Assembly (NCBI GenBank): GCA_033816765.1
Contig: CM066287.1
Coordinates: 3,782,001 to 3,846,000, forward strand
Length of the DNA: 64,000 nt
Direction: 5' to 3'
Source: Nothopassalora personata
Taxonomy: Eukaryota > Ascomycota > Dothideomycetes > Mycosphaerellales > Mycosphaerellaceae
Shown here: positions 1 through 64,000 of the stretch, one piece after another
How the letters are laid out: the number at the start of each line of letters is the position of its first letter
How positions within the stretch are numbered: position 1 is the stretch's first letter
The notes under the pieces: model-generated
The model's input: the letters and a program-made list of their open reading frames with translations, nothing else
The model's database searches: none
What the model was told of the DNA's origin: nothing
Translations under genes and position numbers: made by a program

Positions 1-795
1 GGTTTGCAGTGCTTGTGCTGCCGGCATGATCGCTGAGCTCGACCCAGTCAGTGATCGGATTGTTGACCGCCGCGGCTATGATTCCAGGCTCTCCGATCCT
101 ACACTCTGTCAGAGCCAGTGTAGTGGCCAGGCCGCCGCCCAAAAGCTCACCGCAGACAGCAATTCTTCCAACATAACCTGAACGACCCGGACGCGTGATG
201 GCTCGTTTGGCCAAGAGATTTGAGACGACCCAATCATAGCCGGCCAGCACGTCGTGAACGGGTGTTGGGAACTGTGACTTGTCGTTGGCGCGGTAGTTGA
301 TCTTGACGATATGTGTATTGACAGTTGAATGCAAAATAGAAATGTTCGCCGCATCATCTGCTGAATCTCCTGTCGTTGGGCTACGAGGCAAGTACAACAG
401 CACTGCTCCACTTACGCCAGCAGAGGTGCTATAGCGCTGTGGCTCGTGGACACTGTCATGATTAGCTCGTTTCTTGTCAATGTTGGTGTTGACATACTCG
501 AGACTGATACTGCCATTGCTCTGACATGGTACCTGGATGGTTTCATGCCTAGCACGTGCCTTCGCTGCTGCACTGAACCGGCGGCAGGGTGTCAAACACT
601 CATTGCGGACGAGGTTGAAGCTCAGAGGACATCGCAACATGCCATCGACGATATCCGCGACCAATGCTGGAGTGTATGATAAGAAGAGAGGAGAAAGCTC
701 GACGCCCAGTCGCGTTGCGCAAACTCGCGCTGCACAGACTCGCGCTTACTCAGCAGTTTCTGCCTTTCAGCCTTGGAAGTCTGTAGCATCTCCAT
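1..795 (-). CDS. alpha/beta-hydrolase-fold protein, 3' end cut by window edge
   Basis: The gene reads leftward and runs off position 1. An 83-nt intron at 667..749 (donor gtaagc, pyrimidine-rich stretch, acceptor ccag) joins a short first exon to a long second exon. The second exon reads as an alpha/beta-hydrolase core: a strand with HIVKINYR, the segment TPVHDVLAGYDWV, then RIAVCGELLGGGLATTLAL. The nucleophile elbow is G-E-L-L-G, so the usual serine of GxSxG is replaced by leucine; it may be inactive or use another chemistry. The start is uncertain: ATG at 793..795 is chosen, but in-frame ATGs exist up to 835..837, where one overlaps the stop of the upstream gene. The fold is inferred from sequence pattern; substrate is unknown. 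Confidence 0.6.
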
Positions 796-836
796 CAATT
801 GTACACTAACATACAACATCCTCATGACCATCACCA

Positions 837-1157
837 TCACGACTTGCCCTCTGGGTGTTCTCTCTGCTTTTCTTTCGCACCTTCCTGCTGCAGCTCCTTG
901 ATGTGGTCGTCGTGGTTTCCAACCTTCTGCCTATCCGCCCCGACGACGGACTCGCTGGCCGATTCAAGCTCCTCCTTGCGCTTCCCTGTCTTCAACTGCT
1001 CTTGCTTCGCGGCTTCGACTTCCTCCGGACTCTGTGGCGTGTCTTCCTTGAGTCTCATCATACTTGTCGAGGTCAACGTTCGTGTAGGCGTTGGGAAGCG
1101 TGCAATCTGCACTGAGCGCTGTCTCGTGGCTCTGAGAATTGGGCGTAGAAATGTCAT
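837..1157 (-). CDS. small conserved fungal protein, probable mitochondrial targeting
   Basis: A single-exon frame of 106 aa. The N-terminus (about residues 1-30) is rich in Arg, Ser and Thr with no acidic residues, as in a mitochondrial presequence. The rest is charged and low in hydrophobics, with conserved-looking segments MRLKEDTPQSPEEVEAAKQ and NHDDHIKELQ, and ends PEGKS. I recognise it as a type of small hypothetical protein common in ascomycete genomes but know no function. No membrane segment is visible. Its TGA (837..839) overlaps by one base an ATG in the frame of the downstream hydrolase gene on the same strand. Confidence 0.6.
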   Translation of the reverse strand: MTFLRPILRATRQRSVQIARFPTPTRTLTSTSMMRLKEDTPQSPEEVEAAKQEQLKTGKRKEELESASESVVGADRQKVGNHDDHIKELQQEGAKEKQREHPEGKS

Positions 1158-1685
1158 CGTTGCTGGTGTGCTTGTCGCGGGAGATTATATGGAGTGATCG
1201 TTTTCTGTCCCTGGAATACGTTACACAGACAAGAGCACCTATTGAGACGCTTCATCAACGTACCTTGTCCCGGCCTTTGCCTGAATTTTGGTGGCAAGCA
1301 GCTCGATCCGGCGGCTCGATATATTGGCGACTTTGAGCGAGGAGTGGTCATGCAAGAGACGACGGATCCGAGGCAATGGCGGAATGACGAGGGCTGCACG
1401 ACATGTTCATGCTGCTGTACAATTTGAGCCACGCTCGATGACCTCAGAATGACCGAGCACAACTCAGCCACAGCTCGACGAGCAGTAGTGGTTCTTGTTA
1501 GCCACAAAAGTTCGCTCTGGATGATCTCTGAACAGCGACCCGTGCAAGATCGTTCTTGGTAGTAGGCTGCGATCTATGCAGATGGCAATAATATGTTACA
1601 GAAGGCATCGGCACGTCAATGTGCGCTTCCCAAGAGCTCACAGCCAACTCGTGGAATACTCTGTATGCGACAATTATTGGCCTTG
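1158..1685. other. intergenic, no gene seen
   Basis: This 528-base stretch lies upstream of the small mitochondrial-type gene and downstream of ZDS1, both on the minus strand. Open frames here are short, compositionally biased and unlike known proteins. It presumably holds the ZDS1 3' UTR and the next gene's promoter. Confidence 0.5.
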
Positions 1686-4600
1686 TCATCGTGACCACAG
1701 CTCTTGTTCACGATCATCCTCGTCCCACAAATCCGGCTGACTGCTGGAATACCCGAGATAGTCGTGAGTGCTTGCAACGCTGTAGTTCCCGCCATTCGTA
1801 CGCGCATTACCCGGGCCATACTGAGAGGAGTAGGCGTATGCGTTGCGACCATAGTCTTCAGAGCTGTGTTGGTCGTGGTTGCTGGAGGATTTATCGTTCG
1901 TCTCGAGACTAGCTCGCTGTTGCCCTTCATGGATCACGTCAAAACTCGTGCGGCTTGAGTTGTCCTGCGAGTGTTGAGCTGCTTGCTCTCGTGCTTGTTG
2001 CTGGAGGTTTTGGTCAGCTGAATGTATCGTCGCGTCAGAATGACCCAGTACTCACTTCCTGCCACCTCTGATACTGATTATACTCAGGGGGCTGTTGTGT
2101 CTGCTGCTGTTGCGACTGCTGTGGTTCTTCCTTCTGGCCTCGTTGCTGTGCCGCTCGCTGAGCAGGGGGTATCTGTATTTGAGGGTGCATCATCTGCACC
2201 TTCGCAAGATAAGAATACATAAAATTCGACAATAGCACTTGGCTGTACAATTCTCGCCTCGGATTGGCAAGCTTGATGTGAGCCATGCGATATATAGCCC
2301 GTTCCTCCAGAATGCTGAAGCGCGTCCAATTGTAGTCAATGTCAGGTTTGAGGATTCGAGGGGCATGCTCCGGTGACAGCCCTCGGTCAGCCTTGCGCTT
2401 TTTCTCTTTCAGATCGCCGTCAGACGTCTTCTTTTTGCCGCCGAAGATTGCGGAGAGTAGTCCATCTTTCTCCTTCTCCTTTCTGGGCTCAGCTGGCTTT
2501 TTGCCTTCTTTCTTGCGCTCCTCGTCCAGCTTGATTTCCTCACGATTGAGCACTATGCTTTCACGTCCCCGGGCAGGTACGGTTCCGTCGATGGAGTTCT
2601 GCAATACGTCCAGTCTCGCCTTGTCGGCGGACTGCTTGGACAGTTTACTCGATTTCGTTTTCGATGATTCAGATGAGTCGTCTTTCGACTTCTTGTCGTT
2701 ATCATCGCTGCCCAGGATCCACTTCCAGCTGCTTTTGCGGGGTGCTTCCTTCTTCTCTGCCTTCTTCTCGTCGAAAGTGGGCACCATAGTCAATGCATCT
2801 GTTCTTGTGTTGCCACTGCCTGGTAGTGGAGATGGATGGGATGACAAGTCGTTCAAACTAGATGAAGAAGCTTTTTCTCGGCCTGGCATTGGTCGCATAT
2901 GCGCCCCTCCCCTCTGGAACTGGCGTGGAACTTCGTGAGAAGACTTTCGTGCTGGCAGGTGTTGGCCGAGGTTGCTGACAGGCACCTTACTGCCATCTGG
3001 GAGAGTCTCCACAATTTGGGGAAGCGGGTTGGTATTATTGTATCCGGGTAGCTGGGCGGTCGTTCGACCAGGTGACGCAATGCGAGAATGGAATTGCTTT
3101 GGTTGCTGTGAAGACGGTTGATATGCAGGATGCTGCGGTTCGTTGGGCTGCTCTGCTTGTCGACAATGCTCTTCCCTCAATAGTGGAGGTGATGTCGTCC
3201 GTCCCTTGTCGTGCTCCGCTGGAAGGTCCTCAGAAGACCGCGATGATCCCAGTCTGTCGGTGAGTCGTGCGAATCTCAACTGTGAACCACCCTCGCTCGC
3301 CTCGTTTTGAGCTGGTATGGGCTCTGTCTGCATCCTAGTCAGACCGAGTTTCGGAGGCTCCTCTGCGCTCTCTTCAGTGCTTGGGCCGATCGGAGAGCTT
3401 GGTGAATCTTCGTTCTCGGACTCGGCACGCCGTTGCTGGGCACGCCGCGAGAATGGTACTCGCTCGCCTTTCTTCAGGCTACCTCTCCGATATGTAGTCC
3501 TCGTCGAACGCTTCAGTGTGCCAACAGGGGGCAGGATTGGCATGTCTGGCATCGCTCCGTTGGCCTCGATCTCTCCTGTGCAATCCTGCGATCGTCGTGC
3601 GTTGTCCAAACTCATACGACGCATCAGTTGCGCGGGATCATTGACCAAAGCCTCGAGATCTGACAGATTGGCTACCGTGGCCTGGCCCTCCACCGATAGT
3701 CCCTTGGACCTCTTCCGCTCCAGTCTTTCTGCACCATCTTGATAATTACCCTTGGTGTCAATGGAGTGCGAAAGCATGCTCTTCTTTCGCCGTAGACTGC
3801 TCCCGGCGCCTGCTCTCTCCACTGTCTCTGGCGTCAAACTGTCTTCCCCGCCTGATCTCCTCCGTATCTTGTCCACTCTGTCTTCAATAAACGTCTTGAA
3901 CTCTTTAGGTGCCAGTTCAGGATGGAGACGCGCGGGCACCCAGAACAGCTGCGAGGGATCATCTTCATCGTCGGACTTGCTGGGTGCGACAGTCGGGATA
4001 TTGCTGAAAGAGGGCAGGTCCGGATCGGCGGCGTCGATATTCATAGACATGCGGCGGATAGCCTGAAGATTGTCCAGCTCCTGCTGCACCGCGGCGGGAC
4101 TCGATTCGTAGTCGATGTCGTTGAGTGGGAAGTGCTGGACGGCGGTGTCGGTGGACGATTGGCGGCTGAGAGGTGGCGGAGAGGTTGGGGAGGCATTCGC
4201 AGGGAACGTGTCAGAGCCCAGAGAGCTCATGCGATGCAGCGCCTTGGGAGATGTATGGCTGCCGATGCTGGCCGTAGGGGAGTGGGAGGCCACTCTCTCG
4301 CTGCTTAGGGCACGAGGGAGGGGCATGCGTGACGGAGAGGCGACGGTGGTGGGACCGCTGCTGCTGGTCGTGGGACTCCACGCTTGTGCCTGTGTATGTG
4401 TCTGGCCCTGCTGCGCCTGCTGTGCCTGTGCGTCGATGAGAGTGCCATGTCGCCGCTGCTTCCGCGCCTCAAAGCTCTCGCACTCGCTCGGGCTGTTGAT
4501 GTAGCTGAGTGGGCGCTGTCCCTCTGCCATGCCGATGCCCACCCCTGCACCGCCTGCACCAAGACTTTCGCTGCCGCCTCCGCCGCCGGGGGTATTGCTG

Positions 4601-4773
4601 CTGCCGGGGGTATTGCTGCTGTGGTTGCTGCCCTCTTCGTACCAGGAGCCGATGATACCAGTCACGTGGTGGGAGTCGTCGCTGATGCTGAGCTGCGGAA
4701 CATGCTTTTTGCGAGCCTGATTAGCAAGAAACCTCCTTTCAAGCTCTCGCTGCCTCTCGGTCATCGCCGCCAT
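1686..4773 (-). CDS. ZDS1: Zds1-type protein phosphatase 2A regulator
   Basis: Two exons, 2056..4773 and 1686..2000, with a 55-nt intron (2001..2055; donor gtgagt, branch CTGAC, acceptor ccag), encode 1010 aa. Two conserved blocks identify it: LFWVPARLHPELAPKEF at about residues 276-292, and the C-terminal Zds domain at about 807-860 containing ERAIYRMAHIKLANPRREL and LLSNFMYSYLAKVQ. Between them the protein is Ser/Pro/Lys-rich and probably disordered. The second exon adds a Gln/Ser/Tyr-rich tail. Yeast Zds1/2 bind Cdc55-PP2A and act in polarity and mitotic exit; that role is inferred here. The start is the ATG before AAMTERQ; the frame is open further upstream, but that part looks non-conserved. 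Confidence 0.9.
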
Positions 4774-5427
4774 GATGCTTGTCCGCGTGCTGGAATGCAG
4801 TCGTGTCGCACAAAGCTGACTCGGGCGCTGTGTTCCGCTTTCATTACCACTGATGCCGCATCGTCGAGCCGAGTGAGAGAGAGGGAGAGAGACAGCTATA
4901 GCAATATCATGGCTCACTCGCAGCTGCGTGTCTTGGTGAATGTGAGAGTAGGGTAGCAATAATGGTCACCAGCACGTGCGCTACAGGGAGCCCGATCCGG
5001 ACCGCCTTCCGCTCTCAACCTCTCGCGAATGCACAGCACAAGAGGGTAGGGTCTGCCTCTGTTGGCTCGAGATCGAATATTGCAGCTTCATTACATAGTG
5101 GGACTTCAACAATCAACCATTGCTCCATAGGGCCACAGCGATCGCTGCATCTCGATGATATCCTTGCCACGGCTGTCATCTCGCTAGCCCGCACTCGCGC
5201 CGTCTGGTGCGACAACGCAGGTCTTGGAAGCAACACCTGATTCAGATAGCTCGGCGCTACTACGGCAATGTAATACTGCTGACTGCAGCCATCGATCGAA
5301 TGTTGGGTGAATGATGAAATGATTTCAGACAATCATCTCAACGGAGAATGTTTCATCGTACATCTATCATTCTATTCCACAGGGAGTATTGCACCTACAT
5401 CCAACGCCATGCTCGCTCCAAACGCTA
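4774..5427. other. intergenic, ZDS1 leader and promoter
   Basis: 654 bases between ZDS1 and the ankyrin gene, both leftward. The ZDS1 frame stays open to 4959 without clear conservation. A purine run (gagagagaggg type) lies near 4870..4890. No gene is supported. Confidence 0.45.
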
Positions 5428-7194
5428 TCAAGAATTCAGCACCTTGGTCTTCATCCACTCACTCGTTCCCACGCCTAGGTTGAGACCGTTTCGTGCCCAC
5501 CATCTGCGCACAGCCATACCACGCTCGCCTTCATCGCCATCTTCCAATGCTTCCTCAACGTCGCACGTCTTGTATTCAACCTTCAGCCCCGACCTTTTCC
5601 ACCATTCGAGGACATCAACATAGCCGCTCTTCGTGGCTCCTACCAAGACTTGATTGTCGAAGATGATCTTTGACCCCTTAAGTTCATGCCATACCTGCAG
5701 GATATCCACATGACCATGCGTACTGGCCAGTTTAGCAACAGTGTCCTCGTGTGGAAAAGCGACGCCAGACTGGAGCCACCACCGCACGACATCGGTGTGC
5801 CCGTTCTGCGTCGCGTAGCAGATGCTCTTGCCAGGCTTGAGGCGGACCTTCGAAGAATCAACATTCGCTTTGGTGTCAACCACGGTGGTGGATTGAGACT
5901 TCCACCACTCGAGCACCTGAATGTGCCCTTGACCACTAGCTTGCTCCAGCGCAGCTTCGGTGAACTTCAGGGGCAGACCAGAATGCTGCCACCACTCCAG
6001 TATATTCACAAATCCCGCACGGGAAGCGCCGTCAAGAGCTTCGGCGTTGTACTCCTTGGTCAGGAATGAGGGCGAGGTCCGCCAGAACTCCAGGATCTCG
6101 GTTCGGCCGAAGACAGCGGACGCCTTGTCCGGTAGGAACGTATGCCCGAAAGTGGCCCAGAAGAGGTCCCTGTGATTGGCTTCGAGATGAGCCAGCAGTG
6201 GCGTCATGGCGAAGCGCATGATGAGCTTGATGCATAGCTTGGAAAGCCATCGAGGCACACTATGCGTGGCGATGAAGTGTTTAACATCGGCCAAGTTTCC
6301 ACGCAGAATGGTGAGCTCAAGAGCCTCCATGTAGTTCTGTGGGCCTTGCGCACTCATGTGAGAAGTCCATTCGGTCGGCACCGGGAGATTCGTGTATACA
6401 TGCATGGTTTGTGACAGCTCCCAATCGCCAGTAAAGTCGAAGACCATAGTCCAGAGCTCTGGGGGCAGGAGGCAGCTTGACTTGTTTGACATGGAAGTGA
6501 AAGCTGTCCGGTGACTGGGTGAGAGATCCATGCCTTGACCGATGTTCAAGAGATCGACCTGATTCCGTACGGCATCCACTAGATCATCGGTAGCATCCCA
6601 CGAGATCACTTTCTTCTGGTCGTCCGCAAATGTCCAGAGAAGCGGCTGCATGACCTGTACCCAGTTGCATTTCCTGCGGATCTTGGTGAGCTGTTTCTTG
6701 GTCATAGGGTTCTCCCACATAAGGGAAGACATGCCCGGTAACAACAATATCTTCTTTGATACATTCCAACTTCGCAGTATCTCTAACAACAGATTGTCCG
6801 TGTGTCCATGCAGCATCTTGGCCAAGGTGTTCGCGTCCACAGGCGCCAACACCAGCAGATTGGCCCATTCGCACAATTCGGCTGCCTCTTGCTCGATCTC
6901 GGCCACATTGCGGGTGGGAGAATGTCGTATCGCGTTCGGCATTGTCAGACACGACGATGATGCTCGAATGAAGTCCTGTCCTCGAAAGCCGGTGTCGAGC
7001 AGTGCGCGTACAGATACGTCGGGTAGGTCTGCGATCAGTGGCAATAGCTCGTTGACAATTTTTGCGTCTGTGCAACCGACCGAGGCGAACACCACATTCA
7101 ACTCACGGTGGTGGGGGCGAGCGTCCATGTTCAGACGCCGACCGTCTTGTGCAGTCGACGCCTTGGTCTGCTGCCGTGGGTGTAGGGCTTCCAT
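5428..7194 (-). CDS. flavoprotein (PPCDC/Hal3-like) domain fused to ankyrin-like repeats
   Basis: One uninterrupted frame of 588 aa. Residues about 32-215 resemble the Hal3/phosphopantothenoylcysteine decarboxylase flavoprotein fold: a first strand with VVFASVGCTDAKIVNELL, then LLVLAPVDANTLAKMLHG with TDNLL (canonical APxSANTLAK), then LLLPGMSSLMWENPMT (canonical PxMNxxMW). The catalytic Asn of PxMN is Ser here, and the Cys-containing substrate flap is not recognisable, so decarboxylation is unlikely although FMN binding may persist. Residues about 290-570 hold ankyrin-like units sharing the pattern A..GH.(D/Q)VLEWW..SG, at least five copies. I infer a ligand-sensing or scaffold protein; the function is unknown. 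Confidence 0.75.
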   Translation of the reverse strand: MEALHPRQQTKASTAQDGRRLNMDARPHHRELNVVFASVGCTDAKIVNELLPLIADLPDVSVRALLDTGFRGQDFIRASSSCLTMPNAIRHSPTRNVAEIEQEAAELCEWANLLVLAPVDANTLAKMLHGHTDNLLLEILRSWNVSKKILLLPGMSSLMWENPMTKKQLTKIRRKCNWVQVMQPLLWTFADDQKKVISWDATDDLVDAVRNQVDLLNIGQGMDLSPSHRTAFTSMSNKSSCLLPPELWTMVFDFTGDWELSQTMHVYTNLPVPTEWTSHMSAQGPQNYMEALELTILRGNLADVKHFIATHSVPRWLSKLCIKLIMRFAMTPLLAHLEANHRDLFWATFGHTFLPDKASAVFGRTEILEFWRTSPSFLTKEYNAEALDGASRAGFVNILEWWQHSGLPLKFTEAALEQASGQGHIQVLEWWKSQSTTVVDTKANVDSSKVRLKPGKSICYATQNGHTDVVRWWLQSGVAFPHEDTVAKLASTHGHVDILQVWHELKGSKIIFDNQVLVGATKSGYVDVLEWWKRSGLKVEYKTCDVEEALEDGDEGERGMAVRRWWARNGLNLGVGTSEWMKTKVLNS

Positions 7195-7860
7195 GCTTCA
7201 AGCGGACCTCGACCATCGAAGTCGAGGTGGGGTGGGGTGGCGTGGTGAATGAGGAGACGGAGGAGAGGTCAAGAGAGGCTGCGTCGCTTTGTATCGGCCG
7301 AGAACCAATAACGTCGCTCAGGTTTGACACATGCGATAGGATTATTATTATAGGCTAAAGCGAAGAGCAGGCTCGCTGTCACGACCAAAGAAGCGTCTGT
7401 AGTTACCGGTTCGTGCGTGAGGCGTATGGGACGGACCCCCAGGACGTCTTTCTTACTTGCTGTACAACACAACGACCGAGCAGGCCTGTGACGATGCGAA
7501 ACATCGGTCGATCTCACGTGGCTGAGCTCGTCGGGCATGGTAGAGCTCGTTCTACTACTGCACCACACCACACCGATGCTGTGCCACCAGAGCGCGGAGC
7601 TGATCCCCGGCTGCCGCGCCGCGCCGCTTCTCCTATTTGGAGAAGTGTTTTGTCCGTTCGGTGCGCCACACGATATCTATCTATGGACAGTACATGTATG
7701 TATGTTCATACGTAGGCAGATCTATGATGTGAGGATGATGCGGAACCGTGAGCTAAGCCGGCGCCCGACCATCTCATCATTTGGCCACCAGGAGCCACTC
7801 ACTGGATACAGAGGTAGTGGCCTGCTGCAAGAGTCTGTCGCGCTGCAAAAACACCACATC

Positions 7861-7882
7861 ACCACCACCACCACCACCACCA
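7861..7882. repeat. (ACC)n trinucleotide microsatellite
   Basis: About seven perfect ACC units in the ankyrin-fphA intergenic region. On the + strand it would read as a His or Thr run, but no supported gene covers it. Confidence 0.8.
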
Positions 7883-8348
7883 GCAGCCTCGAGCCATCAT
7901 CCATCCATGCACTAGTGAGGCGCGGTGGCGGCACGCAGCAAGGTCTGTGAAGTAAGTAATGTAAACAGCTCGATGCTGAGCTCTAGTCTACCGACACTCC
8001 ATTTCATGCTTGCACGTCATGGCACGGCAGCAGCGACTACAGAATGCAGATCTTGCTGGTTGTCCCCACCGCGCCCACGCTTCGATCATGTGTAGAAATT
8101 ACATCCATGACCCTCTCATTATCGCGTTGGCATAGAGGATAGACGGGTCCCTTGTTCCACGAGCCACGAAACGACTTTGCAGTAAAGTCTAAATCAGCTC
8201 CACCGCGGCACATTACATCTATTACTCGTCGGTAGGATCATCATCAGCGTCAGGGACGCACACTCGACTGTGCTTTCCCGGACGTCACTGGCAGCTGCAC
8301 GTAAACCGGTGCGTGCGTGCTCCTCTGCGGACCTGCTGCCGTATTATT

Positions 8349-8395
8349 GCATTGCGTTGCGTTGCCGTGCGGTGCGGTGCGGTGCGTTGCTTTGC
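8349..8395. repeat. degenerate pentamer repeat (TTGCG/GTGCG)
   Basis: Nine or so imperfect 5-nt units alternating TTGCG, GTGCG and CTTTG-like variants, about 450 bases upstream of the fphA start, probably in its leader or promoter. Confidence 0.7.
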
Positions 8396-8832
8396 GCTTT
8401 GCACACATCGATCGTTGGCCCATCCCATCGACGCCCCTCGCGCCGGCCTCTAAGACGCGCATCTCTTCGCCATCGATATCCCATCCCTACTGCACCACTA
8501 CTTTTTTCCCACCGTCCGACGCCGAGCTCCAGATCCGCCGACACGACGTCTCGCCGTCAGCCACAACAGAATTTCCCTCGACCCGCTATTCTCGATGCGA
8601 TAAATGCGAGCCACACGCTCTGGGTTGCGGGCAGTGGCGAACACACGCCTTCTAGGCCGTCATATTGCGAACGAGTCGGGGTGCTGGGCAGGGTTACACG
8701 TGGAACAGCAGCAGTCGGACTTCTACACACGCTCGTGGATGGGGGCTCTTTGGGGTCGCATCGTCGGTCGACAATCCCTGCCGAGCTAGAGCCTAGTGTC
8801 GACTTGTAAGGCCACTCTGTGTGGCTGTCGCT

Positions 8833-11800
8833 ATGCCTCAAGGTGAGCCGCAGGAGCAGGACCAGCGATCCGACGGAGACATCCGCGAGCCTGTCGATGT
8901 CGCTGCCAACCAGGACGACCACTCCCCGAGCAGGCCGCACCCCTCTGCCGAGGACACGGCGTCGCGCCCGAGCCTCAATCTCAGCGACCAGACACCATCT
9001 CCTCCCAATGCCGACAGCGTAGAGGGACAGCTCAGCCCAGCTGCTGTCGACCGTGTGTTCCCCATTCGCTCCGTCGTCTCTGTCAACCCCACGCCGCCGC
9101 CGCCGCCAAGTGGCAACCGGGAGAGACCAGAAGGATACTTTCAGAATGCTGCCTATTCACGGCGGTTGTCGCTCAACGCTGGAAGTGACAGCTCTTATGG
9201 CAATGGACGAGCGAACTCGAGCCGGACGAGCACAGAACGACGAGCGTCACCTCGAGGACGGGAAGGATCGCAGAGCATGAGCCGTCATGCCTCGACATCT
9301 ACCACCGCGGATTCACAGCTGGGGTCGCCAACTATGCCAAAACCGCAGCAGTTGATCAACGAGATCATCACGGAGACCGGCAGCGATCGTTCCGAAGCGC
9401 AGAGCGAACGTCCCTTGTCTACTCGCGCAATGAGCACGAAGAGCAGTCTCGACGACACCGGCCCATTGATAACGGCACGATTCAAGCACATTGTCTCGGA
9501 AGGAGGCCATGCAATCATTACCGGTAGGGGTGGCGAGACGCTACAACGATGTGAGGACGAGCCCATCCACATACCAGGCGCGGTTCAAGGTTTTGGACTG
9601 CTTGTGGCGCTGGAAGAACAGCAAGAGGGCAAGCTCTTGGTTCGAGTTGTCAGTGAAAACTCCAAGCGTATGATGGGATATTCACCACGACAGCTGTTCG
9701 CGTTGGAAAGCTTCACCGACATCCTGTCCGAGGAACAGGCTGATAATCTCCTTGACCATGTGGACTTCATCAAAGACGACGAAGCGGACGTTCTGACCAA
9801 CGGACCGGAGGTGTTTACCATGTCGATACGCAATCCCCAGCGCAAGAACCAGAAGTTTTGGTGCGCGGTGCATATTAACGAGCGGCACCCTCATTTGATT
9901 ATCTGCGAGTTTGAACTAGAGGATGATCCTCATAATCCACTTGTACCACCCAACGACATGACTCCTGAGCCTCCTGAGGACACACTCAACAGCAAGCCCA
10001 CGGATGAGGAGTTCAATGAAAGCACTCAGAATACGAGTAAACCTCTCCGTGTGCTTCGCAGTGCTCGGAAACGGAAAGGTGAAGCAGCAGCAATGGAGGT
10101 ATTCAATATCATGTCGCAAGTGCAGGAACAATTAGCAGCGGCGCCGAGCCTCGAAAAATTCCTTAAAATACTGGTGGGCGTTGTGAAGGAGCTTACAGGC
10201 TTCCATCGCGTCATGGTTTACCAATTCGACAACCACTGGAACGGGCGTGTGGTCACAGAACTGGTCGATCCGCGGGCGACCACTGACTTGTACAAGGGGC
10301 TCAACTTTCCAGCTTCTGACATTCCGAAGCAGGCTCGCGAGCTCTACAAGATCAATAAAGTTCGCATGCTGTACGACAGAGATCAGGAGACAGCACGCCT
10401 CGTATGCAGAACTGTTGAAGACTTGGAAACCCCGTTGGACCTAACGTACTCCTACCTTCGTGCGATGTCGCCAATACACCTGAAGTACCTAGCAAATATG
10501 GCGGTCCGGTCCTCGATGTCTATCTCAATCAACGCTTTCGGCGAGTTGTGGGGCCTCATCGCCTGCCACATATACGGCTCTCGAGGCATGAGGGTTTCGT
10601 TTCCCATCCGCAAGATGTGTCGGCTGGTGGGAGACTCTGCGTCTCGGAACATAGAGCGTTTATCGTACGCCTCACGCCTCCAGGCTCGCAAGCTGATTAA
10701 TACCGTGCCAACCCAAAGCAATCCTTCCGGCTACATCATTGCATCGTCTGAAGACCTACTCAAGCTGTTCGATGCGGATTTCGGTCTGCTGTCGATTCGA
10801 GACGAAACGAAGATTCTGGGTCATCTGGAACATTCTCAGGAAGCTCTCGCAATGCTTGAGTACCTTCGCATGCGTTGCATCACGAACGTGATGACTTCAC
10901 AGGATATCAGAGAAGATTTCCCAGACCTGCGCTATCCTCCAGGGTTTAACGAGATAGCCGGTCTGCTCCTCGTGCCACTCTCAGTCGGCGGACAAGACTT
11001 CATAGTGTTCTGCCGGAGGGGACAGTTGAAAGAGGTGAAATGGGCCGGCAATCCGTACGAAAAGTTCGTTAAAGAAGGCACCGAAGGTTACCTTGAGCCG
11101 CGCAAGAGTTTTCGTACGTGGAACGAGACTATTGTCGGCAAGTGTCGCGAATGGACCGAAGAAGAGATCGAGACAGCCGCTGTTTTATGCCTGGTTTACG
11201 GCAAGTTCATTGAGGTCTGGAGGCAAAAGGAGGCTGCACTACAGAATAGTCAACTTACTCGATTGCTCCTTGCGAACTCCGCACACGAAGTGCGAACGCC
11301 TCTGAACGCCATCATCAACTACCTGGAAATCGCCCTTGAGGGATCTCTAGATCAGGAAACCCGCGACAACCTTGCGAAATCTCATTCGGCTTCGAAGTCT
11401 CTCATATACGTGATCAACGACCTCCTTGATCTTACGAAGACTGAGGAAGGAGGTGAGCTCGTCAAAGATGAGGTTTTCGACCTCACAGCGACGTTGTACG
11501 AGGCGACAGACATGTTCAAAGGCGATGCTAGGCGGAAGAATCTGTCCTACGAAGTGTCACATGCGCCGGGGCTGCCTAGCTATGTCCTCGGCGATCAACG
11601 GAGGGTTCGTCAAGCCATTAGCAATGTGACTGCGAACGCAATACAGAACACATCCGAGGGTAGCGTCAAGGTGGAGATGTACCTGGCCTCACGGAGCGAA
11701 GGTCATGTTGACATTGAGATCAGCGTGGCTGACACTGGCATTGGGATGAACTCTAAGAAGCTTGATGCCCTTTTCCGTGAGCTTGAGCAGGTGCAAACAG

Positions 11801-13427
11801 AGACTGAGAACATGCTTGCAGAACCAGTAATAACTGACAAGGCATTACCGGATTTACCGAAGAAAGACGAAGCAAGAACGCTCGGCCTAGGTCTGGCCGT
11901 CGTTGCGCGGATTGTGAGGAATATGAATGGACAATTACGGCTGAAGTCAGAAGAGGGCAAGGGGTCACGATTCGTGATACAATTCCCATTTGAGCTGCCG
12001 GATACCGAAATGAATCAGCAGGTCTTAGGGAGTGGCGATTCGCAAGGTTCAGTGACTCCTCACGCTGAACTCGCAGACAATCCGCAGACTCCGCCCACCG
12101 ATGGCATGTTGACACTCATTGAACGCGGCAGCGGTGAACGCCGCAACTCTGGAGACAGAAGTGCGCTGCTACGCAAGAACAGTACTGAAAGTGCCACCAG
12201 CAAGAAAAGCCTGGCCAGCGCGAAGTCGGGGCGGAGCGCACTCAGCGTGTCATCAAATATAAGCGGCAAGAGCGAGGCTGATAGATTGATCGATGCCATC
12301 CAGGAGCCGCATCGTGTCCACGGTCATAGCGGGCAGCGCTCGAACAGCCGCGGGTCCAATCCCTCCGGCCGGCCGTCGCTCGACAAACGACATACCATGA
12401 CTAGTGTCGATGCTGGCGGCTCGCCGTTCAAGAACCGTCCCAAGAGCACAGGAGTCACGCACGGATCAGAGCCGAGTCCCGCGACGACAACAATGTCTCG
12501 CCCTGGCGAGAGTCTAGTAACTGACTCTGGTCAGCCAGTTCGTCCGGTCCGCATGCCAGATGAGTTCCTTGATTCGCTCGATGCTGAGCGGCCTTCATCA
12601 CAGCCTTTACCGTCGTCCGCATCAGATCCCAAAGCTGAGCTCGTGGAACTGAAGCCGACCACCTCGCCAGAGAACACCACGAACGCGGAGCACATGCGTG
12701 TACTGGTAGCAGAAGATGATCCGGTCAATAGTCGAATCATCAAGAAGCGCCTCGAGAAGCTGAATCACGAAGTTTTTTTGACGGTTAACGGCGAAGAGTG
12801 CTCGAGCATTTATTGTGACAAATCTGCCTTCTTCGACATTGTGCTCATGGACATGCAGGTATGATGTAATCGTGCGAAGGGCTGTCGGTACACCGTTGCT
12901 AATTTGTGCGATAGATGCCAATTGTAGACGGTCTCACGTCGACCAAAATGATTCGATCTTTCGAGAAGTCACATCCGACACATGTACTCTCAGGCCGAGC
13001 TGCACTCAATGGTCGTGTTCCCATTATTGCTGTCTCGGCTTCTCTGGTGGAGAAGGAACTGCAAGTGTACATCGATGCTGGCTTCGACGGGTGGATACTG
13101 AAGCCGATCTCATTCCCGCGGCTGTCGGAGATTATGGAAGGCATTGTGGACAGACAGATGCGGAAAACGAATATTTACAAGCGCGGGTCCTGGGAGCGTG
13201 GCGGGTGGTTTCACGAAGGCGCGCAGTCCTCGACTCAAGCTGACACCCGACCAAGTGGCGCACCACCACAGCAAGCTCCTGGTGCCTTGACTACCTCAGA
13301 AGGAGTCACGATAGCTGCCGCTGCAGATGACCCCGCTGCGAAAGAAGAAGACTCCAGCAAACAGAGTGCGGAGCAGATACGCCTGCTTGAAGACCAGAGC
13401 ACGGAGCACAAAGAGAATGTTGCGTGA
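8833..13427 (+). CDS. fphA: fungal phytochrome hybrid histidine kinase
   Basis: Two exons, 8833..12858 and 12915..13427, with a 56-nt intron (branch gctaat) encode 1512 aa. Order: Ser/Pro-rich disordered N-terminus (1-220); PAS with RCEDEPIHIPGA, where Cys240 matches the biliverdin-attachment Cys of bacterial and fungal phytochromes; GAF with FHRVMVYQF, PASDIPKQAR and MSPIHLKYLANM; PHY; histidine kinase with H-box SAHEVRTPLNAI (His818), DTGIGM and GLGLAVV; a Ser-rich linker; and a receiver with LMDMQMP (Asp1340) and LKPISFP. The intron lies right after that Asp motif. This is the group VIII hybrid kinase that senses red light in the cytoplasm and nucleus. All catalytic positions I can check are intact. 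The ATG at 8833 is the first in frame. Confidence 0.95.
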
Positions 13428-14455
13428 AAGCGTGGCTGGTGTTACAGCAGCCAGTCAACAGACGAATGTTGGCACACCATGACCTAGAAGCCGTGACTTC
13501 CTGAGGAACGGCAAGCTTGCGCCATCATATGATCCGGCAATCAGCACGGATAGAACAGCAAGACACCTACAGTATCAAATGCTACAGCAGGCGACACAGC
13601 GGATGGATACGAGATAACGACCACGGGGTTCAGCCGTGATCACAATATCTCGGGAGCCTATGGAAAGTGGAACACCGAAATTCTTTACCTAGAATTAACG
13701 TGAACGCGTATGTGGGACTTGTGCATGGGACATTGTTTAAGGAATACCAGATTTGCTCGAGCACTGGAGCGGCCAGTGAGCGTTAGGATACAGTTCACAA
13801 GTTGTTTGAACAGGCAGTGTCCACGACATGCAGCGACGACTCGCACCTATAGCAGATATGCATTCAGCTGATGATCTACTACTTCCAGCCACCACATGGC
13901 CTTTGCAACCAAGTGACTACTGACTGTGGAAATCACATGTTCGGCTAAACGCACATACATGAAGACCGGTCTTTCGGCAAGGCTCTATCACCGACAGAGG
14001 ATTCTTTTCCCGGACTGACCCCTTGGCAACAGCTGATCATCGAGTTACTGCGGTTCATCTGCTGCCACCAGGCGCTCGGTACGGCAACAATGCCTCCGAG
14101 CCGCAGAATGCAGCCACAATGGAAAACGGATGATGACGATATTCTGCACGTCGCGTTCCACACATCTGTCGACCTGGCATCCTCAAAACAGCCACAACCC
14201 GCTAGGATCATCTTGGCATCTGGGCGCGACAACAATGAGACCCGGGCGGACCATTTGTTTATGTTAGCCAGCACATCTGCATGCCATCTTGAGACTAGAG
14301 ACACAATGTTTGGCTGTCTGCATCACCTTACATGCTCCTATGCCTCGTCGAATGCTCAGCAGTGACATAGCTACTAGGCACCTCAACGCGCCAGCCTGAT
14401 CCCATAACTTGAAGAACATTCGAACCATCGAGAGCATATCGGGTGCATTACTACG
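13428..14455. other. intergenic, fphA 3' region and ABC promoter
   Basis: About 1.0 kb between two rightward genes. Frames are short and lack family resemblance. Nothing else is evident. Confidence 0.45.
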
Positions 14456-17400
14456 ATGACGGAGCTTCACGAGGAAGAAGCAATCTTTGATGGGGATACG
14501 TCTAGTTCATGGCCGAAAGCTACAAGCTTCATTGGTCACCAATCTGCTCAGGATGTCGCAGATCGTGCGACTATGGGACAAAGTATCAACAACAATGCCT
14601 CAACAGGGGGACCTACTACGATTCATGCCTCTAGCTCACTTCTCCGCGTGGAAGACTCAAGAGATATTGCGACCGACCTCGTATGGAAATCCGATTTTAC
14701 CGAACAGAGACCGGCTGTCTCAGCAAGTGCAACACCAAGGGCTGAACCATGGAGCGACGAACAGTGCAAACGAGAAAATTTCTTGGGCAAAAGCGATGGC
14801 CCGGTCGAGGCAGCTGAGTCTCCCATATCCACATCTTCATTGGAAGGCGTGTTGGAAACGACACCAAAGGGATACTCGCCAGCAGAAGGTACGCAGCAGC
14901 ACCAAAGGCCGGTAGACATGTCCAGTAGGAGGCGACTTACCGAAGATGACCTTTTGAAATATCTTTCGAGACGCAACACGGACAGAAGTGGCAACAATTT
15001 GAGTAGGGAGACTACACAGGCGGATGGTGAAGAACAAGCTGAAATCAATCGTCTGATGAGTCAAATGTTCGGCAGAACTCGCCAGCAGAACTCAGAAGAG
15101 GAGCAGACCAGGCATGTCGGTGTAGTATTTAAACATCTCACCATCAAGGGCATGGGATTCGGTGCCGCTCTCCAGCCGACGTTCTCTGATCCTTTTGTTG
15201 ATCCACTTCGCAAAATCAGGGACATCCTCACCAAAGGCAGAACAGCCGTCAGTAAGCCACCCGTCAAAATTATCATCGATGACTTCTCCGGCTGCATACA
15301 ACCAGGCGAGATGCTGCTCGTGCTAGGCAGGCCAGGTTCGGGTTGCAGCTCATTCCTCAAAGTCCTCGGCAATCAACGCTTTGGCTTCGAATCTATTGAC
15401 GGCGACGTCAAATATGGGGGTACAGACGCCGACACGATGCTCAAGAAATACCGAGGAGAGGTTTTGTACAACCCGGAGGATGACCTCCATTACGCGACTT
15501 TGAGTGTGAAGGCAACGCTGGAGTTCGCTTTGAAGTGCAAGACACCCGGCAAGGAGAGCAGAAACGAGGGCGAGAGTCCAGCCCAGTATGTGAAGTCATT
15601 CTTACAAGCGGTGATTAAGCTCTTCTGGATTGAGCATACGCTTGGAACGAAAGTCGGCAATGAGTACGTTCGGGGTGTTTCGGGAGGAGAGAAAAAGAGA
15701 GTGTCAATTGCGGAGGCAATGATCACCAAGGCGTCAACTCAGTGCTGGGACAATTCGACACGCGGTCTTGACGCCAGCACAGCCCTCGAATATGTCAGCG
15801 CATTACGTTCCCTGACGAACATGGCTCACATCTCCACGGCTGTAGCCCTTTACCAAGCCGGTGAAAACCTATACAAGCAATTTGACAAGGTGCTTCTCAT
15901 CGAAGGAGGACGTTGCGCCTATTTTGGTAGCGCGGACGACGCCGTGGCTTACTTCAAGGATCTTGGTTTCGTGCAGAAAGAACGCTGGACATCGGCAGAC
16001 TTTCTGACAAGTGTGACAAATCAGCATGAGAGACACATCAAAGAAGGGTGGGAGGACCGCGCACCACGTACAGCTGACGCCTTTGGAGAAGTCTTTTTGC
16101 AAAGCAAGCAATATCAGCGGAACCTTGCAGAGATCGAGGCTTTCGAGCAGGAGACTCTAAGCAAGGCCGGGGAAAATCGCAAAACACACCAGAGTAAGGC
16201 GACTAAGCAGAAGAACTACACGATCAGCTTCCCGCAGCAGGTCTGGGCGTGCACGCACAGGCAGTTCTTGGTCATGATCGGCGACAAGCAGTCTTTGGGC
16301 GGAAAGTGGGGAGGGATCCTTTTCCAAGCACTGATCGTGGGCAGCCTGTTCTACGATCTACCGGCAACGAGTCTTGGGGTCTTTCCGAGAGGTGGTGTGC
16401 TATTCTTTATGCTGCTCTTCAACGCTCTCCTGGCCTTGGCCGAACTGACCGCCGCTTTCGAATCCCGGCCTATACTTTTGAAGCACAAATCCTTTCAATT
16501 CTACCGACCAGCAGCATATGCCATCGCTCAGACCGTTGTCGACGTGCCGCTTGTATTGGTACAGGTCTTCATCTTTGACATCGTGGTCTACTTCATGGCA
16601 AACCTGTCGCGGACAGCATCGCAGTTCTTCATCAGTCTGCTGCTGCTCTTCCTTATTACGATGACGATGTACGCATTCTTCCGAGCTGTTGGTGCTCTCG
16701 CCCGCAACTTAGACATAGCGACGCGAATAACTGGAGTCGCCCTTCAAGCACTCATTGTCTACACGGGCTATCTCATTCCGCCAAGCAAGATGCATCCTTG
16801 GTTCTCATGGTTACGCTGGATCAACCCAGTTCAGTACGGCTTCGAATGTCTGATGGCCAATGAGTTCTACAATCTGGAGATCCAGTGCATACCACCAAAT
16901 CTTGTCCCCCAAGGCCCAGAAGCTAGGGCGGAATTCCAATCTTGCACGATACAAGGAAGTCAGCCTGGATCCGTTGCTGTGCAGGGCGCCGATTATATTC
17001 AGGTGGCATTTCAATACTCTCGCAGCCACTTGTGGCGAAATGTGGGTTTCATCTGCGCCTTCTTCTTGTTCTTTGTTGCATTGACTGCCATTGGCATGGA
17101 GATACAGAAACCCAACAAGGGCGGCGGTGCTGTTACCGTCTTCCGGAGAGGTCAAGCTCCGCAGTCGGTTCAGGCGGCATTAGAGTCTGGTGGCAAGGGC
17201 AGTGACGATCTTGAAAAGAATTCACGTCACGATGCGATCGGTATACCAGATGAGAAGTCGGTCGACAAGTCCAGTGAGAAGGCTGGCGCCGAGCTGAGCG
17301 GGTCAGACTCTGGTGGTGACAAGGAAGCGGTAGCGACAAACGAAACGATCTTCACGTGGCAGAATGTCAATTACACCATACCTTATGAGAACGGCGAGAA

Positions 17401-19506
17401 GAAACTGCTGCAAGATGTGCAAGGCTATGTGCGACCAGGGAAGCTGACGGCATTAATGGGAGCCAGCGGTGCAGGCAAGACGACTCTGCTGAATACTTTG
17501 GCACAGAGGATCAACTTTGGTAGTGTGGAGGGCGATTTCCTGATTGACGGGCGTCCTCTTCCAAAGTCTTTCCAGCGCGCAGCTGGCTTTGCTGAGCAAA
17601 TGGATGTCCATGAACCAACAGGTACGTGTTCCAATTGGACATGATGTTTTCACACAGCTGACATTGAGTTCCTGCAGCTACTGTCCGCGAGGCCCTTCGA
17701 TTCAGTGCGAAGCTACGACAGCCGCGAGAAGTACCGCTCCAGGAAAAGTACGAGTACTGCGAGACGGTCTTGAAGCTGCTCGAGATGGAGAGCATTGCTG
17801 GAGCGACGATAGGAACGATAGGGAGCGGCCTGAACCAGGAGCAACGCAAACGGCTGACCATCGGCGTCGAGCTCGCAAGCAAGCCTGAGCTCCTCATGTT
17901 CCTGGATGAGCCGACGTCTGGATTAGACTCTGGAGCGGCCTTCAACATTGTCAGGTACGGAATTCCTGCATGCCATCCATGATGTCCGTGTTGCTAACAG
18001 CTGATTCCACGCTCTAGATTCCTTCGTAAACTCGCTGATGCAGGCCAAGCCATACTGTGCACTATTCATCAACCTTCCGCAGTGCTCTTCGAACACTTCG
18101 ACGAACTCGTCCTGCTCAAATCGGGTGGTCGCATCGTCTACCACGGCGAGCTCGGCCACGATTCTCGCAAATTACTGGACTATTTCGAAAGCAATGGCGC
18201 CAAGAGGTGTCCATCTAAGCAGAACCCAGCCGAATACATGCTCGAAGCGATCGGCAGTGGCAACCCTGACTATGATGGTCAAGACTGGGGCGACGTCTGG
18301 GCCAATTCGAAGGAGAAACAAGCGCGATCCCAGGAGATTGAAAGAATCATCGAGGAGAGGCGTAACGCTCCCGTGTCCGACAACCTCAAAGACCAACGCG
18401 AATATGCCATGCCGCTGACTACACAGATTTATGCAACCACTTACCGAAACTTCGCAGCATACTGGAGGAGCCCGGATTACCTTGTGGGCAAGTTCATGCT
18501 TCATATCTTCACCGGTCTCTTCAACACCTTCACATTCTGGCATCTGGGCAATTCACAGCTCGACATGCAGTCGAGATTGTTCAGTGTCTTTATGACCCTG
18601 ACTATCAGTCCGCCGTTGATCCAACAGCTCCAACCACGCTTCCTGGACTTGCGGAACATCTATCAGTCGCGTGAGCGGAACTCAAAGATCTACAGCTGGC
18701 TGGCCTTTACGTGCGCTGCGATTCTGCCAGAGCTGCCTTGGTCGTTCCTCGCTGGCACAATCTACTGGGCCTGTTGGTATTGGGCCGCGTGGTTCCCGCG
18801 CGACACGTACTCATCAGCATCGATGTGGCTATTCGTGACCGTGTTCGAAGTCTACTATGTCAGCTTCGGTCAGGCCATCGCCGCCTTTGCACCCAACGAA
18901 CTGCTGGCATCCATTTTGGTGCCGCTCTTCTTCCTTTTCGTGGTCTCTTTCTGCGGCGTCGTGGTACCGTACCAGGCTCTTCCGACATTCTGGCAATCGT
19001 GGATGTAAGTGGTCATTCGGTGCCCTTCCTGTTCGAGACACATGTGGAGAATCTGACACCACGCGCGCTTCTAGGTATTACTTGACACCATTCACATATC
19101 TCCTCGAGGGAATGTTGTCACTGGTCACGCATAATATCCCAGTCGTCTGCGAGGAGACTGAGCTTGCGAGGTTCATGCCGCCTGCCGAGCTGACGTGCGA
19201 TGCTTATGCCGGTCCCTACGCGAGCCAGACGGGCGGATATGTCACGACACTTCCAGATGGGCTGTGTGGATTCTGTCAATACGCCAATGGCGATGCATTC
19301 GCTGCCTCCTTCAACGTATATGCTCGAAACATCTGGCGGGATTATGGTAGGTTGTCGTTGCCATTCCAGTCCGTCATCTCTGACAGCTTGCAGGCATATT
19401 TTGGCTGTTCTGCGCATTCAACTTCGCGGTTGTCTTTGTCGCGTCTTGGCTATACTTGTCTGGTGGCGGAAAACTCCGAAGGAAGTTGAAGTCAGCCAAG
19501 AAGTGA
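14456..19506 (+). CDS. PDR-type ABC transporter (ABCG full transporter)
   Basis: Five exons: 14456..17621, 17678..17954, 18018..19004, 19075..19346 and 19394..19506; introns of 56, 63, 70 and 47 nt. The product is 1604 aa. It has the reverse NBD-TMD-NBD-TMD order of pleiotropic drug resistance pumps. NBD1 has the degenerate Walker [10 protein letters not shown] (about 291-299), signature [14 protein letters not shown] and [15 protein letters not shown]2 has canonical [12 protein letters not shown], signature [16 protein letters not shown] and [12 protein letters not shown]. This asymmetry is normal for the family. TMD1 and TMD2 each carry several hydrophobic segments, with a Cys-containing extracellular loop before the last helix. 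Expected at the plasma membrane exporting hydrophobic toxins; the actual substrate is unknown. Confidence 0.95.
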
Positions 19507-20650
19507 TGGTGGAAAACAACAGTCTCAGTTTGTGACTTTGCCACAAAGCAAATACCATCCTCGATACGTGCGGAGTCGTCTGGTTGGCGTGCAGGGCGTG
19601 CAGACACCCCATGGGGTTGCAGCTAGATCCGGTCTGTGGGTCGGTTGTTTCGGCCTTGTTTGTTGTGACACTGTTTGTGTCGACGACTGTGTCTTGACAA
19701 ACGACACGTCAGACCATGATGGTGCCGACTGACTGGGTCTGCTTGCTGTCCGAGTGTTCAAAACCAGCATCGAGCCAGTCCTACCCATCGCATCTTGCAG
19801 CACCACGTCTCGCAATACGCGCTGGCGATGCGGTATGAGGTGGAAAACACGTTATACCGACCCAGATCTGTGACTGCCACGAGTGTCATCCGTTTAACAA
19901 GCACTTTAACTCCAATTATTAGGATCTGTACCGCGCAGTCTCCTCTCGGCACATGAGACCAGGCGCGAGGGGCATGTTTGTCCGGATGGGTACGAACCTA
20001 GGTTATGACGAGATGCCTCCGCGCTGCTCGAATGCGGTGTGACGTTCGCCGACCGACCGGACTATAAACATCTGCTAAGAGCACTTGAGCCTAGTCGTTG
20101 GGTCGAGAAAACGGCAAAAGCACTGGCAGAGTCCGAGTAGTGAGTGTCTGCGAACAAATCTTCCATATCGCAGCATCCCGACGATTGTCAAGCCGCTCTC
20201 TAAGCCGAGCTGTTTTCCGTTCAGTCCCGACGTCCGATTTCTCCCGGCACAGTTTACGTTTTGCGGAGTTTGGGAGACAACAAGGCTCGTGGAGTAAGCC
20301 AATAAGAGAGCTTGCTGGCGAGTAATACCTCGTTTGTACAGTCGAGGCTTAGATCGATTATCCGTGTCAGAAGGCTTTTGTTCCGAGGGGTCAAAAGCAA
20401 ATTGTCGCGGCCAGGTGGGAATAAAGCAGCTCCCAGTCGCCCGCCCATCCCAGCCAGTTCGACAGTTTACTCCTGGTGCGTTTAAACCTACAAGCCCGCC
20501 CTTCTTCCCTCGAGAAAGAAAATTTGCATCCATTGACGAACATTCATTCATTCCCAGGACCGCCTGACCATTCTGGCGTAGACTACGTCAAAGAGAACGA
20601 CCAACTTTCACTCTTCCTCGTTGAGCAAGCCTTCAGAGATCACCACCACA
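19507..20650. other. intergenic, PEPCK promoter and leader
   Basis: 1.1 kb upstream of PEPCK. It contains a CCG-N7-CCG element (separate entry). The last ~150 bases are pyrimidine/CAA-rich, as in a fungal 5' leader. No gene is supported. Confidence 0.5.
20217..20229 (+). promoter_or_regulatory. CCG-N7-CCG, candidate AcuK/AcuM binding element
   Basis: CCG at 20217..20219 and CCG at 20227..20229 are separated by exactly seven bases, 421 bases upstream of the PEPCK ATG. AcuK/AcuM zinc-cluster regulators of gluconeogenic genes are known to act through CCGN7CCG. Two such triplets can occur by chance in GC-rich DNA; position and downstream gene raise the likelihood. Confidence 0.5.
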
Positions 20651-22913
20651 ATGGTTGCCGAACGTGTCAACAAGACGGCGCTCCACCCAAGCGGTGTCGA
20701 GTAGGTCGCTGCCGACATGTCTCGCAGCTCCTCCAATGCTAACCAGTAGCAGGCCACGCCACGAGCACACCGAGCTTGAGGAGGAGCTTCACGACCGAGC
20801 ACACATCGACTACGACCGTGTAGCGATTGTGAGTTGGCGCACGACGCCGAGCAGTGCAGTGCAGTGCAGTGCAGGAAACATGTCTGACTGACCTGCCTTA
20901 GATTGCCAACCCTTCGGTCGCCGCCCTCTACGAAGATGCTCTCGTTTACGAAACTGGGTCTGCCATCACCTCGACCGGAGCACTCTCGGCCTACTCGGGA
21001 GCAAAGACTGGACGTTCGCCCTCGGATAAGCGCATCGTGAAGGAAGAGAGCAGTGAGAGCAACGTGTGGTGGGGTCCTGTGAACAAGCCCATGACACCCG
21101 AGGTGAGTGAGAAGGCTCTCTCTCTATGCAGCTGGGTCGAACTTGCCTCGCGCGCTCCTCGTGCGCATCACACGCGTCGTTAGCCGAAATGGCGGGGCAA
21201 GCCGCGCGAAACGTCACGAGCAGCCAGCCCCTCGTTCAGCCGAGCAAAGACCCGCGCCCAGCCCCCCGCCCCCGCCCCATCCCAGCCAAGCGGGTTCGCC
21301 GCTGCCCCGCGATCGGCAACTCCCTAGCACATGACATGTCGCGTGGCAGGCAATCGCACGAACGTCTTGCTTGGCGTGAGTCTTGTGGCTAACACCTTGG
21401 CATGTCTAGGTCTGGCGCATCAACAGAGAACGGGCTGTCGATTACCTCAACACCAGGAACCGCATCTATGTCATCGATGGCTACGCCGGCTGGGACGAGC
21501 GCTATCGAATCAACGTCCGCGTTGTCTGCGCTCGTGCATACCATGCCCTCTTCATGTACAACATGCTCATCCGGCCCTCGCGCAAGGAGCTCGAGCACTT
21601 CCATCCTGATTATGTCATCTACAACGCCGGAGCTTTCCCAGCCAACAGATACACTACCAGTATGACATCGAACACCTCGGTGTCGATCAACTTCCAGGAG
21701 AAGGAGATGGTCATCCTGGGTACTGAATACGCTGGAGAAATGAAAAAAGGTGAAAGTGTCTTATCTTTTGTCTAAAGCCTGACACTGACTGACCAACAAA
21801 CAGGAATCTTTACCGTGCTCTTCTACGAGATGCCCGTTAAGCACAACGTCCTGACCTTGCACTCGTCTGCCAACGAGGGCCAGAACGGTGATGTCACAGT
21901 CTTCTTCGGTCTTTCAGGAACGGGCAAGACGACGCTCTCCGCAGACCCTAAGCGAGCATTGATTGGCGACGATGAGCACTGCTGGAGTGATAGAGGTGTC
22001 TTCAACATTGAGGGAGGCTGCTACGCGAAGTGCATTGGTCTTTCCGCTGAGAAGGAACCTGACATTTTCAACGCCATCAAGTTCGGATCCATTCTGGAGA
22101 ATGTCGTCTTCGACCCAGAAACCCGTGTGGTCGACTACGATGATACCACACTGACGGAGAACACCCGTTGCGCCTACCCCATTGAGTACATTGAGAACAC
22201 CAAGATCCCCTGCGTCTCGACAAACCACCCATCGAACATCGTCCTGCTCACCTGCGACGCCCGTGGTGTGCTACCGCCAATCTCGAAGCTGGACAAGAAC
22301 CAGACTATGTTCCACTTCATCAGCGGTTACACCTCCAAGATGGCTGGAACAGAACAAGGTGTTACTGAGCCACAGGCAACCTTCTCCTCCTGCTTCGCAC
22401 AACCCTTCTTGGCACTTCACCCAATGCGCTACGCAAGCATGCTTGCAGATAAGATCGAGCACCACCAGACCAACGCATGGCTCCTGAACACCGGCTGGAC
22501 TGGCGCTGGTGCGACCACTGGCGGCAAGCGTTGCCCACTCAAGTACACTCGTGCTATTCTGGACGCCATCCACAGTGGTGAGCTCGCCAAGGCGGAGTTT
22601 GAAAACTACGAGACGTTCAACCTTCAAGTACCAAAGACATGCAAGGATGTGCCAGATGAGATTCTTAATCCGGCAAAGTCCTGGTCTGGTAAGATAAGAA
22701 CTTCGCTTTAAGAGGTTGTTGAGCATTTGCTAACGTTGAGAAAATAGGCTCAGCCGACTTCCGCGACGAGGCTCGTATTCCTTGTCCACTTCCCCTAAGA
22801 CAACAGCTAACAATTCCTAGGTAACCAAATTAGCAGAACTGTTTATTGAAAACTTCAAGAAGTACCAAGACGAGGCCACTCCAGAGGTCTTGAAGGCAGG
22901 CCCTCAGATATAG
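20651..22913 (+). CDS. PCK1: phosphoenolpyruvate carboxykinase (ATP)
   Basis: Seven exons: 20651..20700, 20753..20828, 20902..21102, 21410..21749, 21804..22688, 22748..22770 and 22821..22913, giving 555 aa, the usual length for ATP-PEPCK (acuF in Aspergillus). It converts oxaloacetate + ATP to PEP + CO2, the committed cytosolic step of gluconeogenesis. Key motifs: P-loop [14 protein letters not shown], metal/kinase motif GDDEHCWSD, then [11 protein letters not shown], and [12 protein letters not shown] near the N-terminus. Introns are 52, 73, 307, 54, 59 and 50 nt; the 307-nt one is unusually long here. The last intron (22771..22820) must begin with GC to give the conserved tail [16 protein letters not shown]; see findings. 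Exon 6 is only 23 nt. The promoter carries CCGN7CCG. Confidence 0.95.
20851..20874 (+). repeat. (GCAGT)n pentamer repeat inside PEPCK intron 2
   Basis: Nearly five perfect GCAGT units in the 73-nt second intron (20829..20901), between donor gtgagt and the branch region. Confidence 0.85.
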
Positions 22914-25900
22914 ACTGACAGCAGTGACTTTAATGCACCAAGCGGAAGAAGGATTACGGCTGGGAATATTTGCAAGGAGTCAGACTGCCGTGTAGAGCAG
23001 TCCATGTACAGCAATGCATTCATTATCTTCGAGACTCGATTGTGGTCAGAGGATCTTGCAGTACTATACGCACTCATATCCGTCTTTACGATCAGCGGCT
23101 CTAGTCGTATCAAACCAATCGCAACAACGGCCATCTCTTGTAGCAGAGGCGGCGGATAACAATGAACAAGACGGAGACGATGAGACCAGAGCGACCAGAG
23201 ATCCGCGTCGTCCGGTCCATTCCATGTCGTATCGACACATCTTCACCCAGAGCTGCAAGCACGGGACGTCGCCGAGCAGCGAGTCGGAAGATTTCGACTG
23301 GAAAGTAGGTGCGGCTACGTCTGAAAGCTAGAATCCGACGCTTCTTTCCATCAGGCCCAACTGGTTTAAGCAATAAGCAAACCGTTGAACGTACTGCTAG
23401 GGATCGGCAACAGGTTTGATGGTCGCTCGTATCATGAAGGGAAAGACTGGCGCTGGCTCATCATGCTGGTGTGCGTCGTCGTCGTGAGGTACCACCCTGC
23501 GTATGATGCGATGTGTTACTCCAATCAATATTCGCCGTTCTGGCCAAAGTCCAGCGAGCCAGATAGAAAACTGCCTTCGGGATACGGCATGCCAGCGAGC
23601 GCTGCATGTCACAGAAGCAGAAGAACCAGGAACCGTCCAGATCTCGACCTTGCCGGACCATCCACGTAAGAACGGGAGAGAGAGAGCGCGCGCTACAATT
23701 TCAGGTACAACGCCCGCAAGCTTCGGAACATGTCGTCTTGCTTACCTGAACCAGGAGGCCTTGTGCAAGGTTTTCTTGACGGGTTCCAAATGGCATTCAA
23801 GTCACGTGCTACTTCGAGAAGCAAGCTACCATCATCACATCCATGTTCCGAAGGCGACATGTAAAGAAGCACGTTGTCAGAGCTGCGATTGCCATGTTGC
23901 GTTGTCCACCACAGAGTCCTCGAATCAAGACGCTTGGCTGGTCAAAGTACCAGGGCTTTACGCTCCACGAACCTCACCACGACACCCATGTAGCAGACAT
24001 CACGTATATTTGTGGGTGCGGTACGAAACGTCTGGGGCGCCTACGTAGGAGTGGTAGGTTCGCACTTTCGTGGGCAGCGCTGCGCTTTGCCCTCTGTCGA
24101 AGCGTTGCTTCCTCGCAATCAATTGATTCTTCCGCAAGCGAGTCCAGGTAGAATCCTTTACTTCGGTGTTTGGGGAAAAACGCGCTCAGTCGCAAGACAA
24201 TGGTAAAAGTTTGTCCTTTATGTTCAAACCACCTACCTGAGCGCAGACCCGGCGCCTGGGATCATGAGCAGAAGCTCGACAGGAGCAGCATCTGCAGAGA
24301 GATCGAGGCTCAGACTGCCGCTGGCAAGTCCGTTCCACGATCAACGCGCGACGGTGCATCCTCACCGCTCCTGTTCGAGGCGATGCTGTAAACTCGGGAC
24401 TGGGATCGATCACTTCTTCTACACTTTCATATGGATTCGACACCGTCGTATGGAGGTCGTTTACAACAAGGACCGGCCGATGACAGCTAGCACCATGGGC
24501 ATAGCTTGCGAGTTCGTCCGCTCGCTCGCTGTACCGGTAGGAGTATGAGTCCATCGACCTTCTAATCTCTGACGACATTCGTGATCCACTCCGTGCTTCG
24601 GTCGGCCATCGCCATCATGTTGGTACAACGACGCTAGGATGGTCGCAACCCTCCAAGCGTCCCGCCGACTACGATCGCCGGAAGAGCATCGTCCTGCTTG
24701 AGACGCAGGTATTCAATGCTTCCCAATTGGACTTGAGCGAAGACCAAGACGGAAAAGATACAGTACATGTTCAAGAACATCGACGTACCCACGGAACTGT
24801 ACCGTCGATCCGTACCTGCACTTACATCATGGTCTGCTGTGATTCTTGCTGCAGAGCTGAACCTCGATGACCTCGACGACCTCGACGAGGCACCGAACGC
24901 CGCATCGTCGGGGACTATGGACCTGTGCCCAATACGAGGCTCATTCTGAGCCTCAATCCGAGGCAGAGCCCAAAGCACCCCTCACGACGGAAGAGATGAA
25001 GTCGCAGTGTAAGGCTGGCTGCCCGGGCTCAGATTGGGGTGCTTTGCCTGAAGACCTATAAGACGGTGGTGAATATGAACGGCCGCCTTCAGGATTGACT
25101 TCTTAGTGGACGAGCGAGACGATTCCAGCAAGCGACAGCTCGCCGCAGACCTTGCCGGTCTGTAGCAAACGGGTTTCTCTGACTTGCCTTGTGCTGCGGC
25201 CGAGCGCTGCATCTTCTCCATTCCCGACGTCGATGCTCGACCCCGACAGAGCCCTCGAGCGATGCGTGGAGCGTGTAGCTTGCGGAAGACGTAAGGCGCG
25301 TTACCGCATCTGTGAATTCCTGCTACAGGCTGGTGCGAACGGGTTCAGACTGCGGCTAAAGCCCTTAATTTGAGCGAGCACAATATGGCGATAAACCTTC
25401 ACGGTCAAAATCTAGATGGGTTCTTGTAAGATAATCTCAACGAGTCTACAGAGCAAAGACGCACGAAAGATACCGCGACGTCGCGATGGACGTGAGACTA
25501 GCAAATGCGTCGACGCAAAGGCACTGGGGATGGTGTTGAGCAGGCGGGATCTGTGGTATAGCGGCTCTTCCAATCGAGGGAAAGAATTTCGCCGTCGAGC
25601 ACTGCAACTGATCGCGACACATTTCTCCGATCAGGAGCATCCGCTCTCCGACCTTCAGGATACCATCGACGGCAACCTAGACGGTAGACAGGATACGACA
25701 TGGACGAAGCGAAGGCGTTCATGACGACTTTGCTGAAGCAAGGTGAACTCGGACGGGACAACCAGGAGAGTGGGATTGGTCGACCGTACTATTTCGTGTT
25801 GGGGGAATGACCAATGATGTCTGCTCCGCTATCTGGTTTCGATTCTCGCCGACATTGCTATTGCCTGCGAGACATGTATAGCACAAGCCCCTTGTGCGGC

Positions 25901-26135
25901 TCCGCGCATGGCAAGCAGCCCCTTGTACGGCTTTACTTCGACGTGCGGAACCTTCCCAGCTGTACTGAGCGTTGCCGCTCCGCCCGCGCACGCTGCTCTC
26001 GGGAGCTAACGACTTGTCTGCGTCCGACTCTCGCCAGCTCGGCTGATAGCTCGGTCGATGAGCTACCGAGGCGATTGCCGATCATGTTCACATGTCAAAA
26101 TGTGATAGATACTTTCCGTCTTCCTCCGCAAGTCT
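22914..26135. other. 3.2 kb region without a convincing gene
   Basis: This is the largest gap in the window, between PEPCK and the 3' end of PAN2. Frames of up to 181 codons occur (for example 23503..24048 +) but resemble no family and show no gene-like context. The stretch 24560..25061 (+) has gene-like pieces: an open run of about 100 codons ending at about 24866 and a separate acidic stretch ending AGCPGSDWGALPEDL before a stop near 25061. They could be exons of an unrecognised small gene or remnants of a decayed one. Base composition is not strongly AT-rich, so heavy RIP is not evident. Confidence 0.4.
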
Positions 26136-29100
26136 TCATTTCGTAGGACTGCCGTATTCTGAGCGCTGAGGTGTCGCCATCCGTACCGGCTGGCGCAGGG
26201 GCGTTCCTGGGGCACTGGCTGTCGGTGTCTCTGGCAAACGCTTGACATCTCTTGGCACTTTGAACTCCGCCTGTCGTCCCTTAGACCAGACTTCGTCCAT
26301 AATGGCCTCGAAGATACCAGCATTGGTATATTCGAGATACTTCCGCCAAAGCTTGAGAGCTGTACGTGCGTCTTCGATGCTGTCGTGGCCCATGGCAGCA
26401 TTCTTCTGCACTTCCTCCTTCAAAACCACCCAGGCCAGGAACCGCAGAGACAGCTTCCGTCGTGCTCGTTCGCGCAGCGAGAAAAGTTCTTGAGTATCGA
26501 TCACTTGAGAGTCTGGCACGTGGATGTTTATGATGCGGAAGTCGCTGGACAATCCATGGCCGATGAATGTACAGCCCAGGTTCAATAACACCCACAGCTT
26601 CTTGTATACCTCCTTCAAGCCGACGAGTCTGAACCGACTGGTACCTTCCGTCAAGTCACCCGGCTGCAGGCCGGAGTACTTGGTGAGATAGTCATCGATC
26701 GGCTCATCAATCGAGATGTAGTCATCGATGAAAGGAAGTTCCTGATCCAGCCCGTCCCCACGCAGTACAGAAACTCGAGCCAGACCTGATCGTGCTGGGC
26801 GTGTCATCGTTCGAGAGCCATCGGCGCCGACATCGATCTCTTCTCGCACTAACCGCACGAACTCGGCATCAATACCTACGTGAGACCCGCTACCAGGAAG
26901 GGGTTCCTTCTCGGACAGTGGCGCGAACCTATAGCCAGGTGTAAGAGCCGGCTGCTGAGGGTTTCGGTATAGTATGCTTGTGTCGATGTGTTCTTTCCAG
27001 CTGTCATCGACGACGTGAGAGCTTGATTTGACCTGATACGTGATCACACATGGTAACTTCCACTGCGGATTGAAGTACACTGCGTCCTCGGCCGGGATTT
27101 TCTGCACCAAAAAGTCGTTGAAGAGGTGCCAGTCACCCTGTTGCGAGCGATCGGGTTCTGCCAACGCGGTATCTATAGATGCCACGAGATGTGATTTTTC
27201 TTGATCTCCGGTTTTGACATCCGCAACCACACCAACAAGCTGATATACAGTCATGTTGTATTGTCCGCGCTGAAGATGTACTTGTAGGTCCTGACCTTCA
27301 TATGGGTAGAAGCGGCCGTTGTTAACGATGACGCCAATCTCCTTGGGGAGGAATCCTGGAGTGGACCACATATGTCTGGCTTCCGGAGTATTTGCACAAG
27401 CGTTCAGCATCAGTGTTGCAGGTAGACAATGGATCGCGCGATGCGATACCATGGCTTTGTAACCATTGCACCTCAGACACCAACCCCTGTGCTGATGTGT
27501 TCTCTCGATAGAGCTCTTAAGTACCTGTGAGAAGTACCGACGCACATTTCGAAATTTTCCTTGGACCTGAGGGTATTGCAAGTCGTGTGTATACCAGACC
27601 TTGTCCGTCCTACTCTCGTAGCCACAATGTTGGCATTGCATATGGGCCAAACCTATGGTGCCGAACGCCAAGTGGAATTGTTCTAAAGACGGTGCTACCG
27701 ATAGGAAATTGCGCTCGAATTTCTGTAACAGAAAGCGGTGCAGGTTCTGCAACATGGTTGTCAGTGAAGTTCCTGCCTTGCTCTCCTCGAGGACATTCTG
27801 CGCAGCAGCATCAGGTTCTCGACTGAGGGCCTTCAGAAAGTTCGTCGCCTGGCAGTTGGGGGACTTGGCCTTTTCGAGCATGTCTGCCAGGAACCCGAGC
27901 TCACATAAGAGGCAGTTGTCCAGCCTGCAGTCTTTCGCAGTATGGTGCAGAGAGAGGTTGCGAGCTACCGACGTAAAGCGTAGCAGCTGTAGTAGAGGAT
28001 TTGCGTAGGAGTTCATGATATGTGTCTCCAGGCCAGCGTACTTGGTCTTGTTGTAGTATCCAAAGTCGAAGTCTTCCACGCCGAATCTACTGTATTTGAT
28101 CTCCACAAGCCGGTACAGGAATTTGGCGTCAGATGTAGCAGTACCATCTAATTGGGCTCTGGCCAGAGCTTTGGCAAAATCCTCGCTCATGCGGCGAGGT
28201 TTGTCAGGCTGCCTATCATCCTCCCGTGGTTTCTCGCTCAGAAACTTGGGTGCTGCCAAAGGGTCCGCGGCTTTCGTGAATGATTTCACGGGAGTAGCCT
28301 CGTAACGACGTCCCTTCCGAGGATTCGGGCCAACCTTGCCATAGTCGAATGGCCGGAAAGTGTTGTCCGGAGGGTCAATACGAGGTGGCGGCGTGCCAAC
28401 TTGATGTAACAGGCTGTTGGGCCAACCTGAAAACAGAGCTTCGCGGTAGTAAGGCATGCCAATGTTGTTCAAGGGCGAATCTCCAGACCAGCTGAGCTTT
28501 TGAGTCTTGCCAAGCGGGTCCGCAAAGTCGGGCGCTTTGCCAAACTCGGTGAACTGAACCTTGGATGGAGTTGCCCATATTGTGATCTGTCCATTGCTAT
28601 CTGCCAAAGCAAGACCTTTACCAGATGGCATGAGCTCCAGGCTTGTGTATCGCAGATCTGGCTGTGCATATTTCATTCGTGGCATATCAGGATTCAGTAT
28701 ATCGATTGAATGGATAAGACCAGTCTGTGAAACCACGATGCATGTAGATGAGAGCTTTGGATGCAGGCGTACAAAAGCTGCGCCCTGTTGGAAAGGCACG
28801 GGAGGCGCCGGGCGCTGAGCCTTGAGATCATACACACGAACGAGCCTCTCAAGACCGAGGCCTTGATGCTGTACTTGTGCCCAGCCGGAAGTCAGTAAAT
28901 AGTCACCTCGGGCGTCCATGTCGTTCACAGACCCAGCATAGGCCTTCCAGCTGTGCACCAACGATAGTGTCTTAGGATCCAGAAGGTGTATAGAGCCGTC
29001 ATTGGAGGCGGCACAAATGTGTTGGCCAGCCAATCGCATCAAAGTATATGGCACTGGGCTTCGCTGGGTTATGGTCTCGAGTACTGTTCCCTTCTCGACA

Positions 29101-29628
29101 TCCATCCGGAACATCTGCGTCTGGCATCCAGCAACAATAACTTCACTGGCCTCGCGGCTGGTGAAGCTCATGCAGCGCAAATCATTCATGCCATTGTGAC
29201 ACGCATGCCATTGTGCGAGCCCGCGGCGGGAAGACATATGCACGCTTCGAGACGACACGGAAAGAATGCCCTTCTCGCAGAAGAGGAACTGTTTGACGGG
29301 TGCATTGCCCGGCGCACCTCTTGGCGCGTTGCTGGCATGACCCCGATATGAAGTATACTTCCGCAGCTCTGGGCCATAGAACGAGGTGATCTTACCCTGT
29401 GAGCTCGTCAGATTAGAAGCCGGCGATTCGGACCCTGTAGTCAAGCGGAAGGCGCAGTGAGGCACGCTGCTGAATGGGAACACCATCACCAAGCCATCGC
29501 GTACTCACATGCTCATTACCCGCCCATAGCAGCTCCTGCGATGGATCGAATGCAAATGTTGTGAGCTGAGTATTGGGTGACGGGCTGGGGACCGTTACCC
29601 TAGCCGCCTCGCTCCATTCGGCCTCCAT
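26136..29628 (-). CDS. PAN2: PAN2, catalytic subunit of the PAN2-PAN3 deadenylase
   Basis: Exons 29509..29628 (40 aa) and 26136..29396, joined by a 112-nt intron (29397..29508, donor gtgagt), give 1126 aa. The junction restores the family motif NE.G.(I/V)TSFYGPEL. Order: N-terminal WD40 propeller, linker, a catalytically dead ubiquitin-hydrolase-like domain (about 460-840), then a DEDD-type 3'-5' exonuclease. Active-site residues are visible: GIDAEFV (D, E), HGLSSDF (D), and HDSIEDA (H, D). It trims poly(A) tails in the cytoplasm with PAN3. A frame reading through the intron to 29492 also exists, but it lacks the conserved N-terminus. Confidence 0.95.
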
Positions 29629-30222
29629 GGCGTCCAGTCGCTAGAAGCTGTGGGCTATCCGGCATAATTGGAGCTGATGAGCATATTCAATGGCTCGGTG
29701 GTGATGCTTGGCTCTGAGACGTTCACGAGAAGGGTGTGGGCGATCAATCAGTCTGGATCTACTTTTGGGTTAGCGTACTTTCGGTCTTAGGCAAGCGATC
29801 GGGATCAGCCGCCACTTTCTTGTGCCGACTGAAGTAAAGAACAGCACGAGATCGAGTGCGCTGTGGTGCGCCTCAGACGTTACGTTACGACAGCTGTGCA
29901 GTATGCCCGCAAGGTAATGGCGCGTCAGCCCTGTTAAGCAGCAGTTGATACGTTGGGCTTCGGGAAGGGCACTTGCCGACAGTGTCGATGCTTGTTGCGA
30001 GCATACTTGCTTAGCACCTGATGGATGTGCGTATGAAATATGATATGCGCTTTCCTGTCATAATATACCATACACTCTGTTACTCACTGCTCCTGCGTGT
30101 CTACATTGTTACTGCATGGACTGTACATAGTTTTCCCGGCAAATGCCAGCTGCGCCTCGGCCCGACCTCCTTAAGCGTGTCGTGGGATGAATGTTTTTTA
30201 CCTTCTGTGTTGATACATCAAC
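29629..30222. other. divergent promoter region PAN2 / ICP55
   Basis: 594 bases between divergent starts. A + frame from 30021 overlaps the ICP55 start in another frame and shows no conservation. No other element identified. Confidence 0.5.
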
Positions 30223-31689
30223 ATGAGGAGATGGTGCCCATGGCTGTTACGATCAATATCTCGTCCAACGCCAACCTTCCGGACGAGACCATGTCGTGCG
30301 GTTTTCGCCAACACCCGGACGCTAGTGTCTGCTGCAGAGATTCGGTTCGGTCAACCGTTGCACGAAACACATCCACACTTGATCAAACCTGGCGACCTGA
30401 CGCCTGGGATATCCGCTCTTGAATATCACCATCGAAGAGCAGCTCTTGCTCGAAAGCTTCCTTGCGACAGTGTCGCTGTCCTCGCTGCGGCCGACATCAA
30501 GTATCGATCCGGCGCTGTCTTCTACGACTTTCACCAGGAATCGAATTTCTTCTATCTTACCGGCTACAACGAGCCAGAGGCTGTCGCTGTGATACAGAAA
30601 GGCCAAAGCGGTGTCGAGTACACCTTTCACCTGTTTGTGCGACCAAAGGATGAGCATGCGGAGTTGTGGGACGGAGCAAGATCGGGAGTGCAGGCTGCAC
30701 AGGATGTCTTCAATGCAGATGAGGTGGGCGACATAGATGATATTGGGACGCTGATTCCGGAGATCATAAATGGTGCGAGATCGGTTTATACGGATATCGG
30801 TCACGCTGGTCGAAAGACCGCATTGAGCCGATTTATCAGGGGACAGCCAAAGGTTGATGGTATGGCTAAGTTGCTGCAGAATGCTGTGGTGAAGCCATTG
30901 CAGCCTATGCTCAACGAGTTGCGCGTACTCAAGTCGGAAGCCGAGCTGGACTGTATGCGGAAAGCTGGATCTGTGTCTGGTGCAGTGCTGACGGAAGCCA
31001 TGAAGAGGACACCACGGAGTGAAAAGCAGCTCTGGGCTGACCTGGCGCATGGCTATCGGACAAATGGACTCGACGGAGAAGCATACGTACCTGTGATTGC
31101 CGGTGGCAAGAACGCTCTCAGCATACACTACGTACGGAACGATGCCCTACTCAAACCAGGCGAGGTTGTGTTGGTGGATGCTGGTGGAGAGTACGGAGGT
31201 TACATCACAGACATCACACGAACGTGGCCGGTCAATGGACGCTTCACAGACGCGCAACGAGACATGTACAACATGATACTAAATGTGCAGAAGAGCTGCG
31301 TGAGCTTATGCAGAGCCGACGCAGAAGTCACGCTGGATAAGCTGCACCGTGTCAGCGAGAATGGTCTGCGGGATGGACTGAAAGGTCTTGGATTTGACAT
31401 CTCGGGTGACACACTGGATAGGCTATTCCCGCACCATGTTGGGCATTACATCGGACTCGATGTACACGATGCTCCCGGGTTCCCACGAACCGATCTGCTC
31501 AAGCCGAATCATTGCATCACTATCGAGCCAGGCATCTACGTGCCGGACAACGACCGCTGGCCATCACATTTCCGTGGCCTGGGAATCAGGATCGAAGATT
31601 CTGTAGTGATTGGAGAGGAACAGCCTGAAGTATTGACCAAGACTGCCGTGAAGGATGCCAACGAGATAGAGGCTTTGAGAGAACGATGA
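30223..31689 (+). CDS. ICP55: mitochondrial Xaa-Pro aminopeptidase, ICP55 type
   Basis: A single exon of 488 aa. The first ~40 residues are Arg-rich without acidic residues (mitochondrial presequence). An aminopeptidase P N-terminal domain follows, with FFYLTGYNEPEAV, then the creatinase/pita-bread peptidase domain. Metal ligands are all visible: LVDAGGEYGGYITDITRTW (two Asp), HHVGHYIGLDVHD (His), TIEPGIY (Glu) and GIRIEDSVV (Glu). Length and motifs fit yeast Icp55, which removes one residue after MPP cleavage and so stabilises imported matrix proteins. A general cytosolic/mitochondrial aminopeptidase P is the alternative; the presequence favours ICP55. It converges on the metacaspase gene with a 60-base gap. 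Confidence 0.88.
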   Translation: MRRWCPWLLRSISRPTPTFRTRPCRAVFANTRTLVSAAEIRFGQPLHETHPHLIKPGDLTPGISALEYHHRRAALARKLPCDSVAVLAAADIKYRSGAVFYDFHQESNFFYLTGYNEPEAVAVIQKGQSGVEYTFHLFVRPKDEHAELWDGARSGVQAAQDVFNADEVGDIDDIGTLIPEIINGARSVYTDIGHAGRKTALSRFIRGQPKVDGMAKLLQNAVVKPLQPMLNELRVLKSEAELDCMRKAGSVSGAVLTEAMKRTPRSEKQLWADLAHGYRTNGLDGEAYVPVIAGGKNALSIHYVRNDALLKPGEVVLVDAGGEYGGYITDITRTWPVNGRFTDAQRDMYNMILNVQKSCVSLCRADAEVTLDKLHRVSENGLRDGLKGLGFDISGDTLDRLFPHHVGHYIGLDVHDAPGFPRTDLLKPNHCITIEPGIYVPDNDRWPSHFRGLGIRIEDSVVIGEEQPEVLTKTAVKDANEIEALRER

Positions 31690-31749
31690 TACAGCTTCAC
31701 CGTGCTCTTGCTTACATACTGTGCATTCATACCTACATCCAGCCACACC

Positions 31750-32724
31750 CTAGATCCGAAGCCCATAGTTAAGGTCTTGTTCGAAGCCAACGGATAATTG
31801 CGGGACCTGCTCATATCGTCCCTTCAGAATCTGTCTCGTATTTTGCAAAACCTGGATGTAACTTTGTCCAAGTCCATACGTTCTCATACACTCCAGGAAA
31901 GCCCACGACATTGCGCCAACATGAGACCCCGCGATCGATGCGTCTGCGGAAGTCTGATCGTCTTTGCAGCCAGAGTACATCCAAACCTGCTTTGGTTGCT
32001 CGCGTTGGTACTCCTGAGCGAAGTCTTCTTGGCTGAGCCCGTACTGATCGGTCTCAGCTTGCTCATGCATCAGACCCTTGAAGAATGATTGAGCTCCCGC
32101 AAAGAGCTGTCGAGCTTCGCCCACTTTATCGACAGTGAAGCCACCTTGGATCAGGTGAGACGCAGCTCCCATGAGCCTCATGCCAGCCTGGACGTTATCG
32201 AGCATGGAGACATTACCGTCTTCGTCGCTGCGGTACACGAATGGGAGCTCTACTGCTGAGCCACTGTGGCAGCAGTCGAAGATGATGAACAGTGTGCTGC
32301 TCGGAGGTAACGCAGAGACTAACGCTTTGTGCAGAACACCGCTTGGAATCTGACCGTTTGTCTCAAAGTCGCGGGGTACGATCGTGTCGTCGAAGCCAGA
32401 TACTCGGTAGCCGCCGGTGTCTGCAACCTGCCCTCCGTGGCCACTATAATGGAGGAAGTTGGTCGTTCCCGGCTCAGAGACGAGCCATTGGAATGCGGCG
32501 AGCATGTTGTGGCCGTTCGGCCAGAACGGGCCATCAGGATCAGTGCGTCGGTCGTCTCGCAGGATGACACGATCCCGACGATCTGAAGAGTAGCCCTCTG
32601 CTGCCAGGAAGTCGCACATGTTCTCGACGTCCTGGTGACAGCCTTGAAGCTCGTGCTCGCTCCCGACATAATTGATACCAATCAGAAGTGACTTCTTGCG
32701 GCGTGGTCGTTCTTGATATGCCAT
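31750..32724 (-). CDS. metacaspase without the usual prodomain
   Basis: A single exon of 324 aa from ATG at 32722..32724 (MAYQERPRRKKSLLIG). The caspase-like p20 has catalytic His96 in HYSGHGGQ and the Cys dyad in FDCCHSGSA (151-152). A p10-like part follows with YSGCKDDQTSADA and GAMSWAFLE. It is a Ca2+-dependent Arg/Lys-specific cysteine protease of the Yca1/CasA family, acting in proteostasis and cell death. Most fungal type I metacaspases have a long Pro/Gln/Tyr-rich N-terminal region; here the catalytic domain starts about 12 residues after Met. The frame extends 25 codons upstream to 32799 without such a region. Confidence 0.9.
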   Translation of the reverse strand: MAYQERPRRKKSLLIGINYVGSEHELQGCHQDVENMCDFLAAEGYSSDRRDRVILRDDRRTDPDGPFWPNGHNMLAAFQWLVSEPGTTNFLHYSGHGGQVADTGGYRVSGFDDTIVPRDFETNGQIPSGVLHKALVSALPPSSTLFIIFDCCHSGSAVELPFVYRSDEDGNVSMLDNVQAGMRLMGAASHLIQGGFTVDKVGEARQLFAGAQSFFKGLMHEQAETDQYGLSQEDFAQEYQREQPKQVWMYSGCKDDQTSADASIAGSHVGAMSWAFLECMRTYGLGQSYIQVLQNTRQILKGRYEQVPQLSVGFEQDLNYGLRI

Positions 32725-33851
32725 GGTGTTTGATTGCTTTTTAACAGCTCGATGACTTGCGTGATCCAAAGCTATTCGCGCTGATGGAGGGGTTTTCAAG
32801 CCGGGTCTGCAAAAATTTTTCGGTGCCAGGTCTTGTTGCGAGGCGTACGATGTGGTATCAGTGAGACATCTTCAGAGTTGCATGCTTGGCAGACCGGTAC
32901 CTGAAGATCCGAGTACCTGGAGAGAGTGAATAAGCATTGTGAGAGCTTGTTCAGCACGCGGCTGCTGACGTCGTCATACAGGCGCCCGTAACACGTGACA
33001 TGGTGCTATGGTCGTGCAGTGTTGAGAGGTCAGAGGTGTGATTGAGGAATGGTGAGCAATATTGCAATCTGATGACAACACAACCGCAAGTGAGACACTC
33101 TCTCTCGTTACTTTCTTCTTCCAAATGAGAATGATACGTGAGCAAAAGAAAAAGACCTACCGTCCTGATGTGCCAGTGAATGGACGTGACGTGCCTGCCA
33201 ATGGTCTTGTCCCAGCGTGCTTCCATACTTCTCTCGTGTTCGTCTTCGAGCACACAGACATGACTCGTGCCATTGACGGCTACCTCTTACGCCAGCCATC
33301 GTTGTGGCAATTGGATGCTGCACGCAGGCTGGCAGGGGAGAAATACCACCCCAAGTCTCTTGTCTGGAGCGAAGCGAGCGTGCAAGGGCAGTGATGTTTC
33401 AGCCATGTGTACAGCTACGCCCGCCATCGCCAACAGCACAAGCGTGGAGGAGGATTGACGACACAGACGATAGTGGAGGAGAAATGCAGGAATCAGCGAT
33501 GGCCATGTTTATGTTGTTGGCTCGGCTAGTTCGCGCTAGCCGCGCAGACCAACCTCTTCTCAGCGCTGTACTGTACTTACAGTACTGTAGCTCTGCCATC
33601 CACAAGCACCACCGCTACCCGACTACTACTTGATGCTGTTGCGCGCTCGCTGCTTCGCATGCTCGTCCTTGTCTGCCTCTTTCTCGCCTTGATACTCAGT
33701 TCTGTCGACGTTCCTTACTGCCGTACCATGGCTTTCTGACCGCCTCCAGCAAAACGCGTGCCTTCTCGCGTCGTTGCACCCCGCAACGTCAAACAGCAAA
33801 CGAGAGCAACACCACCAGCCAAAGCTTCACGCCCCAGCCACAGGTGTGTGT

Positions 33852-33872
33852 CCCCCCCCCCCCCCCCCCCCC
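33852..33872 (+). repeat. poly-C homopolymer, 21 bases
   Basis: An uninterrupted C run about 60 bases upstream of the DBF4 start, likely within its 5' leader. Length may be affected by sequencing error. Confidence 0.85.
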
Positions 33873-33893
33873 AACGATACTCCCGCCTCACAC

Positions 33894-33920
33894 CACGACG
33901 ACGACGACGACGACGACGAA
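33894..33920 (+). repeat. (ACG)n trinucleotide tract
   Basis: About nine ACG units ending just upstream of the DBF4 ATG at 33933. In the DBF4 frame it would read as an Asp run if translation began further upstream. Confidence 0.85.
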
Positions 33921-33932
33921 GACGAAAACAAC

Positions 33933-35943
33933 ATGGCCAGCAGACGTGCACCACTGGCCACCGTTCCCAATGCCGTCAACTCGCCTTTCCGCAGCGTGGC
34001 TGCCGTGAGCGGAAAGCGCACGCGAGCGCAGGCCGGAGAGCAACGTGAGGGTATATCTGGACAACCACCCGCCAAGAAACAGGCCATTGAGTCGGTTGAG
34101 CGCGACGACGAGAATGTCGACCCGCGGCGGAGGCACGGCGTGACGGTCGCTACCTCGGAGAAGCTAGAGGAGCCATTTGCCAAGCGTATCAATCATGCCC
34201 CGACGGCATTCGAGAAGAAGCTCGCATCGGTGCGCGAGAAGAAGCCAACACCCCAGCCGCGCACCGATCGCTCTCAGAAGCAGCATGCGGACAACCTCGA
34301 GTCTATCAGACAGTGGCAGAAGCACTATCGCCGACAGTTTCCGCTGTTCGTCTTCTACTTTGACAACATCTCGGACGACATACGTGCCAAGTCGATGCGA
34401 CAGATCTATGCTCTGGGTGCGAGGGAAGAGAAGTTCTTTTCCAAGGCAGTCACGCACGTTATCACTACGCGTGCAATCCCGCCCGAGCAGACTAGCACCA
34501 GTCCAGACGACGAGGGGAAGTATGACAGTGTTCAGTCCAAGACTGTTCAGCCGTCAACGCTGGCAAATGATCACCGTCGAACTACGAATCTCTTGGATGC
34601 TACGCTCCAACGTCGCACGCAGCATGCCGCCGTGCCACAGGCAGGACTTGATCCCAGAAGACCACACGCGCAGAGTGTCGATGTCCTCACTCGAGCTCGG
34701 GGACTTGGGATCAAGATATGGGCGTTGGAAAAGCTCACTCGTGTGCTCAGCACCATTCTTGACACCGACACTGGCGATAATACCGCCGACACGCGCGGTC
34801 ATGCCACCGCCCACCGCGTTACATCGCGCCAAACCCAAGACGCCGACTTGGAGCAGCTACTTCGCCACGAGAAGGTGAATGGTCCTGCGGACCGTGATAT
34901 GACTGTTGCCACCCAAGACATGGTCACCCTGAAGGGCTTCTACATTTATGTTCACGACATGGACGAGAGGACTAAACCTGTCATGGTTCGTGACTACACT
35001 AAGCCTTCGTCTAAAGAGCAGGGCAAGTGGCCACAGTTTCGGCTTACGGCCGCTGGTCGCTGTCCCTTTATTGAGGATCCTGCTCACGCCAAGAGACTTC
35101 AACAACAAGAGCGTGATGCTGCAGCACGAGTGCAGAATGAACTTGCCTACCGCAAGACCAGAGGCGGTCATACTCTGCCGGCACCTCCTGCGCAGCCGTC
35201 AGCCGGACGCGAAGCCAATCTGCGTCGTTCACCTCGCAAGCTTGCACAGACGGCAAATGCAGCCATGAGCCGGCCACTGGAACCTCCTCCGCCACGACGT
35301 CAGTCCTCCAATGACCTCGTGCCCGTGTTCTTCGGTAGTGCCCAAGCAAATCTTCGAGAGCCTCCACGTATGGTAGGTGGCGAGCCTGTAGCTTCAGGTA
35401 TGCAGCGGTCCAATGTGACTTCTGCCATCAGATCACAGGCTGTCTCCTCTGCTGCAATATCGTCGACTGCCCCGGGCATGAACAGGCGCGTTGGCGATAC
35501 CAAGGAAGTGTCGTTGCTCAAGCGCAAAGTGCTATCAAACAACAGCATGCCCTCCTCATACATGAACGACATGAGAGGTGCCATCAACGAGCCTCAGGAC
35601 CCACCACCTCGTGCCGCCAAGCGCAAAGCTCAGGAGACTCTTGGCGTCGTGTATGAGAACGATAATGATGGTCATCGGTCCCGTGCCCGAACGTCCGCAC
35701 CAAAGAGGGCCAGGGCTGTACAGAAGGAGCCCAAGCCAGGTTACTGCGAGAACTGCCGCGACAAGTTCGAAGACTTCGACGAGGTGAGTACCCACGTCAT
35801 GCCATGCTATCGATCCGTCATACTGACTCGTGTAGCACATTGCCTCTCGCAAGCACCGCAAGTTTGCGCAGACGGCAGAAAACTGGGCAGAGCTCGACAG
35901 TCTTCTCATCGAGCTCAAGCGGCCACACAAGCCCCATATGTGA
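33933..35943 (+). CDS. DBF4: DBF4/Dfp1-Him1, regulatory subunit of Cdc7 kinase
   Basis: Exons 33933..35783 and 35836..35943, with a 52-nt intron, encode 652 aa. A BRCT-like motif N is seen with FYFDNISDDIRAKSMRQIY and VTHVITTRAIPPEQ; motif M follows with VMVRDYTKP and WPQFRLTAAGRCPFIED. The C-terminal DBF zinc finger has CENC (C605, C608), and the second exon supplies HIASRKH (H618, H624) and the tail. The intron splits the zinc finger; without splicing the frame reads on into a non-homologous tail. The protein activates Cdc7/Hsk1 for replication origin firing in the nucleus. Central parts are Ser/Pro/Arg-rich and disordered. The ATG before ASRRAPL is chosen because upstream codons are repeats. 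Confidence 0.93.
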
Positions 35944-36463
35944 CACCGGCATAATGCTCTACGGAGTTACCACAAGCCTTGATCCTGTCGACGGCAGCAC
36001 CAGCACGCTTAATGTCTTTCTTGTGCGCATTAGCAGTATAGACTCTGCATTTTTGTTCGGCTGTATATTCCATACCCATTTGCATTTGGGGGTGTCTGCA
36101 TGCATAGCGAGGCGCGTCATGTGAACGTGGGAGGTCGATGGAGGTTATTTTGCATTATCGGAACTGCATGCTCACGAGCTTGCGGAAGGGACCATCTATA
36201 ACGATGATAGCATTAGCATTGCTGAAGTAGAGTACGCGAATGATCTTGAGACCAAATTCTGCCATCGGTGCTGCGATCTTGAAACCAGGCAGGAGCACGA
36301 GATGATGGCTTGGTGAAGCTCAACTGCTCCACTTCGCTTTCCGCGGCCTGGCTCCTTCTCCCTAGTTTTATACACATCACTCTACATATCAAAACCTCGA
36401 CTCGATCGATCAAACAAGAAACCACTTGACCACACAACAGAACAGTGACTACCACCAGCAACA
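35944..36463. other. intergenic, DBF4 3' region and ATG12 promoter
   Basis: 520 bases between two rightward genes. The last ~100 bases are CA-rich leader-like sequence. No gene supported. Confidence 0.45.
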
Positions 36464-36988
36464 ATGGCCTCTACACCGCAACAACAATCATCATCCCCCG
36501 AAGGACCGCTCGAGGTCGAAGAAGATGCCGCCGCCGCAGACCTCCCCATGACCATGGCCGCATCCGTCGTCCTCGATCAGCTGCCCCGAGATGCAAATCG
36601 AGCTCTCGAGACGGCCGGCGAACTAGAGCAAGCCAAAGTCACTGTACGACTGTCGCCTCTCCCGAATACGCCACAGCTCAAGCAACCACGGTTCAAGTGC
36701 TCGAGTGACCAGCGGTTTGAGTATATTGTGAGGTTTCTGCGGAGGAAGTTGGGATTGAAGGACTCCGAGTCGGTGTTTTGTTATGTCAATTCTGTCTTTG
36801 CGCCGGGGTTGGATGAGGGCGTTGGGAATCTTTGGAGGGTGAGTTTTGATCCGGGGGGAGGGGGGGGGGAGGTGAGGTTCTTTGAATTGAGAGAGAGAGG
36901 GGTTGGCTGATGGTGTGTGTGGTGGTAGTGTTTCAAGGTGGGGGATGAGTTGGTGGTTAACTATAGTATTACGCAAGCATTTGGGTGA
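36464..36988 (+). CDS. ATG12: autophagy ubiquitin-like protein Atg12
   Basis: Exons 36464..36838 and 36929..36988 encode 144 aa. After a disordered N-terminus, the ubiquitin-like fold has [31 protein letters not shown] and [22 protein letters not shown], continued by [19 protein letters not shown]. The C-terminal Gly that Atg7/Atg10 link to Atg5 is present as the last residue. Atg12-Atg5 drives Atg8 lipidation at the forming autophagosome. The 90-nt intron (36839..36928) is very G-rich and TG-rich. Retention would replace the conserved end and the essential Gly. Confidence 0.94.
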
Positions 36989-37081
36989 GGAAAGGTAAAG
37001 TACATACATGGTGGAGAGGGACTTCACTGATGTGGTGGTATCAGATGGCTGTGACAATGCTGATTCTCTACGCAGTCTACC

Positions 37082-38137
37082 CTATGAATCTCGATGCCCT
37101 CGCTCCAAGCTATCGGCAGCCTGCTCAAACTCTGCCACCTGATCCTCAGGCATAGGGTAGTTATGCTCCGCAGCAGGATAGCTCCTGCTCTTGACCTCAT
37201 CACGATAAGTCTCTAACGCTCTACTAGACTCTCCCCAAAGGTCGCCAAACTTCTTCACAAACTTCGGCACTCTTCGCCCGGGAGGGAAGTAGCCCATCAT
37301 ATCAACCTGCACCAACACCTGTCCCGAGCAACCACTACCCGCTCCAATCCCAATCGTCGGAATCTGCAACCTCTTCGTAACAGCACTCGCAACAGGCTCC
37401 GGGATCGCCTCTAACACCACTCCAAACGACCCAGCTTCCTGCACCGCCTTCGCATCCTCCAACACCTTCAATGCACCGCTAACAGACTTGCCCTGCACCC
37501 GAAACCCACCCAACGCATTCTGCCTCTGCGGCGTCAACCCAATATGCGCCAACACCGGGATCCCCGCCGCCGTCATCTTCGCAATCGCCGGCGCCATCTC
37601 CTTCCCTCCCTCCAGCTTCACAGCATGTACCCGTCCTTCCTTGACCAACCGTATAGCAGACTGCAGCGCCTGCTCAGGACTCACTTCATAGCTCCCCATG
37701 GGCAAATCACCAACGATGAAAGACGCCTTGGCTCCTCTGGCAACGCTCTTGCAATGCAGCAGCATTTCTTCGAGGAGGACCTCGCTCGTGTCTTCCATTC
37801 CCAGCGCGACCATGGCCAGGCTGTCTCCGACGAGGATCATGTCCATGCCGGCGTGCTCGGCGACGTGCGCGGAGGGAAAGTCGTGGGCGGTGATCATCGT
37901 GATGGGTTCGTTGCGTCTGTAGAGGGTTTGGAGGGTTTGGATTGTGACTTTCTTGCGGGAGGTCGCGGCGCCGATGGGAGAGTGGGAGGAATGGCGGATG
38001 TCTGTGCTTGGTGGTGCTGCGGCATGTTGGAGGACGGCGGCGGCGGTGGTGGGCCGGAGGGGTTTCTGTACTCGTGCTGCGGGCGATGGCGAGGCATGAG
38101 CAAGTTGTGGTATCCTGTTCAGCAGAGCGCGCGACAT
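37082..38137 (-). CDS. panB: ketopantoate hydroxymethyltransferase
   Basis: A single exon of 351 aa (ECM31 in yeast). It makes ketopantoate from 2-oxoisovalerate using methylenetetrahydrofolate, the first committed step to pantothenate and CoA. Visible motifs: ITAHDFPSAHVAEHAGMDMILVGDSLAMV (split here by reading only key residues D-S), GDLPMGSYE, VKLEGG, PVLAHIGLTPQ and IPTIGIGAG. An N-terminal ~50-residue Arg/Ala/Pro-rich extension suggests mitochondrial import, as in other fungi. It converges with ATG12, 93 bases apart. Confidence 0.95.
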   Translation of the reverse strand: MSRALLNRIPQLAHASPSPAARVQKPLRPTTAAAVLQHAAAPPSTDIRHSSHSPIGAATSRKKVTIQTLQTLYRRNEPITMITAHDFPSAHVAEHAGMDMILVGDSLAMVALGMEDTSEVLLEEMLLHCKSVARGAKASFIVGDLPMGSYEVSPEQALQSAIRLVKEGRVHAVKLEGGKEMAPAIAKMTAAGIPVLAHIGLTPQRQNALGGFRVQGKSVSGALKVLEDAKAVQEAGSFGVVLEAIPEPVASAVTKRLQIPTIGIGAGSGCSGQVLVQVDMMGYFPPGRRVPKFVKKFGDLWGESSRALETYRDEVKSRSYPAAEHNYPMPEDQVAEFEQAADSLERGHRDS

Positions 38138-38780
38138 GATTCAAGTCTTATCCCGGATCGTGGGTAGTGGTGGTGCAGTAATGTTGGGTGTCGAGTCTGG
38201 CAAGTTCGTCTACCCGAGAGCTGGAAGAATGTAAAGGATCCATTTTCCGGCGACCGCGCGGATTGTAAGACTTTGATTCACAGAGTATGAAGTATTCTAC
38301 ATTGCAGTTCTGAGCACTGGAAGGACGCGAACCACGCTGCCTCGGTCGGCGATTCTGAGCGCGGAAGTCCAGCCGGGCCACGGTAAAGGTCAGACTGAAA
38401 GCTTATCATGACCGTGTCGAGTGTCGACTGGATCAAGCATCTTGCTTCGTGAGGCAAGACACCAAATTTTGGAGTGAAACACTCGATTGATCTCCCGGAG
38501 ACATCGACTACATACTATGGATTCTATGCCTGTCCGCGACGCATCGAGGCAGTCCATCCACTGCATTTTCGCCGTATCGCCTCTGCTATTATTTCTGATG
38601 TCCCGCAGAGAATTAAAAGGCAGTATCGGCGGGGTCGCGCATGTCCAGAACGTAGAAGCTGTGAGTGTGAGAGCGTACAAGTGCCGCTTCCGATGAGCGT
38701 CTCCAGTCCCTCGCCCATATCCATCGCACCTATGCACCCCGTCTTGAAGGTCATGCCATTGTCTTCGATTATCGAGACGC
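38138..38780. other. intergenic, panB promoter and kinase 3' region
   Basis: 643 bases between two leftward genes. Frames on both strands are short and anonymous. Nothing recognisable. Confidence 0.45.
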
Positions 38781-40610
38781 TCAGCCATGGCTGATAACGA
38801 CTCTCGCACCCTCCTTGCCAAGCACACCTCGTTCTTTCTCCTTCGCCTTTGGACTTCGGTCTCTTCCCCTCTTCCGACTGAGGAACCCAAGCATACCAGA
38901 CGGCTTCTCCTGTCTACGCTGCTCCTCGTTCGGCTGCACGAGCCCCTGACTTTGGTTGGCCATGTCACTCCAGCTGCCGTACTCGTTGAGCACGACTTGC
39001 ACGCCGCCTCCTTGTGATGTATTCGTCTGCGGGCCGCGAGGCCGCTGGCTTCTCAATGACGACACAGGCGAAGGAATCGGCGGTTGGTCCTCGTACCGCA
39101 CAGTCTTTATCCGGTGTAGCTCTCTCGAGTCTGGCGGTATTATTTGCTGCAGCGCTTGTGCTACGCTTGGGTCTGACGACGGCGGTGGGAAGTACTCTCT
39201 GGGCTCTGATGTTGGACCCGAGGAATAGTCCAGTGCAACTGAATGTAGAGGAGGCGATCCATCTGGTGAGTTTGTGGAAGATCGAGTTGTCCCTGACGCA
39301 CTACCTGGAGTTTGTGATCGTGGCGTTGGTATGGAACTGGGCTTTCTTGATTGAGCGCGTGGAGTGGCGGTGGGACCAATAACATATTGTCTTTCATCGC
39401 CTCGTGATGGAGTGTGGTCGCTGGATCCTGGAGGAGCTCCTGCTTGTGACACCACAGGGCTGCGGGCTTGGGGCACAGCAGTATAGTTGAAAGGCTCAAA
39501 CATGGTCTCGATCATCCGGTGGAGCTCGTCGGCTCGAATTTCCTGCTGTGTTGCGTCCTCTCGCAACTCTGCTCTCGGCTTCTGCTTCCTCGCCCTGGCC
39601 TCGAGAGGCGCTTCCTCCAACAGCAGCTCCTCGAGATCGTAAGTGGCATCGAAGTTCGTCTTCTCGCTCGATGGGCAAAACACTGGTTCGTACTCTTTCC
39701 GCTGAAGTGCGTCAAAGTCAATGTCTCTGAAGAACGGGTTGTCAGTAAAAGTTTCGAAGCTAACTGCTCCAATTCGTAAGCCCCTATTCTTCTCCAGCAG
39801 AGAACTAATGGCATGTAGGCATGGCATGGACACAGGCGGCGATGTGACTGGAAACGGAGGATCAGCTTTGATGATGGCCTGTGCAAGCTGGTCTTGGTGG
39901 TTAGCCTCGAAAGGCCGTTTGTTGTAGATGCATTCGTAGAACAAGACACCCAATGACCACCAGTCGACTTCGGAGTAGTAGCCTTTGCCACTGTAGACTT
40001 CGGGAGCGAGATACGCCAGTGTGCCAGACTTGCTTGTCAATGGCTTCCCGGGTGTGATATCGGAGGCGACGTTGAAATCGGCCAGATGGACATGACCCTC
40101 TGTGTCCAAGAGCACATTATCTGGCTTGACATCGCGATGGACAATGCCTTGCGTGTGGACATATCGTAGAGCACAGCCAAGCTCTGCAATCCAGAATCTG
40201 ACGGCCTCTTCGGTGAACGTTTTCCTCGAGATATGGAAACGTAGGTCGCCACCGGTCATTAGATCGACCACGATATATCTGCCGGCGCATTAGTAGTCAT
40301 GCTAGGTTGCGCCGCTGAAAGCAGGTACTCACAAGTACTCCATGTCCTGGAAGCTGTAGCGCAGATTACACAAGAACGGGTGATTCAGGTGCTCCAGCAT
40401 CCTGCGTTCGCGTATGATGTTCCGCACGCTCTCCGACCGTACCACCTCATCTTTCCTGATGTATTTCAGCGCAAACGTCAAGCCCGTGTCCTTTCGCTCC
40501 ACTATTCTGACTTTGCCAAAGGCACCCTTGCCGACAACGCGCAGCAGGCGGAAGTGATTGAGGTTCACCTCGTCGGTGAGGATGACGGGCTTGCCATGGG
40601 AGTTGCCCAT
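38781..40610 (-). CDS. AGC-type serine/threonine kinase, YANK (STK32) family
   Basis: Exons 40333..40610 and 38781..40278, with a 54-nt intron, encode 591 aa. It begins MGNSHGK, a likely N-myristoylation signal. The kinase domain has GKGAFGKV (27-34), the ATP-binding Lys49 in FALKYI, HRDVKPDN (140-147), ADFNVAS (DFN, 160-162, where most kinases have DFG), GTLAYLAPEV and WWSLGVLFYE. DFN also occurs in animal STK32/YANK kinases, so it supports the family rather than inactivity. A ~250-residue Ser/Pro-rich tail follows. Probably membrane-associated; substrates unknown. Confidence 0.88.
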
Positions 40611-42619
40611 TTGCGGCGGCGCAGCGGAGCGTCAGAGACGGGCAGGTCTCGTGAGGACCTGAAGGGTGGTGGTAGTTCGATTCCAGGTGCACGCAGACTA
40701 CCGCAGCGTCATTGTCCTCCGTCGGCGAAAGGCCTGGCGGTGGCCGTCGATGGCCCGGTGATTGTCGGTGCTGCGTTGGACGCCCGCTGAAGCTCAAGGT
40801 GTATCCTGGACGCCACGCACGAGGTGATGAAGCGGGGTGGGGGTGCACGACAGGAGGGAGGTACGGGGACAAGAAACGTCCCAGGTGAGTGGGCGCCAGA
40901 GCAAGGTTGGAGCTGTGGGTGGCCGCTGTGCAATGATGGAGACCTATGAGACGATGCTTGGCGATCGCTGGGTCAGCACACACAGCAGGCCGATAGCAGC
41001 AGCAGCAGCAGCAGTAGTAGCAGCAGTAGCAGCAGTAGTAATAGTAGCAGCCAAAGGTGCCTGACAGGAGCAGCTGTATCGGAGTGGTCTCGCCGAATGG
41101 AGATTGATGAAATGCGACTGGGTAGAGCAGTTATTGGTGCAGGGTGTAGATGCTGTCAAAGTGAACGCTGCGCAACCCTGGCTGACTCAAGGAGCTGGCC
41201 CGCCCGCGGACACTTGACAATCAGCGTCACGCACGTTACAGCAGCGTGGTCGATAGCACACCTCACGTTTTCATCGGCCCCAAGCTAGCGGCGAAGATGG
41301 ATTCGGCTCGCGCTAGGGCCGTCTGCAACATCCCGATCCGCACTCTTCACTCTTGTTGCCTGAGGAGTATCTCCGCAACGACAAAGCAGAGCCAGCCTTA
41401 CTTACCGCATGGCATGCATGTGCTTCTCCTGGACCCGGCAGGAAAGTACCGGCGCAGTCGACAATGGCCCTCCCCAGCTACGGATTTGGCTTCTGCGCTA
41501 AAAGCAAAGTGCCATACATACAAGACACCAGCGTATGGAGCAGCTTCCTGTCTCTCATGACCATGTGCCTTGCCCTATGGCGGCGTTCTGCCACGTGGCG
41601 AACTAGAAAAAGAATAACCTTGTGAAACCATCAGGAGCGGCTTAAGGCGGCACACTGGCGCACACCAGCGGCGAGGCACCTTCTCTAGCCCTTCTAGAAC
41701 TGTGTCTGTCTTGGTCGCAAACGCTCGTGAAACCTAGCTCGAAACTTAGACCAACACGGCCAACTTCCAATAAAGGAATTTGCGTGAATTATGTTGATCT
41801 TCAGGTTACATTTCAGCACCACGTCTATGTTTGGAGCCTGCGTTTTAATGACTGGCAGTTTTAAGGACTGACAATGAATGGCCCAGAACGCGCAGGGCGG
41901 TACTGTATTAGGACGGAATGAACTCCGCTGCAGATTCTGGCACATCCTGCCATCATCGCCTCTGAAATGGTTCCCTGCGGGATTTACTAGTCGATGTGCA
42001 GAGGTATTGCCGAGCAGGAGATCTGCATATGTACTATTTTAGTCATCACCCAAAATTTGACTAGCCCTCTAGCACTCCAAAATGCGCTTGCCCGCATCTG
42101 TCTTTCCTGTAGCCGCAGCAAACTTGGGAGGGGCCCACGGTAGGAGGGGGCCCCCCAAAGGGAAGGAGCATCTCGTAGGAGGACTCAAGTGGGGTATTCC
42201 ATTTAATAGCAATTGATTGCTTAGTCAGAACGTGAGCTGCCCTTACACGAAAACAGGAGCCTGCCCATAGACTTTATGCAGACAGACGCTTCTTAGCACC
42301 TCAGACTGTCTTGTTTGGTCGCCTGAACGCCTTTCGACGTAGGGAAAACTGCAAAACCGAGCTCGGTCTTCAAGTCTGTGTCAAAGTGTGGTATTGTGAT
42401 GGGTAAGGAGAAGAAAACACACTTCATCAAACAGTCTGCGCCATGCTCGGCAGTTCACCTACGCTTGAAGCTTCCCAAAACTCCCCATCATCCTTCCTAT
42501 AGTTGAACGCCCGTCGTAGGTTCGGCCAAAAGTAACTTCCGAGACCTCTCAAAAACCCCATCGTGACCCAAGTCCCACAAGCCAAACGCCGGTAATGTGA
42601 TTTGATGGCATGGTCGCAC
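40611..42619. other. 2.0 kb intergenic region without a supported gene
   Basis: Lies upstream of the YANK kinase and downstream of UBC8. It contains an AGC/AGT microsatellite (separate entry) and, at about 42133..42172, a G/C-rich segment with gggggcccccc. Frames (for example 41694..41945 minus) do not match known proteins; I could not confirm a transposon relic. Confidence 0.4.
40995..41051. repeat. (AGC/AGT)n microsatellite
   Basis: Interrupted trinucleotide repeat of AGC and AGT units, about 390 bases upstream of the kinase start. Confidence 0.85.
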
Positions 42620-43474
42620 TCACACCTCATCCATAGTACCAGCTGGTTCGTCATCTTCATCGTCTTCATCGTAGCTGCCTACGCTGCTCATCTCATCGCT
42701 ATCGTTGGAGTCGCCGCCGGCCTCGTCGACGCTTTCTTTCGAAGCATACTTCGAGACATACTCTGGATGGTGTCAGCAGAGCTGGAAAGGGTTGCAGCAT
42801 GTCAAGATACCTACCTTTGACTTTGACCTCATAGCCTTTGGGCTCCCTCATCATGAGAGCTGCCGCTTCGCCGTTGAGTGGATCGGTTGGGTTAGGATAC
42901 CGCAAGAGTTGGGGAAGGAAAACCTCAAATATGTTGATCATGTCGTACATCGGCGACCAGGTCTGGTTGATGACATCAAGGCATACACTGCCCGAGAGCT
43001 CATCGATGTTTGGGTGAAAGATCCTGTTTACAAAGCCAATGCTCGGGCTTTTGTAAGGGTACTGGTCCGGAAGCTCTACGTGGATCTTCCAAAGACCACC
43101 TTCGAATGGTGCTGCGGAGCATGTCAGACTTCGTGACACTCTAGGTGTGTGTGAGACTTACTCTCTGTCGGTCCCTTGAAACGAACATAGAATTCTTGCC
43201 TACGTCAGGTCAGCAAGGCAACTAGTCGATGTTACGAATGATGGCACGGATCTGACGGACACTGTCAAGACAGGTCAGTCAGCATGCTGTTAGAATAGCG
43301 ACTGAGTGGACGGCAATGGAAGTGACTTACTGTTGTCGTTGACCAGTGTAACCTCATAATCGCTCATGAGCATCTTCATGACCTGCAACATATCCGTCAG
43401 TGCAAGCTTCCCACTGGTGTGGTGATCTTCTCCTCACATACATCTGTCTCGATTCTACGCTTTGGACTGCTCAT
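42620..43474 (-). CDS. UBC8: ubiquitin-conjugating enzyme E2, Ubc8/UBE2H type, with a micro-exon
   Basis: The exon model, 5' to 3', is 43442..43474, 43331..43382, a single base at 43261, 43162..43199, 42815..43111 and 42620..42762; it gives 187 aa. The product reads [11 protein letters not shown], then [15 protein letters not shown]29, [31 protein letters not shown] and [19 protein letters not shown] (active-site Cys85), ending in a long acidic tail as in Ubc8. Exon 2 ends in phase 1 and the QEFYVRF exon needs phase 2, so one extra base modulo 3 is required. A T flanked by an acceptor (gacag) and donor (gtccgt) supplies it and restores the conserved Met. Ubc8 works with the GID E3 ligase in glucose-induced turnover of gluconeogenic enzymes. 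Confidence 0.88.
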
Positions 43475-44088
43475 CTTGCTGCCTCCGTGCTCTTGCGAGC
43501 AACTGCTAGTTGTTGTCCTCCCCCGCGTTCTGTGACGCCGGCTTGTGTGGTCAGATCGTTCTGTTCCGATCGATGCAATGACTGAGCAAAGCGGATCGTT
43601 GGAGATCTGATTGTTGCCGCAGTCTGATCGAATCGTAGGTCGTCCAAAGATGATCGAAGCGCGAAAGGAAGTGATTCTTTGTCCTTGGACGGAGCTCGGT
43701 GGTGGTTCAGTAGAGGTAGGTGGTGATCGTGCGACTGGACTTCGTTTCGTCGGTTGCGCGACTTTGCGCTTCAGGTCGTGATTAGGCTATTGTGGTAGCA
43801 GCAGTGGCTCGTATGTCGGCGTCGGTGTGGTAGTGGTCGGAGTGGTGACAATGGGCAGATGTCAAGGAACGGAACATGATCATGATCATCTGAGTGAGGT
43901 GGGCGGGCGGCATCGGCTGGATCGGCCGCTCCTGCCCGCGGCTTTATGATAAGCACCTCACGCGACACAAACACATGGACAACCTCGATTGCATTAGTCA
44001 CTTTGATGGCACCACCACTCCTTGACATGACGAGCGCATTGCTATCAGCGAGGTTTGTAGATTGTGGCTACTGCTCTCTCCACTCCGC
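43475..44088. other. intergenic, UBC8 promoter
   Basis: 614 bases between the UBC8 start and the 3' end of the SWIRM-like gene. Nothing recognised beyond presumed leader sequence. Confidence 0.45.
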
Positions 44089-45414
44089 TTAAGCCACGAC
44101 CTTGCCGGCCTCGTCTCTACTACCTTCGTCCTTGTCATTGTCGTCGCTCTCCTCTTCCTCATCTCCCCGCTTCTGCATCGACACTGCAAGCATACCGCCC
44201 TCCTTGATCCACGGCATCACTCTGCTTTCATCATGCAAGCCCAATACTCGCCATCCGGTAATGAGTCGTCTTGCCCTCCTACTCGTCCAACCATACTCCC
44301 TCTCCAGCCACTGTTGAGATGCGTGCTCTGAACGGATCCGCTGGTCGGGCTTCTTCTCGCTTCTTTGAATCTCAACGAAGAAGGAAGCCTGTGTTCGTTA
44401 GGGAGATCTCGAAACGTCCGAGCATCAGGCAAAACTTACAAAGAAATTCCTCTTGATCAGCAAGTACGCACTCGCTTTCAACTCGGTCTGGAAAGCAAGC
44501 TCTCTCTCCGCTGGATGTAGCAGCTCGATATATCTATCGTCGCTGGCTGTGATCCCAACACCAACCTTCGTCCTCTGCTCAAGATCAACTTTGTCCAGGG
44601 TGCTCGGATACTCTCTCCACAGCCATGGATCGCTTGCGAGTCGGGCCAGTGCAGTGTCCGGATCCTTGATCTCAGGTGCGTAGTCCGTCAGAGACTCTGC
44701 ATTGATGAAGTCCGGGTGCTCGGGTACCTCAAGAGCACGCTCAAATGTCTCCCTCAGGTATACGAACAAGCGACAATGGCGATCTGGTCGGTCCTCGCCA
44801 CCCTCGTCTGTGACTCGGTGCTTGCTTTCAGTGTAGGCGACAACGGCTTTCTTGAAGGAGATGGAACGTTGTCCAATGTCGTTGAATGTTTCTTCGAGAA
44901 TATGTAAGAGAGGCGTGAAAGGTAAGACGGAGTAGAAGAAACGGATGTACTTATCCTGCGGCATGAGGAGGGCCAAGATGCTGACTGGCGTGTTGCCATC
45001 TTTGGTCGGGATGTACGCTGCATGATCGAGGAGTACAAGAGTGCCTTGGGCACACGGATCTGCCATCAGGTGGAGTTTCTGCTTTTCCATGCGCAGAAGT
45101 GATGTCTCAATGTTGCCTCCAAGGTTAGTCTCGAGCCAAGACTTGATCGTGACACATGTTCCGGCAGGACTCGAGCAGTCGTAGAGGACCAAGGGAAATT
45201 GATGGCGCTCGGGGCGGATGAACTCGATGTTGGGCGTTTCGGTGGCGCGGATTGAGTTGAGGTCAATCGCTTCAGAAGAACTGCCTGCCAATGGACGCGT
45301 CGCCTTGGCTGCCCTTAGCTCCTGAATCCAGTCCGGCGATTCTGATCTGGTCGCACCTGGTGCATCAGTCGCGCGAGTCGACTTCGCTCGGGGCTTGCGA
45401 ATCATGGACGCCAT
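44089..45414 (-). CDS. SWIRM-like domain protein, function unknown
   Basis: Exons 44440..45414 and 44089..44388, with a 51-nt intron (donor gtaagt, acceptor acacag), encode 424 aa. The N-terminal two thirds match no family I recognise. From about residue 295 a SWIRM-type winged-helix pattern appears: LLHPAERELAFQTELKASAY, LLIKRNFFASF, then SQQWLEREYGWTSRRARRLITGW. The tail is acidic. SWIRM domains occur in chromatin proteins that bind DNA or histones; a nuclear role is inferred only. The intron sits inside this domain, and the unspliced frame stops four codons after it. Confidence 0.7.
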
Positions 45415-45688
45415 GTGGTGGTATGTACTAGGTTGAAAAATTATGGCTACCGCGTCTTTGTGTTAGTGTGAGACAAATGGAGGTACTCGCGCATTATGTG
45501 AGCTTTCATTCATCTCATTGACTTCGTGACCAATTCTTCAGATCACTCGAATCATCGGGAGCTTCACTTTCGCGTGAGCTTCCCGACAGTAGCCGCACTT
45601 TCACATGCTTACTGTGCACACACCCCCGCGGCGGGCGCCTGCTGTATTGTACAATGTCTACCTTGTTGCGCCTCCTTCAATGCCATGC

Positions 45689-46591
45689 TCAAGGACCTGT
45701 TCGCACGGTCTGCTCGCTCAGACCAGCCTCGGGCTCCTCCTCGTCACTCGCCTTTGCCAAACCGTGCTCCTTCAGTAGTGTATCGATTTCTTCGGCAGTC
45801 CAGAGGTGGTGGTAGATGGTGCCATTCTTTGTCTTGCCTACTGTAGCAAACTCGATCTTCTCGCTCGATAGCTTTGTGCTGTCCATAGTCTTGGACAGAA
45901 CCTTGACTGCCAACTCGCAGGCCTGCTTGAGGTTGCAGTCCTCATTGTAGTCTTGCTTGAGTAATGACTGGGCGCTGGCGTTGTTGGCACCGACACTGGT
46001 CGCCTTCCAGCCGGTGTAGTTGCCTGACGGATTCGACTGGTAGAGCTGGAACTGTCGCTGGTTGTCCCAGCCGGCGTAGATGAAAGAGACACCGAAAGGT
46101 CGTAGGCCACCGTGCTGTGTGTAGCCTTGTTTGTGATCGCACAGCCGCCGCACAAGCTGCTCGCAAGGGATGTCGGCGTTGTATGTGAGGAGGTATCGCT
46201 GGGCGGCATCTCGGGCATAGTTGATGAGGATGTTGGCATCGGCGGTCATGCCTGCAACGGCGCAGATCATGTTGCTATGTTGAGATTAGCACTATTCCTC
46301 CTACACATCTCGCACCTGATACCACATACTCGTTCAGGATGTACAGCTTCTCTGCGCTTGTGTCTTGCTCGAGGAGCTTGCTGGTGACCTTGCGCTCGGC
46401 GGCGAGGACGATGCCGTCGTTCGCGAGGATGCCCAGTGCAGTGCCGGCGTGTGAAATTGCCTCCAGCGCGTACTCGACCTGGTAGAGTCTGCCTTCTGGC
46501 GAGAAGATGGTCGTGCGACTGAGGATGTGTCAGTGATGTGGTGATAGTAATGTTTCGGTGCTGAGCTGTACCTGTCGTAGCGTCTCGACAT
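45689..46591 (-). CDS. PRE9: 20S proteasome subunit alpha-3 (Pre9/PSMA4)
   Basis: Exons 46572..46591, 46330..46518 and 45689..46274, with introns of 53 and 55 nt, encode 264 aa. The alpha-subunit signature [20 protein letters not shown] spans exons 1-2. Then come [42 protein letters not shown] and [11 protein letters not shown]. These match the alpha-3 subunit, which lies in the outer ring and whose N-terminus helps gate the core. The first exon encodes only six full codons. It is divergent from the WW/FF gene, 268 bases between starts, suggesting a shared promoter. Confidence 0.95.
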
Positions 46592-46859
46592 GTTTCGACC
46601 GGATCTGTGTTTGTTGAGGGTACTCTAGTGGTCGATGTAGTTGACTCGGTGGACTGTCGTGTTGTTGGCCGAGGAGCGCAAGGAACGGGTGATGTCGAGT
46701 GTGTGATGGCAGACGATGATGAAGCGTTGCATGTGCTGCTGGAGCTGGAGCTCAAGGCAGAGGCGAGGAAACGCGTTCGAGCAGAGCGAGCCTGAACTTT
46801 CTCTACCAGACTACCATATTACTTCCGCGGCAACGCATTCCGCTCCACAACTGCTACAT

Positions 46860-48629
46860 ATGAAGTCACCAAGCAAACGGCAAAGGATGTCATCGCCCAG
46901 TCTGGCCACACAGGACGATTTTGTAGCATTCGGAGCAGATGACGACGAGTTCGGCAACCCAGTTGAAGATGCGCAAGATCAAGCTGCGATCTTGCAAGCA
47001 CTCTCAGGACCAAAGGTCGGTCGCGAACGTACTGAGAGGACGAGCCATGGACGAAAGGGTCTCGACGTGCGAAGTGACCCGCGACATGCACGCGACCGGC
47101 CAAAATCAAAGCATATCCTCCCAGGCCACGAACCATGGATCTTGGTGCGAACCAAGTACCGCCGGCGATTCGTGCACAACACAGAGACCAGAGAGAGCCT
47201 ATGGTGGATCCCCAAGGATGTCATGCCTGGTGTTATTCAGTTTGAAAAGTGGGAGAAAGAGCAGAAGGAGAAGACAGCCAACGCGAAATGGGCTGAGCAG
47301 CAGTTGAAGGACATGCGCGAGAGCAGTAAAGCGAACGATGTCAATAAAGCAGCCGACGAGGAAGGCAGAGCTCGCCGACGGAGGAGTGAGAGTCTGCAGA
47401 GAGAGGACGAAGAGGCTATGATGGCAGAGCTTGCAGCACAAGCCGAGCGTGAAGAAGAGCAAGACGTCAAAGAGACTGTGAACACCATCGACGGCTTGGA
47501 AAAACGGAAGCTCGAGGCTGGCTTGGAGAGTGACAGCGAGTATGAAGTCGTGGAAGTCACAGATGACGAAGATGAGGAGGATGGAGGAGAGAGAAACGGA
47601 GAGGCTCCAACAGACAATCACCAAGCCTCCGCAGTACACGAGGCAACTGCTCCTGCTGAAGAGACCGAACAGCAGGAAGGCCCTGTAGAGTTTGGCGAAG
47701 ACGACATAGCTTACCAACTAGCAGCTATGGGCGAAGAGTTCGGTCTTGACCCGGGTGAATATGGCGAAGACTATGACGATGAGTGGGAGGAAGGTGCTGA
47801 AGGCCTGGCTTTGAACGAGGAAGACGCATCAAATCTGTTCCGTGACCTTTTGGACGACTTCAGGATCAGCCCCTTCACGCCCTGGGACAGGGTAATAGCC
47901 GACGAATCTGAGGCCAGCATCTTGAACGACGATCGATATACTGTGCTTCCGAACATGCGTGCTCGCAAAGAGGTCTTCGATGCTTGGGCTCGCGAAAAGG
48001 CCGCGCAGATCAAACAGGAACGCGCAGCAATGGAGAAACGAGATCCCAAGATACCTTATCTTGCTTTCCTCCACGAAAAGGCAACGCCCAAACTCTACTG
48101 GCCGGAGTTCAAACGGAAATACAGGAAAGAGCCCGAGATGACTGACCGCAAGCTCAACGATAAAGATCGGGAGAAGCTGTATCGCGACCACATTAATCGT
48201 CTCAAGCTCCCTGAAAGCACACGGAAAGCCGATCTGCAGGCGCTGCTTAACAGTATACCATTGAAAGCGTTAAATCGAGACGTGCGACTCGATTCACTGC
48301 CGCAAACTCTGCTATCCCATCTACACTTCATCAGCTTGCCGGCTACGGCACGAGACAGCATGGTAGAGTCGCATATCAAGAGATTACCTCCTGCGCCCGA
48401 TGACGACGACATGACCGACGAGCAACGAGCCGAGGAGGACAAGAAGCGCGAGGAAAGGAAGCGCCGCGAGAAGGCCATGGCTGATCGTGAGCGGCAAGTT
48501 GAGGAGGAACGACGTCGTGCTGAGAAAGACGAAGTGCGAGCCAAGCGGAACCTCCAGGACGAAGAGCGTGAGCTGCAGCGAGCGATGGCCGCGCCCAACC
48601 GTGGACTCAAGAACGCCCTTGCGTCATAG
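46860..48629 (+). CDS. WW/FF-domain pre-mRNA splicing protein (TCERG1/Dre4-like)
   Basis: A single exon of 589 aa from the ATG of MKSPSKRQRM; the frame opens further upstream but is unlike protein there. A WW-like element lies near residues 95-125 (WILVRTKYRRRFVHNTET then SLWWIP). A long acidic coiled-coil-like stretch follows. FF-type modules start at about residue 320 with FRDLLDDFRISPFTPWDRV and LPNMRARKEVFDAW, then PYLAFLHEK and YWPEFKRKYR. The C-terminus is a charged helix. WW plus FF architecture is typical of TCERG1/Prp40-like factors linking splicing to RNA polymerase II; fission yeast Dre4 is the closest type I can name. Confidence 0.8.
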   Translation: MKSPSKRQRMSSPSLATQDDFVAFGADDDEFGNPVEDAQDQAAILQALSGPKVGRERTERTSHGRKGLDVRSDPRHARDRPKSKHILPGHEPWILVRTKYRRRFVHNTETRESLWWIPKDVMPGVIQFEKWEKEQKEKTANAKWAEQQLKDMRESSKANDVNKAADEEGRARRRRSESLQREDEEAMMAELAAQAEREEEQDVKETVNTIDGLEKRKLEAGLESDSEYEVVEVTDDEDEEDGGERNGEAPTDNHQASAVHEATAPAEETEQQEGPVEFGEDDIAYQLAAMGEEFGLDPGEYGEDYDDEWEEGAEGLALNEEDASNLFRDLLDDFRISPFTPWDRVIADESEASILNDDRYTVLPNMRARKEVFDAWAREKAAQIKQERAAMEKRDPKIPYLAFLHEKATPKLYWPEFKRKYRKEPEMTDRKLNDKDREKLYRDHINRLKLPESTRKADLQALLNSIPLKALNRDVRLDSLPQTLLSHLHFISLPATARDSMVESHIKRLPPAPDDDDMTDEQRAEEDKKREERKRREKAMADRERQVEEERRRAEKDEVRAKRNLQDEERELQRAMAAPNRGLKNALAS

Positions 48630-49171
48630 TCGAATGAGCATGATCATCCGCAGATTCAGTAGCCCGCTTGTCATTGCATGGCTCGCGGCAGGGACTCACT
48701 CTTCAATGCCGAATTTCAGTCTTGACGTGATCATGCAACTTGCCACTGCGGATGATCAATCAAGTCTGTGCAGTTCGCAGCATCGCCATACCTTTGCTGA
48801 TGCGCCTAGAGAATCCCTTGCGCACGAATGAGCGATCAACAGGTCTGTAGGACCTTACGACTGTCAGCAAGCATCACAAGCTAAAACCAAGCTTTCATGA
48901 GCACGGTTTGTCTCGCTTCCCAAGCCGATCGGTCCGTGCGGCACGCACCCCAATCTATGCACTAACAACGGCTGCAGGTGGGGGCTCAGACGACTGACGT
49001 ATGAGAATTCTACCATCGCACTATCGTCAATGTTTCTCCGCCTTCTGGAATCATAAGTATACATACCTCTCTCCATTGCCTTGTACTTTGGTCTTTCGAG
49101 TTTTTGGTGATGTGGCATCTGGTTGGCCTTTGAGTTGAGATCTATGTAGCCGGGTACAGCCGTTTTCCATC
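48630..49171. other. intergenic, MFS promoter
   Basis: 542 bases between two rightward genes. Nothing recognised. Confidence 0.45.
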
Positions 49172-52100
49172 ATGACCAGAGCTGCGCCAGCTACATCCGA
49201 GGACTCCAAGCTTGGGAAGGAGGCCATTGAGAACGATGAAAGGGCGCGAGAGAATGGATTGAAAGAGGAGGTAGAAGACGAGACTGCAAGTGATCGGGCA
49301 AGGAGATTGGAGAAGGAAGACAGCAGAGCGTTACGGACACCATTGCAGAACACTCGAAGCAGATCTTCGGCTAGATCTATTCGATCGTATCGCAGCCACA
49401 CTGATGGATATACGCACTTCAACGATGGTGAGGACGAGGAGAAACAGCACGGTAATAAGCAAGATGAAGGGAATGATGTAGACGCCAGCAAAGAGTTCGA
49501 AGTGACGTTTGACGGCGATGCGGATCCTTACAATCCGAAGAATCGACCCATGGGGAGGAAATGGTTGATTGTAATTATTGTCTCGGTCAGCTCGCTGTGC
49601 GTGACTTGTGCTTCTGCGCTGTATACGAGTACCTACAGGCAGCTTGAAGCGGAATTCCATGTCAGCCGAGTTGTTGCGACGCTTGGTCTGACGACGTTCG
49701 TTGGCGGGTGAGTCTCAATGGAACAATCCAATTCGAGGCCATGAGCACTGATGGTATCAAAACCCAGCCTAGGCCTTGGACCAATGTTCTTGAGTCCCTT
49801 GTCAGAGTTCTACGGTCGCCGGATCATTTACCTCTGTGCGTTTGGGATGTACTTCATCTGGCTCATCCCCTGCGCGCTGGCAAATAATATTACCTGCATG
49901 CTCTTCGTCCGATTCCTGGATGGTCTGGCTGGTAGTGCTTTTCTCTCGGTGGCAGGAGGCACAGTGGGCGATATGTTCCACAAGCACCAGTTGTCTACAC
50001 CAATGATGGTGTATACCGCTTCGCCTTTCGTTGGACCAGAGCTCGGGCCCGTGATAGGAGGCTTCATCAACCAGTATACGAAGTGGAGATGGTGCGTGTC
50101 ATCTCTCCTCGATACTGACTCTTTCTCACCTGCTAACAGTTGATAGGTCGTTCTGGGTTCTGGTACGGTCGTATCATCAGGATAGAGTTGCCTGCGCAAG
50201 CTGATGAGATGTATCCTAGCTTATCTGGGCCGGTGTTCAATGGCTGCTGATTTTTGCATTCGTGCCCGAGGTATGTATCACTTGTTGGTGATGCCAAACT
50301 CGAGGCTGTCGAACGGGCGTCAGGACTCAGGGCCATTGATGCTTGCCTGCTGAGTATAGCTGACTTGGCTCTGTGCGACAGACTTACGCACCAGTCCTGC
50401 TGCGTCGGAAAGCGGTCAAATTGCGGGAGGAGACAGGTGATGATCGTGTAAGTTATCGCGAGTGCTACATGCATCGTTCTCGTGAGCTTGCTGACCATCG
50501 GCTCGCACAGTGGAGGGCCCCGATCGAGGTGATGAAAAAGTCAGTCACCAAGACGATCGTGTGGTCTTGCATACGACCCTTTCAGCTGCTATTCCTCGAG
50601 CAGATGGTCCTCAATCTGTGCCTTCTATCGGCCATACTGTTGGGTATTCTGTTAGTCGCTGAATTCGATGAACAGTGTGGTAACACCATAGGCTGACACT
50701 GCTCGTCATCAAGGTACCTGTTCTTTGGAGTAAGGTTGCCTCGTACATGCGCCGATGGAGCTTTGCTAATTCCAGGCCTTCGCTCTCGTTTTCCAAACCA
50801 ATCACGACTTCAACCAATGTGAGATGAGCATTGACATTGTAATACCGAATGCGGTGCCTGACATTAAGCAGGGCAGACGGGGTTATCTTTCCTGGGAATC
50901 TTCGTAAGTTGCCGCTTCTAACATGTGCACGTGCAGACACGTGGAATGTGTTTCAGATGTCTGACTGCACATGGCTCCAGGTCGGCATGCTGTTCGGGGT
51001 GTGCTGCGACCCACTGTGGCGACGGAACTGTAAGTCGACGGCAGTCAAGTGCCAATCAAGCTCTGACAGCCTGCAAGATACGGGACTCGTCGACAAGAAT
51101 GGTGGGAAATCCGAGCCCGAATTCCGATTACCCCCAACCATTGTGTGAGTGCCGATAATACAGGCGCCAGTCGACGGACATGGGTAGCTGACTGGTGGTA
51201 CCAGAGGAGCATTGATAGTACCAGTGAGCTTGTTCGGTAAGTTCAGGGAGCGGCTACTAGAGGCTCGAAACTCCTTTGGACCAGCCACATCTAACATGTG
51301 CATCGACTAGGCTTCGGTTGGACGTAAGTAGTTTCCCCGTCGACGCGCTGTCAGACGCGCGGCAATACATCTGACTATTGAGCAGAACATACCGTCGGGT
51401 ACATTGGATTGGTGAGAGATCATTTCGTGCCTTGCAGCGCGCGGGCGCGGTTGCTAAGTATCACGCAGTGCCGATCGTATTCTCAGGCCTCTTTGGCGTA
51501 GGCAATATCTGGTGCGCGTTTGCTCACGTAGATCGCGGAGGATCGCCACGTGCATTTCCGGCACAGCTAACACGATGCTTTTCGTAGGTGCTTTAGTGGC
51601 ATCTTTACATGTATGTGCTCGAACAAATTCGTTGATCCTGGAGACGCACTGACAATGCCAGTCCTGGTTGAAGCGGTGGGTCTCAGCAGATGCGCCGGAA
51701 GTCGACCTTCTTTGAGCTCATGATGATGCTGACGACATCTGGCTTCTAGTATCCGCTGTATGGTAAGTGCTTGGAAGCCCCTGTAACGTTGAGGCGGATG
51801 CTAATAGTCTCCAGCGGCATCTGCGCTTGCCGCCAATTCCTTCGCGAGATCATCGTTCGCTGCAGGTGAGTCGACCAGGGCGCATCCTAAGCTGCAGATT
51901 GTACCTTACATTGATTTCCAGCTTTCCCACTGTTTGGTGTTCAGATGTAAGTCGCAAGCACACAAACCTTGAAGTCGCATCCTTGACCTGGAATGACTGG
52001 TGCTGATTCGACTCCGAGTAGGTACAACAGTAAGTCAGAGATCGAATGTCAACACGTTGGCAAAAGAGCGGTCACTGATTTGGAACGATCGAATAGAACT

Positions 52101-52325
52101 GGACTATCAGTGGGCCAGTTCATTGCTTGCGTACGTCATCTCCTCGAGCAATCGTTGGTTCTCGACTGATCATCTGCATAGATTCATAGCGCTTGCGATG
52201 ATGCCCTTCCGTAAGTGTCAAAGTCCCGGTACCGTGGCAGTGGCTGACTGCGGTTGCTAGCTATCTTATTCTTCAGAATCGGGAGAAGGCTAAGGGGAAA
52301 ATCACGCTTTGCTCAGGCAAGATAG
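49172..52325 (+). CDS. MFS drug/H+ antiporter (DHA1-like) with 22 introns
   Basis: The hand model has 23 exons. Exon ends are 49172-49707, 49768-50091, 50147-50162, 50220-50270, 50382-50447, 50511-50650, 50714-50729, 50776-50818, 50872-50903, 50981-51144, 51205-51236, 51311-51323, 51386-51411, 51469-51511, 51588-51610, 51662-51675, 51750-51762, 51815-51865, 51922-51946, 52022-52029, 52097-52130, 52182-52210 and 52261-52325. They give 1764 nt, 587 aa, in frame throughout. Family motifs are restored across junctions: GPMFLSPLSEFYGRR, LDGLAGSAFLSVAGGTVGD, WSCIRPFQLLFLE, FGVGNIW|CFSGIFT|FLVEA|YPLY and ASALAANSFARSSF. The N-terminal ~130 residues are a charged cytoplasmic region, followed by about 12 TM segments. 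Substrate unknown; a plasma-membrane exporter is likely. Confidence 0.85.
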
Positions 52326-53158
52326 TCGGATTAGGAAATTGTACGTGCATAGAGGAGGGCACACCTGCGCTCTGAGTAGCCAGAAATAGTGGGCATCGTG
52401 GGTAACACTGCTTCTCAGCGTCCCAGCATTCCAGACGACCCCACCGGGGTACGTCTTGGCCACAGGGAGAAACGCAAGTTACGACCGCAGGAAGCAGGCA
52501 CCTCGTGTTCTGCAACAGCAGCGTAAGCATGACGAGTGTTGGGAGGAGTTGACTTGTGCAGAGTGCGACTGCCAGGTCAAGGCAAACCGAAGTTCATCGC
52601 TGCGACATGGCGGGCGCCAAACAGCCGAGCGATGCAGTGGAAGGTAGAGCCAGAGGCCGGAGTAGACTAGAGTATTCTGCACACGCAACCCTTGTCGATT
52701 CCACGTGACACTACTTCGTCGCACTAAGCATGGCGACATGCAGGCGATCTCTGGATAACGGTTGCTGGAGGGCCATACAGATCGCGCGCCCCATCTTCCC
52801 TTGCCTCGGCGCCTCGTATGTCCCTGAAAGAGGATGACAGCGGGATTGTGACGGCGAGAACGTGGCCGAAAGCATGAGTCTGCACGGAGCTGAATGGCGG
52901 CGGAAAGGGCGGGTGGCAAACAAGGAGTCGTGATGGGCGCCAAGGCGAGAGGGAGATGTGGTTCCTGTCCCAGCGGTCGATGTAGGTACAGATGCTATGG
53001 TGTAGTGTGCATTGAGCGTACGTGGTGGTATGCAGTCGGCGGCGATGGACGTGGGCGGGAGGAAGCGGGCGGACGCGCCGATTCGGACGCCCTGCAGTTA
53101 TTTGCTCCACCGTCGAGCAGCTGCCATTCAGGTTCTCAGGCAGTCAGGCAGTCAGGCG

Positions 53159-53194
53159 AATCAGGTTCAGGTTCAGGTTCAGATTCAGGTTCAG
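53159..53194 (+). repeat. (TTCAGG)n hexamer repeat
   Basis: About six TTCAGG/TTCAGA units in tandem, preceded by shorter CAGTCAGG units. Not the fungal telomere unit TTAGGG. Confidence 0.85.
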
Positions 53195-53225
53195 CGCCAC
53201 AAGTGTGGGTGTGGGTGTGGGGGTG

Positions 53226-53254
53226 GGGATGGATGGATGGATGGATGGATGGAT
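53226..53254 (+). repeat. (GGAT)n tetramer repeat
   Basis: About seven GGAT units, directly after a GTGGGT/GGGT-rich stretch at 53206..53226. Confidence 0.9.
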
Positions 53255-53467
53255 CCAGGTTGCGGTGGACGGAAGCAAATCGTGGTCCGGTCAGAGCTTG
53301 CAGCAGCCGAGAGCGGGCCAAAATGTGCCCAAGTCGGTCAATGTCGCGATAGCTGAGAGAGACTACTGAGACTGCACTACTGCTATACGACCACCTCTGT
53401 ACGTCGTCGCTACAGAGCGCACACCTGTTGACGTGCACACACCCGTCGCGCGCCTGTACCCAATATA

Positions 53468-53479
53468 CCCCCCCCCCCC
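53468..53479 (+). repeat. poly-C run
   Basis: A C run of about 12 bases in the acuK upstream region. Confidence 0.8.
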
Positions 53480-54209
53480 AATACGAGCCCGTTCGACGTG
53501 CTACCGCAGGCCACTTCGTCTCCACCATCCACGCGCGCTCTCGCATACGCAACGCCCACCATCTGATCGCCGCAGCCGCGTGGACGTCAGGTGCTGTGCG
53601 TGCCGCCGCTGCCTCTCCCTTGGTGCAAAGACCAGACCCGCCAGCATGGCCGCTGCCACGCAATGAAGCCTTAGCGACGTTCCACATGCATACGAAACAC
53701 TCGTTCGGGACTCCCAATGCTCGTCCATCGCATGCGCCTCTAGGACTGGTCACAACACAAGCGTGCCATTGCCAGCGTGCCGGACTGATCCGTCGCGTGC
53801 GCTGCCCCGCTGTTCATTGGAACGTCACGTTGCACAAGTTCCGCTCCATCTGGGCGGGTTTAGCGAGAGAGGCAATATAGACCACCGCTGCAAGAGCCGT
53901 CTTGGGCGCAACCCCAGGGTCCGCGAGCGTCGGCCCTGCGCTGCGTGGGTTATTTGCAGGCCAGCGCGCAGTCGCACAGCGTAATCTCTGCTCCAGCTCT
54001 TGCAGCACGCGTGATCCGTCGTCTGCGCCAGGCATTCCTGTCGTGCAGGCTCGTGGTTCTATTCCAGAGTCGCGGGTTGGCCCTGATTGAGAGCCAACAA
54101 TCGTACAGCAGCAGACGGCGTGGGTCGCAGACGAAGAGGAGCGCGGGCCTGTGCGCCAGGTTTTCCAGGTGCTGTGTGCGAGGTGTAGCCAAACTGCGGA
54201 AACGTTAAT

Positions 54210-56405
54210 ATGTCGCCCGACGCCGAAGATGCGTCTCCTTCTCCAGAACCTGGCCCTGAGCAAGAAGAGTCAGGCATCATGGCAGAAGAGAAAATTGAAC
54301 GCGCCTCCACCGAGGAGAAGTCGCCCAACGCCCAAGCCAGCAATGGCAACACCCAGCCCACCAAAAGCAATGCTAAGGATCCTTCGCGGCCGCGTCGAAA
54401 GAAGGCAAGGCGTGCTTGTTTCGCATGCCAGAGGGCGCATCTCACATGCGGTAAGTGGTCCGCCAGCTGAAGCCAAACTCAATTTCCAGATCGATCTTCA
54501 ATAGCTGATTGATGAAGGCGATGAGAGACCTTGCAACAGATGCATCAAGCGTGGCCTCCAAGATCAATGCCACGATGGCGTACGCAAGAAGGCAAAGTAT
54601 CTGCACGATGCGCCAGCCGAAGCACTCATGCCAGGCTATGCGCAGAATTATGCTATGAATGGCAACCAGAACATGTCTGCTGTCGCAGGCGCCTCTGCCG
54701 TAGGTCCTAACGGTATGCCTGTCTCACAAGCTGGCACGTTCTACCCGCAATCCTCAGCCGCTAGCTTTGCCCCGTACACGCCGTCGCAGCAGCAAGGCCA
54801 GATGGGACCACCGATGATGGACAACGGCAGCATGGTTGCTGATTTCACATCCACTCAATCTGTGGACACTCCTACACAATACCAGTCGACATCAAGTCAG
54901 CAGGTGTCGCCAGCCCAGGAGATGGCGAAGGCCATGGAGCACACTCCATCAATCGGAACAGGAGGGCCGTCCTTTGACACATATTTCGATCCCAATGATC
55001 CTTCCTTGTTCAATTTTAATATCTCTGACCTCAATTTCGGCAACCATTACGGCGCTCTGGAATTCGGCATGCTAGGACACATATCATCGGGAGCCGTGAA
55101 CACGTCAGAGGTCGACCAAATGAACTCAATTAGCCACTCAAGTCAGGGTAGTGTCTCATACGAAGGTCCTGCCAACTACAACTCCAACACAAATTATGAC
55201 TACAATCAGGCATTCTCGTCGTGGTCACAGGCGCCCGGCGCTGGTTCTAGGCAGAACAGCAGCAACAATTTGTGGACCTCTCAGAACAACGGTCTGGAAG
55301 CTTACGCTATAGGAGAGCAAGCTCCTTCAATTACAGCGGCAAGTCCTCACTCACAAAGTCAGGACTTCCTAGGCTTCCAGTCCAGTAACCTATCTCCGGA
55401 AACACAGTTTGTGCAGCCGGAGCAGCATCAGCAATCTGACCTGCTGCGACAAAGCCTGTCCCAAGCTCAAGGCAACCCTGGTGCGTTTCCCGGTGACCCC
55501 AACACGGAATCAAAGAAACCTCGACGCAGCACCTCTGACATCTACACCTCTGTGCAAGCACCGTACTCATACACTCAGGGCTTCCACGCACTGACTGCGT
55601 TCTTACAAAAGCGATATCCGAAGCAGAAGGTGTTGCGTATTGCGAAAGCCCTCGCGACCATCCGGCCCTCTTTCATTTCATGCAACCAGCGGTTGAACCA
55701 GGACGACCTCATCTTCATGGAGAAATGCTTCCAGCGCACGTTGTGCGAATATGAAGACTTTATCAGCCATTACGGCACGCCCACCATCATCTGTCGCCGC
55801 ACTGGTGAGATTGCTGCTGTGTCAAAGGAGTTTTGCCTCGTCACAGGTTGGCGACGCGATGTGCTGCTGGGAAGAGAACCAAACCTCAATGTCAACACTG
55901 GCGGCTCATCTTCGGGAACGCAGACTGGAACCAGCTCTCGCGGAGCCGCTACACCCAGGATGCCTAATGTCGACCTTGACCCAGGGAGACCTCAGTCTGT
56001 CTTCCTGGCGGAGCTCATGGATGAAGATAGCACCGCTCAATTCTACGAAGACTTCGCCGAGGTTGCGTTTGGCGCCACTCATAACTCCATCATTGGCGCT
56101 CATTGCTCGCTTCTTAAGTACAGGACGAAAGAAGATCCTGGCTGGGGTCCCAATGATCATCTTGCGGACGACGGGAAGCGAATGAAGAACTCGGGGGAAA
56201 TCAGGTCAGAACCCCTGATCAGGGGTGAAGCCGGCATGAATGCCTTGGGTGAGCGAGACGGGCGTGTCGAATGTCAAATGTGCTGGACCGTCAAGCGCGA
56301 CGTCTTCGATATCCCCATGCTCATCGTCATGAATGTAAGCAGACCCTTTCTCGAATCGCGAAATGACGTTTTACTGACAAATCATAGTTCTTGCCGATTA
56401 TATGA
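54210..56405 (+). CDS. acuK: gluconeogenesis transcription activator AcuK/ERT1 (Zn2Cys6 + PAS)
   Basis: Exons 54210..54450, 54518..56334 and 56388..56405 encode 691 aa. The Zn2Cys6 cluster is C70-x2-C73-x6-C80-x5-C86-x2-C89-x8-C98 ([12 protein letters not shown] then PCNRCIKRG), followed by [12 protein letters not shown], typical of this family. The first intron (67 nt, acceptor aag, branch gctgatt) splits the cluster between C80 and C86. A Gln/Ser/Asn-rich middle region leads to a PAS-like domain from about residue 500 ([22 protein letters not shown]). The third exon gives only five residues and yields the end MNFLPII, as in relatives. AcuK acts with AcuM in the nucleus to activate PEPCK, FBPase and related genes on non-sugar carbon. 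Confidence 0.94.
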
Positions 56406-56792
56406 TACGCAATTCATGGCCACAGCATGCGATGACGGCCTTGACGGAGCTTTGCGGCTGCATTGGAGTTGTCCGCTGGAAGGACAACATATAGACATGA
56501 AACACTCATGGGGGTCCGGGAAGATCGATGGTTCGGGCATTGATGCTTCTGACAACAGTGCAAGGTAGGAATTAATATATTGCTGGAGCGGGCGCGAGCA
56601 CCAGTCCCCTAGCAGCAACCAGTACTTGATGAAATGCCATCGATAGAGATCACCAACTTGACCTCAGACACGATATCACGTGAACAGTCAGCGCGACGGA
56701 CTCCGATGACGCACCTTATTTTGATAATGTAATCAACGACCACTATCATTGCTCCAACATGAACATCCAGTCCTGTTCATCTGACAACATCA
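56406..56792. other. short intergenic region acuK / FMN1
   Basis: 387 bases between two rightward genes; the acuK frame would stay open to 56568 if its last intron were retained. Nothing else noted. Confidence 0.45.
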
Positions 56793-57801
56793 ATGCGACC
56801 AGACGGGCCTCGCGATACGGTCGCTGGGCCTGAGAATGGCCCTGAGCCACCCTTTCCACTGAAGCTGAATGGCAAGGTTATCAAAGGATTCGGTCGTGGA
56901 AGCTCAGAGGTGAGTTGTGTTCTGCCGCGGCTGTTGCTCTTCATGTCAAGCCCGTCGCACTTGCTGTCAGGATCACACGGCATATCAGGGAGTGAGGCAT
57001 GTTACATTGGAACTCACACATTGTGCACGACCGTGCAAGGAGGTTCGCAGTTCGGCGTGGCAGTCCTAGGCAAATAGCCGCTGTCATCATGCCCCAGTCC
57101 GTTGGTACCTCCCTGTAAACGGCATGTTTGCCACGTCGGTGCTACAATGTCTGCCTATTGCGCAGGAGTTCAGGACGTCAGCATGCCAGTCGGACGCGGC
57201 TGGTCGCAGCAGCCGTTTGGAGCACGCGTTTGTGTCTCAAGGCCATGCTTGCTGACCTCTTGTGTCCCAATAGCTCGGAATTCCTACCGCAAACATACCT
57301 ATCTCCGGTCTATCTGTCGGTGGCCATGAGGACGTGGAATCTGGAGTTTACTACGGCTGGGCGGGCCTGTCTCCCTCTCAGGCCATCCGCCAACACCCGC
57401 CTGGCAGCAAGTCGAAGTACGACCACATGATTGACACGGTACATCGCGAGCTGAACGCTGTGATCAGCAGCAAGGGCGACAGTGCGCAGCAGAATCAAGG
57501 AGCAGTTTACCCTATGGTCATGTCCATTGGCTGGAATCCATTCTACAAGAATACCGTACGGAGTGTGGAAGTGCACATCATGCACGGCTTCGAGACCAAC
57601 TTTTACGACAGCCATATGAATCTGGTTATCTTGGGATTCATCAGGCCTGAGTACGACTATGTCAGCAAAGAAAGCTTGGTCGACGACATCAAAACGGATA
57701 TCAACGTTGCAGGGCGTAGCCTTGCCCGGCCAGCGTACGCGGAGTTTGCCCAGGACCCGTACCTATTGGACTTTAAACGCAAAGATGAGGTTGCTAGCTA
57801 A
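56793..57801 (+). CDS. FMN1: riboflavin kinase
   Basis: Exons 56793..56909 and 57274..57801 encode 214 aa; the 364-nt intron is long for this window. The flavokinase motif is built across the junction: [13 protein letters not shown] then [28 protein letters not shown] and [17 protein letters not shown] follow, all typical of eukaryotic riboflavin kinase. It converts riboflavin + ATP to FMN, the first step to flavin cofactors. The junction phase is 0 and no residues are missing relative to the family, so a hidden coding exon in the intron is unlikely. Confidence 0.93.
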
Positions 57802-57940
57802 TGTGCCATATCCTAATACATTCAATGGTCATAGACTCAGCCGCTCAAGACACCGCGTACCCTACGCTCCACCTTCCCGCTTGGCATACCTAAGAACAAT
57901 TGGTCAACCCGGCGCAACCCTGCTCTATGGGAAGCTGTGC

Positions 57941-58252
57941 TTACTCGTCTTGCATCCTTTCCTCATACTCTGCATCCCGTTTGGCTTGCTCTGAATCACT
58001 AACATCTGTGATGCTGGCGGAGCCTCCATCCGTGTTACCAGCGAGTTTCCGGCCTTGCGCATCGTAGCTGCGGCTCTCTTGTACTGCCGGCTCTCCAAGG
58101 GTTTGCTTCGATATCTTCACGTGCGTATTGCCGGAAGGATCTGTGTAAGTCTGCTGCGTCGCTGCGTGGCCCGTTGCTTGTCCATTGTTGCTCGAACTGG
58201 AGCTGGAGTAGCTATAGCTCGCTGAGGACGAGAAAGACTGATTTGAAGACAT
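57941..58252 (-). CDS. small Ser-rich conserved fungal protein
   Basis: A single exon of 103 aa from ATG 58250..58252 (MSSNQSF). The N-terminal third is almost entirely Ser/Tyr/Asn, followed by a conserved-looking segment TDPSGNTHVKISKQTLGEP, then SYDAQGR and an acidic C-terminal helix ending YEERMQDE. No signal peptide or membrane segment. I recognise it as a recurrent ascomycete hypothetical protein without known function. It converges with FMN1 (139 bases apart) and is divergent from the RG-rich gene. Confidence 0.65.
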   Translation of the reverse strand: MSSNQSFSSSASYSYSSSSSSNNGQATGHAATQQTYTDPSGNTHVKISKQTLGEPAVQESRSYDAQGRKLAGNTDGGSASITDVSDSEQAKRDAEYEERMQDE

Positions 58253-58741
58253 GACTGATTGCGAGTATTGGGATTTCAAACTGTCACAGACTCAAGAAAG
58301 ACAGGCTCGCAGGCTCGTGGTCTTTATGTCGAGCTGCTGAAACACATGCATGCTTGGGTATGACGAAACTGTGGCGACAAGCTCCAGAAACTTGAACGTG
58401 GAATGTGGCGCTGTCTGTGGCTGTGCAAATGGACGACAGACGATGACCTTCATCTCCACGACCACCTGACCACCTTTCATGATACTTCACCTTGGCAAGG
58501 ACTTGAATTGTCCCTTGCTCCTACTCGAAGTTCTGTCCAAAGGGTGAGAGGCACGGTCACAGAGTAGTAGACGATGCTTAACATCGATGCATGTCCCCGC
58601 TCGCTCGCTGCCAGGGCTTAAATCGTGCATGATCAATCTGCAAAGTGCACCATACCAACTCGTACATCAATTATCATTGTCTCGGCGTACTGACTTGTTG
58701 TCTTCTACTCATATGTAAAAGCTCACGAGCATCTATCGATC
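58253..58741. other. divergent promoter region
   Basis: 489 bases between the small Ser-rich gene and the RG-rich gene. No recognised element. Confidence 0.5.
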
Positions 58742-59932
58742 ATGGAGCACTCTAGATGGGCAGATCCGCCTGCAGAAGCAGAACAGGTAAGCTATTGCCC
58801 AACGACGACGCAACGCGCGGTATGCTAAGACGGACAGATGCCTGCCGATGCCTCGTCGTCTTCGTTGTCTGCTGCAGCTACCACATTTGCGCCGGACATG
58901 GATGCCCCGCCTCCTGATGTAACGACTGCCGATATGTTCGCGCAAACTGGCGCCGCGCAAGATGACCTATTCGATGACATAGAGCCCGTGGAGGAGTCTA
59001 TGCGCATACGTTCCGATGACGACCTGTTTAGCGATGACTTTACGCCGGCCCCTCAGCCAGTAGTTGAGACACCGGCACCGGAACCGGAACCAGTGGTCAC
59101 GAGAGCAGGAAGAGGCAACAGAGCTGCGGGGCGAGGGCGTGGAAGGGGCAGAGGCCATCCTGACTACCGCGACAGCTCGAATCGCGGTGGACATGCAAAG
59201 TCAATCCGGCCGTCTGAGCCTCCAAACGCACTGAACGAACGCGTCGCAGAGCAGGCAGTACAGGCAGTGACACTTGAGAACGTATCATCAGGACCCCGGA
59301 ACGAGTCGACTCCTGCTGTCCGTGGTGATCGTCGAGCAAGCGGTGGGCTGCGCAAGCCCAAGCTTACTGAAGAAGAGCTGGCTGAAAAGATGGCACGGAT
59401 ATCGATCAAGAATGCATCACTTACCGCGGCCCATGCCAGGGCAGAAGCAGATGCGGCTTCTTTCGCAGAAAGGGAACAGCAGGCGAAACAAATAACCGAC
59501 CAGAGGAAGAAAGAAGAACGCAAGGATCGGCAGCAGATGATGGGTGAACGTGAGAAGAACAGGCAACGAAAGTTGAAAGCCATGGAAGGCCGGGAATGGG
59601 ATGCTGAGAAGAGAGAAGATGACTTTGGTAAAGGTGGCCGGTACGATAAGAAGGGCGGGTTTGCTGGCGATCAACAGGACTACACAGACGGTCGAGAATT
59701 TCTTTACAGAGAACGCAGAGGCAGCGATAGAGGGCACGGAGGAGGAGGAGGCAAAGGTGGAAGAGCACACCACGTCGAAGCTCCACGACCCGAAGACTTT
59801 CCCTCACTGCCGAACGCAACGAAACCGGGTGCCAAATCAGCACAGCCTCTGGCGACCCTCGACAGCTCAGCGCAGACATCGTGGGCAGATCAAGTAGAAG
59901 CGGCTCCGACATCGCAGTCTGGAAAGTACTAA
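58742..59932 (+). CDS. RG-rich conserved fungal protein, probably RNA-associated
   Basis: Exons 58742..58786 and 58838..59932 encode 379 aa. The 51-nt intron (donor gtaagc, branch tgctaag) joins MEHSRWADPPAEAEQ to MPADASSS. An acidic N-terminal part is followed by an RG box (RGNRAAGRGRGRGRG, about 108-122). A long charged coiled coil comes next, with KLTEEELAEKMARISIKN, HARAEADAASFAERE and QQMMGEREKNRQRKLKAM. A Gly-rich stretch and a short EDFPSLPNA motif near the C-terminus follow. RG boxes suggest RNA binding and arginine methylation; the rest matches conserved fungal proteins of unknown role. No catalytic domain is seen. Confidence 0.75.
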
Positions 59933-63474
<3,542 letters not shown>

Positions 63475-63923
63475 AAGCGGAACGCCTTGTGACAGACATG
63501 TACATACTGTGCCCATGGCTAGCTCGCAGCGCGGCGTGACGCCAGGGTGGATGCCACGGAGCTTGAGTGCGGATGGTGTGTCGTTGGAATAGTGAGCGCT
63601 CCTGCTGTTGGGGACGGGAAGGACGGAGTTTATGCAGTTCGATATCCATACGTCGTTAAGCCCGATAGATTATAGCGTACTTATGGCAGCCTTCACAGGC
63701 TACTGCGGCACCTATCGAAGAGAGTCGCTTCTGCCTACAGTACAGTACATAGCTGCTGCACAAGTGATGGGACGCCTCATGCCTTTGGCTAGCAGTTGAA
63801 GCCTGCCTGTCACGTGCGAATCAATGCCGGCGAAGCAGGGGTCCTGCAAGCTTCAATGACGATGTCGCTCGACGAAAAGTTGCAGCTCGCGACCAGAACA
63901 ATAATGCACCGGTCCATCGCGCC
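63475..63923. other. intergenic, ARG5,6 3' region
   Basis: 449 bases with no supported gene; a 63-codon frame at 63608..63799 is anonymous. Confidence 0.45.
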
Positions 63924-64000
63924 ATGAGTGCACTCCATGCCAAGTCCGCGCCCTCGATCAAGTTGCTGCGATTCTTGCGGAGTCAGCTGCAGGCGCGCGA
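63924..64000 (+). CDS. possible start of a gene cut by the right edge
   Basis: An ATG at 63924 opens a frame that stays open to the window end, reading MSALHAKSAPSIKLLRFLRS and a few more residues. The basic/hydrophobic pattern without acidic residues could be a mitochondrial presequence. Only 25 codons are visible, so the product cannot be named and a chance frame is possible. Confidence 0.3.
   Translation, partial: MSALHAKSAPSIKLLRFLRSQLQAR

Follow-up and report, generated by a model that had tools for sequence, protein, structure and literature searches.

We found that exon 3 of UBC8 in Nothopassalora personata very probably consists of one nucleotide, a T, lying between two introns. What points to this splicing is the layout of the sequence, together with the finding that just one solution fits and with the way in which the relatives' gene models go wrong. 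The gene is encoded by the minus strand of the window (the whole stretch of 64,000 nucleotides that was analysed, contig positions 3782001-3846000), where it spans 43474 to 42620. Its spliced coding sequence of 564 nt would encode 187 amino acids from six coding exons, separated by five introns (59, 69, 61, 50 and 52 nt). The predicted features are as follows:

Exon 1, 43442..43474, minus strand: begins with the ATG at 43474.
Intron 1, 43383..43441, minus strand: 59 nt, GTATGT..TTGCAG, branch site CTGAC 15 nt before its end.
Exon 2, 43331..43382, minus strand: ends in ..AAC GAC AAC A, phase 1.
Intron 2, 43262..43330, minus strand: 69 nt, GTAAGT..TTGACAG, branch sites CTGAC 18 and 14 nt before its end.
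Exon 3, 43261..43261, minus strand: predicted to be a lone T, the second base of codon 29 (Met).
Intron 3, 43200..43260, minus strand: 61 nt, GTCCGT..GACGTAG, branch site CTGAC 11 nt before its end.
Exon 4, 43162..43199, minus strand: starts with G CAA GAA TTC (QEF).
Intron 4, 43112..43161, minus strand: 50 nt.
Exon 5, 42815..43111, minus strand: bulk of the E2 domain, including the catalytic cysteine C85.
Intron 5, 42763..42814, minus strand: 52 nt.
Exon 6, 42620..42762, minus strand: acidic tail and stop codon.

The product matched the Pfam family UQ_con over residues 12-142 (2.5e-39), yeast Ubc8 over residues 1-179 (6.5e-76) and UBE2H (2.8e-68). Full-length similarity, the UBC fold and the catalytic cysteine (C85), which mark members of the Ubc8/UBE2H type, were all found in it, and judged from this product the gene is UBC8, encoding a ubiquitin-conjugating enzyme of that type. 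The GID/CTLH ligase uses Ubc8 as its E2. The best named protein match came from Dothistroma septosporum, a member of the Mycosphaerellales; the 187-residue product differs from that gene model solely at residue 29 (M here, R there). When the genome (a 54.5-Mb assembly of 40 contigs) was searched with UBC8, one place was 100% identical and the next places listed were at 29-48% identity, and no intact second copy was found in this search. Among the neighbouring minus-strand frames, 45689-46285 matched a proteasome subunit family (6.1e-44) and 40329-40631 a protein kinase domain (4.8e-12), while a 345-residue open frame upstream of UBC8 (44425-45462, minus strand) had no Pfam match.

Exon 2 ends in ..GTC AAC GAC AAC A, the following coding block begins with G CAA GAA TTC, and 131 nt lie between them. 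The sequence-only reading had stated that joining the two directly shifts the frame, and we could confirm this clash: once all 131 nt are removed (i.e. with the T skipped), the frame shifts and a stop codon is reached after 24 residues. We enumerated the splice structures that keep the frame into FKGPTE, with donors limited to GT or GC, acceptors to AG, and intron length to a minimum of 40 nt. There were 38 of these (six with one intron and 32 with two), and a single one gave the family peptide NDN-M-QEF, with introns of 69 and 61 nt around the T at 43261. The coordinates first proposed for these introns and for the T held, and so did the claim that the Met and the exact family length are restored, this being the sole enumerated solution that does so. 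Met-29 is invariant in 22 aligned relatives and is also present in yeast Ubc8. Both marks of a nuclear single-nucleotide exon were found here: AG immediately precedes the base, GT immediately follows it, and each side carries intron signals (CAG-T-GTCCGT), and the flanking exons are one base out of phase, with the base completing a conserved codon (A + T + G = Met-29). Junction reads containing AACGACAACATGCAAGAATTC would fit the one-base exon, and reads containing AACAGCAAG, AACAAATTC or AACAGTAAGCAAG would contradict it.

We evaluated how readily such a layout arises by chance. AGTGT is the only AG-N-GT in the 131-nt gap, and with at least 42 nt on either side it arose in 15% of 20,000 dinucleotide shuffles; the bare motif is not rare and is little proof alone. 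When, for both introns, YAG, a GTNNGT donor and a CTRAY branch site were demanded in addition to AGTGT, 0 of 20,000 such shuffles passed. The donor of intron 2 (GTAAGT) is strong, with a log-odds score of 3.58. That of intron 3 (GTCCGT) is weak (0.77 as CAT/GTCCGT, -0.15 as AGT/GTCCGT) and scores near the bottom of the donor range of 24 surveyed introns (-0.3 to 5.4); a 60-nt candidate intron at another E2 locus (L021) uses it as well. These 24 candidates (48-95 nt, one intron being entered twice via overlapping loci) came from a stricter survey with branch sites, a 100-nt limit and a length term. Without that limit and the length term, the survey yielded 53 candidates, the longest of 257 nt. 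Many of these are doubtful, and one is a 219-nt span across the UBC8 gap itself; intron length is therefore weak evidence against a 131-nt intron. A hexamer-based, donor-blind survey was dropped (96 candidates with a flat donor composition, mostly false introns). Both introns flanking the T are of ordinary fungal size, each with its own donor, branch site and acceptor, and the introns of UBC8 outside the gap measure 59, 50 and 52 nt.

We also examined the same junction in relatives, using three protein searches (the best 120 clusters of more than 5,000 hits each) that gave 219 distinct proteins. Exclusion of two plant models (P0001, P0066) and the plant-labelled P0150 left 216. They include 112 Pezizomycotina models with 104 species labels from 76 genera; the subphylum of each model was assigned by genus, largely on what we take to be its placement (four were looked up). 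Within these best 120 clusters per search, residues 28-30 were abnormal in 92 of the 112 Pezizomycotina genome models and plain in 20, a ratio that is no population rate, as clusters at 90% identity keep odd models separate and merge correct ones. The same residues were plain in 42/42 models of other fungi from the same clusters. They were also plain (with M) in 62/62 proteins from read or metagenome assemblies (sources lgn, jgi, ena and merc), and for 53 of these the nearest named neighbour was a Pezizomycotina model. By Fisher tests the excess of abnormal Pezizomycotina models gave 6e-30 against the 62 read-assembly proteins, 8e-23 against the 42 other fungi, and 7e-27 against the 53 with a Pezizomycotina neighbour. 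At least one model abnormal at Met-29 was seen in 64 genera. We infer that the read-assembly proteins represent transcripts: each is a continuous full-length frame, and most of the contigs measure 0.9-2 kb.

On alignment to the N. personata protein, insertions at residues 27, 28, 29 and 30 numbered 3, 55, 13 and 3, and deletions of residues 29 and 30 numbered 12 each. The later intron positions, which served as a control, had 1 insertion (residue 42) and 3 insertions (residue 140). Three read-assembly proteins could be paired with models that are identical to them from FYVRF on: P0181 with Ilyonectria destructans (154/154 residues; NDN-M vs the model's NDN-TPFLPTDTSSTSNRSSR), P0084 with Morchella importuna (153/153; NDN-M vs NDN-SKLPTTPPQPRELCPPLP) and P0019 with Penicillium chrysogenum (154/154; NDN-M vs NDN-K). 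For Hortaea werneckii there were three conflicting models (MYVIL, TRTV and RISAKRRLISYR). The junction was plain in 4/4 lichen-group models (Psora, Bacidia, Peltula, Watsoniomyces) and in 3/3 Cladosporium models, which may reflect intron loss or better annotation. Viral contigs searched with P0002 and with the protein alignment yielded no relative's DNA; genome contigs searched for UBC8 orthologues gave three distant prokaryotic matches (27-35% identity), none orthologous, and PF00179 had no match in 14 control genomes. The comparison stands at the protein level, where the pattern is strong and the models fail at Met-29 in ways compatible with two introns.

The abnormal peptides could be decoded. 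S-initial peptides made up 44 of the 92 (S = A/GT): in 19 the S was followed by a codon with G as its last base (SK, SM, ST, SE, SQ), 14 were other forms and 11 had a terminal R. S followed by xxG is expected if the donor is moved by four bases where GTAAGT, GTATGT, GTACGT, GTGAGT or GTCAGT stands directly after A. R stood before QE or SE in 32/92 (34 with two M-x-V models), where R = AG/G, an acceptor abutting G CAA; this R-ending group comprised 11 S-initial peptides, 15 others and six with R alone. Seven of the 92 started with M-S-V, M-Y-V or M-F-V, i.e. ATG TNN GTN = A + T/GTNNGT, and on this decoding they contain the one-base exon and continue into the donor behind it. K, from an AAG acceptor, was carried by 12/92; seven models fitted no class and one more was unparsable. 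Read in this way, the errors place a donor directly behind A and an acceptor directly ahead of G, and they reveal T/GTNNGT. The entire gap is translated in five Fusarium models, which represent three species. These are compatible with AG-T-GTNNG dividing it into an intron, the T and a second intron (47+52 or 49+56 nt; residue shuffles 1-9%). The other long read-through, in Claviceps africana, is incompatible with AG-T-GTNNG, as are 8/9 of the shorter R-ending read-throughs, Fusarium torreyae being the compatible one (downstream intron 53 nt). We also observed that the models with R alone instead of M (AGG; P0002, P0012, P0049, P0085, P0094, P0120) have a form that no canonical splice pair gives in N. 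personata, and that fits a transcript's extra base forced onto the intron-edge G.

Two of these wrong solutions, NDN-K-F and NDN-SK-QEF, are also possible in the N. personata sequence, and each would need a single intron only. The sequence-only reading had named the AAG acceptor at 43195 as such an alternative. A 136-nt intron from GTAAGT (43330) to this AAG has a canonical donor, keeps the frame and corresponds to what is annotated in 12/112 Pezizomycotina models; however, it gives NDN-K-FYVRF without M-Q-E rather than the family peptide. It thereby loses Q30 and E31, the latter invariant in the 22 relatives, and it passes over a TAG five bases upstream. The read-assembly counterpart of the P. 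chrysogenum K model, 100% identical downstream, has MQE. We consider this intron very unlikely, and cDNA with ATGCAAGAATTC would be incompatible with it. A donor four bases further on (GTCACT at 43326) would also keep the frame with one intron, giving NDN-SK-QEF, one residue longer, and its equivalent is found in 19/112 models. This donor is weak (-0.63) and bypasses the strong GTAAGT, and it replaces the invariant Met with residues seen in 0/62 read-assembly proteins, which makes it extremely improbable.

A base missing from the assembly or the allele, leaving one ordinary 131-nt intron, would also explain the phase clash if the T had been lost exactly at either exon edge. We regard it as even less likely than the AAG acceptor, though ahead of the shifted donor: the relatives' models in 64 genera fail at Met-29 with the same frame clash, and the 131 nt contain two full sets of splice signals. 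The least probable of these readings, with hardly any weight, is that of two introns around a 4-nt exon ATCC (43248..43251). It has GT-AG sites and, as claimed earlier, keeps the frame, inserts one residue and loses the Met (NDN-NP-QEF); its donor GTGCCA scores -4.57 and its second intron would be 48 nt. The one-base exon is the reading that we retain, and its interpretation gained support from the relatives, whose models fail at the same residue in a manner fitting the two-intron layout. Other explanations were rejected outright. A stwintron, in which one intron splits a splice motif of another and the entire unit is excised, is incompatible with the need to retain a base. A single intron with non-canonical ends was discarded, since neither TGCAAG nor AACAT occurs anywhere in the gap and ATG is therefore impossible from one intron. 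Ribosomal frameshifting was set aside as the read-assembly proteins of relatives (other species than N. personata) are in frame with M.

The same one-base exon is apparently shared widely by filamentous ascomycetes beyond N. personata. From the models, the phase clash at Met-29 would be common to Dothideomycetes, Eurotiomycetes, Leotiomycetes, Sordariomycetes and Pezizomycetes (the last with Tuber, Terfezia, Trichophaea and Morchella), where the class of each genus, except Dothistroma and Morchella, is as we presume it to be. The exon is probably old, and no assembly slip, because the model errors of relatives match its layout. The simplest reading would place its origin before the Pezizomycetes split from the other classes. 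A second hotspot was observed at residues 12-16 of UBC8, where one residue is missing from 34/112 Pezizomycotina models (usually with VMKL in place of VMKML) and 26/112 have other lengths, the region being regular in 55/55 parsable read-assembly proteins (7 unparsable). These errors fit AA/GAT/G CTC, in which GAT would be a 3-nt exon with an intron on either side that annotation has left out without loss of frame; in N. personata the bases for these residues are contiguous (43382..43363).

We propose that introns 2 and 3 would be subject to intron definition and spliced out in succession, because a 3' and a 5' splice site separated by a single base could hardly be occupied together. Sequential, intron-defined splicing has been argued for APC11 (PMC4674806). 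In either order of removal the T would stay between A and G, completing the ATG of Met-29. The scores point weakly to removal of the upstream intron 2 first, as the donor of intron 3 would be slightly better afterwards (0.77 vs -0.15). A speculative reading, which we hold to be unlikely, is that the T exon is a switch setting the Ubc8 level, kept since the Pezizomycotina ancestor together with the 3-nt GAT exon about 40 coding bases upstream in many lineages; the efficiency of T inclusion would then set the level, because skipping leads to the frameshift and early stop.

The sequence-only reading had cited APC11 of Arabidopsis as precedent. This is indeed reported, but the list was incomplete, as VPS55 (plants) and CYP621A (Fusarium) have also been described. 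The 1-nt microexon of plant APC11 (Guo & Liu 2015, PMC4674806) and those of APC11 and VPS55, conserved in land plants (Yu & Li 2022, PMC8831610), resemble that of UBC8 in being one-base exons absent from reference annotations; they differ in lying in plants and in unrelated genes, with RT-PCR and RNA-seq as proof. APC11, like UBC8, belongs to the ubiquitin pathway, which may be coincidence. Closer is the single-nucleotide exon of CYP621A of Fusarium (Nelson & Syed 2026, PMC12940212). This too is a nuclear fungal gene with unjoinable phase-1 and phase-2 exons, one base in the middle of a conserved codon, AG/GT flanks and a gap of about 130-140 nt. There, however, the base is G (AGGGT), the genes are Fusarium P450s and 18 RNA reads give the proof, whereas in UBC8 the base is T (AGTGT), the gene is a housekeeping E2, apparently in several classes, and the exon is predicted from the genomic sequence. 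Fungal stwintrons, some of them old in Pezizomycotina, likewise place two U2 introns in one position with consecutive removal, but have no exonic base between them, unlike UBC8, which needs the T in its mRNA (PMC5639578). One-base exons between adjacent introns, as in UBC8, are also described for the rnl gene of Ophiostoma (PMC12308204) and placozoan cox1 (PMC5436844), but both are mitochondrial, and the former lies between group II introns and is not spliceosomal. An earlier survey listed 1-bp exons in annotations, without confirmation (PMC3064661). In the literature searched, outside which most subscription journals lie, we found no paper on a micro-exon of UBC8, and none on such a one-base exon under other names or among fungal micro-exons.

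Together, these results have led us to conclude that UBC8, on the reading given here, is a new and widespread case to be added to the known nuclear one-base exons (APC11, VPS55, CYP621A). A housekeeping gene would thus join the few nuclear genes with such an exon. Most of the Pezizomycotina models listed carry a wrong sequence inside the E2 domain at Met-29, with up to 36 residues inserted. If the inference from relatives is true, the one-base exon would extend well past the Fusarium case, to several filamentous ascomycete classes. A laboratory fungus that grows fast and carries such an exon would allow a direct test of how adjoining 3' and 5' splice sites are handled.
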